Assembly: GCA_000442125.1 (NCBI GenBank) | Contig: KE546979.1 | Span: 434,001 to 498,000, forward strand | Length of the DNA: 64,000 nucleotides | Direction of reading: 5' to 3' | Source of the DNA: Opeltia flavorubescens | Lineage: Eukaryota; Ascomycota; Lecanoromycetes; Teloschistales; Teloschistaceae | Shown: one piece after another, positions 1 to 64,000 of the stretch | Layout of the letters: each line of letters starts with the position of its first letter | Position numbering within the stretch: the stretch's first letter is position 1 | Translations under genes and position numbers: made by a program | Notes under the pieces: model-generated | Database searches by the model: none | What the model saw: the letters and a program-made list of their open reading frames with translations, nothing else | Told to the model about the DNA's origin: nothing

Positions 1-1240
1 AGGTACGTTGCTCGCGCTTCGGGAGCTGTCAGCGGACAAGCTCCATCTCGCAAACATCCCCGTGTCCGTTTCTAATGATTCTAGGCCTCCAAAGTAGCGG
101 TTCTTGGTGCAGGAGGCGGCATTGGTCAGCCATTGTCTCTATTGATGAAGCTTAATCCACGGGTCACCGAACTCGGCCTCTACGATATCAAAGGCGGACC
201 AGGTAGGCAATACCATGCCCGTCACGCTACAACTTCTTAGCTTATACGGATGTAGGCGTCGCTGCGGACATTGGTCATATAAACACAAAAAGCGTCGTTA
301 CGGGATACCAGCCAGATGCGAACGGCCTGAAGGAATGCTTGACCGGGGCAGAGATTGTTCTCATCCCAGCTGGCGTCCCGCGAAAACCCGGAATGACTCG
401 CGATGGTATTTCTAGTGTTGAAGAGTAGAGATGGCATTGGCTGACTTTACTAGATCTATTCAACACCAATGCCTCAATCGTCCGCGACCTTGCCAAAGCA
501 GTTGCGGACGCTGCCCCCGAAGCCAATACACTTGTCATTTCCAACCCTGTACGACCGCTCACCCACCTTCATCAAACTTCCTTAGCTTATGCACACAGGT
601 CAATTCCACGGTCCCTATCTGCGCTGAGATCTTCAAATCGAAAGGAGTGTACAACCCACGTCGACTCTTCGGTGTGACAACGTTGGACGTCGTTCGTGCC
701 TCACGATTCATCTCGCAGCACAAAGGTACCGACCCTGCGGACGAGAACATTACGGTCATTGGCGGTCACTCGGGCGCGACTATCGTTCCGCTCCTCTCGC
801 AGTCCGGTTACTCACTCTCTGGGAAAGATCTCGATGACTACATCTTCCGAGTTCAATTTGGTGGTGATGAGGTCGTGAAGGCGAAGGACGGCGCTGGATC
901 GGCTACACTATCGATGGCAATGGCAGGCGCTCGTTTCGCGGAGAGCTTGCTCAAGGCTGCCCAAGGTCAGAAGGGAGTCATTGAGCCTACCTTCGTCGAC
1001 AGTCCGCTGTACAAGGATCAAGGAATCGACTTCTTCTCATCCAAAGTGGAACTTGGACCCAACGGCGTGGAGAAGATTCACGAGGTTGGGAAGGTTACAG
1101 AGTATGAGCAGAAGCTCTTGGATGTCTGTCTTAAAGACCTCAAGGGCAACATCGCCAAAGGTATCATGGTTGGCTCTTCAAAACGTTGAACTCATGCTAA
1201 TCTCCCTCTAGGCGTCAAATTTGTCAAGGAAAACCCGTAG
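1..1240 (+). CDS. Mitochondrial malate dehydrogenase, 5' end outside the window
   Basis: NAD-dependent malate dehydrogenase of the TCA cycle (malate to oxaloacetate, matrix). Exons: ..1-2, 85-202, 256-405, 454-548, 599-1160, 1212-1240; all introns are GT-AG and keep the frame. Visible motifs are the dinucleotide-binding GAGGGIGQP, the active-site arginine stretch [13 protein letters not shown], the ISNPVNST strand, and the catalytic histidine in GGHSG. The C-terminus GVKFVKENP is typical of the mitochondrial rather than the cytosolic or peroxisomal fungal enzyme. The first exon with the targeting peptide lies upstream of the window; an intron starts at base 3. Mitochondrial assignment rests on similarity to fungal mitochondrial MDH, not on a visible presequence. 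Confidence 0.95.
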
Positions 1241-2853
1241 AGCAAAATGGCTCTCAATACCCAAACCTTCCCTTCCTTCAACTGACTGGCTCTTTACGCC
1301 CTCTGGATTGTGTACACTTGCCATGTAGCGACCTCCATAGATACAGATTCCGAATCTGACTTCCTCATTCACATAAGCCTTCATTTGTTCTCGAGTTTAC
1401 CATTGGAAGACACCGGCATTCGTATTATTTAGCCACCTTAGATATATTCTCATTTCCCTCAGTCCCTTCTAAGTTTGTCTCAGCATCTCAGTGTTCTAGT
1501 CCGCTTCCCTTCCACTTACTCGATTCTCTGCCACAAACACGATACGCGACAGCGCCGGCCAATGGTTCCACCCTTATGCATACAGCATACCATACGAGAT
1601 CTTCCATTCCATCCCTTCGAAATAGCTCTTTCCATATGTTCAGATACTGCCTAATGAAGCCATTGTACCTTTGTCTTCCGCAAGATAATATCAGTATAGG
1701 TAGTACGAGATCTTTAATGGCAGTGAAAACGCCTTCTTCACTGTTATAAACTTCCTTCTCCTACGGGTATCTCTTTCATTCCATGCATGTGGAGATCAGT
1801 GGAACGAGAATTCAGACCTCCTTTTATTATTCCAATTGTCTGTAATAAGGGACTATTTAGCCGAAATTATTCCGACACTAAGCCCCTTCTAGGGATTTTC
1901 GTGCCACAAATGTGGAAGTTCGCGGTTCACCCGGTGCACTGATTTAGCCTAGCCAACCCAACAATTCACCCAGGGTCCGTTGTCTCGACTTGTCACGCCT
2001 TCTACAGACATTAATGGTTGTTTGTATGCAGTCCTCTCTGCTTTCTCAGGTAGATTGAATCAGGTCATTCACATTTGTTCAAGTTTTCTTGTGGTACCTT
2101 TCTTCACGTTACCTGTGATTGGATGTGGTGCGCGCTATTCGATATCTTTGGGTAGATACATGGCCGCAATTTGTGTTTCCTACTGATAATTTGTGTTTAA
2201 CGAATGAGAATATCTGGTGGCTTAGATGGATTCACTAAGGAGGTGGTTAATCGATTGCAAGTTCCAGATCAGGGAGCAGAATGCTTCAGTGGTGGAGACG
2301 TGATTGTACGAACGGTTATTGGCAAGGGCTTGAGTGGTAGAGGCCTGGTTCCTGCAATTCTCGAGCTTGTGGGATGAAGAAACTACAATTGCGGGAGGTG
2401 AAAGCGTATTGATATCGCTAAAGCGATCTGTCATTGTTGAATCAAGTTGATTGGGTTGCGGGAGAAGGCAACGGGGAGAAAGCTGTGGAAAGGATGCATG
2501 GAGAGAGCGACAAGTGTCGGAATTGAGGATTCCTATGATGATATGAGGACTGTTAGGGACCTGTCATGCATGCACATGTGTACATTCATGATGGATGGGC
2601 TGTCAAATGCCACGGTCTAGACATAGTCAATAGGTGCCATATGAAAGGGTTCGCCGCTTCAACACATGGGTAAATAGATCTAGATGACATGACTGACAAG
2701 ATAATATACACAACATTAGTACCATAACCTCTTGCAAAGATACATAGTCCACGTCTAAACTGTTGTCAAAAAGAGGAATGAACCCGACAACGCCTACTCC
2801 TTTAGCCATCCTTTGAATTACTTCAAGTCCGCAATATCTTCGTCATAGCTGGA
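1241..2853. other. Intergenic, no gene seen
   Basis: About 1.6 kb between two gene 3' ends. Only short open frames without recognisable motifs; the 3' UTRs of both neighbours must lie here. Confidence 0.5.
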
Positions 2854-3909
2854 TCAAAGCAGGCCTGATGCGGTTCGGAATCTGCTTAAAGGCGGCCTTA
2901 CGGCAAGAGATGGAGACAGCAGAGCACTGTGCCCCAATGGTATTGGTGATGCTGGTGGTGCTGCTATCATCAGTGGATGCGGCCTGCGAGGTGTAGGGAA
3001 AGGTTCGTTCGTAAGACGCATGGGATTGTACCCTAGATATGGACACATGCAAAGACGCCGACCATATCTACTGTCATCGTAAGCTAGCAAGCCATCGTCC
3101 TCGTCGTAATAATTGTAGTTCATATGCCGCTTTGGTCTGAGGTCGAGCGTAGACTCAAGGTCATCGTGCCATTGCCCCACAAGCTCCTTTGGACTGAGGG
3201 AATACCCGGGGACAGTATCTGGACCTAGAGACACCCGCCCACGGCTCTTAGGTACCCAACCTTGCCCATGAGTTTTCAATGCTCTTTCAATTCTGTTTGT
3301 TGTTGCCCGCCCAAAGTATCCCCCAGCAAGTAAATCTTCCACCATAGCTGGAGTGAGGGGCCAGCGCGGCAGGAGGCAATTCAGCAGGCTCGTCACGTTC
3401 GCATGAACGGTGTCGAGATCTATGATGTACTTGAAGATGGTTCGATATTCCATATCATCGTCTGCTACGAGGTTGGTACACCACTCAGACATCGCATAAG
3501 CCATTTCGTTATGGCGACCGAGGCCGCTTCGTGGATTGAGTAATCTGGCGACACTCCTAAAGATTCTTTCAGTCGCAGACTCCGGATCTGGCTGGACGGC
3601 AGCAAAATTTGCCCTAGCAATGTCTAGTTGAGTCTTGAGCTCAGTTGAAACCCCTGCCCCAGTTTCCGAATCCTTGAGTGCATTCAGGACGATGAATAAG
3701 GCAAAGTGAGTGTTCGGCCCTGTGTACATCATATGGCTCTCCAGATCAATATAGCCTCTGGTCTGAACATTGCGGCAGTTCCACCGCCATAGATTAGGTA
3801 GGTAAGTCTTGATCGTCGCATTGGACAGTGTTATTATGTTTTCGCGGACTAGAAATTTCATACGTTGATAAGGACGAACATAGTGATTCAGGGCCATGAG
3901 GGCCAACAA
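2854..3909 (-). CDS. Hypothetical protein, single exon, 351 aa
   Basis: Intact 351-codon frame with balanced composition, so probably a real gene, but I do not recognise a family. There is no signal peptide or clear membrane segment. The middle is a helical-looking region with SEWCTNLVADDDMEY and LLNCLLPRWPLTP. The C-terminal third is rich in Pro, Tyr and Arg (MCPYLGYNPMRLTNEPFPTP) and looks disordered. A second Met lies four codons into the frame (3897). Function unknown. Confidence 0.6.
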   Translation of the reverse strand: MLALMALNHYVRPYQRMKFLVRENIITLSNATIKTYLPNLWRWNCRNVQTRGYIDLESHMMYTGPNTHFALFIVLNALKDSETGAGVSTELKTQLDIARANFAAVQPDPESATERIFRSVARLLNPRSGLGRHNEMAYAMSEWCTNLVADDDMEYRTIFKYIIDLDTVHANVTSLLNCLLPRWPLTPAMVEDLLAGGYFGRATTNRIERALKTHGQGWVPKSRGRVSLGPDTVPGYSLSPKELVGQWHDDLESTLDLRPKRHMNYNYYDEDDGLLAYDDSRYGRRLCMCPYLGYNPMRLTNEPFPTPRRPHPLMIAAPPASPIPLGHSALLSPSLAVRPPLSRFRTASGLL

Positions 3910-5332
3910 AGGTTGACGGAGCTGCTAATGGAGGGGTTGAACTTGCTACTAGACGGGAAAGATGGAGAATCTCGGGGTGTTGGAGAAAGAGAAAAACGAT
4001 TTATGTAGTGCCTGTTCTTCCATCAAGAAAAACGGTTGGTGGCGCTGACAACACAAGAAAATTCATCAATGTATCGTTTGCTTTTGTGCGGTGTAACGAG
4101 ATGATTGTGTCAACAAAGCAAACATTGCAGCCTAATTTTCCTTGTACTGCACTGCCATCCCACGAACGTTCTGGAAGAAACAGCATGGAGGAAAAAAGCT
4201 CTAGAACTTTGTACGATCATTCTAGAAACAGATCAATTCAAAAAAGTCTCTGACGCGATCTCTGCCGTTTCAATGCGGCCATCCGATCCCGGTACAGGGT
4301 TTGCCGGATAGATAGATTAGATCGCACATGGTTTCGAGTTTCTTCCGAGAGATCTGTCCGATAGGCTCAAAATTACGAGGCTCCAGTATCAATTTTGACG
4401 TGTGCTTCGTTTGACAATGCTTGAATTTACATCGCCACCCACGCTATTATTTTCAAGAGCAAACAGTTTGCCTCTGTTTAGAAGGATAGGAGTTTCCCTC
4501 ACTTTGCGTCTACAATGCCTCAATAAGAGAGCTTCTTGCTCCAAGTGCTTGCCGTGCTTTCATATTTGGTGACTTATGACAATCGCATTACCTTCTCACG
4601 AACTCTGGACTTCATCAGAATGGACACCAGCTCCAGTGGCAACACAGGTACCGTGACATCAATCCAGGTCTCATTGTGCATGCGGAGTGCTTGCTACTAA
4701 TGATTGTAGTAATAGTCAATGATGTGTAGGAAGAACTTGCCTTTGCCCTGATGCGTCGTGTAAATATGCTTGTACTTAGTTTGGCCGAAGATGCACCGAC
4801 GCTAAAGGTTTGACCTCCAACATGGATGGATGCCCGGTGTTCTACATAACACCTAAGGTTAACGAATCTTCCCATCTGCTTGTAGAGACCCTCTTCTGTA
4901 CACAAGAAGTATATCGTGGTGTCGCTTTGATTGTTCTTGACTTCATTTCTTTGACCAGCTATTGTTGTATGGTATGCATGGAGGAGAAATGGTAGCAGGG
5001 AAGCACAATGCAAGCCATTATACTCTTGAGAGCATATCCAGAATGAGCCTACATGGAACTGTCAATGCTTACAGACTGTTGATTGCAAAGTTATTCAAGT
5101 GAATTACTAAGGCATCAGCTTCGGTGGATAATTCTGCCATGAGGGTCACAAGCCCTGCGCCTTATGAGTGCTGGCAGCAGAGTCGGAAGATCACCACTCT
5201 TCCAACTCATATCATTCACTCACTTCTTTCTACACTCCTCACTTCTTTGCCTCTCCTTACTCACTCAACCTTCTTCTTTTCCTTTGCTGAACCAACTATC
5301 ACACTATTGTTAGCCTACACACCTATCTCATT
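3910..5332. other. Intergenic, divergent promoters
   Basis: Lies between two divergently transcribed genes, so both promoters should be here. The last ~120 bases before the ATG at 5333 are strongly pyrimidine-rich. A 132-codon open frame at 4615-5013 (minus) has no recognisable features and was not called. Confidence 0.5.
5198..5290 (+). promoter_or_regulatory. Pyrimidine-rich (CT) core promoter tract
   Basis: A run dominated by C and T on the plus strand (repeated cactc/ttct blocks) ends about 45 bases before the start codon at 5333. CT tracts just upstream of the transcription start are common in well-expressed filamentous-fungal genes. Assignment is by composition and position only. Confidence 0.4.
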
Positions 5333-6815
5333 ATGTCAGACCATCTTTCTGCTGCAGGTCAGGACATTGTCGTTGAGGCCAAGCCTTTGGAAACCAGCAA
5401 TATGGATACCTCGACTTCTGCAACTCAGCTTGAGGCTCCAGCAGAAATCGACGAGAAGCATGCCAAAGTCAAGGATGCAGCCGACGACGACACTGTAGAT
5501 GAAGATAGTAGCCCAACGAAGAAAGTTGGCGCTGGCACTGTGAGTACAAGACAGGACGATCCATCTTCTTCTGCCATCTTTTCATCATACAACCCCAATT
5601 TTTGTCTTATCTACAATTATGATGGTGTCATACGAAAGACGAGTGCTTTCCGTTACGTTGTGGCCTCCACTGCTGCCTGAGGTCGAGGACAATTGCTCGT
5701 CTTTCAACCCTCAAAACTCACTCTTTTTTTTCCGTTTGCCCTACGACGCATACAGTTATTCCTATGCCAGCACCACATTTTAAGCTCATGTTTTTTTCCT
5801 TCAGGCTAAAGCACGCAAAAATACCAAAAAGACAAATGCTTCACCGAAGAAGCGTGCTACTGCCGATGACGATGACGAGGATGCATCACCGAAGAAGAAG
5901 CATGCCGGCAGCAAAGCCAAAGCTGCAGCTGGCAAGTCCAAAGTAACGGATGATGCTTCGGATAATAAGGCCGAGACCTCAGAATCACCTGATGATGCTA
6001 ATGTCAAATCTGAAGCCACCGATGGTGACGAAATTCAAGTGCCAACTACTCCGATGAAAGGAAAGCGCTCCAAGGCAGCGCCAAGTACACCCAAAACCCC
6101 GAAGACGCCGAAGACTCCCAAGAGCAATGGGGTCACCAAGTCAAAGGACGATACTACTCCTCGTCGTCGCGCCGCCGCCGACAAAGTTGCCGACAAAGTC
6201 TCATTGCCAACATCTTGGGCCGCTGCAAGCGAGGCAGATAAAGAGCTTGTTGCCATGAAGGAGCGTGGCGAATCTTGGAACGATATTCGGAAGATGTGGC
6301 GCGAGATGACCGGGCAGGATACTGCCACTAGCACGTTGCCGAACCGCTAGTAAGTCACCTTATCTGCACTACCATCGCCGCGACTGACAGAACGATAGCA
6401 AGCGTCTTCAGATCACCATGATGGAGTTGGATGACACCGAGGTAAGCCAAAGCCTTATCCCACATCTCTCATGTCCACTCCCTTTCGCAACCTAGACCTC
6501 GATTCGACGCAATCCAGCCAAAAGCCCCCCCTTCATCGACCGCGCTAACACCCCTCACAGAAGCAACTTCTCCTTAACGTCAAAGCGGAAGTCGAGGCCA
6601 ACTTGAAGAACTCTAAGTGGGGTTTGATCAGCCAGAAGATGGAAGAGAAAGGAACTAAGTCCAAATACCCGGCCGATTTCCTGATCAAGGAATTTAAGAA
6701 GCTCGAAACGGACCGTACGGCTAAGGAGGGCAGTGTTTTGTTCAACGCTGCAAAGAACGCTATTAATGGAGAGGAGGACTCAGATGGTGACGCTATGGAC
6801 AATGGGGAGGATTGA
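5333..6815 (+). CDS. Myb/SANT-like, Lys/Pro-rich nuclear protein
   Basis: Four exons: 5333-5539, 5805-6349, 6399-6441, 6561-6815, all in frame (349 aa). The N-terminal two-thirds is disordered, acidic and lysine-rich, with histone-H1-like TPKTPKTPKTPK repeats and SPKK motifs expected to bind DNA in the minor groove. The C-terminal part has a Myb-like helix set (DKELVAMKERGESWNDIRKMW ending in LPNRYKRL) followed by a second helical segment (LKNSKWGLISQKMEEKG). This suggests a chromatin or DNA-binding protein. I know of no function for this fungal family. The first intron is long for this window (265 bp). Confidence 0.8.
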
Positions 6816-7437
6816 TTGCGCTCGGCTTGCTGCGCCNTGAAATGGAGGATGACTGGCGAGGATTTGGCGTTGCTGCGATATGACATCAGGCTGCAAAAGG
6901 AAATCGTTTTTCATGGACGGCTTGGAGGGTTGATAAGACTTTTACGTTTACAGAGGAGAACATGCGCAGCAGGAAAGATGCTAGTAGGGTAGTGTTACTC
7001 GTTTCCGTCATTAGGAAGGCTAATAGAGCAGCGAAAGACGCCTAAGAAATACGAATTCATCAATTTCATTGATCATAAACTTGCTATTCACGTGTTTTGC
7101 TCTGTCCACCGATTGAAGTGTTCCAATGTTGTGTATGTCTATCGTTCTATATTTTGATTCTTCCGTTTATTCCCCTGATCCAAACTACTGAAGAGCAGAT
7201 ATATCGATTACTAGCTTCAACAAGCTATAACACACAGTATTCCACCTGACCAAAGAAGCCACCACCAACCTTTGCTAAACCCCAGCTACCCCAATTAGAA
7301 ATCCACCAGACACCATCGTTGCTTCGGCGTAGGTATATCCAGCCCTGTCTGCCAATACAAAATTACTCCCTTCCCAATCATAGCAGCCCTTACGCTCCAC
7401 ACCCCATATTCCACACATTCTACTCCCCCACCACCCC
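6816..7437. other. Intergenic between convergent genes
   Basis: Contains 3' UTRs of the convergent neighbours and a single N at 6838. No gene seen. Confidence 0.5.
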
Positions 7438-8077
7438 TCAATCCTTCCTCTGAATCGGCAACACCTTCCCAGGCGGCGGTCCCGTCGCCTTCCCCGGCAA
7501 CGGCGCAGGCGCCTTCTTCTTCTCCTCACCCTTACCCCCATCAACCACTCCATCCAAAGCCTTCCCTTCCCCAGCTCCTCCAACAACCTCAACCACACTC
7601 CCCCTCTCGCCCACCCCAATAACATCCTTCAACCTACTCTTCCTTTCCCCCGCATTCACCGATTTTGTAACGTCTGCATCCAGCTCTTTCAATAACGCGG
7701 CTACATCCAGAGAAGACATAGTTTTGATATCATTGGCGTGTTTGGGGAAGTTCTTGAGGGGAGTGTTGGTGTGGATGGAGTGGAGAGGGTGCAGGGGGGT
7801 GTGGGATTGAGGTGGGAGGAGGGAGTTGAGGTGTCGGGATAGGGCGTTGTGCTCACTGCTTCTTATTAGCTCAGAGAAGGACAGAAGGGCAAAGCGCATA
7901 CGAAGCCTTCAGCCTGACCTCCAATTCCTCATTCCGCTTCTCCAGCGCACGGATTTTCTTTTCGAAACTCTCGTTCTTGCCGGTTTGTTCTTTGTTTTTG
8001 CTAATGAGAAGGCTGACTTTCTGGTCGAGGGCGCGGAAGTCGGAGTCAGCTTTGTGGGCGTCGATGTATGAGGACAT
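7438..8077 (-). CDS. Small coiled-coil protein, 197 aa
   Basis: Two exons: 8077-7902 and 7855-7438, joined by a 46-bp GT-AG intron in frame. Residues ~15-60 form a charged heptad-like coiled coil (LDQKVSLLISKNKEQTGK and KKIRALEKRNEELEVRLK). The middle holds a Pro/His-rich linker, then a short helix (LDVAALLKELDADVTKSV). The tail is Pro/Gly/Lys-rich and ends KVLPIQRKD. No family recognised; a small structural or adaptor protein is an inference from composition only. Confidence 0.65.
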
Positions 8078-8539
8078 TGTTATTTTCAGCCGACCGTGGG
8101 GTCAACTGTGTCAATGGATAGATGAAAGAGACTGAGACGGAAACGCGACGGATTTGAAGGGATCTTGATGTAACGACTGTGATGTAAGGGTGGGCAATGG
8201 CTTGGGGAGCAGGTTTTCAGGGCTGGTGGCTGTTGGTGATGGTGGGAGCTGTTCCTGCGAGGGTCGAGGTTGACGTCATTCAAAGCTACATTGGGTGGGA
8301 GATAAGATTGTCAGAGAGGGAAGGTTCTGCCGTGTGACTTGTGGATACGTCCATATCGAGACGTCGAGGCATCTAGTACTTGCCTCGGAAATCGCACAGG
8401 ATGAAGCTAATCGTATGGATGGAACCTTATTGGAGTGCCTTATGGAGCTCCCCTGCATCTGGATATATTTTGCGCTCGTCTGTTACACGCAGGATTCCGA
8501 TATCGCTTTGAGTACCCCGGTAGTAGCCGGCCATTGCCG

Positions 8540-8546
8540 TGACTCA
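8540..8546. promoter_or_regulatory. TGACTCA, candidate Gcn4/CpcA site
   Basis: An exact TGACTCA heptamer about 91 bases upstream of the ATG at 8638. This is the core recognised by Gcn4/CPC-1/CpcA bZIP regulators of amino-acid starvation. A chance match in a 560-bp spacer is possible, so binding is inferred only. Confidence 0.35.
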
Positions 8547-8569
8547 TCAGGGGCAGAGAGCGAAGATAC

Positions 8570-8578
8570 AATATATAT
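8570..8578 (+). promoter_or_regulatory. TATA-like element
   Basis: The stretch aatatatat lies about 60 bases upstream of the start codon at 8638. Position and sequence fit a TATA box; there is no other support. Confidence 0.3.
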
Positions 8579-8637
8579 CAAAGATCATGAGTCTCTTGTC
8601 TTGAAATCAATACTTTCTGTACTGTTCATTCGCAGCT

Positions 8638-10042
8638 ATGGCCAACGGAGAACACTCTAAGACGCCTTTTGGGCATGCGATGCGTTCGTACTTCCAACTC
8701 GATCCATCATACATCCCACTCAACCATGGCTCCTTTGGCACATATCCAAAACCTGTCAGAGACCGACTGCGCTCGATTCAAGATCTTAGCGAGCTGCGTC
8801 CTGACACCTTCTTCCGATATGATCTGCCGCGTTACGTAGATTCGGCACGCGCTGCAATTGCGGACTACCTCGGGGTCGACGCAGGAGAATGTGTCTTCGT
8901 TCCCAATGCTACCACCGGCGTCAACACCGTCCTACGAAATCTGGTATTCAAGGAAGGAGACGTGATTTTATATTTCTCGACCATCTACGGAGCTTGTGAA
9001 AAGACTGTTGAATATCTGAAAGAAACCACGCCAGTGAAGAGCGCAAAGATCCAGCTTTCGTATCCGATAGAAGATGATGATTTGATCTCCAAATTCAAGC
9101 AGAAGATCAAGCAGCTGAAGGACGAGGGGAAGCGACCCAGGGTGGCAATCTTCGATACGGTCAGCAGTCTACCGGGCGTCAGAATGCCGTGGGAAAAGTT
9201 GGTGAAGACTTGCAAAGATGAGGAGGTCTTGAGTATGGTCGACGGGGCACATGGCATTGGCCACATTGATCTGAAGCTCGGAGAGGTCCAACCAGATTTC
9301 TTCGTCAGCAACTGTCACAAGTAAGCAAACTGAAACTAAGGAAGAAACCATAGGAGGAATAGAGGTATGACTGAATTGATCACTGATTATCTGTAGATGG
9401 CTCTACGTACCTAGAGGCTGTGCGACCTTTTATGTGCCTCAGAGAAACCATCATTTGATTCGAACGTCCATTCCAACGTCGCATGGGTACGAACCTCTCC
9501 CAGCAGAAGGCCAGGAAGTACTTTTCAATCCGTTTTCAGCCGGCAAAAGAAGTTATTTTGTAGAATTATTCCAATTCGTTGGCACATACGACGTGGGTCC
9601 CTACCTATGTATGGAAGAAGCACTAAAATTCCGGAATGAAGTTTGCGGAGGTGACAGGAAAATCATGGAATACTGCAAAAATATCTCCAACGAAGGGGGC
9701 AGGCAAATAGCCGAGACTCTGGGTACCGAAGTCATGGAGAACTCCACGAATACGCTGACAGACTGCTGCATGACGAACGTCAAGTTGCCAATAAAGTTAG
9801 GAGAAGGACAAGGAGAAGTGAAGATGGCAGATGCCTTCGCGGCCGTTGGCTGGCTGGCGCAGAAACTCAACGAAGAGTATGACATGTTTGCTCCGCCATT
9901 TTACCATGGAGGGCATTTTTGGGCGAGACTCAGTGGTCAGATCTATCTCGAGATTGAAGATTTTGTAGCTGCCGCGAAGGCTTACAAAGGGCTCTGCGAA
10001 CGAGTTAGAAGCGGGGAATACAGGACATGGAAAGGATTCTAG
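8638..10042 (+). CDS. Class V aminotransferase-fold PLP enzyme, probable hercynylcysteine sulfoxide lyase (Egt2-like)
   Basis: Two exons, 8638-9320 and 9397-10042, joined in frame (442 aa). PLP-dependent fold type I, isopenicillin-N-epimerase-like/cysteine-desulfurase subgroup. The start of the fold shows PLNHGSFGTYPKPV and VPNATTGVNTVLRN. The PLP aspartate lies in SMVDGAHGIGHIDL, and the Schiff-base lysine is in SNCHKW, created exactly across the splice. The match to fungal Egt2 (hercynylcysteine sulfoxide to ergothioneine) extends over the whole length, including the C-terminal FWARLSGQIYLEIEDF. Fungi also keep LolT-like paralogues, so the substrate is not proven. A Gcn4-type motif lies just upstream. 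Confidence 0.8.
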
Positions 10043-10491
10043 GGCAGGAATCCAATCAGCAAGATAGATCTGTACTTTGCTTCCAAAGGCAAGAAAACAA
10101 GATAGACATTCCAGCCGATCCCATTCCGCATTCGGGCCGCTTTCTAGTTTCCTGGATAGACGCTCATCGTTGGTGCGATGCTATTGATACAAAGCCTGGA
10201 ACTGGTGTTTGTGGCGGCGCCCTGCATATGGCCGCGTCGCAAATGTCCAGCTCAGAGCTGTGCCAGTAGATGGTCTTACTGCTTCCAGCCGGAACGGAAT
10301 AGAGATGACTTGTCCTTGCATGATGGACGCATAGTGGCGATAGACTCTGCAGTCGCAGGTCAGACTAGGAGCTTGCGTCACCCTCATAAAAAGAACATCA
10401 CTACCATATGTAGTTTGCCGTAGATGAACTCTTCAGTCAAGGAACGAAGACAGAGAATGTAGATAGCCGTGGCAGTACAGAAGCTCAGCCG
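10043..10491. other. Intergenic between Egt2-like gene and transposon
   Basis: About 450 bp holding the 3' UTR of the upstream gene. No gene seen; it ends at the target-site duplication of the MULE. Confidence 0.5.
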
Positions 10492-10499
10492 CAGATCGG
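10492..10499. repeat. Target-site duplication, left copy
   Basis: CAGATCGG immediately outside the left TIR; identical to 12904-12911. Confidence 0.85.
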
Positions 10500-10619
10500 G
10501 GTATCGTCTATAGTACAGAGGAGCTAATGCATACTACCAAATAGGCGCTGGATGCAATCTCCACAGTGCCTCATACTAATTAGGCGTGTTTTATTTGAGA
10601 TTTCATCCTACCTCGCTGG
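10500..10619 (+). repeat. MULE terminal inverted repeat, left
   Basis: 120 bp, inverted copy of 12784-12903 with no length difference and about six mismatches, clustered near 10567-10593. The last 17 bases overlap the 3' end of the transposase frame. Confidence 0.92.
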
Positions 10620-12717
10620 TGCTAAATGCCTCATTGCCTTCTTCATTTTTGACCTCGCTGGCGCCGATTTCCGCTTTGAATTCTTCTACTCCGCCACGCC
10701 TCAGGGGCCCAGTAATCCTATCCAGCTTGCTTATCCACCACCTAACCACCTCATCGGCGGCCTCCTTAGGCATAGCAGCCACCTGTTCCTCCAGCGCATA
10801 GTACCTAGACCGTATGCCATCCAGTGCCTCTTTTATATCCAGCCTCCGCCTCGCCGGGGCACCTATTTCGGCATCGATGCCTCGCTCAAAATACTCGGTA
10901 GTAACACGTTCGTAGATTTCAAAGCCGCTATCCTCCCACATGAATGTGTAGCGCTCAAAATCCTCCTCGCTTATGATATCATAGAGGATGTGCTGATGCC
11001 AGATGTGCTGGCATGGTAGCTGGTATTTGCGGTAGAATTGGCAGCTACACCGAAGCTCATCATCCAGTTCGTATGGATCTTCGCCAGCTGTAGCCATGAT
11101 ATCATTGGCTGCCTTGATTTCGTTAGCGAGCATGATTTGAACTGGTGTTGGTAGCTTGTATAAATAGGGGTAAGGAGCCACCTGAGGTAAGATGCAGCTT
11201 CGGAATTTTACTAGGGCTTTATGCGCGCGCTGGTCCCATTCTTTATCAACAGCTAGGATGTGCTGAGCAATGCCTTTGAGGCTAAACCGCTGCAGGATCG
11301 ATTTGCCTTCCTTATTCTTGATAGCGGAGTGGTAGCCTTCTACAGGCGAGGTGGTGGGCACCTGGAGGAGAAGCGGCGAGTGAGTTCGGTAGGTATACGC
11401 CCATTTTTCGCGTGTTTTTGACCATTCGTTGATAACATATTTCCTCTTATCCTCCGGTGCAGCATCGATGGCGGCCTGGATAGATTCCTCACACCCTATG
11501 GTAGTTTTGCGATAGCGGAGTGCGGCGCGCAGGTGCCTCTGCNCCTTTTTGCAATCAGGCCTACTCATAGTTCGTTTTAGGGTCTGCTCGGAGTGCCACA
11601 TGCATAGTAAATGGCTGACTTCGCCCTCGCCGGCGACCAAGCCAGGAAATGCCATCTTAACTGCTCGTTGCTCCGCCGCAGAATCATCAGTAAGCATGTA
11701 GCGGAGCCTCCACCCCCCCCTACCACCGCACTACTTCTTCAACACCTTCAGGCAGGCGGCGAGGATATCACCGTCTTCAGATTGCGCTAGGATATGGGCA
11801 CATGGGCGCCATGAGTTCGTTCCATCGCGTACTAAAACGGTATAAAGATACCAGCCTAACCAATTCGTATCATGTGTAGAATCCATTAGTGTGAGGTGGC
11901 CACGAAGGCGAAGAACCCCTAGTGCATGCTCAGGGGCAAAAACGGTAGCATGTGTAGGCGTGCCATCGGTACGAATAGCTTCAATTTTTTCGTGCCGGTA
12001 ATTCAGCTGAGAACACGGAGACGATGAGCTTAGAAAATACCAAAAACGGTGCTGACTCACTGTTTCTAGCCAATCAGCGAGCTCTATTTGCTGCTCTTCC
12101 CACCCATATCCCACACCGCCTACCAAACGCTGGTCCGGATTGGCTTTTTTCCACTCAGAACCGGCATTGTGCACATCATATCTGCTTAGGTGGTGGCCGC
12201 CGGCGGCGATGAGGGCTTCTTCTACCCCAGGGCGATGATAGGAATGAAGTGTTTTATTGATAGTTGCAGCAGTATAGCCGTTAGCTACCTCGCCGGCGGC
12301 AACTTGCTTGATTTTTTGATTCCGCTTCATAGCATCCATCGATTCAAGATCGTGATTATGCTCATGACAATTCCCGGTCCTTTCTAGTGTAAAATAGGTG
12401 GGTGTAAGCGAGATATCGTCGTCAAATGAAGTGGTAACTTTGAGCTTTATGCCACATGGATCCACCACACGAATGGTTTTTTTCCGCTCCCCCGTGCCTT
12501 TACTCTTGCGCTGCTCCTTATACCACCGCCGGCATAAGTAATATTCAACTTGGTGATCCTTCGTACGAGGCGATCGCTTGTTTAGGGTCCAAATATTCGT
12601 TACATAAGGCCAGTACTCGGCGTGTTGCTCAGCGGAAAGAACGATAATCTCAGGGAGCGAAAAGAGGCGGAGGCGCATAAGCTCGATGTCATCTGGATTC
12701 TGCAGGCGGCGAGTCAT
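10603..12717 (-). pseudogene. MULE transposase with one in-frame stop
   Basis: A single reading frame of about 704 codons is interrupted once by TAG at 11731-11733. The two halves (12717-11731 and from 11730 to 10603) are in the same frame, so this is one gene. From the N-terminus there is a FAR1/WRKY-GCM1-like zinc-binding region ending CHEHNHDLE, then the MULE DDE domain. The first catalytic Asp is in LTLMDSTHDTNW and the second in YMLTDDSAAEQ, just after the stop. A C-terminal SWIM zinc finger (CSC...PCQHIWH) follows. An N at 11543 hides one residue. The protein would bind the TIRs and catalyse cut-and-paste transposition. TAG could be a sequencing error, recent decay, or a RIP-like C-to-T change of CAG. 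Confidence 0.88.
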
Positions 12718-12783
12718 AGTGGCGATGAGCTCAGGGGGCGGCGACGAGGTATGATAGCGAAAATGGGTAGATAAATAAAAGCG

Positions 12784-12903
12784 CCAGCGAGGTAGGATGA
12801 AATCTCAAAAAAAACACGCCAAATTAGTATGTGGCATTGCCGAGATTGCATCCAGCGCCTATTTGGTAGTATGCATTAGCTCCTCTGTACTATAGACGAT
12901 ACC
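12784..12903 (-). repeat. MULE terminal inverted repeat, right
   Basis: Partner of 10500-10619. Read on the minus strand it starts GGTATCGTCTATAGTACAGA. Confidence 0.92.
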
Positions 12904-12911
12904 CAGATCGG
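12904..12911. repeat. Target-site duplication, right copy
   Basis: CAGATCGG immediately outside the right TIR; identical to 10492-10499. Confidence 0.85.
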
Positions 12912-13261
12912 CATGAACGGCGGAAGGCAACATTCAAGACTAACCTTCTTCAGTTCGATATCCCCCACACGGTCAGCCGTCAGCTGGCCGACGAGTCATC
13001 TGGGGTGTCGACTCAGCCTCTGATATTGCTTGGTGCAATTCAAGAGCGGGAGGGAGAGTGAACAAATAGACGAATTGACTGGCAGCAGGCAGACGATTCA
13101 CTAACACAGGCGGAGTCATCATCAAGCTCCATTTGATGAACCTCAACCCAGGCATCCCTCAATCATAAAACCTATTAGTTATTACTTCGTTTCAACATTA
13201 ACACTTTACGATACCAAATCTCCTGCGGACGATCTAGATTGCCAGCAGAGCTACGTCTCCG
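12912..13261. other. Intergenic, promoter of the AAA ATPase gene
   Basis: 350 bp between the transposon and the next start codon; no gene seen. The transposon therefore sits about 350 bp upstream of that ATG. Confidence 0.5.
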
Positions 13262-16200
13262 ATGACAACACAGCCATCCAGCTCATACAAACCTACACCA
13301 CGTTCGCGCTATCCAACAGTTAGCTGGAAGACATCAACCGACAGCTCCAGCCATCCTGATACCTCTTCATCACCAGCCTTTACTCCCGCCGAAACTCCTC
13401 CCCAAATTCCCAATCCTCAACCAGCCCAACTTCCAGATCTTAGCCGTCTCAGTTCGAGAAGCATGGAGGAAACAAAAGCAGAAGGCACTGGAGCTAAGGA
13501 CGACGCACAACCCGTGAGCGCTCAGGACCCACTAACTCAAAGCGAGACAAAACCGAAAGACGCTGGAGAGAAAAAGATCAAGAAATCTGCTTGCAAGAAA
13601 CACTCCAAGAGCCACAAGCCCTCCAAGAAATCAAAAGCGAAGGAGGATACATCCAGCGAAAGCGAAAGCTCGTCATCATCTTCTAGCTCCAGCTCTGAGT
13701 CGAGCTCAAGCGAATCGGAAGAGTCGGAGACCTCTTCTTCATCGTCAGAAGAAGATGCCGAGGCCGTGAGGAAGCGAAAGCTGAAGGCAAAGAAAGCTCG
13801 GAAGCTAAAAGAACGGAAGAAGGCCAAGTCAAGAAAGCATAAAGAAAGCACAGAAGAGGAGTCAGACGCGGAGTCCAGCGAGGAGTCTGAGACAGAAGAG
13901 GAGGTCAAGAAGAAGAAGTCAAAGTCGAGGAAGAAGCGGCGTTCGAAGAAGATCCGCAAGGAGGAAACCGAGTCAACATCGGAGGATGCAGACGAAATGG
14001 ATGGTCTGGCCCGGGCGAAAGCCCAATTGAAGTCACTCGGTATACGGCGGCGAGGAGGACGAGGCGCCAAGGCCGGACGAGCACAGGTCGATGACGAAAC
14101 GCTTAGGAAAGCCTTGAAGGGGAAAACCAAGGAGAAGGGTAAAAAGAAGAAGCGGTCAGTATCTGGTATTGTCATACTGCAACCTTTACCCAGACTGACA
14201 CTTTCTGTAGAGGCTCCAAAGTCGACTTCGTACGTGTGGATCAACTCTGGGACAGCTCGATACACAATTACAAGCTCACTGAAACGGCTGAGGACGCTGA
14301 TGCTGACGAGTATGACCAATATGTCTTCACGGTACGGCGGAAATTCGATTGGGAGAACAAGTACACCGACACTGTTGTTGATATCAAGAGTAAATCACTC
14401 AAGGAAGTTCTAACCCATGTCATGGGAGCCGTTAAGGGTGTTTCATTTGCAGAAGAGACTCCAGTCGTGGATCCGAACATGCTCTTCTTGTATTTGGAGG
14501 AAATGCGAGTGTACATGAAAGAGTTAAAGTCACAGAGAAAGTCTGAGAAGAAAAGCAAGCTCAGGAAGGCAGCTGGCGTTAAGTACGCCCACGTCAAGGT
14601 CCTGATCAAGTATCTCGACAAAGACTACGCCGAGACCAAGAAAACGTTATATCCTCTCCTAGAATCCAATACCATCACCTTCGACCTTCTATGGGCGCTT
14701 TTCAAGAGCAATGAGATCGCCTACTGCCCAACCTATTCAAATCCTGACGAACCCAGAGCCTTCAAGATAGAGTACGCTACTAAGGTTCGTACATGTAACC
14801 CTCTCATGGAAGCTTGTGGCTAATCAGATAGGAAAACTCCTTCATGAAAGGGACATGGTACAACATCGAAGGACGCTACCTCGAATATGACGGCAAGCAG
14901 TTCGGTATGGGTACCATGGAGGTCGAAGTCGAGCAATTCAAAGGTCCCCGCAAGATTTCCAGCTTAGCATGTTATCCTCTCAAATACCACAAAGATGCAG
15001 ATTCATTAAGAGCCAAGTTGATAGAGCGCGGGAGGAAGTTCGTGGCACTCAAAGGCATGAATTATAGGTTTCACAAGGGGATGGGCTTCTACAAGAAGAA
15101 GCGTCAAGTCATCAAGGTGAACATTAATGGCAGGGNGATGGTTGATCCTGCGATCCATCGCCGCATCAATCCTAATTACCCAATATCGACCGTCAAACCC
15201 AAGGATCCCGACATCTTAGACGAGGACGAGGATAGCGATGACGGCAGCTGTGGCTGCTGCGGAAGCTCCGAAGAGGAAGACACCAAACCACGCGACCAGC
15301 TCGAAGACGCCGATAAACCCAAAACGAAAATGAAGCTCGTCATGGACGAGAACGACCGCCCTCAAATCGTCGAAGTCGAGCTCGATGAGCAAGGCAACGA
15401 GATCCAAAAAGAGGACATCGACCACCTTCCCGCAAACCAAGAGGGCAACGCCGACCAAGAACGCGAGTTCACCGAAGAAGAACTCCTCATCGCCAGCCCC
15501 GTCGTCCTCGGCTTCGCCTTCAGCGAGAAACTCTGGCTCGAATTCACCGTCTCGGGCATCAACGAAATCGAATGGAACGAAGGCGCATTCGACTCCCTCG
15601 TGCTCCCAGACTCCCAAAAATCAATCGTAAAGGCCCTCGTCGAATCCCACACCTTCCAAGCCTCTCGCAACATCGACGACGTCATCCAAGGCAAAGGCCG
15701 CGGCCTCGTCGCCGTTCTGCACGGTCCCCCTGGCACAGGAAAAACCCTGACCGCAGAAGGTATTGCCGAACTCCTGAAATGCCCCCTCTACATGGTCTCT
15801 GCGGGTGAACTAGGCACCAACCCACGCGAACTCGAAGCCGAACTCAACAAGATCCTCGATATAGCGCATTCCTGGGGCGCCGTCCTCCTCCTTGACGAAG
15901 CAGATGTATTCCTCGAGAAACGCACCATCCAAGACATCCACCGCAACGCGCTTGTGTCGATCTTTTTGCGGTTGCTCGAATACTTCCAAGGTATCCTCTT
16001 CCTCACCACCAACCGCGTCGAGACCTTCGACGACGCTTTCCAATCGCGTATCCACGTCGCTCTTCGCTACGGAGAACTCACCACGAAGGCGAAACGCAGC
16101 GTGTGGAAGATGTTCTTAGAGAAAGTGAGGCAGAAAGATGGGGTTGAGACGGCGTCTTTCGGCGAGAAGGATTTCGATCGTCTGGCGAGACATAATCTGA

Positions 16201-16453
16201 ACGGGAGGCAGATTAAGAACGCGGTCAGGACGGCGCAGGCGTTGGCGGTGAATGAGAAGAGACCGTTGGATATGGGCCATATTGGGAAGGTTTTGGAGGT
16301 GGCGGAGACTTTTGAGAAGGATCTTAAGGGGGGGACGGGGTATGAGGGTACGTTTTTTTTTCTCTTTCTCTTCCTCTTTTCTTCTGATTTTGTTTTTTTC
16401 GTGAACAAGTGAATGCTAATGGATTTGTAGATGCGATGAGGAGTTATACATAA
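13262..16453 (+). CDS. AAA-family ATPase with Ser/Lys-rich N-terminus, 1001 aa
   Basis: Four exons: 13262-14154, 14211-14784, 14832-16347, 16431-16453; introns of 56, 47 and 83 bp, in frame. Residues ~70-300 are disordered, with long Ser/Glu tracts and Lys-rich blocks (probably nuclear). The middle matches the DUF7025-type region found N-terminal to fungal AAA domains (MKGTWYNIEGRYLEYDGKQF). The C-terminal AAA module has Walker A GPPGTGKT at ~787, Walker B AVLLLDEADVF, sensor LTTNR and an arginine-finger candidate in FQSRIH, so it looks active. One residue is hidden by an N at 15136. Substrate unknown. The codon-biased N-terminal repeats produce a long antisense open frame that I do not call. 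Confidence 0.88.
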
Positions 16454-16879
16454 GAAGACAGAGATCTACCTACCTTTGCCGGGGGCTGGAATATGAAGGG
16501 GAGGAGGGCCCGATACTTTTCTCAGAAATTTTTCCCATTCGACGACATATATTTTCTCCTCATGGTATAATGAGTTTGTTTGCACTTTCTCAGCTTGTTA
16601 CTTAGCCGCACACGAATGGTTTTTTTCTTAGACCATGTTTTCGGTTTGATCTTTGTCCATGAATTTTACGGCGGTAGATATCCTCCACTCTATTCTGTCT
16701 GATGTCAATGCAAAATTCGAATGGAGTTTCTTCCATACATTGCTCAAAATTTGCAATATCGTCGTCATCCTTGACATGAACATCATATATGAAGTCGGCA
16801 AGCAAAGCACAGTCGCATATGCTAAAGTGGTATTCGTTTCTCCCTACCTACACTACACTACACCCTTCCAACCCCAAAT
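16454..16879. other. Intergenic between convergent genes
   Basis: 426 bp with the 3' UTRs of the AAA ATPase and GYF genes; nothing else seen. Confidence 0.5.
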
Positions 16880-19800
16880 CTACCTCCTCCCCTTCCTCTT
16901 CCCCGCCACAAACTTAAACGCCTCCTTCCCCTCCCCACCCTTATCCTGCTGCCCGCCCTTCTTCGCAACCTCGCTCCATCCTCCACCGCTGCCCTTACCC
17001 TCCTCCGCACCCTTCCCATTCCCTCCACCAAAAGCCGTAAAGCCACCATTCGGCGCCGCATCCGGCACGATACCCTTGTCCGCAAGTTTGCGTCTACGGA
17101 TAAACTCCTCCGCGAAGCGGCGACCATCAAGGGTTGAGGAGGAGGAGTAAATGCTATCGGAGATGATGTCTGGTTCGGCGGGGAGGAGGAGGAGTTGGGA
17201 GACGAAGTCATCGACTATGGGGTTTTGAGATGGAGTTAGCAAGTAATTCTTTACCGAGAAGCAAGGGGGATAGAGAGTGTCAAGAGTGACCAGAATGTCA
17301 AGGGGAAAGGGATGAATTACCAGGGATACCAGAATGCAGTCCTTTGGTCAAGGCCATCCTCGTCCACTTCTGTAGCTCATCACTGGCACCTTGTTTATCG
17401 ACTGTCTTGCCAGATGACTTCGGTTTCGGAAGGACTGGTGCAGCGACTTGCGGATTGTTATTTGCGCTAGAAGTTCGGACAGGTGTTTGAACCGGCACCA
17501 ATGGAGCTTTTGCTTTGCCTCCTGCGCCAACGGTTGTCCACGCTTGGTTCCCTTGGCCTGGATTTCCTGTGGGTGTCTTTCCAGCTAGGTCGGCATAACG
17601 TTTGCCACCTGACAAAGCGGCAGCGTTGGCCGAGTTGTTCGCATTGTTCGCGGCTGCAGCAGAGGCAGCAGCACGGTTTTTGCGTGCCTCTTCTTCCTTT
17701 TGGATCTGTGCCAAGGTCTTCTTGGTAGATGGGACTGGAGTTGCTATAGTGGTCTTGTTAGCGTTCGACTTTGCCCAAGCGGATTGATTGGAGGATCCAG
17801 GCACTACAGGAGCCGCATTATTTGCCCAATTGACAGTAGCGGGCAACCCAGGAGCCGGTGTAACCTGTTGCTGCTGTTGGCTTAGGCGCTCTTGCTCCGC
17901 TAGTTGTCTTCGTGCGATCGCGGCAATCTCTTCACGTTCTGCAGCTTTACGGGCTTCAATTGCCTGGATCTCTTTGAGAGAAGGACCCTTGGCGCCTTCG
18001 GTGGGTTCTTTAGCCCATGGCGCCATCGTTGCACTAGGAGTGTCGACGGATGGAGTTTGGGTGGTAGATCGAGATTCGGCGTTCAATGCGTCGGCCACAT
18101 TCTGTCTGTTTCGCTGAGCAGAAGGTGCCGGTAATGGTGAACTGGACTGAGGCGGAGGAAAAGGCTGTGGCAAACCAGTATCAACCTTCGCCCAAGGCGA
18201 CTGTGGTTGAGCTGCTGGTGACTCTTTCACCGCTTTTTGGACTTGTTCAGAAAGCGAAAGCTGATCTCGTGATTTCGCTATCGGACCTTCATTCCGGATC
18301 TGAGGCTCTACATCTTCTCGGTCCTGTTGTCGTGGTTGGAACTGATCTTCTTGCAGCTGTTCAGCCGGTACAAATTGATCAGTAGGTTGTTGGGATGATG
18401 GCTGGTCATCCGTCTGCGATCGCAAGTATTTGAATTGTTCGAGTCGCTCCGCTGTTTGGCGATGATCATCTTGCCCCTGTTGAAGCATTCCAAATTGCTC
18501 CTGTTCTCTCTGCAACCGCTGCCGCTCGAGTAACATTTGCTGTACCTGTCGCTGATGCACGGCTTCGTCTTGGTATCCAGGAACTTGAGGCGGTGCTCCA
18601 AAGCCAACTGGGGCTGATCGTTGGGCATTGAGTCTCTCCATGAGACTGGGCAAATCATCTTCACGAAGTGGAGGTAAATGCTCTGGTGGAGCCCCAGGCG
18701 CCCCAAGATTGGGCACCACACTACGGCTCGCGTCATAAAACCCCGGCATTACTGTAGGCGGTTGGATCGGCCCTTGGCCGGGGGAGGGCTGGTAACCAGT
18801 CGGAGATGTAATGCTGCCATAACTAGGCTGGCTTTGCAGACTGTGAGCACTAGAGTGATGATGAAGCTGTTGCGAGTGCATGCCGTGAGGCCCACCCTGC
18901 ATATGCTGCATCTGTTGCTTGATCATGACTTGTTGTTGAGCCAAGTGTTCTTTTTGACGTGCCATCAAGTATTGTTCCTCTTGCTTTCGCCTTTCCAATG
19001 CGTTCTGTTGCTCTGCAGTAAGTGTAGTCCCAAAACTTGGAAAGCTATTAGCAAATGGCGGCTGTGGAGGGTTCGTAGCTACAGATGCCGTTGGGGTGGC
19101 GCTGGCAGCTTGAGCGCTAGAATTGGGGACAACATCGTGGGGAATTCCAATCTGTGGTACTAGGAAAGGCTCTCGTGAATTACCAATACGGCGGATCAGC
19201 TGTGCGAGGGGTTCGTAATCGGCGTCTTCCAGCTTTTTCACTTGCAGCTCAGGGGAAAAGAATCCAGCTTTATACCAGTCATGCATTTCCAAACCGGACC
19301 ATGGGCCCTGTGTGTTGCCTTGTGGATCTCGGTATATCCAGCGCATGCGGTCCGGCATCACCATTTGCTTCTGCTGAGTAGCAGGTATCTGATTAGCAGC
19401 CTCCCTGTCTTGCTCTTGAGATGGAGGAAAATAGGAGCTATTCGCTGCGGTAGCAAGTGATGGTGTGCCAGCAAAGGCTGCCGAAAGCGCTGGATATGGA
19501 GCTCGGGAGGTTTGACCGATACCTAATTGCGCAGGATCATTTCCGAAAGGAGTAGAACCATCAAAGCCACTGCGGCCACCAAGGTCCACGTTTCCCATCA
19601 TGTCGTTCAGAGTCCCACGCCCTGGTCGAGAAAGACCATCACCCTCGCGGAATGGTGCGTTCGAGCCGAACATGTTAGCATTCCCGCCAGCTCGCTGCTG
19701 AAATTCGCCAGCGTCACGAGAGGACGGGTCACCTCTCATCTGCTCCTGCATCGCACTCGGGAATAGCGAGCCCATCTTGCTACCTCTTCCGATGGCTCCA

Positions 19801-21844
19801 ATATTGCCAGCCCCTCCGAAGAAGCCAGGGCCGGCACCAGGGCCGTGGATAGGAGACGTCAGATCGTCTAAGTTCCCGAATGCAGAGTCACCGAACGCAC
19901 CAGATACGCCCGGGAGACCTCTGCCAGGGGTACCCACAGCACCCGGAGCAGCGGACCAGGTGCTTGATCCACCCAAACCAGCGAAACCACCAAGAGTACC
20001 AAGATTTGGGAATCCCCTGCTAGCACCCGCACTAGATGTTCGACTCTGATCACTCGCAGCTCCATCAAGATTCGTCGTGTGAGCTCGTGCAGGATGTCCG
20101 AAGCCCGCGGCTGTTGATACGCGGGGATTACGGTAGTCGGAATGATCTTGATCTATATCTTCCAGGACCGCTCTTTCGGCTTCGGGGCTCCGAAAGGGGT
20201 TGGTATTGGTTGGGCTCATTGGCTCATTCGCCTGATGATGCTGAGCTTGAGGGTGAGGTGGCTGTGTCTGCGACATCTCGCGTCGCTGCATCATCTCTCG
20301 GAATGAAGTCATTTCTGACGATGGTCCTAACGTTGAAAAGCCCATATCTTCACGAGAAACGGAGCGATTTGAGCCGTCGTATCGAGAAGGCGGCTGGCGG
20401 GGAGGACTAGCATCATCACCTCCCAGTGCGGCACTACCCCCTTGGTAAGACTCGGCATCATGAAGACCAGAGCCAGTCTCCTGTGCTCGATGATATGCAT
20501 CCCAATGTGCCGCTGACGGCTCATTCGAGACCTCGGTTAGTCGTTCGAGGCTACTGATGGAGGCTTTTTCTTTAATTTTGGATCTCATGTCTTCGGAGCT
20601 GTCAGTGTTCATCAGACCCTTAAAGCGGCTCTCACCACGCAGGTTGCCATAAGAAGCTTTCTTTTCACTAGGTGTTGGTGGTTGACCGGTTGAACTGCCC
20701 AAAGCAAAATTCCCAAACGCTCCCATAGGTGCAAAGCCAGCGGATTGAGGTGCTGCGGACCAAGGTGACGACGGTCCATTCAAGGTTGAGCCCACCGGGC
20801 CAGTTGACGTTCGCTTGAGTCCACCAAAAGGACTATTGCTCTCGGTCAATTTTCCTTCGTTTTTCTCCTCGAGTCCTGAACCGAAAGCGTTCTCCTTGAA
20901 ATCAGTCCTCCGACGTAGAAGGGAGGGCGGCGGGGTCGCTGAATTGTCTTCCTTTCCAAACCTACCACTAGTTGGTGACGTTATTTGATTCGCTGGGAAA
21001 TCGCTTGACTCTCGGCGTCTATTACCCGGACGTGTAGATGAGGGTGACGTGGTATAGGCATTGCTATTCTGTGACGTAGTGACCGAAGTTCTTCTCCCAG
21101 GTACTGCAGGTGTTGCATCTTTATTCGCATTTTGAGTAGGGGGCTTGATTGGAGAATTGACTGATGTGGTAAAGGCCTTCGACCGCTAGTTAGCATCCTT
21201 GCAAGGTATTCAAAGGGGGCGCATTGCGTACAGCTTGCTCTTCCTCGGTCATATCAATCAGCCCGAGAGGCTGCACGTTGCCTTCGTGATCCCAGCATAA
21301 TTCAGGCCCGGAAAGACCATCCTTTGCGTCATCTCTTCTAGACCAGCCGCCATTAGTTAGACCATTTGCCGATGATGGAGTCCAGCCTTCCTCATAGAGA
21401 TCGCTGACAGGTATGTTTGGCTGACCGCCTTTCGCCTGTGCCCGAAAGAGATCCAGTAGCTGGTCCCTAGAATATCTTGTCTCCAAGGCGCCTCCGCGCG
21501 CGTGGTAATTCGAATTCATGTGAGGCGGTACGTATACACCTGAGTTCTGGGTCGTACTAGAAGCATTGGTCTGAGAGGCATCACGCTGATGGGAAAGGTT
21601 TGTTGCAAGAGAAGGACGTCTGAAGGTGGTTGTAGCACCGTTGGCGCGAGATCTCGACCTGTTGATGGTGTCAGTAACTGTCCACCATCCATTTTACGAG
21701 ACAGAGGATGTAAGATCCGTTCGCCCCACTTGGACAAACTCACCAATCTCCACTACCTTCTCCCCTTACACGAGAGCTTGAATTTTCGTTGTTTGTATTT
21801 CCAGCAGCGGCAGAGGCAAAGCTTGAGGTGAATGGCGATGGCAT
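16880..21844 (-). CDS. GYF-domain protein (Smy2/Syh1-type), 1575 aa
   Basis: Four exons: 21844-21744, 21658-21232, 21185-17321, 17214-16880. All splice in frame. The GYF domain lies at residues ~790-850 (WIYRDPQGNTQGPW, LEMHDWYKAGFF) and binds Pro-rich PPGL/PPGF ligands. A Gln-rich coiled region follows (ALERRKQEEQYLMARQKEHL). The last exon carries the conserved C-terminal helix set (VDDFVSQLLLLP and FAEEFIRRRKLADKG), which would be missed if the third exon were read to its own stop. Yeast Smy2/Syh1 and human GIGYF act in translational repression, mRNA quality control and COPII links; the same role is inferred here. The rest is disordered, rich in Gly, Ser, Gln and Pro. Confidence 0.92.
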
Positions 21845-22615
21845 TGTAGGAGGTCGTGGAGATTACTTGGTAAAGGGTGTGGGGGATTGAATTGTTTCAG
21901 GATATTCGAATTTGGCTTGTGGGTAGCTCTCAGGGTACAGAGGGGGTCTGGTGTGGGAACAGGGTGCCTGGAGACAAAGACGCCGCAGAGAATGGATTTC
22001 TTTCCAATTTGGTAATGTATCTTCTGAATGTGGTATCTGCAAAATGTGCTTGGATTTGTGATTGGAAGTCTGGTAAGATCTAAAGACTTAGAATACGAGT
22101 CGGCATTCACACGAATCGCACGAGGGCATCAGTTTCGTGACGATGAAAAGGAAGCTAGCGGCGCCAATGTCTATCCCTAATCTGCTCTAGCTCCCGGTAC
22201 CTTATGCTTAGCTGTACGCAGCGAGCTGGTACACTTGAGTCTGGCAGGTCAATTCATCGATTCACTCCGAGACGTCGTGCCCATCGCCGTGGTAGCCTCT
22301 GAGGCGACATGAGCATATGAGAAGAAAATCACAAGAAAATTACCTTACGTGACCCATACGGGTGTTCTCACCACCCATAGTCGGCCTCCAGCAACCAGTT
22401 TCCGAGAACTGTTAGTTGATCAAGCAATTTATATTTATTTCCTTTTGCAGGAAGGAACGGTTGTCGATTAGGCTCTTGATCCTGAGCTAATTTCTTTTTA
22501 TTTTCTAGAATTCCAGAAACCTTGAAAGTTATGATACTCGATTCTTGTTTCTGCTTAATGAAAAGTCTTGAAGCTCCATCATCCCCGACCGTGTATAACC
22601 AGTCCTTCATGGAAG
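21845..22615. other. Intergenic, promoter of the GYF gene
   Basis: About 770 bp; holds the GYF promoter and the 3' UTR of the transporter gene. No gene seen. Confidence 0.5.
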
Positions 22616-24248
22616 CTACCCATCCAAAATTCCCCTTCTTGCGGCTACATACAGAATTCCATAGACCCCAATCCCAAAAGCACACATCGCACTCACCACA
22701 CTGAAGCCCATAACATATCTCGGCGCATCCTCATCCGGGAACAAGTATGCTCCATAAATCTGCGCTAAATTCCCCATCGCACTCACAAAACCCAGACTTA
22801 CCGCTCTCATTTCACGGCTCATCTTCGCGAAACTTGACGATGCAAAGGATAGGGACAATGCAATGTTGGACCACAGCCCTGCAGTCACGAAGACAAGGAA
22901 TACGTAACGAGCTTTGAAATTCGTTACGATGGTAGTTGCGACGGTACAGCACAGGGTGATGGTGAGCCAGCCTGCGAATGTGGAATTAGCGACGCTGATA
23001 TACACGGCCGATTTCAAAGTGCGGGTTACCAGAAATGATGAGCCCCCGGTGACGCGGGATTTTATCAGCAAAATAACCCGTCAAGGCGTTACAGACGAAG
23101 GCGACGGCATAAAGGGGCACGGTCCGTTGTCTTGAATCAGCTAGCTATCTTGAAGAATGAAAAATCTGAAAAGAGCACAGGTCGATGTACCATATATTGT
23201 GCCTGTTGCGACTCAGAATAACCCAGACCCTTAACCAATGTAGGGTAAAAATAGGTCAGCGTTTGAGACCCAACAAGTACCATGTATCCCGCCGCGAAAA
23301 GCCAGACGCTCCAAAGCTTTAGACTTCGCTTTATGGCGTGAAATGGCCCAAGACGGTTCTCATCATTTGCGTGAGAAGCATCTATCTGCAGCACTCGCTC
23401 AGAAGCCAGCCGCCTCTCATCTTCGGAGAGATACTTCGAATTCAGAGGGAAATCGAGAAGCAAGAAACGAGCTATGCACGCCCAGCCGATAGAAGCAAGA
23501 CCCTCGACAATGAACAGCCACCGCCAACCTCGAAGTCCATGTGTGTGCTCTAGATCCTTCGTGATTGCACCGGCAAGCAGTCCGCCAAATGCGCCAGATA
23601 AAATAGCTGCAGAGACATAGACTGCGAAGCGTTTCGACTGCTCTTCTCGTTTGTACCAGGATGACAAAATCAGCAGAACGCCTGGTGCGAATCCGGCCTC
23701 AAAGATGCCAACGAGGAATCGTAGGGCCACGAGCTGCCGGTAGCTCTGCACCGCAGTCATGCAGCAGGTGACTGCACCCCACAGAATCATGATCACAGGT
23801 AGAAATACGGACGGTCGGCTTCTGGCGAGGATCAAGCTGGTTTGCTTCAGCGTTTACCTTGAGAGTGGAATCGAGGTATCAAAAGCACACTTGCTAGGCA
23901 CCTCGAAAATCACATAGGAGATGAAAAACACAATCAGAGACATCGAATACTGTCCTGAACTTAGGTGAAGATCATCCTGTAAGCCCGCGATTTTCGCATT
24001 GCCTATACTGCTGTCTGTCAATACTCCTTTTCTCCTGACTCGGCGAGTGAGACTGACTTGGTCCGATCGATATATGAAAGAAGGTACATTAGGAAGATCG
24101 CAGGGAGAAGAAAGAGGTCAATCTTCCTGACGAGAGCCTTCTCTCTGGCTTGTAGTAACCCATAATTCTCGATATGTGCTGTGGATCCGGTAGAGTTGGT
24201 TTTTCCTCTGCCGGGAGGAAATTGTTCTTCGAGTGGCATGATGCGCAC
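22616..24248 (-). CDS. MFS transporter, anion:cation symporter (Dal5/Tna1-like), 475 aa
   Basis: Five exons: 24248-24058, 24010-23891, 23836-23191, ~23144-23030, 22971-22616. The frame closes at 475 aa. The fourth exon start is least certain: the AG at 23145 keeps frame but adds eight residues before TVPLYAVAFVCN. The N-terminus has the ACS signature KIDLFLLPAIFLMYLLSYIDR followed by NAKIAGLQDDL. Loop 2-3 and TM4 read ARSRPSVFLPVIMILWG and LVALRFLVGIFEAGFAPGV, typical of the allantoate/nicotinate/vitamin permeases. About 12 membrane segments are expected in the plasma membrane. Substrate cannot be told from sequence. The start could also be the Met at 24239. Confidence 0.87.
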
Positions 24249-25023
24249 GGACGGGAGAAATCAACAACTTCAACCAGCGCAAACCGGGATTCCTGGACTC
24301 TTGATTGAAGTAAGATCCCCAGTGGCAGTCTCACGGTTTTGAACAAAATACCAAAGAATCCGCCACTCTCCCAACCATTTGACCAAACCCCCAAACCTGT
24401 CCATCGTCATGATATGCGAACCAATTGCTAGTCACTATATTTGCAGTTCCACATCTCAAGAGCAGCTAGATGCAACATCTCTATGTGTCAACGCAAGATG
24501 ACGCATCGTAACCGCAGTCAGAGGGCACTCAACTTGAGCCGAAAGTTTCCGACGCATATGTAGGTCCAGCAGAAAGTCCTCTAGGCGATTTTGATGGACT
24601 TTCTCGGCCTTCTAGATCTTTGAATTGAGCTTGTAGAATTAGGAAAACGCGTAGTGCTTTGTCAATGAACCTTGTGCATGGTACTTTCCAAGAAGTATGG
24701 ATTATCAGCTGGCCAATTAGATTCCATCTCAATCCGAAAAAACTCAATGTGCGAAAGAAGATTAGTTACCGAATTCGAAGTACCGACTATCACCATCGTC
24801 TAACCAAGGGATTACAGACGATGCTATACAAGTTTTTTACAAGCTTACAACTACCAACTCAATGATCAGCCTTAGTCTGCAAACCTGGTACGGCTCACCG
24901 AAATCAACGACTTCAAGCAACTGCACGACGAACGCGTCAAAAATGGGTATAGTATATGGATATACCTAAACATCGATTGCCCTCATCATTAGATGACCAT
25001 AAATACTCCACACCCACGAACCC
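24249..25023. other. Intergenic between the two transporters
   Basis: 775 bp: promoter of the ACS-type transporter and 3' UTR of the JEN-type one. No gene seen. Confidence 0.5.
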
Positions 25024-26781
25024 CTAAATCCTCATCTCCTTCCCCTTACTATCCTCATCGCTTGAATCCCCCCTCTTCTCCACATCCCCCAATCCATTCC
25101 CCACTCCTCCCCTAACCCCGCCAGTAATCCCCTTCATATCCTCATCGTGCTCCACCCCAAACCTCCTTCCCCTGTACTCCGGCCCCAAAAACGTCAAAAG
25201 AATGACATATATATAAACACAAGCCATGAAAATCGCAATGACCTTCCCGTACTGATACCGCTTTGTTTCACCCTTAGGCGGCAGCGGAAATCGCTCTCCG
25301 ATCGTACTTTCAATGGTTGAAGAGGCTGAGGAGACAAGGTTGCCGAGCTGATAGGAGGTCCCGACAACGAATGTGCGGAAGGAACCGGGGGAGAGCTCCA
25401 TGAGGTGAATGGGGATGACGCCCCAGGCGCCTTGAACGCAGAATTGTTCGAAGAAGGCAGCGGCGATGATTTTCTTGGAGGATGTGAAGCCGTAAGGATA
25501 GAGGAGGGCACCGCCGATGATGGAGATGAAGATTATGGAGAAGCGGCGACCGAATATTTGGGAGGCTGTATTTGGGGAAAAGAAAGTCAGTGTGTGGGTC
25601 TGGTAGACGCAGAGGGAACAGAACTTACAGTAGCCAATTGTTGTGCCGCCGAGCATTGCACCCAGATTGGCGACGACTTGGGTGACTGTGACGGCGTTGT
25701 GGGAGAAGTTGAATTGATTCTCTAACATTTGAGGGTAGAGATCTTGCGATCCGTGCGACTGGTGAACGTTAGTCAAACTGAACTTGCGAGGGCCACACAT
25801 AATTCAGAACGTACCATGAAGTTGAATCCTGCCATGAGCAAGACAAGATAGCTGAGCAGTAGCCAATGTTTCTTCAACGCGACCTTCCCTTCAGCAATGA
25901 AGGTACTTGCGACACTCCCATTCGCCTTCCTCACCGCATCCCGTTCGAGGTACGACTTTGTTTCTGGCAAGCAAAGGCGGAAGATGATGATCAAGACGGG
26001 CGGGCAAGCTCCAAACCAGAAAAGGGGTCGCCAGCCATGGGAAGTAGTATCAACGAGGCCACGTGCAAAAACTGTTGCTAGCAAGTACCCAAACGCATAG
26101 CCTTGCTGTAGCATGCCAGAGAGGATACCTCTATGATCGAGTCAGCCATTGCTCGAAGTTGGCGTAATCGCGACCTTACCTTGCTGCTTCCGGGCAATCT
26201 TCCAATGCCGTAGCCGCCGCATTACCATATAACCCTCCCATTGCGATCCCGAAAAGTGCCCGGCATGCAAGGAATTCGCTGTAAGTGTTGCAAAACCCGG
26301 TGCCCAGCTCCAAGATGATGAAGAGAACATTATTCACGACGAATGGCCATTTCCTCCCATATCGATCGGAGGCGATTCCTTAGTACCCTCATTAGCGCTT
26401 CTTGTTTCTCTGCACGAGATTCCTAGCAGTCTTACCGAAGATGATAGCTCCCACCGACCGAAACATCAGAACCAGCGTGATACCCCAGGTAATCTGACTT
26501 GGCTTCTTATCGAATTGCTTGCTCAATTGTGTTACCGTCAACGAGACGGTGAAGAAGTCAAAGGCATCCCAAGACCAGGCAAGAAAGGCGACCATGAAGA
26601 ACAGCCATTGCTGCATATTCAACAAGGCGAGGAGTTTGAATGGATTAGGAGCCTTAGCCATCGGAGGCTTGAGGGTAGGAAACCGTGTCGCGAGATATCG
26701 ACCGGGAGACATATGCTCGTCGGCCATGACGTCCTTGTTGGGCGATCGGTCGCGCATCTCTGTGCTGTCGTAGGAGGCCAT
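25024..26781 (-). CDS. JEN-type mono/dicarboxylate:H+ symporter, 510 aa
   Basis: Five exons: 26781-26436, 26378-26180, 26130-25815, 25758-25629, 25565-25024, all in frame. MFS transporter of the Jen1 family, which imports lactate, pyruvate, acetate or succinate/malate with protons at the plasma membrane. TM1 holds WSWDAFDFFTVSLTVTQL, followed by WGITLVLMFRSVGAIIFG. The JEN signature NXX(S/T)HX(S/D)QD is present as NFMSHGSQDLYP, created across the third intron. The C-terminal tail is charged and Gly/Asp-rich, as expected for a regulated, ubiquitinated cytosolic tail. Jen genes are usually glucose-repressed in yeasts; no operator was mapped here. Mono- versus dicarboxylate preference is not decidable by eye. 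Confidence 0.92.
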
Positions 26782-27585
26782 CGTAACACAAATGATGGAT
26801 AGATGGTGAAGAGCTGGGCGCCCACAAGCATTTTATCCAAAGCCGTTTTGGTGCCATCTGATCTTCGTATGCGGGGAAAGGGCAAGTAAGGGAATTCGAG
26901 GTGCCGATTGGTCAGGATTCGCTGCTTGGCCTGCATCATACATTCGTTAGGTCATATAAGGATCAATTGACTCGAATGCGACGACGGACCCTTGGAGCCA
27001 TCGAGCCGTCGCACCATGGCCTGTCATCCTGCTCTCCTTTCCTCCGGTGCTATTGCGAACCATGGCTACCTACCTCTTGCCGAGCAGTCGTCTCGGCCAA
27101 GAGTACACCAATTTGAAGTGTAACATTGGTATCACAGCGCGTTCCAAGAATAAAGGGAATGTTAAGGAGCGCGCAGCGGCGGAAGAGGCTGGTCTATTGC
27201 GGTAGGGGCTTAGGGACGATGAATCCAACGGTGCGCGTCGGACGGCAAGAGACTGTGGATAATACAAGCTTCTCAGTAGAGCCTTATGCATGCTGAAGAT
27301 CTGTATAGCAACGTATGGAATCGTAATCTTGCATCTGAGTTGCCCAATACATCGACACTTGCTTCTCCCTCCCAAAACGCTTGATAATTGCCACCTTCTA
27401 AGATGCTGAACGACAAATCCGAACATTCTATTACAGAAAACATGCAAATAGCCAACCAAACCCCAGACCTCAACGCCTCCAAGATGCATTCAAACGTCAG
27501 CAAGCTTCCATACCTCGTCTCTTAATGCTACGAATCCGAGGTCTAGAATGGGGTGGATCTATCTAACCCTCAGCCAAAAAACCCT
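26782..27585. other. Intergenic
   Basis: About 800 bp: promoter of the JEN-type gene and 3' UTR of the next gene. A 139-codon minus-strand open frame at 27070-27489 lacks any recognisable feature and was not called. Confidence 0.45.
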
Positions 27586-28356
27586 TTACCAAGAAAGATC
27601 ACTCGAGTCATCACCATACCCTTGTAGAAACTCCCCATGATACCCAGGATAGGTTGCAAATGGATTGCCATGCCCATGTCCACGAGGCATATGCACGCCT
27701 CCATGATGACCTCCTCTACGTGGAGGAGCAAGTGCGCGAGGAGCATGTCCACGATGAGCTTGGTGGCGGCGACCAGGACGGAGTCGGTGGTAGCTGCGAC
27801 GTGAGATGTCGGTATGGCCGTCATATTCATCATCGTAATCAAGCTCGCCGTCGTCTCCATAATCGTACTCGTACTCGTCATCGTCATCGTCGTAGTCGTC
27901 GAAGAGGTCATCATCATCCTCTCTCCACATACGGGGATCATCAAGATAGTGATGGGGTAGGCCATGCCCTGGGGATGGTCCAGGCAACAGTCTTCTGGGG
28001 CGCCTTTGTCGACCGCGTTGGAGTTGCGCATTGAGGCAATTGAGGCAACATGGTGCATGACGATCTATACGCCTCATCGGTTGCCGCATTGGCATTTCAA
28101 TGATCCCGCCACAGAATGGACATGGAGGTCCAGATAGATGTTGGACATGTCCATATGGCATCGGAGCTCGAATAACTCGCGGGCGTGTTACCGGGCCCCA
28201 TTGGATATTGTTCGGCATCATGGCATGGGGATGCCGTCGGATGAGACCTCGCTGGTTGAAAGCATCCATTCTGTCCCTGTCGTCCATATGACGTACGAGT
28301 TCCGGACCCAAAACGCCGTTCAGGATTCGCCTTGCGCCTGGTACAGGCATTTTCAA
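27586..28356 (-). CDS. Unknown protein: zinc ribbon, Asp/Tyr tract, His/Gly tail, 256 aa
   Basis: Single-exon frame of 256 aa. Residues ~78-110 hold two CxxC pairs (CPFCGG and CLNC) that could form a zinc ribbon. Next comes an extreme acidic block of Asp, Tyr and Glu (residues ~148-182). The C-terminal tail is rich in His, Gly and Arg (RRGGHHGGVHMPRGHGHG). The layout is suggestive of metal or nucleic-acid binding, but this is inference from composition. No signal peptide or membrane segment. I do not recognise a family. Ends GDDSSDLSW. Confidence 0.6.
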   Translation of the reverse strand: MKMPVPGARRILNGVLGPELVRHMDDRDRMDAFNQRGLIRRHPHAMMPNNIQWGPVTRPRVIRAPMPYGHVQHLSGPPCPFCGGIIEMPMRQPMRRIDRHAPCCLNCLNAQLQRGRQRRPRRLLPGPSPGHGLPHHYLDDPRMWREDDDDLFDDYDDDDDEYEYDYGDDGELDYDDEYDGHTDISRRSYHRLRPGRRHQAHRGHAPRALAPPRRGGHHGGVHMPRGHGHGNPFATYPGYHGEFLQGYGDDSSDLSW

Positions 28357-29247
28357 GTATGAATTACGGCCTTCGTGGTGAGCGCGCGTTCCGTTGATTT
28401 AATAAGCTACTGAGACGATCGAGGCTGAACGATTTCAGCGGCAAGATGATATCTCTGAATACTTGGCTTTGCTGAGACTATGCACGGTCAGTAACATGTA
28501 TCACGTCCACATTCGTGTATCTGATCTCACTGTCGATTTGGCAATCTAATCATCTTGGAGATTTGAAACAACAAGAAAAATCTTACAAATGTCGCGATCG
28601 ATCGATTTAAATACCTCAGATATTTTGCCACGAAGATTGATGAGCTTGGAACGACACCAATCTCGTTTGCCAGCAAGCAAAGCACGACTTCCTCTGCAAG
28701 ACCACATGCCCGGATTGGTTGTTTGCATGCGCTGTTTGTAGTAATGTTTGCTACTTGCTTCCTAGTCAAACAAGGAATCATGAGTGAAATTCATGCACGC
28801 ACATTAATTGTCAAAGCATGATCAGAAGTAGGAACGGCAAAAGGATCTGAAACAATCAAATGGCAGTATAATCGGTGGACAAATAATAGGACTAACTGCC
28901 AAGAAGCAACATCATGATACGACCTTAGCAGTGCTTTAATCGACCAGTGGCACCTTGTCCATACAGTATGGGATAGATGGAAGCCACTTTTATGAAGCCT
29001 TTGCTTGTGAGATCACCCACCTTTTCATGTTCGCTTTTTGCGCCTTTTGATGGCGCATCGAGAATACTCCTTTCTTGCGCAGTAGCAGTGTCTCTATGTG
29101 ATGTCCACTAGTGGCGAAGATAATCAGTATTGATAGGTCAACTATGAGCGAGCTAGGTATGTTCAGTATATTAGTGCAATATCTTTGCGTCAGTAGTTTC
29201 CCAAAAATCCATTAAGACCCTTTGATAAGTGATGCAGTAAGTAACGA
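28357..29247. other. Intergenic
   Basis: About 890 bp: promoter of the zinc-ribbon gene and 3' UTR of the transcription-factor-like gene. No gene seen. Confidence 0.5.
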
Positions 29248-31133
29248 TTAAGCATCAGCAGCAATGCCATCACTGATAATGGTCTCCCTCCAGAGTTCTC
29301 CCATAGGGCCTTCGCACGAATCATCGTCCCAAGCAAAATGCTTCAGTATCTCCTTTGTCCGGCGCCAGTCTTTTCCCGAATCACCGGCAACAATTCTTAT
29401 TCTCTGAATGTAGTAGGCTCTTATTTCATCTCTAGCAACAACCCCACCGCAATATAGGACCCACAATATTAGACACAGTCGGATGGAGCAGCCGAGGTAC
29501 AACGATCCAAAGATATTGTACTCATTGTGGAGCTTCATCATTTCGTGCTGGAGCTGTAACGCATGGTATATTGCACAGGTAGTCCGCTGTCCGCCTTGAT
29601 AGGCTAAGCGGTAATACAGCAGGCCACCAAGCCTTGCCAGCTCGTCTAGATGAGGTACCGGCTCGTAATCTTCAGGGGTCCTGTTTGGTCTCCACGCAAA
29701 CAGACTGAGCGCGGCGGTATGCGCTTGAGGCCGAGTATGCTTAGCAGGGGTGGCCAGTATCTGTAGATTTTGGGCTATCTCTATGTAAATTATTCGACGC
29801 CTCGCTAGGAACATGAATGCGCTTTCTCCGCTGGAACGCCAATCCTCCGCTTCGCTGTGGCAAGAAATTTGCGGCTGTGCGCTGAACGGTGCCGGCAGTA
29901 TGTTCTGATATCTGATGTCGTCGGCAACGTTCATGTTCAAGGTGTGCATTCCCACTAGCCTGTAGCAGTCAAATACGCCCGTCCAGTAAATTGATTACAC
30001 TAGATTGCTTTACCATTCAAGGAGATTATAAAGAAGTGGCATAGCCATCGATTTGACACCGCCGCGAAGACGTACCATTTGGGCAACCCCCTATACAGTT
30101 GATCAGCAGAGATCAAAACAAAGGAAAGCAAGAAGGGATGGGAGAGCATGGGGCATCCGTTACATCGAGATGTGTTGCACCGCTCTTACTCCTCTCAAAG
30201 ATGAGCTGTCGAGAAAGGAGATTAGTAGCTATTTCAAGAGAGGCTGATTAGGGATGCTTCGACTTACTTGCACGACACCAAGCAAGGCAATGGCGAAGAT
30301 GATCTCATCCTGCGGAAGGAATGATTTTGAAATGGCATCTCGCACAGACCGAAGCACAATGGCCTCATGGAATAACGGATTTCGAACACCGCTTCCATAT
30401 GACTTCCAACAGGATCGTTGCTGCGTGATTGCCACGTAAAGGGTAGCGTGGTAAATGACTGGTGAATGAAGTACAACCGAAGCAAGATCTTTCTCCGAGT
30501 TGGGATGATCAAGAACGTGTGAAAAAATAGAGTAATGGCTCTTGACCTTCTGAAAATCTGCAGGAGCGTACCATCTTAGCGTGCACTACATACGATACGG
30601 CTTGAGTCAAATTGCCTATGCTGCTTACGGATGGACACGAGATTGAGCTCAGAGTAATTCGTCCTTGCAGCGACCGTTCCAAGGGGCCAAAGCATTCTTA
30701 AGGACATCATATTCGAGGCCGGTGAAGTGCAACCTTGTGGGTATTGCCCTGACGTGTCTCCAACGTCACGATCTGTATGTACATTTTCATCTTTCGTCAG
30801 TGAAGGAACTTCAATGCCCTTGGTTACGTAGGCATTTTGTGTGGGTCTCGGGGACTGCTCGGTGGCCTGCTTTCGTGCTTGAACAGCATGTTTGATAGCG
30901 TTGGAACGAACTGTTCGACGGTTCCGGGGCAACTTCCGTTCGATCTCAGGGTTCTTTGTGACGTTCACGAATTGCAAAGGCTTAGTGAGGCTGCCTTTGT
31001 AATAGAGACGCTTTGTACTGGTATCTAATGGCTCCGCCTCTGCTTTGGAGGTACGAAAAAGCAGCTGCATACCGGGGGTTTCTGTGCTCGGCAGAATAGG
31101 AGCAATGAGAGTAGCTGTCGTAGTCGACGACAT
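29248..31133 (-). CDS. Fungal-specific transcription-factor-domain protein without Zn cluster, 541 aa
   Basis: Five exons that join in frame: 31133-30629, 30557-30268, 30205-30164, 30090-30014, 29959-29248. The third exon is only 42 bp. The N-terminal region has the motif FVNVTKNPEI followed by NRRTVRSNAIKHA, a stretch seen at the start of many fungal regulators that lack a Zn2Cys6 cluster. The middle carries the fungal TF core (LASVVLHSPVIYHATLYVA) and, across two introns, GATHLDGVAQMVRLRGGV, the hallmark THL...GL..MV.LRGG motif. The C-terminal half is helical. With no DNA-binding cluster, regulation may be indirect. The first intron's acceptor (30558) was chosen because it alone keeps the frame. 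Confidence 0.77.
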
Positions 31134-32174
31134 GTTGACCTATTGAGCTCATCGAGTTTGCGAGGCAGCTGGGAATATATCATTTTCATGAAGTTCCGTT
31201 TACACCCACCTGCTGCAATGCTCAATGGAACCAGTTACCGCTCGCCAATTAGCGAGAAGCACACCTCAGGAGAGCGGCTGACGGCATTGGTCGGTGTACG
31301 ATAGGGTTGCAACGCAGCATCTTTTCGAGGTCTTTCGTAATTATACATGACCAAATGCCAGGTAGCCGGTCGATAGCTCCTACGAAAAGGTGGGCATTTC
31401 TTAACCCTCGATGTTGTCGATGCGACGCATGGTGTTCTGTACCATGCTCACACATGCTGGAACTTTGAGACTCTTCGAAGCTGCCAGATGGTTTGTCATC
31501 CAAGTCTCCTATGGAAAGTGATAGCGGCAGCTGCTCTTGTGGTGCATAGCATGTAGTTCGCCGGCTCGCTCGGATGGTTAAAACGAAGAACTCACGACAT
31601 TTGTACCCAAGGATACTAGAATTAGAGAAGACTAGCGCCTTTTCATCTATCCGAGAGCTCTTCGTTTCTTTCCATCCCGTCCAACCCATCAATACAACGG
31701 TATCGTCCTGCACCCTCCAAGCCCATAATTCAGAAATAGATTCAAGAGGAAGTCATGTGAATATATTCTACTCTTGGAAAAATGCCCATATCCTAATTGG
31801 TGTAATTATACCGCAAACAGTAATGACAAAAGCGTCCAGGTGCTTCCGGCAACCATCATACATCAGCGTGGCTTCGATATCTATCTCGGCCTTGCTCGCC
31901 TGCAGACGGCACGGAATAGAAACCAGGTCGTCACATACATCCATCTTGCATTATCACTGTCGGGTGATGTTCTCTATTGGCTGAAGTCTATCTCTTTTTT
32001 CTGATGTCTAGGCCCTGGAGTATGCTCAACTGTCTCCTCTCCACCCACGTCAAGGCTCTGTACTTCCTCCACAACTACCTCTGGCCTCCTCAATTTAACC
32101 GAGCAGTAAGTTGTTCTGTATCACTGGCCTAACCACTTTGAGCTTCGAACGCCTCCTCAAAGATGTAGGGGAAC
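31134..32174. other. Intergenic, unassigned
   Basis: About 1 kb. A 154-codon minus frame (31249-31713) and an overlapping 136-codon plus frame (31574-31984) exist, but neither shows a recognisable motif, so no gene is called. Confidence 0.4.
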
Positions 32175-33033
32175 TCACTTAGGCCATTTCTGCACCGACA
32201 TGCCTTGCTCTTTCATGTGCTCCAGGAGGTCTTCCAGACCCTCAACACTCCGCAACTCAATGTTGCAGTAACTGCCTCGCATGCCTTTCTTAAAATTCTT
32301 CGTCTGTGTATGGATGAACAACGACTGAGGCGCCCAAGCGACGAAATCCACCGCTGCTGGTTCGATGAAGAAATGTACCAAGTTGTCCTCGCCATGATCT
32401 CCGCACCAAGGGTCGATAACTTGATATCTGCCGCAATCCTCGAAGAATTTTAGAGTGAAAGGCTGTTCGTCGTTTTTGGACGCAAGCATCCGTGTGCCCG
32501 TGTTGACGTTGAGGATTTCGACGGCAAGGGGAAAGTTGAAGGTGGGAGACTCTGGTGGGCTTGCAATCTCGTAGACCGGCACATCATTCTGCTTCACACG
32601 TCAGTCGATTTACTATCCATAATTGTGAAGACTATTACCTCTGCGACCGCAGCTTCGGCGTCTTCGGCCTCCATTGCACGGATGGTCTCCTTCTCACGTC
32701 AGTTTGTTTCTATGACTTAAGAAAACATCTGCAAACCTTGAGCTTCACCAGATCGGCCTCAATAGTCACGCGCTTCTGCCGATAGATGAAGTCCTCAAGA
32801 CCTCGGAGGTCACCGCCCAGGACAAGCTTCCTGATTTTCTCAAGAGCCTTGGTCAGTCTGTCCACGAAGGTGGTTCCCATAGGAGACATTGTCTCCCGCA
32901 GACCAAGAAAGTCATTGGCAATCTTTAAGAGCTCCTCAAGGGTCTCAGGTGTGGCTTGGTTTTGACGTTGACTTGTCATCCATTCGAGGTTGAAGATGCT
33001 CTTGTCGAGCACTTTGTCAAGAGGATCTGCCAT
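32175..33033 (-). CDS. Hypothetical protein, 254 aa
   Basis: Three exons, 33033-32737, 32689-32639 and 32591-32175, with the middle exon only 51 bp; all phase 0. The N-terminal half is helical and charged (LEELLKIANDFLGLRETM and FVDRLTKALEKIRKLVLGG), ending in an acidic helix AEDAEAAVAE. The C-terminal half looks like a compact beta-rich domain with several Trp, Phe and Cys residues (FFEDCGRYQVIDPWCGDHG). No signal peptide. Family not recognised. The Met at 33033 was preferred over one further upstream because the upstream stretch is Pro/His-rich and not protein-like. Confidence 0.65.
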
Positions 33034-34296
33034 ATTAGATATGTGTCTTGGAGGATGAGAAATGCTGGGGTTTGGCAAATTTCTTGAGATGTTCGAAAAA
33101 TGAAGAGGATTATTGCATGTTACATGCAGTCCTGGATTTATATGTGGGTAAGGATTCCGTTTTGTGTCAAGCTGGCGGAAACCTCTTGTCAAATGTTGTG
33201 GTCTTAGCATGTTTGTTGCTGTCGATTTTTTCTGATGATTTGTTGGTTGACAAGTAAGCTTGGATCGTCACTTTTTTCCTTCCGCACTCACCAATATCAG
33301 AGAAATGTTTGGAGTGGCTGAGTATAGTGAGACCTTGCAGGCATGAGCTGTTGATTAAACGAGTATATACGCTGAGAATGACAGACTGGAAAGATCTTGT
33401 ACCAAATATCGATACCTCGAAGTCCTGCACTGCTGTCAAACGAACACTGAGAAAGGGAGATGATCGAAAACAAATGATAAAAATTTGGAAGTTGAAAGCA
33501 CAGCTTTTCAGTGAGAATGTCTTGACTCTAAGAATTGTTTTGACTCTTATTGATGCTTTCAGACTGCCCTTCACTTATTTCATATTAGCATGAAGGCAAG
33601 ATCTACACAGTCATCCTTTAACCTCTATTTGATAAATTCCCCATTCCCCCTTTCGTTGGCAGGATCATCGGCATCAGATCAATCATCCATCTCTCCCAAC
33701 ACACGGACACATGAAAGTTCGCTTGCTCAACGTAACTCCTTCATTGGCATAGCATAAACCTTTTGGTCAGCCCATGCCTGTCAATCGTTACCATGAATAC
33801 TAGAGGATCATATCCATGTGTTATTGTGAGTAGGATGTGCTCCCCAATGCTTGTGAAAGCATGCTTATCTACGCATGGCTGGAAGGCATATTCCTGGGCC
33901 TTCGTGCTGTCAACTCCTTTGTCCCTACTAGCCTCATGGCAAGACTTCAATTGGCGAGTGATATGCTTATGTATATTACTAGCAATCAGGCACTTTACGT
34001 GACCTCGTAACCGAACTAGACCGAACCAAAGTCGAGGAGATCAATTAGTGTGTTCATGGATGAAAGTACCTAGTCTATTCAATCTGCTCCAAGACCTAGC
34101 AATAATAGGAAACTCCTAGCCACACATAAAGGAATATCTCATCATTAATCTGCAGAGATCCTCCAAGGCGGCCGTACAGACATGTCATCAATCTACACAA
34201 CAGGAAAGGAAAAAAGACATATCATCATAATCGTCATCCAAGAGGAAAAAGGAAAGAAAACCCCCGCCTCCACATCCCACCATCCATCAAACCCCC
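33034..34296. other. Intergenic, AT-rich
   Basis: About 1.26 kb with only short frames and no motif. It holds the promoter of the 32-33 kb gene and the 3' UTR of the next. Confidence 0.5.
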
Positions 34297-35089
34297 CTAC
34301 CTCCCCCTCCTAACCTCCCACTCCTCCTCATAATACCTCCCCTCACTCCTCGCCCTCCCATCCCTATGCTTCCTCCTCCTCCTCCTCTCCTTCCTCTCAT
34401 CCTCACTACTACTCGACCCACTCCCCTCCCACTTCTCCTCAACCTTACTCCTAGCCCTACTAATCGTCCTCCTCGGATGCAAGAACCCATCCAAAACTTT
34501 ATCCCCCTCATTCTCATCCCCCCTCTCCATCCTCCTCTCACTCTTCTCCTTTTGCTTCTCCCATTCCTTTTCTGCGAATCGGGCGCCTACTGCGCCTGCG
34601 ACGGCGCCGCCGATGGTGCTGAGGGTGCTGCCGTGGCCGTATTTGTGGGCTAGGAAGCCGCCGCCTGCGGCACCGAGGAGGGTGGAGCCGATCTCCCCTT
34701 TGCGAGAGCGAGAACTGGAGCGGGAGCGCGAGCGGGAGCGCGAACGGCGGCGGGAGTGGGAGCGGTGGCGGCGATGAGGGCGGTCGTCGGAGGCGGATAG
34801 GTATCGCGATGAGGAATTGCGGTTGGGAGAGTAGCCTGGAGAGGGGGGAGGGTGATAGGGTGTTAGAGATTGGGTGTTCGGGTACGCTGGTTGCGGGGAT
34901 CGGGACTGGGTTAGAGGAAGGTCGCCCTGAGGAAGATTCGGCGCATGTTTAGGACAGATTCAGAGAGGATGGAGATGGGAAAGTGCATACATGAGGTGTG
35001 TAATCTCCTGGAGCGTATTGTCGCTGGCGGTCAGAGGTGTAGGTCACGTACTGCTGTTGCTGCTGGTAGTAGTTTGGATCGTAGGACAT
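34297..35089 (-). CDS. RS-rich glycine-zipper protein, 242 aa
   Basis: Two exons, 35089-34991 and 34926-34297, in frame. The N-terminus is Tyr/Gln-rich (YYQQQQQYVTYTSDRQ). A perfect Arg-Ser alternation follows (RRSRSRSRSRSSSRSRK), resembling SR-protein tails. Next is a Gly/Ala-rich segment (LLGAAGGGFLAHKYGHG, IGGAVAGAVGARFAEKEWEK) matching the glycine-zipper 2TM pattern, and then a Lys/Arg/Glu-rich tail. Glycine-zipper proteins of this shape are common in filamentous fungi without an assigned role; membrane insertion versus nuclear location is unresolved because the RS and zipper parts point different ways. Confidence 0.75.
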
Positions 35090-35663
35090 ATTTTTGCTGG
35101 CAAAGTCCGTAAATTGAGATGTGATTCACTCAGCAAGATTTTGGGCGACAAAAAGATATCAAGATTTATAGAATGACGAAGTGACCATAAGATACGTTGT
35201 GTCATCGCACGAGGCTGTAGGGTTTGATGTCGGCATTACGGCTGTCTGCGGGGTCGACTCAGCCCCAACCAGACCGCGAGGCAGAATATATCACGGGCGG
35301 CCACTTCATCCGCAGCCTGCAAGTAATGGCAAGCTCGATCGTAGATGATAGGGTGGTATTGCCGAGAGATGCAGTGATGCCTTAGTGGAGGATAGTGAGC
35401 CCGAATGATCTGTGGCGTCGGTGGCCACCCATCGAATCTGGCGACACGCATATTCTAACACTGCTTCAAAGGAAAAGGTAGGCTGCGTTCAAGTATGATT
35501 GGATGAAAATACATAAAAAGCCTTCTCTAAGCCTGATAGTCGTGGTACAAGTTATTTCTTTTACATGATTGGGTAGATCTGACTCCTTGCAGGAGATGCA
35601 CCGCTCAAGCCAACAACAGAAGAAACAGTCCCCTACAATGAGCGAATGGATTATTGTATCCAC
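35090..35663. other. Intergenic
   Basis: About 570 bp; promoter of the RS-rich gene and 3' UTR of the sirtuin gene. No gene seen. Confidence 0.5.
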
Positions 35664-37352
35664 TCAGTCTTCCCATATCTTGACTTCGACTTTCCGCCGC
35701 TTTGAAGGTGTATCTGTACATTTTGTATCTCCAGTCCATAATCTCTTTGATGATGATATAAGCATAAGAGGAGGTTGCGTTGATATTCGAGATAATTTCG
35801 AGGCTGTTGTTGATTGTTCTTGGACTTCCATGTCTTGATATCTCTTCTGCCCTCGCTGTCGAACACTGTTCTTGTGTCCCGAAGGCGGCGGCGTTGGCAG
35901 CTGGGAAGGAGTCATATCTGGATCAGAGTCGAACCGGGACAACGCTAGCCGACTTTGGCCTCCGACTCGATTGTAGTCCGAAGTCTTTATCTCTGCTAAG
36001 GGTTTGATTCTCGGCCGGCCTGGCGACCTTCGGTTTGAGTTTGTAGAGCTTAATGAAACAGAGGGTATGTTCTCCTTTTCTTCGACATTGACCTTCTTGG
36101 AACGTCTAGGTGTCGAGACCTTGCCAGGCTGTTGGACGACCTTCTTGACGATACGCGGTTGGAGTTCCGTCTGGAGCTGCCAGATATCAGGCCTGTGCCG
36201 CCGGAGCGCACCAATCCATGCGTCGCAATCCATCGATACCCAATAATCGATGCTGTCCTTCCAGATGCTTTCGGATGGTTTACTCAGGTTGACAAAGATG
36301 ACCTTGCCTTTCGCTTTCGGTCTGGCATGAACACATCTAGCGAACTCTTTGACCAGTGTCTTGACCCCTTGGACATGAAGCGATGTTCCGAGGATAAGCA
36401 GGACATCAGGAGCCAGCGATAGGTCGTGAGTGGTAATGGAACCCACGGCATCCGCGGCCGGATGTTCCTCGCCATAGAGGACAATATTTGGCCGAAGACT
36501 TCCGATCTTGGTCCCGCGCTTTCCTCTGTCCCGCCTTTGCTGATCTGAAAGTGCACAGGATAAACATTGTGGGGCCTTCCCTCTTAGAAAGCTGGCCTCT
36601 CTGTCGGACTCCTCCCAGCCGGAGGTCTGCTGGCAAAGGGTACACCTTAAGACGTTGAGATCTCCGTGGAGTGGCACGACCTCGCACCCTCCATCCGCGA
36701 TTCTATCGGGTGTCCCGTTCAGGACTGTGCGTGGCATTTTCATGGACTTCGCCGTGAACCGAGATCGATCACCTCGTCCTCTCTCCAAATCCATGCATAG
36801 ACCCAACCTAGACTCAAGTCCATCAATGTTCTGGGTGTAGCACCGAACGAGTTTCCGACTGTCGCGAATTGTTCGAATGAATTGGTGGGTAGAGGTTATT
36901 TGTTTGATCTCTTCTCTGATCTGCCTGCGAAGCGAAGCAATAAATGTATAGAAGACGGAAGTGCTCGTCGGATCTTTCCATATTCTCGCGTCAAAGAGGT
37001 CCTTGCCTTTCACGTTGGTAGGTAGGTTTTCTGTGAGGCATGGTTCAGGCATTGGTTTCTCATCACGCTTGCGTTTTCTCGACGTTGTTCTTGACGTCCC
37101 ACATGGTCGAACTTGGTCTGCTGAGGATTTCTCGTACTGTGATTGGATCAGGGCATACAACCCGTCTTCGGATCGGAAGTCCTGTGTCTGTCAGCCAGAA
37201 ATTGAAGGGAAGACGGGATGACTCACGGGGATACCACAGTTCGTCGATATACCAGCACCTGTGATCATAATGATTTTCTTGGAGGAAGCCAGGATATTAG
37301 CAATATTCTGCAGCTCGCGGTTTTCATCCTGTCCAACTTGGATAATCGTCAT
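35664..37352 (-). CDS. Sirtuin, NAD-dependent deacetylase of the Hst3/Hst4 type, 547 aa
   Basis: Two exons, 37352-37227 and 37181-35664, in frame. NAD site: MITGAGISTNCGIPDFRS, made across the intron, and CYTQNIDGLE. The catalytic His is in VPLHGDL, the zinc site is formed by CTLC and CLSC, and LILGTSLHVQGV lines the NAD pocket. The extended insert between DFR and the catalytic core, and the long basic Ser/Thr/Pro tail (from ~residue 350, with SPGRPRIKP AT-hook-like), fit the Hst3/Hst4 class that removes acetyl from H3K56 in yeasts and in Aspergillus regulates development and metabolism. That role is inferred. Nuclear location is expected from the basic KRKRDEK and SKRRKVE motifs. Confidence 0.9.
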
Positions 37353-39162
37353 GTTATAGCTGCAGAATGCTAACGAGTGTTGGTGCTATCTGAGCTCCTT
37401 TGAAGCCTTAGCGCAATGCGCATGGAAAGTATTGTTGCTCAGCGGGATCGTTATACAATTGGGTCGCACAGTGGCTACTGGGAAGACTTGAAAATACGAC
37501 TTTTGAAAGATTGGAAAACTTCAATGGCTTTGCAGAGACTTAATGATGAGAGAACAGCATGTCTTGAAACCTTTTCAAGGATGCTTGACTTGGACGAAGG
37601 TTGGAAATGTGAATTCGAATATGAAGTATTCTGTGCAGGACAAAAGACTCAAACCACGCGTTTGGGAGACGCGCCCTAGCAACGACCCGCGATAAGTGGC
37701 TTTTAACTACATCGGGAATAGCCTGTTGCGGTCTTGGCATGTCAAACAAGCGGAGGTGCCGAGCAAGCCACTAGGCCTCGAGGAAGATCTCGAGAATTCA
37801 TCGCTAGAAGGGTTTGAAGATTTGCATCTAAATATTAATCTCTAGCCGTGATAACCTTACTGTGTGATCCAATATTTCAGTCTATGCTCCTTGATGAAAC
37901 TTGGATACCAGAACGACCTTATTCCTCCTTGTTTGGCAATTCCTTCGGACAACGTCTTGCAGTATCGTGGTAATTTGAATATGTCCTTGTAATCGACGCA
38001 AGAGATATCGAGTATGCCATACTCGAATCGATGAGAACCTTTCCTTCACTACCCTCTTTTGTGCCTAACGGGACAACGACGGCGATTATCAGCTGAGACT
38101 TGACGCTCTCAAGAACTACAGGCGTCTAGTTTTATAAATCACACAATCCAGCATACTCACCATTGTCTGGTTATGAATCGAGCTCTAGAAATTACATCTT
38201 CTCTGTGAGGCATCCATCTGGCATGTTATTGGGTAGCGTACAACCCCTCCCATCCCACGCTGCTCTAATGTCTCTACCTCTTTACCAACCTGAACCACAT
38301 CACTTTGATCTACTACTGCACGATCCCGATCCCGTGCACTACATCCCAATAACTCGGGCTATCGAACCGAGCTCATCTTCTTGTGGTGGATGTCTAATCT
38401 GCAGCAACACAGACGGAAAATCAGCGATGCAACGTAGAACAAATAGCGTTATGATATCATCCTAAACTTTCAGAGCACCATCTATACAAAGCGGTCCCAC
38501 ATATCACTGTAAGGACAAGACTATTAATTACATTGCAAAGACATCGGACTCTTGAAGCAAGCTATTCAGAGCGCGTCTTGACACAGTGTTCACTTTCGGG
38601 CAGCTACGCCTGCGGAATTGGCAAGAGTCTACATCCAAGCGATTAACCCCTCACCACCGTGCAGTCATTCCTGTCGTTCGAGTATCTCCGGACATTGTAC
38701 GCCTCGCCATCATCGAATCATCTCCTTTACATTGTCGGTGTTTTCGTCAAAGGCAAAGTCAAAATGCAGTGCTTCACACCATCCTAAAGTCTACTTCTTT
38801 CTTGGCCCGCATGCAGCGAAGACCCCTCATCATCGTTTGATAGATCTCATTCGAGCATAAACTGCATCTCACGTGTCTATGAAATAAGAAAGTGGAAATC
38901 TAGATTTCGTACGCAGGACTACTGCTGCGTGATATCAAAACGAACCCCGCTTCCCAATCCATCGGGACGGTTCGACCCAGGACCCACTACGATACTTCAA
39001 AGCAAATGGTGAAATATATATATCTGCCTTGTGTCACACAGGAAGACCGACCTTAGGAGAGCAACCAGCTCAAAGCTTCTAGATAGGAAAGCACTTCTCG
39101 CTTCGGACCAAGTCTTTCATACACTGAATCCATTGTATCAAAGCCCATAGACATATTCCACC
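37353..39162. other. Intergenic, divergent promoters
   Basis: 1.8 kb between the divergent sirtuin and Dug3-like genes. Only short frames. A TATA-like run lies near the right end. Confidence 0.5.
39013..39023 (+). promoter_or_regulatory. TATA-like element
   Basis: Alternating A/T run (aatatatatat) about 140 bases upstream of the start codon at 39163; supported only by position and sequence. Confidence 0.3.
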
Positions 39163-40218
39163 ATGTGTCGCTGGTTTGCCTATATCTCGCCTGGGGAGCC
39201 CTGCCTTCTATCCGATGTGCTCATCGACCCTGCCAATGCCATCTCAAAGCAATGCTCTGAGCATTATCTTCCTCAACTCCTTCCTCATGGACAAGAACAC
39301 GACCTCGACGACTCCAATGATGCCCTCATGAAGATGCGCAACAGCCTCCTCAATATGGACGGCCTCGGAGTAGCTTGGTATACCAAGGCTGCAGAGAGTT
39401 ATGTGAAGGGTGTCGATGGTCAGAGGCCTGCTCTGTACAAGTCCCAGTCGCCGCCAATCAGCGACTTCAACTTCCGCAACCTCTGTAGCAATACCGAGAC
39501 TTATTGCTTATTCGCCCACATCCGCGCGACCAGCGGCAGTGTCGTGACCCAGGTCAACAGCCATCCGTTCGTCTTTGGCCGCCATGTCTTTATGCATAAT
39601 GGCGTCGTGTCCAATTTCTCCAACATCCGCCGTGATATGACTGATTTGCTCAGTTTCGACGCTTATTGCAATGTCCTAGGCACCACCGATTCCGAGCATG
39701 TCGCTGCTCTTTACATGACCAATCTGACCAATAATGGCGGAAAGGCTACGTGGGAGAACGAGTACTCCATTGATGAGATGCTAGGTGCAATAAACAAATC
39801 CATTGTGCAGATCATGGAACTTCAGCGGAAGCACCTAGGAGACAAGGCTGCGCCCAACAGTCTCAATTTCTGCGCCACGGACGGCCGTAAAATGGTCGCT
39901 ACTCGTTTCCGCAATCATAAAACGCAACAACCTCCTAGTCTCTACTGGAGCGAGTTTGCCGGCCGTACGCTGAATCAAAAGTTCCCCGGTAATCCTGACG
40001 GGGTTGATAAGGTCAACGAAGGAGCGACTAAAGACTCAGACGAGAAGATTGGCAAGCATACCATCATCGCCAGCGAACCCACCACCATGGATGAGGGGGA
40101 ATGGCATCTGATCAATGCAAAGTGTGCGCTTACTGTTGATGAATATGGTACGGAGACAGAGGTTCCTATTAAGTACGATGCTGCGAAATTCGATGCCGTG
40201 GACCCGAATTTCCCATGA
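39163..40218 (+). CDS. Class II glutamine amidotransferase, Dug3-like, 351 aa
   Basis: Single exon, intact. The class II (Ntn) nucleophile is Cys2, directly after the initiator (MCRWFAYISPGEP), which must be exposed by Met removal. Further landmarks are DGLGVAWY, the substrate loop FAHIRATSGS, NSHPFVFGRHVFMHNGVVSN (oxyanion Asn-Gly), and TDSEH. Length matches yeast Dug3 (about 357 aa), which with Dug2 degrades glutathione in the cytosol. Bacterial EgtC shares this fold; the Egt2-like gene lies 30 kb away, too far to argue for linkage, and the fungal route does not need EgtC. The Dug3 reading is preferred. Confidence 0.88.
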   Translation: MCRWFAYISPGEPCLLSDVLIDPANAISKQCSEHYLPQLLPHGQEHDLDDSNDALMKMRNSLLNMDGLGVAWYTKAAESYVKGVDGQRPALYKSQSPPISDFNFRNLCSNTETYCLFAHIRATSGSVVTQVNSHPFVFGRHVFMHNGVVSNFSNIRRDMTDLLSFDAYCNVLGTTDSEHVAALYMTNLTNNGGKATWENEYSIDEMLGAINKSIVQIMELQRKHLGDKAAPNSLNFCATDGRKMVATRFRNHKTQQPPSLYWSEFAGRTLNQKFPGNPDGVDKVNEGATKDSDEKIGKHTIIASEPTTMDEGEWHLINAKCALTVDEYGTETEVPIKYDAAKFDAVDPNFP

Positions 40219-40820
40219 GATGTCTGATCCAGGATATTAAGTATCTCGTTCCTTGTCGTCGAGTATGAGCTGAGCGATAATCCTTTTGACGATAGCTTTT
40301 CTTATGCGGAAAATCTCTGTACCAGATTGATCTCCCAATGTGGCTACTTTTCATGGAATGCTGAGAATATAATGCTTGTTCACCTACCTGTTCTTGCCGT
40401 AAGGCTTGTAGACGTGCCGCACTCATTGTCCCGTTCCTTTACCGCGTGTCCCCTTGAAAAATCCAATTTAGCCTACATTTGGCCGCAACCCGCACAAAGG
40501 AGTCATCCAGCCATTTCAGCCAGTAAGGCCAAAGCAGTTTATTGATAGGTGAGAATGGAAGATACACCTCAGGTTGTCGTTGACTGCACTTCGTAGGTTC
40601 GTTGGAGGTAAAGTATACTCAATACTTTGTCCATTTGAACATAGCTTCAGAAGAGTTACCGTTTGCGTCGAGTCTCGATTCTTGAGAAGATATGCCACAG
40701 GTATCAAGCGGTAAGGTCGAAGAGGCTCCCGGTGACTGTGTAATTTCTCGATGTGTTGATCACCTATGTTGAACCTCTCTCCTTGATGCGAACTGTTGAC
40801 ACATAATCACCGAGTACTGT
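40219..40820. other. Intergenic
   Basis: About 600 bp; 3' UTR and promoter; no gene seen. Confidence 0.5.
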
Positions 40821-41771
40821 TTGAGTCAACACAATCTAAGTCAAGAGCTTACAGTGTCACCCAGTAATTTTCCAGTCCAAATGACGCATCATGCCTCTAC
40901 AACGTCTTCAGTCATCGTTGTACCTATTTTCGAGAACTTGGCTCGTGGTATGGCTCAAATAAAGAAATCTATTCCGCACTCTCTCAGCCCAGAGTCTCAT
41001 GACCTTTACAGAAGCCTAAATAGCTTTCTCAGCCAATATGATCACGGGCTTCCAACACCGCCATACACTTCACCTTACGCACCTACTCTGAATACCCTTC
41101 CTCACGCGGAAACCAAATCATCACCCAAATCACTCGACATAAAACCACACACAGCGCCGCTTACCCCGAAAGAAGACGAAATGCAACTCAAACTACCTCT
41201 TACCTACGGCACCCAACCCTTCCCCTACTTCACCCCTCCACCGCCAGTTCCATTCATCACCGGCAGATCCCCACTCTGCGAACCGCTCTGCGATACCTGC
41301 GACCAACTCTGCCCACGCACATGCCTCCAACACTGCGGTCCTCAATCCCATATCCGGTCTCTCCGAACCGAAGAGAAGAACCCATCCAAAATCATCATCC
41401 TCCGGCTTTCGCAACTCGAAGTCATTCCTCCGCAATACCTATGCCAAGATGCCAGATGTCCCTGCTTGGAAGCACATCATGTGGGGATGTATTCTTATCG
41501 TTTGGATCAGGATGGAGGGACTTTGAGTTTGCCGCCGAGGGAGGTGCAGGATGCGATGGGGATGGTGGAGGAGAGGTATGGGAATTGGGTTAAGGCGATG
41601 ATATTTGTGGAACATTTTAAAGCGGTGCATGAGGGGTGTGATCTTGGTATCTGTATATCGAGGGAAGATGATTTGGGGGTGAGGAGGGCGAGGGATCAGG
41701 GTGATTGGATTATGGCGTATTTTCGAAAGATTGGGGTTGATTATGTAGGGAAATCTGAAGGACTGTGTTAG
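40821..41771 (+). CDS. Hypothetical protein with Cys-rich centre, 316 aa
   Basis: Single exon. The N-terminal half is Ser/Pro/Thr-rich and disordered (LPTPPYTSPYAPTLN). A compact Cys cluster sits at residues ~152-172 (CEPLCDTCDQLCPRTCLQHC), with more Cys/His after it (CQDARCPCLEAHH), which could bind zinc. The C-terminal part is a well-formed alpha/beta-looking domain (MVEERYGNWVKAMIFVEHFK). No signal peptide, so the cysteines are probably metal ligands rather than disulfides. Family not recognised. In-frame Met at 40881 is an alternative start. Confidence 0.65.
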   Translation: MSQHNLSQELTVSPSNFPVQMTHHASTTSSVIVVPIFENLARGMAQIKKSIPHSLSPESHDLYRSLNSFLSQYDHGLPTPPYTSPYAPTLNTLPHAETKSSPKSLDIKPHTAPLTPKEDEMQLKLPLTYGTQPFPYFTPPPPVPFITGRSPLCEPLCDTCDQLCPRTCLQHCGPQSHIRSLRTEEKNPSKIIILRLSQLEVIPPQYLCQDARCPCLEAHHVGMYSYRLDQDGGTLSLPPREVQDAMGMVEERYGNWVKAMIFVEHFKAVHEGCDLGICISREDDLGVRRARDQGDWIMAYFRKIGVDYVGKSEGLC

Positions 41772-42153
41772 GACAAATGGGTTGTGGATGGCAGGCGGAG
41801 GAAGTGTCACTGGATAGGGGAAGTGATTGGAGTCCCACCACGTACGTTCAAGCTTTGATCGAAATACCTCCCTGTTTCGATGATGAAGCATTGGACTAAT
41901 GGATTACCCGAGGTCACGATCTGTCAACTCCTGAAAAGCATGGAGTTTCATTGCCTAATAAGGATGTCACAACATGATATGGTTACGTCAGTGGATTGCA
42001 GATTTCTCCGTTTGAGGAGGAATTTAATACCAGGCCCGAAGTATAGCCTGTTGAAGCAAGATAAGTCTATTCCAACCTGACTGTTTGAATATACAATCTT
42101 GAACTTCCAGCTTCGACTCGACGGATAAACTGCCGGCAAACTCAACGACCCGG
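41772..42153. other. Intergenic between convergent genes
   Basis: 382 bp; 3' ends of both neighbours; nothing else seen. Confidence 0.5.
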
Positions 42154-43002
42154 TCAATCAAGGATCATTTTCGCTACCTTGGCCTTCTTCTGTTTCCCTT
42201 CAACCTTACCTTCGTCCGTTGCCTCTTCCACGGTCGTCTTGTACTTATCGTCGCGACCGCTATCCCCCCAAACCCCCATATTCACCGCATATGCTTTAGC
42301 ACGCTGACGAATAGCTTCCATCGCCTCCTCCCTACCCTCCACGCTTTCGATAGGTTCATCTTCAGGCTCATCGTCCAGATCAATCACCATAGGCACATCA
42401 CGTTGCCTGAGCTTCTCTCGTAACTGTCCGTTCCTCCGTTCAAACTCCTTGTGCTCGTGTTTCATGATCGCGATGTCGTCGCTGACGGCACGCAACAGAA
42501 ACATCTTGTTCCGCTGCTTCAAATCCACAGGCTTCTTGTTCTTATGCTCCTCTTCGTCGTCGCTGGCGGTCTCCGGTGGGTGCCAGTCTAGCATTTCGTG
42601 CATCTTTGGAACAGGTTTCTTCTTGTTAATGTCGATCATGTCATCTGTGATTTCGGATTCGGGCACGCGCTGGAAGAGGGATCGGAGACGGCGATGCTCG
42701 CGCATGAGGGATTTCAGGGTGGCTCTCATAGAGGTTTGGATATTGAAGAAATGGTCGTATTCGGCGTCGAAGACTGCATCGTTCTCGAGAGCTGACCATG
42801 ATGGGCGTGGGGGTTCTTTGGGTTCTTTAGGTTCTTTGGGTTCTTTGGGTTCCTTGGGTTCCTTGGGTTTCTTGGGTTCTTTGGCATAGGGCGGGCTCAT
42901 CGTGGATGAGCTCATCTCGGACGAACTCATCTCGGACGAACTTATCTCGGGCGAACTCATCTTGGGCGAACTCATCTTGGGCGAGCTCATTTTGAACGCC
43001 AT
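42154..43002 (-). CDS. Hypothetical charged coiled-coil protein with N-terminal tandem repeats, 282 aa
   Basis: Single exon. Residues 5-34 are six copies of a five-residue unit (MSSPK/MSSSE type) and residues 41-64 eight copies of KEP/KKP. The rest is a charged helical protein (EHRRLRSLFQRVPESEI; IMKHEHKEFERRNGQLREKL). A possible nuclear/cytoplasmic structural protein; family unknown. The low-complexity start may vary in length between isolates. Confidence 0.6.
   Translation of the reverse strand: MAFKMSSPKMSSPKMSSPEISSSEMSSSEMSSSTMSPPYAKEPKKPKEPKEPKEPKEPKEPKEPPRPSWSALENDAVFDAEYDHFFNIQTSMRATLKSLMREHRRLRSLFQRVPESEITDDMIDINKKKPVPKMHEMLDWHPPETASDDEEEHKNKKPVDLKQRNKMFLLRAVSDDIAIMKHEHKEFERRNGQLREKLRQRDVPMVIDLDDEPEDEPIESVEGREEAMEAIRQRAKAYAVNMGVWGDSGRDDKYKTTVEEATDEGKVEGKQKKAKVAKMILD
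42811..42882 (-). repeat. 9-bp in-frame minisatellite (KEP repeats)
   Basis: About eight tandem copies of a 9-bp unit (gggttcttt-type on the plus strand) coding Lys-Glu-Pro, with a few silent or conservative changes. Confidence 0.85.
42901..42990 (-). repeat. 15-bp in-frame minisatellite (MSSxx repeats)
   Basis: Six tandem 15-bp units coding Met/Ile-Ser-Ser-Ser/Pro-Lys/Glu/Thr, with small differences between copies. Confidence 0.85.
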
Positions 43003-43977
43003 GGCAATCGTTCTTGCTGTATTTATGGATGCAGTAATATGTTTTTGTGCTAGCAGATGCTTGAAATGGTGATAAAGTCGATGAATGAGACTGAAGCCGC
43101 GGAATAGCTGAGCTGTAACGGACGGAGTCTAATAGAGGTTAATATCAGATGGAAGCTGCGATCCTAATACTTTCATTCCCTCGGAGTGTCAGGGGCAACC
43201 GTCCCAGTGGGCGAGGACATGAGAAAGGAAAGAGTCTTAGATATTTTGAGCTGCATAAATAAGGTGCATAACTGATGATCCCATTATCGACGTACGATTA
43301 TAACATAGCAGACAGAAAAGTGCAAATATGCGGAGTAGACAGACAAATATAATATGATGAATGTATGAACTATTTGAGTATTAGATGCAAAGGCAGGCTT
43401 TTGGTACAAAATTCCTTGTATATACAGCTCTTAGAGAATCTTACTGTTCCAGTGGTTCAACTTTCCAAGTACTTTAGATTACGAGACTTCCGCCAGATTA
43501 TCCTGGTGAACAACATTGTATAAGCCGAAGGTCGTCCCCCGCTGGAGTATTCGATCTATGGCAATCTTCATAAGGTCACAATGTAACGATATATTGTTTC
43601 GCAAGCCTCGAGGTCTCGTAATCGTCGGTATCAATATAGTACAGTGTACTGATTACCATCGCCTGCACCACCGCTCGTATAAAGTCCATCTGATAGACGG
43701 CCTGTATAATCAGTCTGGATACACCTACATCACATATTCTACTAACGACACATCAATGTCATCGCTGTTCATGGTCATTTGGGGACCGAAGAGATCGGAA
43801 TGCTAACATTGAGTACGCGTCTTGCAGCGCTAGTCCAGAACGGCATACTACAGTAGTTGCTCCTAATGCCAGAGCATCCGCCAACTTCCTGCTATGGTAC
43901 ATTCTTCGTCCCCAATGCATACGCGTCATGAAGCCTGGAAATGCTTAAGGATAAAGGATGTCAAGATATCAGCATTT
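43003..43977. other. Intergenic
   Basis: About 975 bp; promoter of the repeat-bearing gene and 3' UTR of the next. No gene seen. Confidence 0.5.
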
Positions 43978-45257
43978 CTAGAGTTTCGAACTAGGCTGTC
44001 CAGATACCACATCGCCTCTTGCCGTGTCCCGCAGCTCCCAGACCAGATAGTAATTCCACTTGTACACCGGCTGGTCAGACGAACCGGAGCTACCAGAGCT
44101 ACTACTGCTCTCAGATTCACTGCTGCTCTCGCTGCTTTCAGACTCTTCTTCATCAGAGTTTTCATTGCCACTCTCACTCCCTCCCCCTTCCGATCCGCTC
44201 AGTGGTGGAGGCTCGTTGCTAACAGTGAACACATGAACAAAAGGAATCTTCCTCCCTAGCACATTGCTATGGTCACGGATCAAATATGCCACCCCGATGC
44301 CGTGAGGAGTGCCCAGCAACGCTTTACCGTCATCAGTGCGCATGTCATACGTATGTCCTGGCCACGGGAGGTCAAGAGTATCAGGATGATCTTCGAGTTG
44401 ATGAATTCTTTCAATGATCCCTCTTGTCACGTTGCCGTTGACTTTATCACGGAAAATAAAGCGAAGATTTTTCGCCTGGTCTCCTGCTTCCTTAGCCCAC
44501 AGGAGCCACACGATATCCGACCATCGGTTCATTGGCGGGATTTCGGCCGTTGGGCCTGCCTTGAATCTTGGTGAAAAATTCGCTTCTGAGATGATTGCAC
44601 CTTTGCTTGGATCAGGTATGTACTTGTTATGGTACATGGCTTTGGTGGGAGGCTAGAGCACCTCATCAGTGATATTCAGGTAAAAAGAAAGTCATGCAGT
44701 AAGTGAATCTCTAGATGTCAAGAATTCTCCTTCTGTCCTCATATACTTACTGTGTTCCGACGGCCATTTCGATCTGTGAAGTTATCATATTGATCAGCGA
44801 ATACTGGATGAATCTTCTCTGGAGCATGAGGCACTCCCAATCCCTGCAAAGCCGGCACTAAATCCGGAGAAACCTCCTTCACATCGTTCACCGTCGTCCA
44901 TCCACTGGTATTGAAGTCCCGCTGAGTCCAAACGCGAGCAGCCGGTGGATCTTGTATTATCATATTAAGAGTAGTGCTGCCTTTGCAGACATAGGATTGG
45001 TAGTTTACCGCTCGCTTGACGAGTCTTGATGGAGATTTTCTAGCGATAGCAGCGAGATCTCGAACTGGCTTATGAAGTTCATGTGAAATCCCAACCTTCT
45101 CTCGGGGCTGCTGGCCGTGGTATGACGATGTATGAATTGGATGCCGAACGTGTCCATCGGAGCGGACACCCGCTACAAGGAACAAAAAAATGAAGAAAAC
45201 AAAAAATGACAGAGTGCTCAGATGGAATCGATGTCCGAACCTCGTTTCCAACGACAT
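43978..45257 (-). CDS. Putative secreted protein, three-member family copy A, 393 aa
   Basis: Two exons, 45257-44751 and 44652-43978, phase-0 intron. The start at 45257 gives a clean hydrophobic signal (LSTLSFFVFFIFLFLVAGVRS); an in-frame Met at 45368 adds an unlikely extension. A dibasic KR closes the pro-region (RLVKRAVNY), then YVCKG. The second exon opens PPTKAMYHNKYIP and carries MNRWSDIVWLLW, LDLPWPGHTYDM, ALLGTPHGIGVAY, DHSNVLGRKIPF and HVFTVSN. An acidic Ser-rich insert (residues ~325-370) absent from the other copies precedes the last motif YYLVWELRDT. Function unknown. Probably enters the secretory pathway. Its neighbour at 45824-46943 is a tandem paralogue. Confidence 0.78.
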
Positions 45258-45823
45258 CCTGCTTGTCTTATGCCCATTGGACGATTGACGGGGTGGCACA
45301 AGATTAAGAAACGGATAATGCATATCAGATTTATGCTGCAAGACTACGAAAAGCAAAACTTTGTTCACTGGTTCATTTAGAGAATGAGATTTCGAGTTTG
45401 AGCATTCACTTTTTCACGAAATGCTACATCCAGACTTTACGTCCGTGGCAATACCATGCTTAGCAAAGTAAAACATGGCTACTTCCCAATCGATGCTATG
45501 GTCACAGGTCTTATCAGAAGATCTTCCTGAAGAAGATTTTCAACTGGCTCGACGGCAAATACAGCTCAGTTGCAACATCGGGGACACATTATAATCTTAC
45601 GAGACAGGTTTCTCGGAAACATCACGGCTCAAGTCAAATGACGCCACAGGGATTGTGAGTATTCCTTAGGCTGTAACTATGATTTAGACACCTTTGTACA
45701 AATAAAACACATCCTTCTCAGGCACAATCTCCCATTACCAATTCTCTTTCTGTCTTCTCAACAGATCGTTCTCCTAGGCCAGCCATCGCTGAAATCAAAT
45801 GTACAGTGTTGTGGATCAGATGA
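45258..45823. other. Intergenic between copies A and B
   Basis: 566 bp; promoter of copy A and 3' UTR of copy B. Confidence 0.5.
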
Positions 45824-46943
45824 TCAATTGGGGCCTGTTATGGTTTGTCGCAAGTACCAGACCATGAAATAATTGAACTTTTCTTTCGAAAATGGACTCG
45901 CGTTCCGAGCGGTGAAGATCCTGACAGCTGGCCATCTCGGCCCAAGAATATTCCGATGGTCCTTGAGCATAAAAGCCACACCGATTCCGTGTGGGGACGC
46001 AAGGAGTGCTTTTGTGTCGTTGGTGCGCATGTCATATATCGTGCCTGGATAAGGAAGATCGAGGTTATCAGGTTCGGCGACTTCTATGTACTCTATGAGT
46101 GCACGAGTTAAGGGCGTGGTGATGACTTCCTGTACGATGTTCCGGAGTCCTCCGGCTCTATTGCCGGCTTTTTGCGACCAGAGCAGCCAGGCTATATCAG
46201 ACCAACGATTCAGGACCGGCTCCTCCATTCCTGGACTTTTATACCTGGGTGCGTGATTATTCTGGGCGATAATGGTACCGTTGTCGGGGATGTATGTATT
46301 ATAGTATTGTCCTTGTGTGGGCGGCTAGTCACTACAATGTCAACCTGGTCCGTTGCATGTGGGCCAGCCCGATGTCTTGATTCAGAGGGCTCCTGATGTC
46401 TCACGTGGAAGCGGGATATTCTTCACTTACTTTCTCTCGTCCATCCGCACCTGTGAAATATCTATGCTGATCGGCTTCCAGGTAAAAGGTGACATCTGGG
46501 TCATGCTCGGGTTTTATTCCCAATGCTTTCAACTCTCCAAAGATGGCTTCATTAGGGTCCCAGTCCTGGTCCTCGACATCCCAAGCGACGTCAAGATCAC
46601 GCTGTGTCCATTGTCGAGGAGAGGGAGGGCCGTTACGAAGCATTCCGAGAGCTATGTCGCCTTTGCAAACGAGGGTGTCATAGTCAATGGCTCTCTTGGT
46701 CAGTTTGGATCTGGAGCCAACTGCAAAGGTGGTACTATCGTGCGATATGTCATCGAGACCGAATGGGACAATATCTTCGGACTTAATTTCGTGACTGAGA
46801 TGCTGCGAAAGGGGCTGCTGATTATTGGGAATGCTGTGGCGATCATGGGACGGCTTCGCTAAGAGTAACAGAAGGAAGATCGAGAATACAGTTACCAACA
46901 GGCCTTTGAAGACACGTCGAGACTGTGTCCTCGAGAGCAACAT
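45824..46943 (-). CDS. Putative secreted protein, three-member family copy B, 337 aa
   Basis: Two exons, 46943-46431 and 46324-45824, intron phase 0 at the same place as in copies A and C. The N-terminus has a short basic stretch and a hydrophobic segment (LLVTVFSIFLLLLLA), either signal peptide or type II anchor. KLTKRAIDY is the dibasic site, followed by LVCKG and RQWTQRDLD. Exon 2: PPTQGQYYNTYIP, LNRWSDIAWLLW, LIEYIEVAEP, LDLPYPGTIYDM, ALLASPHGIGVAF, DHRNILGP, VRIFTARN and WYLRQT. It lacks the acidic insert of copy A. Same strand and order as copy A, so a tandem duplication. Function unknown. Confidence 0.78.
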
Positions 46944-48177
46944 TTCGGTCTCTTGAAATATGCTTTATTAAACGGGAAGGACAGACTTCGTGAAACAGCA
47001 GGAAAAGGATCGACTTGATGACTATCAGGTAAGGACAGACCGATCGAATAGAGGCATAAGAAAGACACAAGGGATGATGGAAATCTTTGCATAGCAAGTC
47101 ATGACCATGATTAAGAAATTACCGCAGCATGAGCTTAGGTTCTTTCACGCACCTATCCACTTTCTTCATTCGACGCTGCTCTTGTCGTAACGATATCATC
47201 ACCAAGGCTTTGGCAACGACCAGACCTTTGATCGGACCCTTGACCAGATACTTCATGCCAGCAGAAAGCCTGTACATCAGCCGTTCACGAGTGAGACAGA
47301 TGAAGTGCAGTACTTTCATGAAGAATACTTTAATAAGCTATCGCAACCTGTTTCACACTTACAGGTATTGGGAGGATACCTGAGAGGAATCTGGTTTGTG
47401 CAAGAGGGCAGTCGCAGATATGACTGGCGAAGTAGATCAGTATGAGGTCCCATGATTCTGCTAGGAGTCCTGCATTGTAACGCAATAGAAGATCCGTCGC
47501 ATCTGAAATATGCAAGATGTTATAACCCATTCTTCCTGTCGTTGACTCCCTACGCAGTGCTCGTACCCTCTGATATCCTCGGAACTCGGATTGCAGGCCG
47601 CTATACCTCGCTCCCAGTGTATTGGACTTAGTCTTAGAAGCAGGTCATCTGCACTCGCGCCCTTCATAGCAGTTACTGAATGAGTTCATCGGCTTGAAAA
47701 TACATGGTGCGCCATAGTACAGGCGCACGTTTTTGGCATAGTCATAGCTTGAAACAGAAAGAGTGTATTGCTAAAGATGTGGCACATCCAAGCCACTTTT
47801 CGCTAACACTAAAAAATCGCGAATGAACTCAAATCTATTCCCATCATGCTCATAACCATAGTAACTTGATTTGACCTTGCATTGGCGATTGCGTATAGTT
47901 CATAAGGCTTTCAGTCGTAATTGAAAAGTTCGATAAAATATATGGTAAGATCTATTACGATATTCCAATAATCAAGGTCGAGAGGGCAAAGCAAGTTATA
48001 TTATATCGGAGAAAAGAATGTATGACATATTGTGTGAAGATTTGATACAAGGCTTCTGACGGAGAGCGGTGGTCATTACGTCATTCACATCCAGGAAAAT
48101 CACAAGCTGCAATTGGCTAGTTCCTTGCAAGGGCAACATCGAGGTGTCGATTTCAAAGAAGTTGAAAAGGGGCTCAC
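46944..48177. other. Intergenic
   Basis: About 1.2 kb between divergent genes. Only short frames; no trace of a further copy of the three-member family noticed. Confidence 0.45.
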
Positions 48178-49105
48178 ATGGCGCATGACATAAAGAGCAC
48201 AGGCACCCAAAATGCAAAATTCTGGGATCCCACATTTTTGACACATAGTGCACTCTCAGGTAAGCGGAAAGACGCCTCCCCACTGTACGCAGTCGTTGTC
48301 GTCAATCAACCAGTGGAAGACAAGCGGCAACTGCTGGATCTCTGCAATGGAGCCAAAACGGTTGTGTACGCCGATGGAGGAGCCAACCAGATCTTCCATC
48401 TCGCGACGACAGAAGAGGAACAACAGGCTTTGGTAAGTCGATTGTCGCTGAAAGCATAAAGATAGAATTACACATACTGACGGTGAGACCCAGTTCCCCG
48501 CTGCGATATGTGGAGACCTGGACTCAATAGAACCTGATGTCGAAAAGTGGTATGCATCGAAGCAGGTTGCGATCATCCGTGACCCAGATCAGTATTCAAC
48601 AGACTTGACCAAAAGCTTGAAGTTTGTCAAAAGCATCGCGCCCGACTGGTCGTCGAGACCGGGGGACAGCCAGCCCAAGTCCTCCGCAGGTACTGAAGAT
48701 GTGCTGAATGCGGTGATCGTTGGGGGTATTGGAGGTAGATTCGACCAAGGTTTTTCCCAATTGCACCACTTGTACACTGCAAGTGAGGATACGTCTACCT
48801 TCGGAGGCCGACTCTTTCTAGTCAACCCACAGAGCATATGCTTCTTACTTCGGAAGGGGTTGAATCACGTCAAGACTCCGGTCGGGCCAGGAAATTTTGG
48901 CGAGTGTATTGGTATCATACCAATTGGTCGCCCATCTGTCATAAGTACGAAAGGTCTCGAATGGGATCTTCATGGCCAGCTCACAGAGTTCGGTGGCTTG
49001 TTAAGCACCAGCAACCATATCAAACGGGGGTGGATAGAGGTTGAGACATCGGAAAGAGTCTTACTTACCATTGAACTGGACCCTTCAAGGTCGAGCAGCT
49101 CATAA
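48178..49105 (+). CDS. THI80: Thiamine pyrophosphokinase, 288 aa
   Basis: Two exons, 48178-48432 and 48494-49105, in frame. Transfers pyrophosphate from ATP to thiamine to make thiamine diphosphate in the cytosol. The N-terminal nucleotide-binding part shows VVYADGGANQIF and ICGDLDSIEPDV, then the substrate motif DQYSTDLTKSLKF and VIVGGIGGRFDQGFSQLHHL, all diagnostic of eukaryotic TPK. The C-terminal beta-domain contains IIPIGRPSVISTKGLEWDL and FGGLLSTSN. Length is close to yeast Thi80 (about 319 aa). No thiamine riboswitch is evident in the single intron. Essential gene in most fungi. Confidence 0.95.
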
Positions 49106-49450
49106 AGGCAAATATCTGAAAACGACTAACCGAGATCTGTGAAAATTCCGGCTGTCATCATGCTCAGGTAATGCAGACAATCGCGTCGGAGCCTGCATTG
49201 GTGATCATTGAAAGGTCCGAGGCGCATTATCACCAGGAACGACCTCTGCTAGCACCCGATAAGTTCCTGCTCAATTTTGGAATGGATTGCTTTGGTTCTC
49301 CGCTGGACCCGTTGGCGGGGTTGGAGAACTGCGGGAGTACAATGATCTCATTACGTAAGCGAAGGCGGGGCCCAAATGCGGCGGCTGCAGTTGTATGAAT
49401 TTCTGCCTGCATCTTATCACTTTACCTTTTCGCATTGAATACATAATATT
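49106..49450. other. Intergenic
   Basis: 345 bp; 3' UTR of the kinase gene and promoter of the next. Confidence 0.5.
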
Positions 49451-50566
49451 ATGGCGCCTGATCTCAACTCCCTCCCACCGTCACGATCTCCAGTCTATAC
49501 TAACGGTTTAGACCGGAGACAGCCGACCTCACCCTCACCACGATCTTCGTCCGTTTCACTTGCCGCAGCTGCTACCATCAATGCTGGCATACAACATCAA
49601 GACTCTCGTCGCTCGTCGATCAGCTCTCGGAGTAATCAGCAACCAGCCATCCCTGGTAGAGCAGAGCGGAGAAGATCCAATGTTGCCATGAATCTTGGTC
49701 TCAATGACCCAACCTTACCGGCACCTGGAGAGCTCCAGTCAAGCGACCACCGCATACCTACAGGGCAACCGTTCCGAACCTCAAGTCCACATAGCATAGG
49801 ATCCCCAACGACGGCTCCACCCCACCACCGTGCGCCGAGCTTGGGAGAGCTACATCAAGAGCTCGAGCAGGAGCAGGAGGCTCAAGTGGTCAGTCATGGC
49901 GTCGCCCATCGGCCAGGATGCCTAGATCTTCGAAGCTTAATGAAGGTATAGAATCGCCTATTAGAGATGATCCGTCAGCAACAAATTCAGCTTCAGCATA
50001 TGCAGCAACAAGCGAACTTCACCCCAGCTACGAGCACTGCGGCGGTCGACAGCTCCACCCCTACATCTGAGCGGTCACTATCTTTTCCCAACGTTCCAGC
50101 AAGCGCGCCAATATCGATCAGCAATCCAGGACCAAGGTCTCCTGCCGTTCGTACTTCCTTCGAACTCTCTCGTCAATCGTCCCGGGCGTCTCGCACACCT
50201 AGTCGTGGAGGATCACCTTCACTAAGACCTATTTCTGCTGCGATGCAAGGGCAAGGCGAGGACTGGATTCTATCTGGTGGCAGCCAGAGCGGTCGAGACG
50301 ATGTTGCCTATTACCAGGCTGAAACACAGATGCTTACCCGCGAGAATCAGATGCTCAAAATGCGTATTAGGGAGCTCGGTATGCCCACTGCAATCCTACT
50401 CTGGGAGGTCTACTAACGTCGGACAGAGCGTCAGCTCAATGATGGAAGCTCTGTGACGACCAATAGTCCTAGCAATCCCTCGAATCTGGCGGGACCGCCT
50501 CTGGGTGTAGATCGGGAAAGTGTAGAGGGGGACGACCATGCAGCAGTAGAAAATTCCCAGAGATGA
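49451..50566 (+). CDS. Ser/Pro-rich protein with C-terminal leucine-zipper-like coiled coil, 334 aa
   Basis: Three exons, 49451-49888, 49952-50378 and 50427-50566, in frame. Mostly disordered and Ser/Pro/Arg-rich. Helical elements: LGELHQELEQEQEAQV running into NRLLEMIRQQQIQLQHM across the first intron, and TQMLTRENQMLKMRIRELE running into RQLN across the second. The second is a heptad leucine zipper that could dimerise. No basic DNA-binding region precedes it. Similar uncharacterised proteins occur in filamentous fungi. Function unknown. Confidence 0.75.
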
Positions 50567-51152
50567 ATATTTCCGGGGTACAGGTGTCATTGGACTGGAT
50601 TGCAGAAGTGGTCGAGAAAGTCGACAATATGAATGCAAGAGCTTTCGCTGGCAGGAAAGGGGGAGCTTGACATGACATTACGATATACCCCCCTATAGAT
50701 CGATCTTGAGTGTATCACTTAACCCATTTTTCACCTCTTCACAAAAGCACATACTATTTACATCTTGAGATATAAGGGCCAAGACTCATGCAAATGGCTG
50801 CGTCGGGGCTATCATTGGCTGTTGGGGAGGAATGAGATGTATTTCGGTAAAGAAAAAGAGACGAGATCGGAAAATCGCGGGGAAGAAACGCGTCGAGGGT
50901 TTTGGCGCTGGACGGCTAGTCGTGACCGTGTCAGCGACCTACTCAATTCCCAATGGGCCTGCTTCCTTTTACCATTCGAATGATAAGCCAGAACCTGTTG
51001 AAGACTGGTCTTCACATTTATGCTACACAACAGACAACGTTGAGCAAGATGCATTGATATTGAGCACTATATACTCCTTCTTGTCCTCCTCTTCTCCCTC
51101 CTCTTCCACGACCACTTCCAGGTTCGACTTCGCACAGCAGACGTGTGCCGGT
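50567..51152. other. Intergenic or 5' UTR
   Basis: 586 bp. The reading frame of the FHA gene stays open upstream to 50832, but that stretch is not protein-like. Confidence 0.45.
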
Positions 51153-52786
51153 ATGGCATATGACACACCGAGCATGGACTCTTCTCCTTCAAGCCATCGA
51201 TCTTCTTCTTCGCAAGTAGCTGGCGTCAAGCGTCCCGCCCCCTCTCTTCTGCCAGCCTTCGAACCCTTCTCTTCGCCAACATTGCCTCGACCCACCAAAC
51301 GTATTGCCCGCGAGTCTCCTCCGAAACATGGATCCAAGCAGCAGAAGTATCCCACCCCAATTCCTACATCTTCTACTGGCATTATGTCTTCTTCCCCACC
51401 TCGTCACGCCACAACGCGTCGCCCTGGCCTGTCCAGAAATCATTCGATACTTTCGGAACGAGCCCCGCTTGCTACTGTTCCAACCATTGAGCTCGATGAG
51501 CACAGCCAGCCTATCTTGATGGGCAGATCGACTAACTCGTCACACTATCAATTATCCACTAACAGACTGGTTTCCCGCGTCCACGTCCGAGCCGTTTATA
51601 TTCCTGCTGATCCACCAACACCAAGCACTATTCGGATCGATTGTCTAGGCTGGAACGGAATCATGCTCCATTGCGAACACAAGAGCTGGCCATTGGGAAA
51701 GGGGGACAGTTTCACATCAGAAACGGAAGATGCGGACATCATGATCGATGTTCGGGACGCACGTGTATTGTTGCAGTGGCCTAGGGACAAGTGCAAGCTC
51801 GCAACGCCTGCCGATTCCGATTCCACTTGGGATGGGGATTCTCCTTCACGTAGGCATGCTGTGCACCAGCATTCGTCACTTCAAAGCCCATTACGGCGTC
51901 GAGTACGCATGGAATCGCCAGTCTCCCCTTCCAGAGCCGTTCAAGCTTCGAACTCCTTATTGGCATCTGCTCCTGAGCTATCCATTCCAAGCCCAATACA
52001 CGTCTACGTCGATGAAGATGTCCGGGAGGAAGAAGAACAGGCCGCTAACACTCAGGCACAAGCCACTCAATCTACGCAGGTTGCTTCTCAACCTTTAGGT
52101 GCCCTACTGGATGACTCCCAGTCTAGTGTCCTAAGCGATCCTCATGACTACTCTGATAACGATGAGGAGAATGATCCTATCGTGCATTCTTTTGGACCCT
52201 TTGGCGCCAACCTCGACTCTCGTATGGCGGCTATCAATGCACATTCGTCTCCCGCACAAGCTCGGTCCGCTCTCAGTCCTCTCAAGGCATCGAGCGTTTC
52301 CCCTCAACGTCTTCGCCGTACTGGTCCCTCGCATGATAAAAAGGAGGAAGTCCATCCCGTGGTCAACCATGTGATCAACCAATTGGCTTACTCTCGTCTT
52401 GCATCAACACCTCTGTCCACAATCATGACTCATCTACCTGCTCACTTCAAAGATACCAAATCAAATTCCAAAGAGAATACTGCACTCACCTTGGACACAT
52501 TGAAGCGTATGCTTGATTCTACAGGCTGCATCGGAGAGGTTCCCAGAGAAGGAAAAGACGCTGCAGGCAAGCCATTGGAGAGCGAATTCTACTACATCCC
52601 CGATATGGATGATGACGCTAGTAGACGTGATTCTGTGGTAGATGGGCTTCGAAAGCCAGGTTTGAGAGCTTGTCGAAAGCAACACAAGGTTCGTTTGACT
52701 ACCGAAGCACTTTTCTCTCCCATGTACTGGATAGTGACTGACCTCTATGATCTATGAAGCAATACTACTGGCGCAAGCCAAAGTGA
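51153..52786 (+). CDS. FHA-domain protein, Plm2/Tos4-like, 520 aa
   Basis: Two exons, 51153-52688 and 52760-52786; the last exon adds only QYYWRKPK. The FHA domain (residues ~115-215) carries ILMGRSTNSSHYQLS followed by NRLVSRVHVRA, the phosphothreonine-binding loops. The C-terminus YYIPDMDDD and KPGLRACRKQHKQYYWRKPK matches yeast Plm2/Tos4, chromatin-associated G1/S and replication-stress regulators. The middle is disordered, with many SP/TP sites. The start at 51153 (MAYDTPSMD) is chosen because the extension to 50832 is unconvincing. The small last exon would be lost if the main frame were read through to 52757. Confidence 0.85.
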
Positions 52787-53793
52787 CTGCGCTACTCCTG
52801 GACTCTCACCTCGATGGTCACCAGCGGTTTCTATTGTGACCATTTGGTTGGTCCTCGCCCATAAACATTGTGATTTTTTGGGACAGCCACAGCAACACTC
52901 ATGATTGCTATTCATCTTGTACATCTGCATTTGAACACCTTTTCTTGTCATTACTTTTTTCAACAGGATACCGTGGCATAGCGGGGGCGCTGTGGATCGA
53001 TTTTGCCCATGCATGGTTTTCCCTCCAATCTGTTGGAAGAACAACACTTTAGCCTCTTCATATGACGGAGGAGCAACTCATGACTGATAGAAAAGCATAG
53101 CAATTCCATTTGTGATCGATTGAATGGTTGTCTTCATTTTGGGTATNGAGCAACTCATGACTGATAGAAAAGCATAGCAATTCCATTTGTGATCGATTGA
53201 ATGGTTGTCTTCATTTTGGGTATTCCGATTCCTGCCTCTTCAAACTCGAACTTTCCCTCGAGGCTTCTTGGTACAGACTTTTCACTGCAACTCGGATCAC
53301 CATTTATACATTCAACGACATTTTCCAGACTAAAGCACGTTGTTTGTACTGCTTCGCTTCCTTGTCTCTTTTCTACGATAACCGCGTACTAAACACAACA
53401 GCCTACCTGTTACGCAATTATGACCATCTCATTCGTTTTCTAGTCCTGTCATGAAGCTTCCCCTTTTATCGTGCCACTGGCATTTATCATTACTATGGTC
53501 AGGAGCAGCATTCTCTTTCGTTGCGGATGGATATCGCTCATAGCTTTTCACAACCTTTACGTCTTGCATCGCATCGGCCCTGGCTTATGTACCCTTGAGA
53601 TTAATGTAAATCGTAAATCATTCCTGTCTCTACCGTTTCCATGTTTTGAAGTGAGAGAACAGCACACAGTGTCTCCAACGCTGACCAGCCCGCTTTTCCA
53701 AGCAAGATAACCAGGTCTTGACAAGGAACCACCACTTCCCACCTCATCAAGAAAGGAGGATCGGATATACTTATGGCAGGGGAGAGGTATCCA
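52787..53793. other. Intergenic, contains an N-flanked duplication
   Basis: About 1 kb between convergent gene ends; only short frames. It holds the 76-bp duplication described separately. Confidence 0.5.
53071..53223. repeat. Perfect 76-bp direct repeat separated by one N
   Basis: 53071-53146 and 53148-53223 are identical by eye and separated only by N at 53147. Two contig ends with an unmerged overlap explain this best; a true tandem duplication is less likely. Confidence 0.9.
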
Positions 53794-54483
53794 TCAGCGC
53801 CTCTTCTTCAAAAACACATCTTTAACAAACAACGTTCTCAAATCCAATTCCTGATGCTTCATCCCCCCTTCTTCCTCCTTCGCTTCCTCTCCATCCCCAA
53901 CAACACCATCCTTACCTCGAACACAGTCTATCCAATACCGATAATAAGCACCATGGAATCTCTCCCTTCCCGTCCGCGTCAAATATACACCCGCATCCTC
54001 TTTCGCGGTAACGCTAGAGTCCCGAAGATAATAAGGGAAACACTGGCCGCTGGCTAGGAGCCTGCTGAATCTTTCGCATGCTGAAGTGACGATGAGTTCG
54101 TTGCGGAGGAGACGGTTCGCTAGCTGATGATGGTTTTCATCATCCTGATTTTGTCGTAGGTCCTGGCCCTGAAATCTGTTCCTCTGGAGAAGAGCGACTT
54201 TTTCGGCTGAGGCCCAGTAGCTGGACATTCTGCCCCGACAGATTTGTATGGCGTTGCTGAGCCAGATTAAGTAGATTTGTTTGCAGGATTTTAGGAGGGG
54301 GAGAATGGAGGTTGTGGTCGGGAGGGAGATGAAGATTTTACAGATTAGTTCAGGGGGGAGGGAGAGGATTGTGGGTTGGAGGTTTTCGATTCCATCTTGC
54401 TGTTGCTGTTGCTGTTGCTGCCGAGATTCTATGAAGATTAGGTGAGGGAGTTCAACGGGATGGGTTTCTTGGGCGGATGACAT
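53794..54483 (-). CDS. F-box-like protein with polyQ, 229 aa
   Basis: Single exon. An eight-Gln tract lies at residues ~22-29, coded by alternating CAG/CAA repeats. An F-box-like motif spans ~37-75 (ILSLPPELICKIFISLP, ILPLLKSCKQIYLIW), of the type that recruits Skp1/SCF ubiquitin ligase. The rest is helical without leucine-rich or WD repeats, with an acidic tract EEAKEEEGG near the C-terminus. Substrate unknown. Typical of the many small F-box proteins of filamentous ascomycetes. Confidence 0.72.
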   Translation of the reverse strand: MSSAQETHPVELPHLIFIESRQQQQQQQQDGIENLQPTILSLPPELICKIFISLPTTTSILPLLKSCKQIYLIWLSNAIQICRGRMSSYWASAEKVALLQRNRFQGQDLRQNQDDENHHQLANRLLRNELIVTSACERFSRLLASGQCFPYYLRDSSVTAKEDAGVYLTRTGRERFHGAYYRYWIDCVRGKDGVVGDGEEAKEEEGGMKHQELDLRTLFVKDVFLKKRR

Positions 54484-55444
54484 TTTTAGTAACGGGTTGG
54501 GATGGGGTTACACTATTGATCTCGACAAGGAGTGGACTATGGGCATGACGATATTTTCGACGGAAGTGTACATACCTACATGGCTGGTTCTTTTGGGCTG
54601 GATATGATTGATGTCTTTTGTCGTTGCCTGGGGTGACGACGCGCGGCCTGGCTGACGCGATACTGAACGGCCTTCTTTGGCCAGACATGGATTATTGTAT
54701 TTGAGTATAGTTGTAGCGGAGGCATTCGTCCATGCTTATTTGATTTTCGGTGTTTAGTTTGCCCTTGGTATGGCCTTCGGCGTATTTGGCACAACGCGCT
54801 AAATCCCAGCAACTTGAACCGGAATCGCAAGTTGAGATACAGAAAGTAATGGGTGATGGAAACTATTGCTTGAAGGAGATTAATATTGACCTATCTTCAA
54901 TTCTGAATTCACATGAATTGTGTTTAGGCTAAGAAAAAGTATTCATCGCGAGAAGGACGAGATAAAAAAAGTATAACCATCTTAATCATTCTTCAACGGT
55001 GACAACGTCAAGTCAGGCAACCTCCAAAGTAATTAATAACTCTCCCAATCAAATAGCCGAAAGCTAAATCTGACACTTTGTGGGTGTCCTAGGCAAGGAA
55101 ACTTCCGCACATCTTTGATGACGATATACCTAAGTATCGTGGACTCGGAAAGGTTGAATGCCAAATGAGCGAAAAAAGAAGTTGCAAGGGATATTATGAC
55201 AAGACTGCTACGGCACAGTATTTCTAGAAACGAAGAGCTGTCGAGACAGATAAAGCAATGATTTTGACGAAATCTAAAGATGAAAATCTATGGTCTTTTT
55301 CCTTCCTCACCTTGAACAATGTCCACCTCGCCTTTCTCTCTCTCTCTGTGCATGACATGATGCTACGACGACGTGTCGTTTGCGGGCGTAAGATGAGTAT
55401 TATTCATTACTTTGGTATCTGGCTATCGGCGGGAGTCCACTCTC
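54484..55444. other. Intergenic
   Basis: About 960 bp; promoter of the F-box gene and 3' UTR of the hydrolase gene; no gene seen. Confidence 0.5.
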
Positions 55445-56566
55445 CTATGAAAGTTTTCTTCTCAACCATTCCCCCATAGCCGTCGCCATCTTGTCCGCTT
55501 CCTTTTTAAAACCCAGCATGTTTCCCAACAGGAAGATATCATGTGGGACACCTTTATCCTCATGAATCTCCACGTCATTGCCCTCGATACCCCTCATACC
55601 CTCCGCAAACTTCAAGATATCATCGGCTAGAACCTCCAGCTCTCCAAGTTGGACCCACAAAGGTATGCCCTCGCACTCGAATGGATGATCTCTGGGAGAG
55701 ACGTAGGGATTTGCCGCATCAACAGTCGGTTTCGGAGCATACGCCTCAATTCCCCATTGTGCAAACACGTCATCAAGAATATCTGTACCATAATTCCGAT
55801 TTCCGCTGCAAGACTTCGGCAGCATTGATCTTCCAGGGCAGACCCAAGCGCACCAGAGTAGCGCAGCACGAGGTTTCGGCAAAACATCAGGATTGTCGTT
55901 AAGGTAGCGGAGGAAGCCAATGGCCATGTTCGCACCGGCGGAATCTCCGGAGATGATGATGGAAGAGGCGGGGATACCGCGGTCAAGGAGGCTTTGATAG
56001 GCTGTTACTGCATCTTGTAGAGCAGCGGGGAAACGCCCGCCAGGGTTAGAAGACAACCGATACGTGATACCGAAGACCCAGGCATCAGTATGGGAGGTCA
56101 TAAGCGAAGCGCCGTAACCCAAGTCTTTCTTCCGGCCATCACCGACGATGAAGGCACCGCCGTGGAAGTGCAGGATGACATTTTTACGCTTGGCGTCACC
56201 GGGTCCGTAGACGGTAGGGTACCACGTTGCTCCGATCTCAACTGGCTTGATCTCCGGGTCCTTGAAAGCGCCTCGGTAGATATCCTTGTTGCTTGGGGCG
56301 ATTCGCTCAAAGCGCTCCTTTTCGGCGCCAGGGCTAAGAGACCAGGACGGATGATCTCGTACATGACTGGAATGATAATTTAATGTCTTTGCAACTGTGA
56401 TCATGAAAGCTTGTCTTAAGCTATAAGACGGATGCTGGCGGAGAGCACGCGGGAGAAGATAGAAGAACCATAACGGAGCACGGACAGCTGTGATGGCGAA
56501 TATTGTAAGTAGATAAATAGCTTTGAACGGCTGATATGGAAGGAGGGAATATATTGAGGAAGCCAT
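55445..56566 (-). CDS. Alpha/beta hydrolase, hormone-sensitive-lipase (HSL/type IV) family, 373 aa
   Basis: Single exon. The oxyanion-hole motif is ILHFHGGAFIVGDG, the nucleophile Ser lies in IISGDSAGANMAIGF, the acidic residue is probably in LGELEVLADD, and the catalytic His is in KGVPHDIFLL. An N-terminal hydrophobic segment (residues ~12-36, AIYLLTIFAITAVRAPLWFF) suggests a membrane anchor. Substrate unknown: esterases of this family range from xenobiotic or secondary-metabolite esters to lipids. No biosynthetic neighbours are evident. Confidence 0.87.
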   Translation of the reverse strand: MASSIYSLLPYQPFKAIYLLTIFAITAVRAPLWFFYLLPRALRQHPSYSLRQAFMITVAKTLNYHSSHVRDHPSWSLSPGAEKERFERIAPSNKDIYRGAFKDPEIKPVEIGATWYPTVYGPGDAKRKNVILHFHGGAFIVGDGRKKDLGYGASLMTSHTDAWVFGITYRLSSNPGGRFPAALQDAVTAYQSLLDRGIPASSIIISGDSAGANMAIGFLRYLNDNPDVLPKPRAALLWCAWVCPGRSMLPKSCSGNRNYGTDILDDVFAQWGIEAYAPKPTVDAANPYVSPRDHPFECEGIPLWVQLGELEVLADDILKFAEGMRGIEGNDVEIHEDKGVPHDIFLLGNMLGFKKEADKMATAMGEWLRRKLS

Positions 56567-57220
56567 TGTTTCTTCCAGTGGAAGAGTAATTGACGTCCGT
56601 ACATTGGCGTGTCTAATTTATTTGATTCACGAAAGTGTCCCCGCACCGTCAAGCTGAGGTGAGATCGGGATCACGACATCCGATCCTGGTCCTTCGAGTT
56701 GCCGAGGTTGTGAGATAAAACGGAAATCGGATGATAATTATCCTTCAGGTTCTTCTCCACCGTTCTGCGCTGACTGACCGGAGCTGGAGACTCTGCTACC
56801 CTCGAGAAACGATGGGTGCTCTGTTCTGGAAACCCAAGCAAAGTATGATGATGCGTGGTATTGATTCAATGAGCTCCAGCCACACCCGTGACACAATCTC
56901 AACCGCCTTGCCAACCAAGATCTACCGGCGCATATCGGAAGTAAAAGAGAAATATGAAACATGGATCATGAACCCTAAAACACGCGGCACGCTTCTCCAC
57001 GTTCGATTCGAGTATGGCCCCCACGGATTAAAAGCCATTAGTATGAAATAATCATTAGCACGAGAGTGTAAAGGTGACTATCCAAGGGTGAGGGCACAAA
57101 TTTGTTTATTATGTCTGTAAATTTGACCGCCAGGGTACATAGCAGCATTAAAACCGCCTTTTGGCGCCGTAAAGAAGGCTCTTGACGAGCATAGAAGAAG
57201 AGAATGTAACCCCGTCGCCA
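56567..57220. other. Intergenic
   Basis: About 650 bp. A 106-codon plus frame (56731-57051) is present but has no recognisable feature and is not called. Confidence 0.45.
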
Positions 57221-58306
57221 TCAAGTGCAGTCCTCGCTCTCAAACATCTGGAGCAAAGGTCCAGGATTCCCTTGCGTATCTAACAACCACGAATTACAAA
57301 CATTCGTGTCATCGTTCGACAGCTGATTCCCCGTGTTCCAGAACACCCGATCTATAAACCCGCTGTTTTTCGCAAACTTGTAGATGTCCTTCATGAATGC
57401 GCCTGCCTCATCCCAGCTAAGCTGGCAATTAGCATTACCCGGTGCGACCTCGGTGATCCACAGCGGCTTGTCGTTGAACTTGTTATGGAAGGATGTGACT
57501 TCATTGATGACCTCTGCCGATGTTTTATGATATTGATGAATGTTGTACGCCGAGAAAAAATCCTTGCACCCGCACGCCGCGAAGAACTGGTCTTGCCAAC
57601 TGCCATCGCTGGATGCAGTCACAGGTGCGACAAATTTGGTCTTGGTGCCAGGATTATCGAGCAGTTTTTTAATGGCCGCCGCTGCTTCTTCTGGCGTCAT
57701 CTTTGGCGTATAGCCCATGTATGAGAAATCAGGTTCGTTGAAGGTAAGCAGCCACTCTGGTGCGTTCGGACCATTGACCAATTCGACCGCTTGATCAACA
57801 TCCTTTTGGAAGGCCATCATGGGGACATGCTCATCTATCGTGCGCTCAGATGGTTGGCCACTAGGCATATCGATCTGGAAAGTGAGCCAGCTGGTGGCTG
57901 ACTGGATTTTGTCATACATTGGGAGTTGAAACCCGCCGTTGAAGCAAACGCCTTTCAGGGCACCACAGTTGCCAGTGCTCGCTGGAAGTAAGCTAGTGTG
58001 ATTAGATGGAAAGCTAACGAGTTTGGCTGCCGGTTTGCCATGTGCGGTGTTGCTTGATTTCGAGCCGGAGGTGGAACCACCGCTTGGGGACGGGGTTGCG
58101 GTTGAAGATGTGCTTGAAGTGGCAGACGAGCTACTTGAGCTCCCAGAGTTGCCAAGGATTCCAGAATTATCGACAGTGACGTTAGTCAGAAGTCCAGGAC
58201 CGTTTTGAGCACCTTGTTTCTGACTGGCTTGCTCCCCCAGTTGCCTCCGCGTACAGCGAGCTGATACGGACAGTGCAAAGAGAAAGCTAAGGAGGAAAAA
58301 ACGCAT
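57221..58306 (-). CDS. Secreted glycoside hydrolase, GH128-like (Asl1-type beta-1,3-glucanase), 361 aa
   Basis: Single exon with signal peptide (MRFFLLSFLFALSVSA). A Ser/Thr-rich linker follows (residues ~55-90), then the (beta/alpha)8 catalytic domain. The acid/base Glu is in WLLTFNEPDFSYMGY and the nucleophile Glu in KPLWITEVAPGNANC. The N-terminal edge GVCFNGGFQ and the late VFWNTGNQL also fit the fungal glycosyl-hydrolase catalytic-core family, which cleaves beta-1,3-glucan. Probable cell-wall remodelling or fungal/plant glucan degradation; the exact role is inferred. The last residues FESEDCT keep a Cys that may pair with another in the domain. Confidence 0.87.
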   Translation of the reverse strand: MRFFLLSFLFALSVSARCTRRQLGEQASQKQGAQNGPGLLTNVTVDNSGILGNSGSSSSSSATSSTSSTATPSPSGGSTSGSKSSNTAHGKPAAKLVSFPSNHTSLLPASTGNCGALKGVCFNGGFQLPMYDKIQSATSWLTFQIDMPSGQPSERTIDEHVPMMAFQKDVDQAVELVNGPNAPEWLLTFNEPDFSYMGYTPKMTPEEAAAAIKKLLDNPGTKTKFVAPVTASSDGSWQDQFFAACGCKDFFSAYNIHQYHKTSAEVINEVTSFHNKFNDKPLWITEVAPGNANCQLSWDEAGAFMKDIYKFAKNSGFIDRVFWNTGNQLSNDDTNVCNSWLLDTQGNPGPLLQMFESEDCT

Positions 58307-60584
58307 GATGGCAACTGTGTGAATGCTAGAGTAAAGGAATGGATGCTGGAGTCTGCTTATTGAACGTCCCTACCAGGGGAGAATAGAGAGGATGCCAGGT
58401 ATCGAGCTATATTAGAACGAGGGTATAGCACAGCACAAGCAAGACCGAACACAGAACGGCCTTCTATTATAGACAAAACAAGGAAATTGGATGCAGAGAG
58501 CTGTATTTGATATGTGAACAGTGAGAGGGATCTCCCCGGTACGTAGGCGGCACACGGCATCTTGAAACGATATTCTGACTAGGTGTGGAGATTGTTCAAA
58601 GAGAACAACGAATGCGTGCCGGTGACTGTGAAGTGCGGGATGGAGGTAGACTAGGCGTCGAGGCCGTAGCGCATGCAATATTAAACTTGATACAGGTTGT
58701 ATAGCCGCAGGGATGGGCCGGAATCATTGGACCCATAATGCAGAAGCGCTGTGCTGAATAAATATGTAGAAAGAAACGAAAAGCTTATTTCTGCAGCAAA
58801 TCGGATGGACAGATTTCCTGCTTCGTGATACTTATAGAAGCAAAGTTATGATGGGGGACTGCAAAGCCGCATCCGGGCCTGCACGTGAATACAGAATTTT
58901 GGTTTGGCATTTCGGCTTACTGGTTCATGATAGGCATCACAACTTCCGTTCGGGTCGCAAAACTTTGCTCAGGGTTCGGAGAAAAGGTCATCAGGACTTT
59001 GACGGTAAGAAGGATTGTAGGGAGCTCTACGGGATGGAGGAAGATCCTCTTTGATATTTCACGTTTCGAGCTAAATCCAATGAAGCCTAGTTTTTCTTCG
59101 CTTCCCGTCCAATCCTAATTGAACCCCCCTTTTTCCCCACTGATTATTCCCTAAATGTGATGCATGCGGATTATATATCAAAAGCTTCATCTTTGCTTTG
59201 TCAATGACGATCACAATCTCACTCCTTTAGGTTCAGGTCTTCGTCTAGGCGGAGCCGGAAAGAAATGAATGAGAGCACATTCTTGAAGAGCTCTTGTTTA
59301 TGACAGGCCCTTTTGAAACACTTATCCGCCAGACGGCCTTTCCCGTGAAGTCACGGGAACCACTCCTGTTCGAAACAACAATTCAAGTGGTAAAGAACAC
59401 AAGGGAAGTCTTGAAACTGGACGGCTCAGATACCATTTCGTGTGCCATCATACGTTGTGACAATTCTGGTGGATGACATCATTGGTGGTATACTGAGCTA
59501 CTGCAACTCATTCACAGAAAACTTTATCGGCGGAATTTTCCAAGGATTCTCATCAAACCCAGTACATTGCAGTAGTTCCTTTAGGAGATGATCCTCGCAC
59601 GACGACCGTTATCTGCAATGCTGTTCTGATGCATGGACCTGTATTGGGACTCCCCATCCCAATTTGGAAGCAGTCCATGCCCTCGAATCATTCATATAAC
59701 TTTCAGGCATGGCGTATATTCTACTCGATTGGCTTCAAGTGCAGGATACCTTTGCCCTTGCTGCAAACGTACGACGATTGGTACCATTTTGCTCTATCTT
59801 ATATCTTACATATGTCGCCCTGATCTTCCGTCGGCCCACACCTATCTATCTGCTCTCAAGGCTTCTTAGCTGTTCCTGTCTTACCGGCGAGTCCTCCGAA
59901 GCACTCCACACGCTGTTACACTATCATAAACTGAGTAAACTCTTACTCCAGATCAATACAAGTCGGCGGCATATTGCCATGCATGAGGTCAAATCCTATT
60001 CCTGCATCATGTTCGCCACTTGTCTCATGAATGGTCTGAATCGATGTTTTCATTCTGTAGCTGTGATCTCGTGCTGTTCATTTAAGTTCTGTGGTTGTGT
60101 TAAGCACATTCATAGTTGAACTCGCTTCAATTTATAGAGGCCATGATGAACTATGATGGAATGGCTAGCCCGAAGCCTCTGTAGGTGAAAGATGTAGTCA
60201 ATGTCTTCTTCGTCTTTCATAGGCAATCTATAACAGCACACACATGTGTCTTCAATGGCAACAGTTATAGATTTGACCGTAGTGACCTGATGCATCATTC
60301 AGCTTACCTTTGTAGACTTTGAGAGTTTGGTAGGATTCTCAAGGTGAACCATGTTTTTCCTTGCAGTCCCTGTGCATCACTAGATCATGAAGACCTAAAC
60401 GATTGAACATCTATTTGGAAAGCTGATAATATATTCTTCACCGCACTTTCCTCTTATGTCCACGGTCGTTTCTTAACCCACAACTATTTGGCATGATTTC
60501 ACAACCTCTTCTCTCTTTCGTCTTTGCAAAAGTCCAGCCATTAAACCCAACTTTTTTCTTTCCTTTCCCAAAATAGATAGCAGT
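58307..60584. other. Long intergenic, no gene seen
   Basis: About 2.3 kb between divergent genes. Short frames only (longest 136 codons at 59709-60119, no motif). This is the largest gene-free stretch in the window; a noncoding transcript cannot be excluded from sequence alone. Confidence 0.45.
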
Positions 60585-61748
60585 ATGTCGTTCCTTACCA
60601 CTTTAGCACGCCGACACCTTTCCCTAACCCTTCCAATCCTTGTAATCTTTACTCTGTTCCTCCTCTCTTCGAAGCACCTGAAACAAGACACCAAAATCCC
60701 CTCATACCATCGTCATCCCTACAAGCACCACCTCCAAAAACGTGCCTCTAATTCCGATACCTTCGCCACCAACATAACCAACATCAACCCTCTCAAAGAA
60801 CGAGCCAACGGCAACGATGATGATGAGCACTTCTTTAACGTATACAAATGCAAAGGTGAAAAGGCCCTCGACATGATTAAGAACAACCCACCTCTCGCCC
60901 GAGTCTTTACACGCCAGGACCAGGTTGACGCGTGGGAGGTTATTGAGGAAAAAGGCATCACACAAAGCACAGTGACAGCACTTCAGGCGCTAGGAATCCC
61001 CCACGGCGATAACGACTATAGAAACATCCTATCGTATCAAACGCAGCAGGTCAAGGGTCCCGACGGTTCCATTCACGTGAGTGTTCATCTCTACTCCCGA
61101 ACCAACGTATGATTCCAAGTACTACACGCGCAGCACCATAGATTTCTCCGAGAAAAACACCTCGCGTCGATGCTTTATTACTCGGGATAGCAGCATCATA
61201 ATCACTCCAATTCTGCTAACATATATCTTCATTAACCTTAGCCCGCCACCGAAGCTGAATACAATAATTTCTTCATCCCAAACCCCCAAAACGGCACCAT
61301 AATCGCCAAATACAACCACTCGCCCCTCCAAGCCCGCATGGGCAACAATCCCGTCCCGGCCTTGCACCGTTGGTCTGATGTCGTATGGCAGAATTGGACC
61401 GACATTGCTGGCTCAGAAGCGCGCAACCTGCGTTACATAATCCAAGAAAACATCATCACACCCGAGGTCCGAAAGCTGATCGAGTACATCGAGGTCGAGG
61501 ACCAGCCTGATAGTTTGAATCTGCCGTGGCCGGGTAACGTGTATAATATGTCGAGTGAGGACGGTCTGGCGCTGCTAGGATGCCCCCATGGGCTCGGGGC
61601 GATGTGGTTGGTGGTTGATCATAGTAATGTGCTTGGGAGGAAGATACCGACCGTGAGGGTTTTCACGGTAGAGTCTAGTGAGAGGCCGGGATTAAGACTA
61701 TTTAGGTGGCTTTATTATCTGGTTTACGAGTTGAGGGATACAATTTAA
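60585..61748 (+). CDS. Putative secreted protein, three-member family copy C, 332 aa
   Basis: Two exons, 60585-61076 and 61242-61748, phase-0 intron of 165 bp at the same place as in copies A and B. The N-terminus is basic then hydrophobic (LTLPILVIFTLFLLSS), followed by a Lys/His-rich stretch and two dibasic sites (LQKRASN and, further on, KERANG). YKCKG, RVFTRQD and ALQALGIPHGD lead to the splice. Exon 2: PATEAEYNNFFIP, LHRWSDVVWQNW, LRYIIQENIITPEVRKLIEY, LNLPWPGNVYNM, ALLGCPHGLGAMW, DHSNVLGRKIPTVRVFTVE, ending YYLVYELRDT. It lies about 14 kb from copy B on the opposite strand. Function unknown. Confidence 0.78.
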
Positions 61749-62809
61749 GGGGAGAATTGTGGATATGTGAGGGTGAGATTGCGGTGGGTAGATGTTCCTA
61801 ATTTCTACACTAAGGAGAAATCGGGACGAAGATCTTGTTGTCGGGTTTGGGCGGAGAAAGATCATTTCGGAGGCTTCCGACTGTAAGCTGTTGTACACTA
61901 TCTGTGATAAACATCTTCCAAATGGGTACTAGGACCAATCAATGATCCTGCAAATATCAAGCATTGTGCAGATTTTCTGTTCTGTAAGAAATTGTATTAG
62001 AGCTGCTTCCGTAAGACACGTTGATTGAATCGGCGCGGTTCGAAGAGGTGGCCTCATGCAGGTAAATAGACTAGAATCATACCTTGAGCATGCCCTTAGC
62101 AAACCGATACAATGAAACACTAGCTCCGTTTTTCACACTTCTCGAGTACCCATGTTACTTACAGTACATATACAAAACGAGCAAAGGAAAACTGGATAAT
62201 TCGAAACCAACATAGCATGCCCATGGTAGTAGATTTACATGGCAGGTAACTTACTAGAAGAAAGAAGAGAGGCCAAAAGGGAGCCGCGTTTTGGATTGAA
62301 CGCTTGCTGCTCCAGAAGTATTTGCCATTAGTTCAGTGCCAAAAGAAATTCTCTACTGCGGGATTCAAAGCCTTGCCGTATTATGACAGTAAGAGAATAT
62401 TGAACATCTGATGTGCTATGACGACAAAGCAAAAGCACTGTCCCCAACCTAGCAGGGCTGGATCCACCAACTCTTAGAGATTTGAAAGCCTTACACTTGC
62501 GCGTAGAATCCGGCTAAGAATAGGACTTACGCAGACGGTCTTCTCAACCGTACCAAGTTGGGGAAATGGCGCCGGACGAACCACTGCGCCATCCGCCTGA
62601 TCATTTTAACACAGAAACATATACCAAACAAATGTTTGCTCAGTGTTAGCCGCGCTTAGCGCCTGACGTCATGCCAAGATTCCCTCGGACTGGATTACTA
62701 AACAGATTTCTATGTATGAACAGAGATCCGAGCTTTAGGAACTCCTTTCCCTCTTCCAATCCATCTACATCTTCCCCTGTGTTCATTTCTAGCGTTCTTA
62801 TCATATATA
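61749..62809. other. Intergenic
   Basis: About 1.06 kb; 3' UTR of copy C and promoter of the Mia40 gene. No gene seen. Confidence 0.5.
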
Positions 62810-63786
62810 ATGTCACGGCACATTTCACGGTCATTACTACGATCATCCAATTTCATCACCCCCATCCACCGCGCTCCCCAGACAAGACGCTTACTCTCCA
62901 CTGCGCCACCAGCTCAAAAGTCAAGATCATGGAAGAGCAGCGCAGTCCGATGGGGTCTCGCTGCAGGCGCCGTTTACTATTACAATACAAGCCCTCTCTT
63001 CGCCGATAACCCGACCCGTTCGTACTTTCTTCCCCTCTATTCCGGAGTAAACAAGCTTACCACCATTTCCCAGTACTTGAGCCTCTCCTCCCCGACTCCC
63101 CAGCCGAAGACGCCCCCCTCCCCACCCTAGACTCAATATCCAAATCCCGCTCCTCGCGCAGTGCTTCGCTCACAAACCCTTCTCCAAACATATCCACCGC
63201 CACTCTCCCCCCTATAACAGACGAGCCCACTCCATCACCGCTGACAGAACCGCCCCTCACCGAATCCGAATCCGAACAACCGCCCCCGGAAGGTGCCTAC
63301 AATGAAGAAACGGGCGAGATAAACTGGGACTGCGCCTGCCTAGGTGGCATGGCGCATGGGCCCTGTGGTGAACAGTTCAAACAGGCCTTCTCCTGCTTCG
63401 TGTACTCCAAGGAAGAACCAAAGGGTATGGATTGCATCGAGCATTTCAAAACGATGCAGAACTGCTTTAGGGAGTATCCGGATGTCTATGGTGGGGAGCT
63501 TGAGGATGACGAGATGGATGAACAGGAAGCAAGTGGTGACGATGGAATGGGAACTAGGTTGAGCGTTGCGGAGGGCACGGAGAAAGCTCCTCCTGCGGCG
63601 AATGTGGCAGTCGATGTGGAGAAGCCGGCACCGGCTCCGGTGGAAGATCGATCTGGGGCAGCGCAGACGAAAAGGACTAAAGAGGCAACGGCACAGGTGG
63701 AGAGGGATCATGCGCCGCTGAGCGAGACAGATGAGCTTGTGCCTAAGGCAGCGCACGAGGCGCGGAGTGCCAGTGAACAGTCGTAG
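62810..63786 (+). CDS. MIA40: Mia40/Tim40 intermembrane-space oxidoreductase, 296 aa
   Basis: Two exons, 62810-63017 and 63104-63786 (donor gttcgt, in frame, giving [13 protein letters not shown]). The N-terminus is a mitochondrial presequence ([21 protein letters not shown]) with one membrane segment ([13 protein letters not shown]), as in fungal Mia40, which is anchored in the inner membrane and oxidises twin-Cx9C proteins on import. The core reads [17 protein letters not shown], then [11 protein letters not shown] and [11 protein letters not shown], the two Cx9C pairs. The redox motif, normally CPC, is CAC here (C146-A147-C148). The tail is acidic and Ala/Glu-rich, as in other fungal Mia40. 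Confidence 0.93.
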
Positions 63787-64000
63787 AGGTACTTTTCGAA
63801 AGTCCTCGTATCGACCGAGAACGACTGGCTCGGACGCTTCCCACCTGCCTAGAAAACAGTGGACGGATGAACGCTTCATCGAATTGGAGAGCTCGAAGAA
63901 GCGATAATATCATGCGAGAATTAGAACTTTTTCACTGTGGAACAGGTTAAATTTTCCAGCAACTCGCGGCATTTACAAAGGGGTAAGTCAGGGAAAGGAA

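What the first reader, a model, noticed from the sequence alone, without database searches (positions are those of the whole stretch)
43978..61748. Three-member family of unrecognised putative secreted proteins with a shared gene structure
Copies A (43978-45257), B (45824-46943) and C (60585-61748) share one layout: N-terminal hydrophobic segment, dibasic site, CKG motif, a phase-0 intron immediately before P(P/A)T..xY, then RWSD(I/V)xW, LPxPGxxYxM, ALLxxPHG(I/L)G, DHxN(V/I)LG and (R/H)xFT. A and B are a tandem pair; C is 14 kb away on the other strand. I know of no named family with these motifs. Local expansion, fast divergence and secretion signals suit a role at the cell surface or in interaction with other organisms, which is inference.
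Basis: partly seen in the sequence, partly recalled or inferred. Interest (0 to 1): 0.75.

Follow-up and report, generated by a model that had tools for sequence, protein, structure and literature searches.

The report
Three old fungal secreted-protein paralogs
Three related fungal genes make proteins that look as if they enter the secretory pathway and are trimmed on the way; none of the protein and structure libraries searched names the family, and its job remains unknown.

Summary
A, B and C are three intact, homologous two-exon genes (393, 337 and 332 aa; pairwise blastp E 8e-60 to 1e-72), with phase-0 GT-AG introns at the same place and all the listed motifs. One detail needs correcting: the shared cleavage motif is not a dibasic site but L-x-x-R|A (LVKR|A, LTKR|A, LKER|A), which fits the published Kex2 motif (PMC8528282, passages).

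Best reading: Kex2-trimmed secretory proteins whose mature domain (253-311 aa) has no match in Pfam, NCBIfam, PHROGs or PDB sequences and no credible relative in the bacterial, viral, phage or plasmid scans. No fungal genome collection could be searched, so 'unnamed in these libraries' is shown; 'lineage-specific' is not.

'Local expansion with fast divergence' is not supported: synonymous sites are saturated (pS 0.75-0.78) while pN is 0.39-0.42, so these are old duplicates under purifying selection. An RNase T1/powdery-mildew-effector reading was tested and not supported. Both AlphaFold jobs failed (pLDDT 33 and 40), so fold and activity stay open. There is no direct evidence for an effector role. 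Interest is modest.

The parts
44751..45257 (-). copy A exon 1: hydrophobic segment, pro-region, Kex2-type site, start of mature domain
44653..44750 (-). copy A intron (98 nt, phase 0, GTAAGT...TAG)
43978..44652 (-). copy A exon 2: conserved core and stop
44065..44202 (-). acidic/Ser-rich insert found only in copy A; probably exonic, since 0 of the 16 GT(A/G)...(C/T)AG pairs of 45 nt or more in the stretch keep the frame
45165..45221 (-). copy A N-terminal hydrophobic segment (residues 13-31)
45012..45023 (-). copy A Kex2-type site LVKR|A (residues 79-82)
   Evidence: motif definition
44979..44987 (-). copy A CKG, lone Cys91
46431..46943 (-). copy B exon 1
46325..46430 (-). copy B intron (106 nt, phase 0)
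45824..46324 (-). copy B exon 2
46857..46913 (-). copy B hydrophobic segment (residues 11-29)
46692..46703 (-). copy B Kex2-type site LTKR|A (residues 81-84)
46659..46667 (-). copy B CKG, lone Cys93
60585..61076 (+). copy C exon 1
61077..61241 (+). copy C intron (165 nt, phase 0; four in-frame stops)
61242..61748 (+). copy C exon 2
60615..60671 (+). copy C hydrophobic segment (residues 11-29)
60732..60743 (+). copy C further candidate site LQKR|A (residues 50-53), not at the homologous place
60792..60803 (+). copy C aligned Kex2-type site LKER|A (residues 70-73)
60849..60857 (+). copy C CKG, Cys89

Best explanation
A, B and C are old paralogs coding for prepro-proteins of the fungal secretory pathway. 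The N-terminal hydrophobic segment takes them into the ER. A pro-region of roughly 45-55 residues follows and is cut off in the late Golgi by a Kex2-type protease at L-x-x-R|A. This releases a mature domain (253 aa in B, 259 in C, 311 in A with its insert) that begins shortly before a conserved (Y/F)xxxxCKG, is probably N-glycosylated, and goes to the cell wall, the medium or the vacuole. Shown here: homology, gene structure, the invariant L-x-x-R-A, saturated silent sites with less changed amino-acid sites, and absence from the libraries named. Inferred: targeting and cleavage. The mature domain's task is undetermined. I think a conserved extracellular or wall-associated function (an enzyme or a binding protein) more likely than an arms-race effector, because the core keeps many invariant polar residues and evolves under constraint.
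For: Gene models and homology. L, R and A of LxxR|A are invariant in 3 of 3 (L79, R82, A83 of A). P4 Leu, P1 Arg and P2 Lys (A, B) or Glu (C, among the five best alternative P2 residues) match the published Kex2 preference (PMC8528282, passages). Each protein has its hydrophobic maximum at residues 11-31 (KD19 2.54, 2.53, 1.94); of the windows starting at residue 61 or later, none exceeds 1.0 in A or B, and in C three do (up to 1.29, near residue 271). Sequons: 4 in A, 3 in B, 5 in C; two places are shared by two of the three (NGT of B186/C181; N-x-S of A194/C189), none by all three. Constraint: pS 0.746/0.784/0.760 against pN 0.388/0.416/0.422; the part before the mature domain diverges more (pN 0.462-0.563) than the mature part (0.366-0.389).
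Against: No signal-peptide predictor, RNA or proteome data were available. The hydrophobic segment is long and RR precedes it in B and C, so a type II signal anchor is possible. No fold: AlphaFold pLDDT 33.2 and 40.3. With silent sites saturated, dN/dS cannot be estimated properly and positive selection at single sites is not excluded. Function of the mature domain rests on inference alone.
Confidence: 0.6

Rival explanations
1. Secreted effectors of the RNase-like (RALPH/CSEP) type: one intron at a shared place, Y-x-C near the mature N-terminus, clustered genes, and an LPxPG..Y stretch that looks to the eye like the EWP...G..Y stretch of RNase T1.
For: YVC (A) and YKC (C) near the mature N-terminus; one shared intron; A and B lie 566 bp apart. 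CSEPs share relative intron position, YxC and clustering (PMC3582587, passages).
Against: No Pfam ribonuclease match reported at E up to 10 for 3 full proteins or 7 pieces (HMMER's filters drop most matches above about 0.1). Profile comparison with a single RNase T1 sequence gives probability 0.1%, 10 aligned columns, without a positive control. B has LVC, not Y/F/WxC. No conserved second Cys. Helices are predicted at the place of the RNase strands, at very low confidence. Mature domain 253 aa or more against 104 for T1.
Confidence: 0.04
2. Type II membrane proteins of the Golgi or ER: the hydrophobic segment is an uncleaved anchor, the pro-region a stem, and the conserved domain works in the lumen.
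For: Long hydrophobic segment (19-residue maximum up to 2.54), RR before it in B and C.
Against: The invariant LxxR|A just before the conserved domain would release it in the late Golgi (for the motif); no match to any luminal enzyme family in Pfam.
Confidence: 0.2
3. A secreted Cys-His-(Asp/Asn) hydrolase: the lone invariant Cys at CKG, the invariant His of PHG and the DHxN group form an active site.
For: In the mature part one Cys, three His and several acidic residues are invariant in 3 of 3 (C91, H144, H286, D296, H297, N299 of A); a lone Cys cannot form an internal disulfide in A or B.
Against: No match to any peptidase or transglutaminase family; among three sequences many residues are invariant by descent; no confident structure to place the residues.
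Confidence: 0.12
4. Host- or competitor-directed effectors of unknown fold.
For: Probable secretion and Kex2-type pro-domain; putative Kex2-cleaved pro-domains were reported in about 30% of 120 secreted effectors (PMC8528282, passages).
Against: Kex2-type trimming is not confined to effectors (general knowledge); no expression or host data; few Cys; old, constrained duplicates.
Confidence: 0.12

Closest known systems
Kex2-processed pro-domain (K2PP) secreted fungal proteins (PMC8528282, passages)
   Same: N-terminal hydrophobic segment, pro-region, LxxR/KR site in the first half, then a conserved domain
   Different: K2PP is a processing class, not a sequence family; none of its named members was compared with A, B and C here
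RNase-like CSEP/RALPH effectors of powdery mildews (PMC3582587, passages; PMC9816061, passages)
   Same: one intron at a shared place, aromatic-x-Cys in two of three, clustered genes
   Different: no ribonuclease profile match, no second conserved Cys, larger mature domain, helices predicted (low confidence), Kex2-type pro-region
Type II Golgi membrane enzymes (general knowledge)
   Same: basic residues, long hydrophobic segment, stem-like stretch, luminal domain
   Different: conserved release site before the domain; no family match

Membership tests
Kex2-processed secreted protein | Kex2 motif: P1 Arg, P4 Leu or aliphatic, P2 Lys preferred (Glu tolerated) | tested here: met
   LVKR|A, LTKR|A, LKER|A aligned in 3 of 3; motif
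Kex2-processed secreted protein | signal for entry to the secretory pathway | tested here: inconclusive
   hydrophobic segment by Kyte-Doolittle only; signal peptide and anchor not separated
Kex2-processed secreted protein | cleaved mature form found outside the cell | not testable with these tools
   needs proteomics
RNase-like (RALPH/CSEP) effector | sequence-profile similarity to the ribonuclease T1 family | tested here: not met
RNase-like (RALPH/CSEP) effector | Y/F/WxC near the mature N-terminus | tested here: inconclusive
   A YVC and C YKC, but B LVC
RNase-like (RALPH/CSEP) effector | Cys near the C-terminus, disulfide to the YxC Cys | tested here: not met
   A and B have one Cys in all; C's second is Cys278 of 332 and is not shared
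RNase-like (RALPH/CSEP) effector | RNase T1 fold | tested here: inconclusive
   models too poor to judge
Any Pfam, NCBIfam or PHROGs family | match above the curated score or E-value limit | tested here: not met
   Pfam's only row is Gp3-like with A (11.7 bits) and with its exon-1 piece (13.5 bits) against a cut-off of 23.6; 0 families for the 3 members of A2 at E up to 1 in PHROGs and NCBIfam

The most novel reading that the evidence does not exclude
The mature domain is an undescribed secreted fungal protein fold or enzyme family, activated by Kex2-type cutting, with a catalytic lone Cys near its N-terminus.
Probability: 0.1. Interest if true: 0.6.

Novelty: new member of a known kind. Interest (0 to 1): 0.3.

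Why it matters
If the family proves widespread and unnamed, it would be a useful new domain entry for annotating fungal secretomes, with three sequence handles: LxxR|A, CKG, and the RWSD...LPxPGxxYxM...ALLxxPHGxG core. By itself, a small family of secreted fungal proteins without a known domain is common (general knowledge).

Tried and rejected
Own-genome search: no genome is held for this window, so copy number and orthologs could not be examined.

Relatives elsewhere. IMG/VR with the full, core and exon-2 alignments (66, 24 and 66 pattern matches, 0 confirmed; searches used the same two peptide patterns) and with a DNA pattern for ALLGxP(H/N)GxGxA (4 stretches; tblastn best E 0.061, A2 profile best 0.74, A6 profile best 0.014, in L002). 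These four were picked for the pattern, so a short likeness there is expected; taken as chance and not followed. Bacterial/archaeal genomes: 28 pattern matches, 0 confirmed, 35 matches, 1 confirmed at E 2e-6 relative to the candidates only. That one, L001 of a Verrucomicrobiia MAG, is 40% identical (best segment) within residues 2-46 of the 52-residue core, around LPYPGTTYEF. It lies in an open frame of 961 residues (running off the locus) that looks by eye like repeated fibronectin-III/Ig-like domains (not scanned), in 66-70% GC DNA; by eye that frame has none of RWSD, PHGxG or DHxN. Judged a chance match, not tested further. Phages and plasmids: no match with exon 2 of B at E up to 0.1.

PDB by sequence: best E 0.25 with A1, no row with A6, 0.32 with A4, 0.046 with A cut before its insert; all taken as chance. 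Chloroplast PARC6 appears weakly in two of these (0.92, 0.26), not followed.

Structure: two AlphaFold jobs too poor; fold search was therefore not run.

RNase T1 idea: not supported. Hidden intron in A's insert: 0 of 16 GT(A/G)...(C/T)AG pairs of 45 nt or more within the 174-nt stretch examined is a multiple of three; rejected within that scope.

Papers: text search for six short stretches (three occurring in A or C, three variants) in 5.39 million papers, 0 found; figures and most subscription journals are not covered. Other searches were by topic. I have an unverified impression, from memory alone, that similar ALLGxP(H/N)G proteins occur in other ascomycetes; no call tests it.
Full report
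Observation. The three gene models are right as read from the sequence. Joining the exons gives uninterrupted proteins of 393 (A), 337 (B) and 332 aa (C) from ATG to stop. The introns are 98, 106 and 165 nt, begin GTAAGT, GTAAGT and GTGAGT, end in TAG, are phase 0, and sit at one homologous point directly before P(P/A)T. Read in frame, each intron holds stops (C's four also).

Correction. C's dibasic KR is not where those of A and B are. In the alignment the invariant feature is L-x-x-R-A: LVKR|A, LTKR|A and LKER|A; C has a further LQKR|A upstream. According to Outram and colleagues (PMC8528282, passages seen) Kex2 takes Arg almost exclusively at P1, prefers Lys at P2 but accepts others with Glu among the five best, and prefers Leu at P4. 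So the conserved thing is a Kex2-type site with its extended motif, just before the conserved domain. That is a stronger argument for the secretory pathway than a hydrophobic start alone.

Anatomy. Each protein has one N-terminal segment of transmembrane strength (residues 13-31, 11-29 and 11-29). I cannot tell a cleaved signal peptide from a signal anchor with these tools. Sequons number 4, 3 and 5; two places are shared by two of the three proteins. The mature part has one invariant Cys, at CKG; C alone has a second (Cys278). A alone has an acidic/Ser-rich insert near its C-terminus, which no frame-keeping intron of the tested kind explains (0 of 16 pairs).

Age and selection. Synonymous sites are saturated (pS 0.746, 0.784, 0.760, where random letters would give about 0.75) while pN is only 0.388, 0.416 and 0.422; the mature part is more conserved than the part before it (pN 0.366-0.389 against 0.462-0.563). 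At third positions of conserved Ala, Gly, Pro, Thr, Val, Leu, Arg and Ser codons with the same first two letters (mostly four-fold sites), 24 of 74, 22 of 71 and 24 of 64 are identical. These are old duplicates kept under purifying selection. The tandem pair A-B is only somewhat closer (41% identical by blastp; 52% in exon 2 up to A's insert, by tblastn) than A-C or B-C (35-36%; exon 2 41% and 46%). Saturation forbids a proper dN/dS, and positive selection at single sites is not excluded.

Relatives. Nothing in Pfam (3 full proteins and 7 pieces), NCBIfam or PHROGs (3 members of A2), PDB sequences, IMG/VR, bacterial and archaeal genomes, phages or plasmids (exon 2 of B) is a credible relative. 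The scans of contigs rest on a few short patterns each, so they miss distant relatives. The one confirmed bacterial hit is judged a chance match in a repeat protein. No fungal genome collection is available here and the window's own genome is not held. The absence therefore says 'not named in these libraries', not 'not found elsewhere'.

Fold. AlphaFold with the family's own sequences gave mean pLDDT 33.2 (C, intron read through, plus exon pieces of A and B) and 40.3 (exon 2). Neither supports a fold search. Both place helices at RWSD..W and at ALL..PHGIG.A, which is weak and not independent, as the alignments overlap.

RNase-like effector hypothesis. I raised it because of the YxC start, the single shared intron and the clustering, all described for powdery-mildew CSEPs (PMC3582587, passages; for YxC and the RNase-like fold also PMC9816061, passages), and a likeness by eye of LPxPGxxY to RNase T1. 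Tests went against it: no ribonuclease profile match, profile comparison probability 0.1% with a single T1 sequence and no positive control, no second conserved Cys, and B lacks the aromatic residue.

Neighbourhood. Of 10 further open frames scanned between 35.7 and 63.8 kb, 6 matched Pfam at E 0.001 or better and are ordinary: Sir2, a class-II glutamine amidotransferase, thiamin pyrophosphokinase, an alpha/beta hydrolase, a glycosyl hydrolase (Glyco_hydro_cc) and a CHCH protein just under its cut-off; 4 had no match. Of 9 scanned elsewhere in the window 8 matched. I see no sign of a biosynthetic or pathogenicity cluster, though not every frame was scanned. That the host is a filamentous fungus is inferred from introns and gene content; the organism was not identified.

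Verdict. A real, old family, unnamed in the libraries searched, of probably Kex2-trimmed secretory proteins.

Noticed in passing
53071-53223: An exact 76-nt direct repeat flanks a single N at 53147: the end of one piece equals the start of the next, so this is most likely an unmerged assembly join and not a biological repeat. The other three single Ns (6837, 11543, 15136) show no such overlap.
   Followed up: yes
10603-12804 (-): Two adjacent open frames look like a transposase-like protein: SWIM zinc finger in one, an RNaseH-like domain in the other (the latter below Pfam's cut-off). There is an N at 11543.
   Followed up: partly
44065-44202 (-): Copy A alone carries a low-complexity acidic/Ser-rich insert before its last conserved segment.
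   Followed up: yes
57224-58369 (-): A glycosyl hydrolase (Glyco_hydro_cc, E 5.6e-38) with a hydrophobic start (by eye) lies between B and C.
   Followed up: no
L001 5001-5120: A Verrucomicrobiia repeat protein shares a stretch around LPYPGTTYEF with the family core; judged a chance match.
   Followed up: partly
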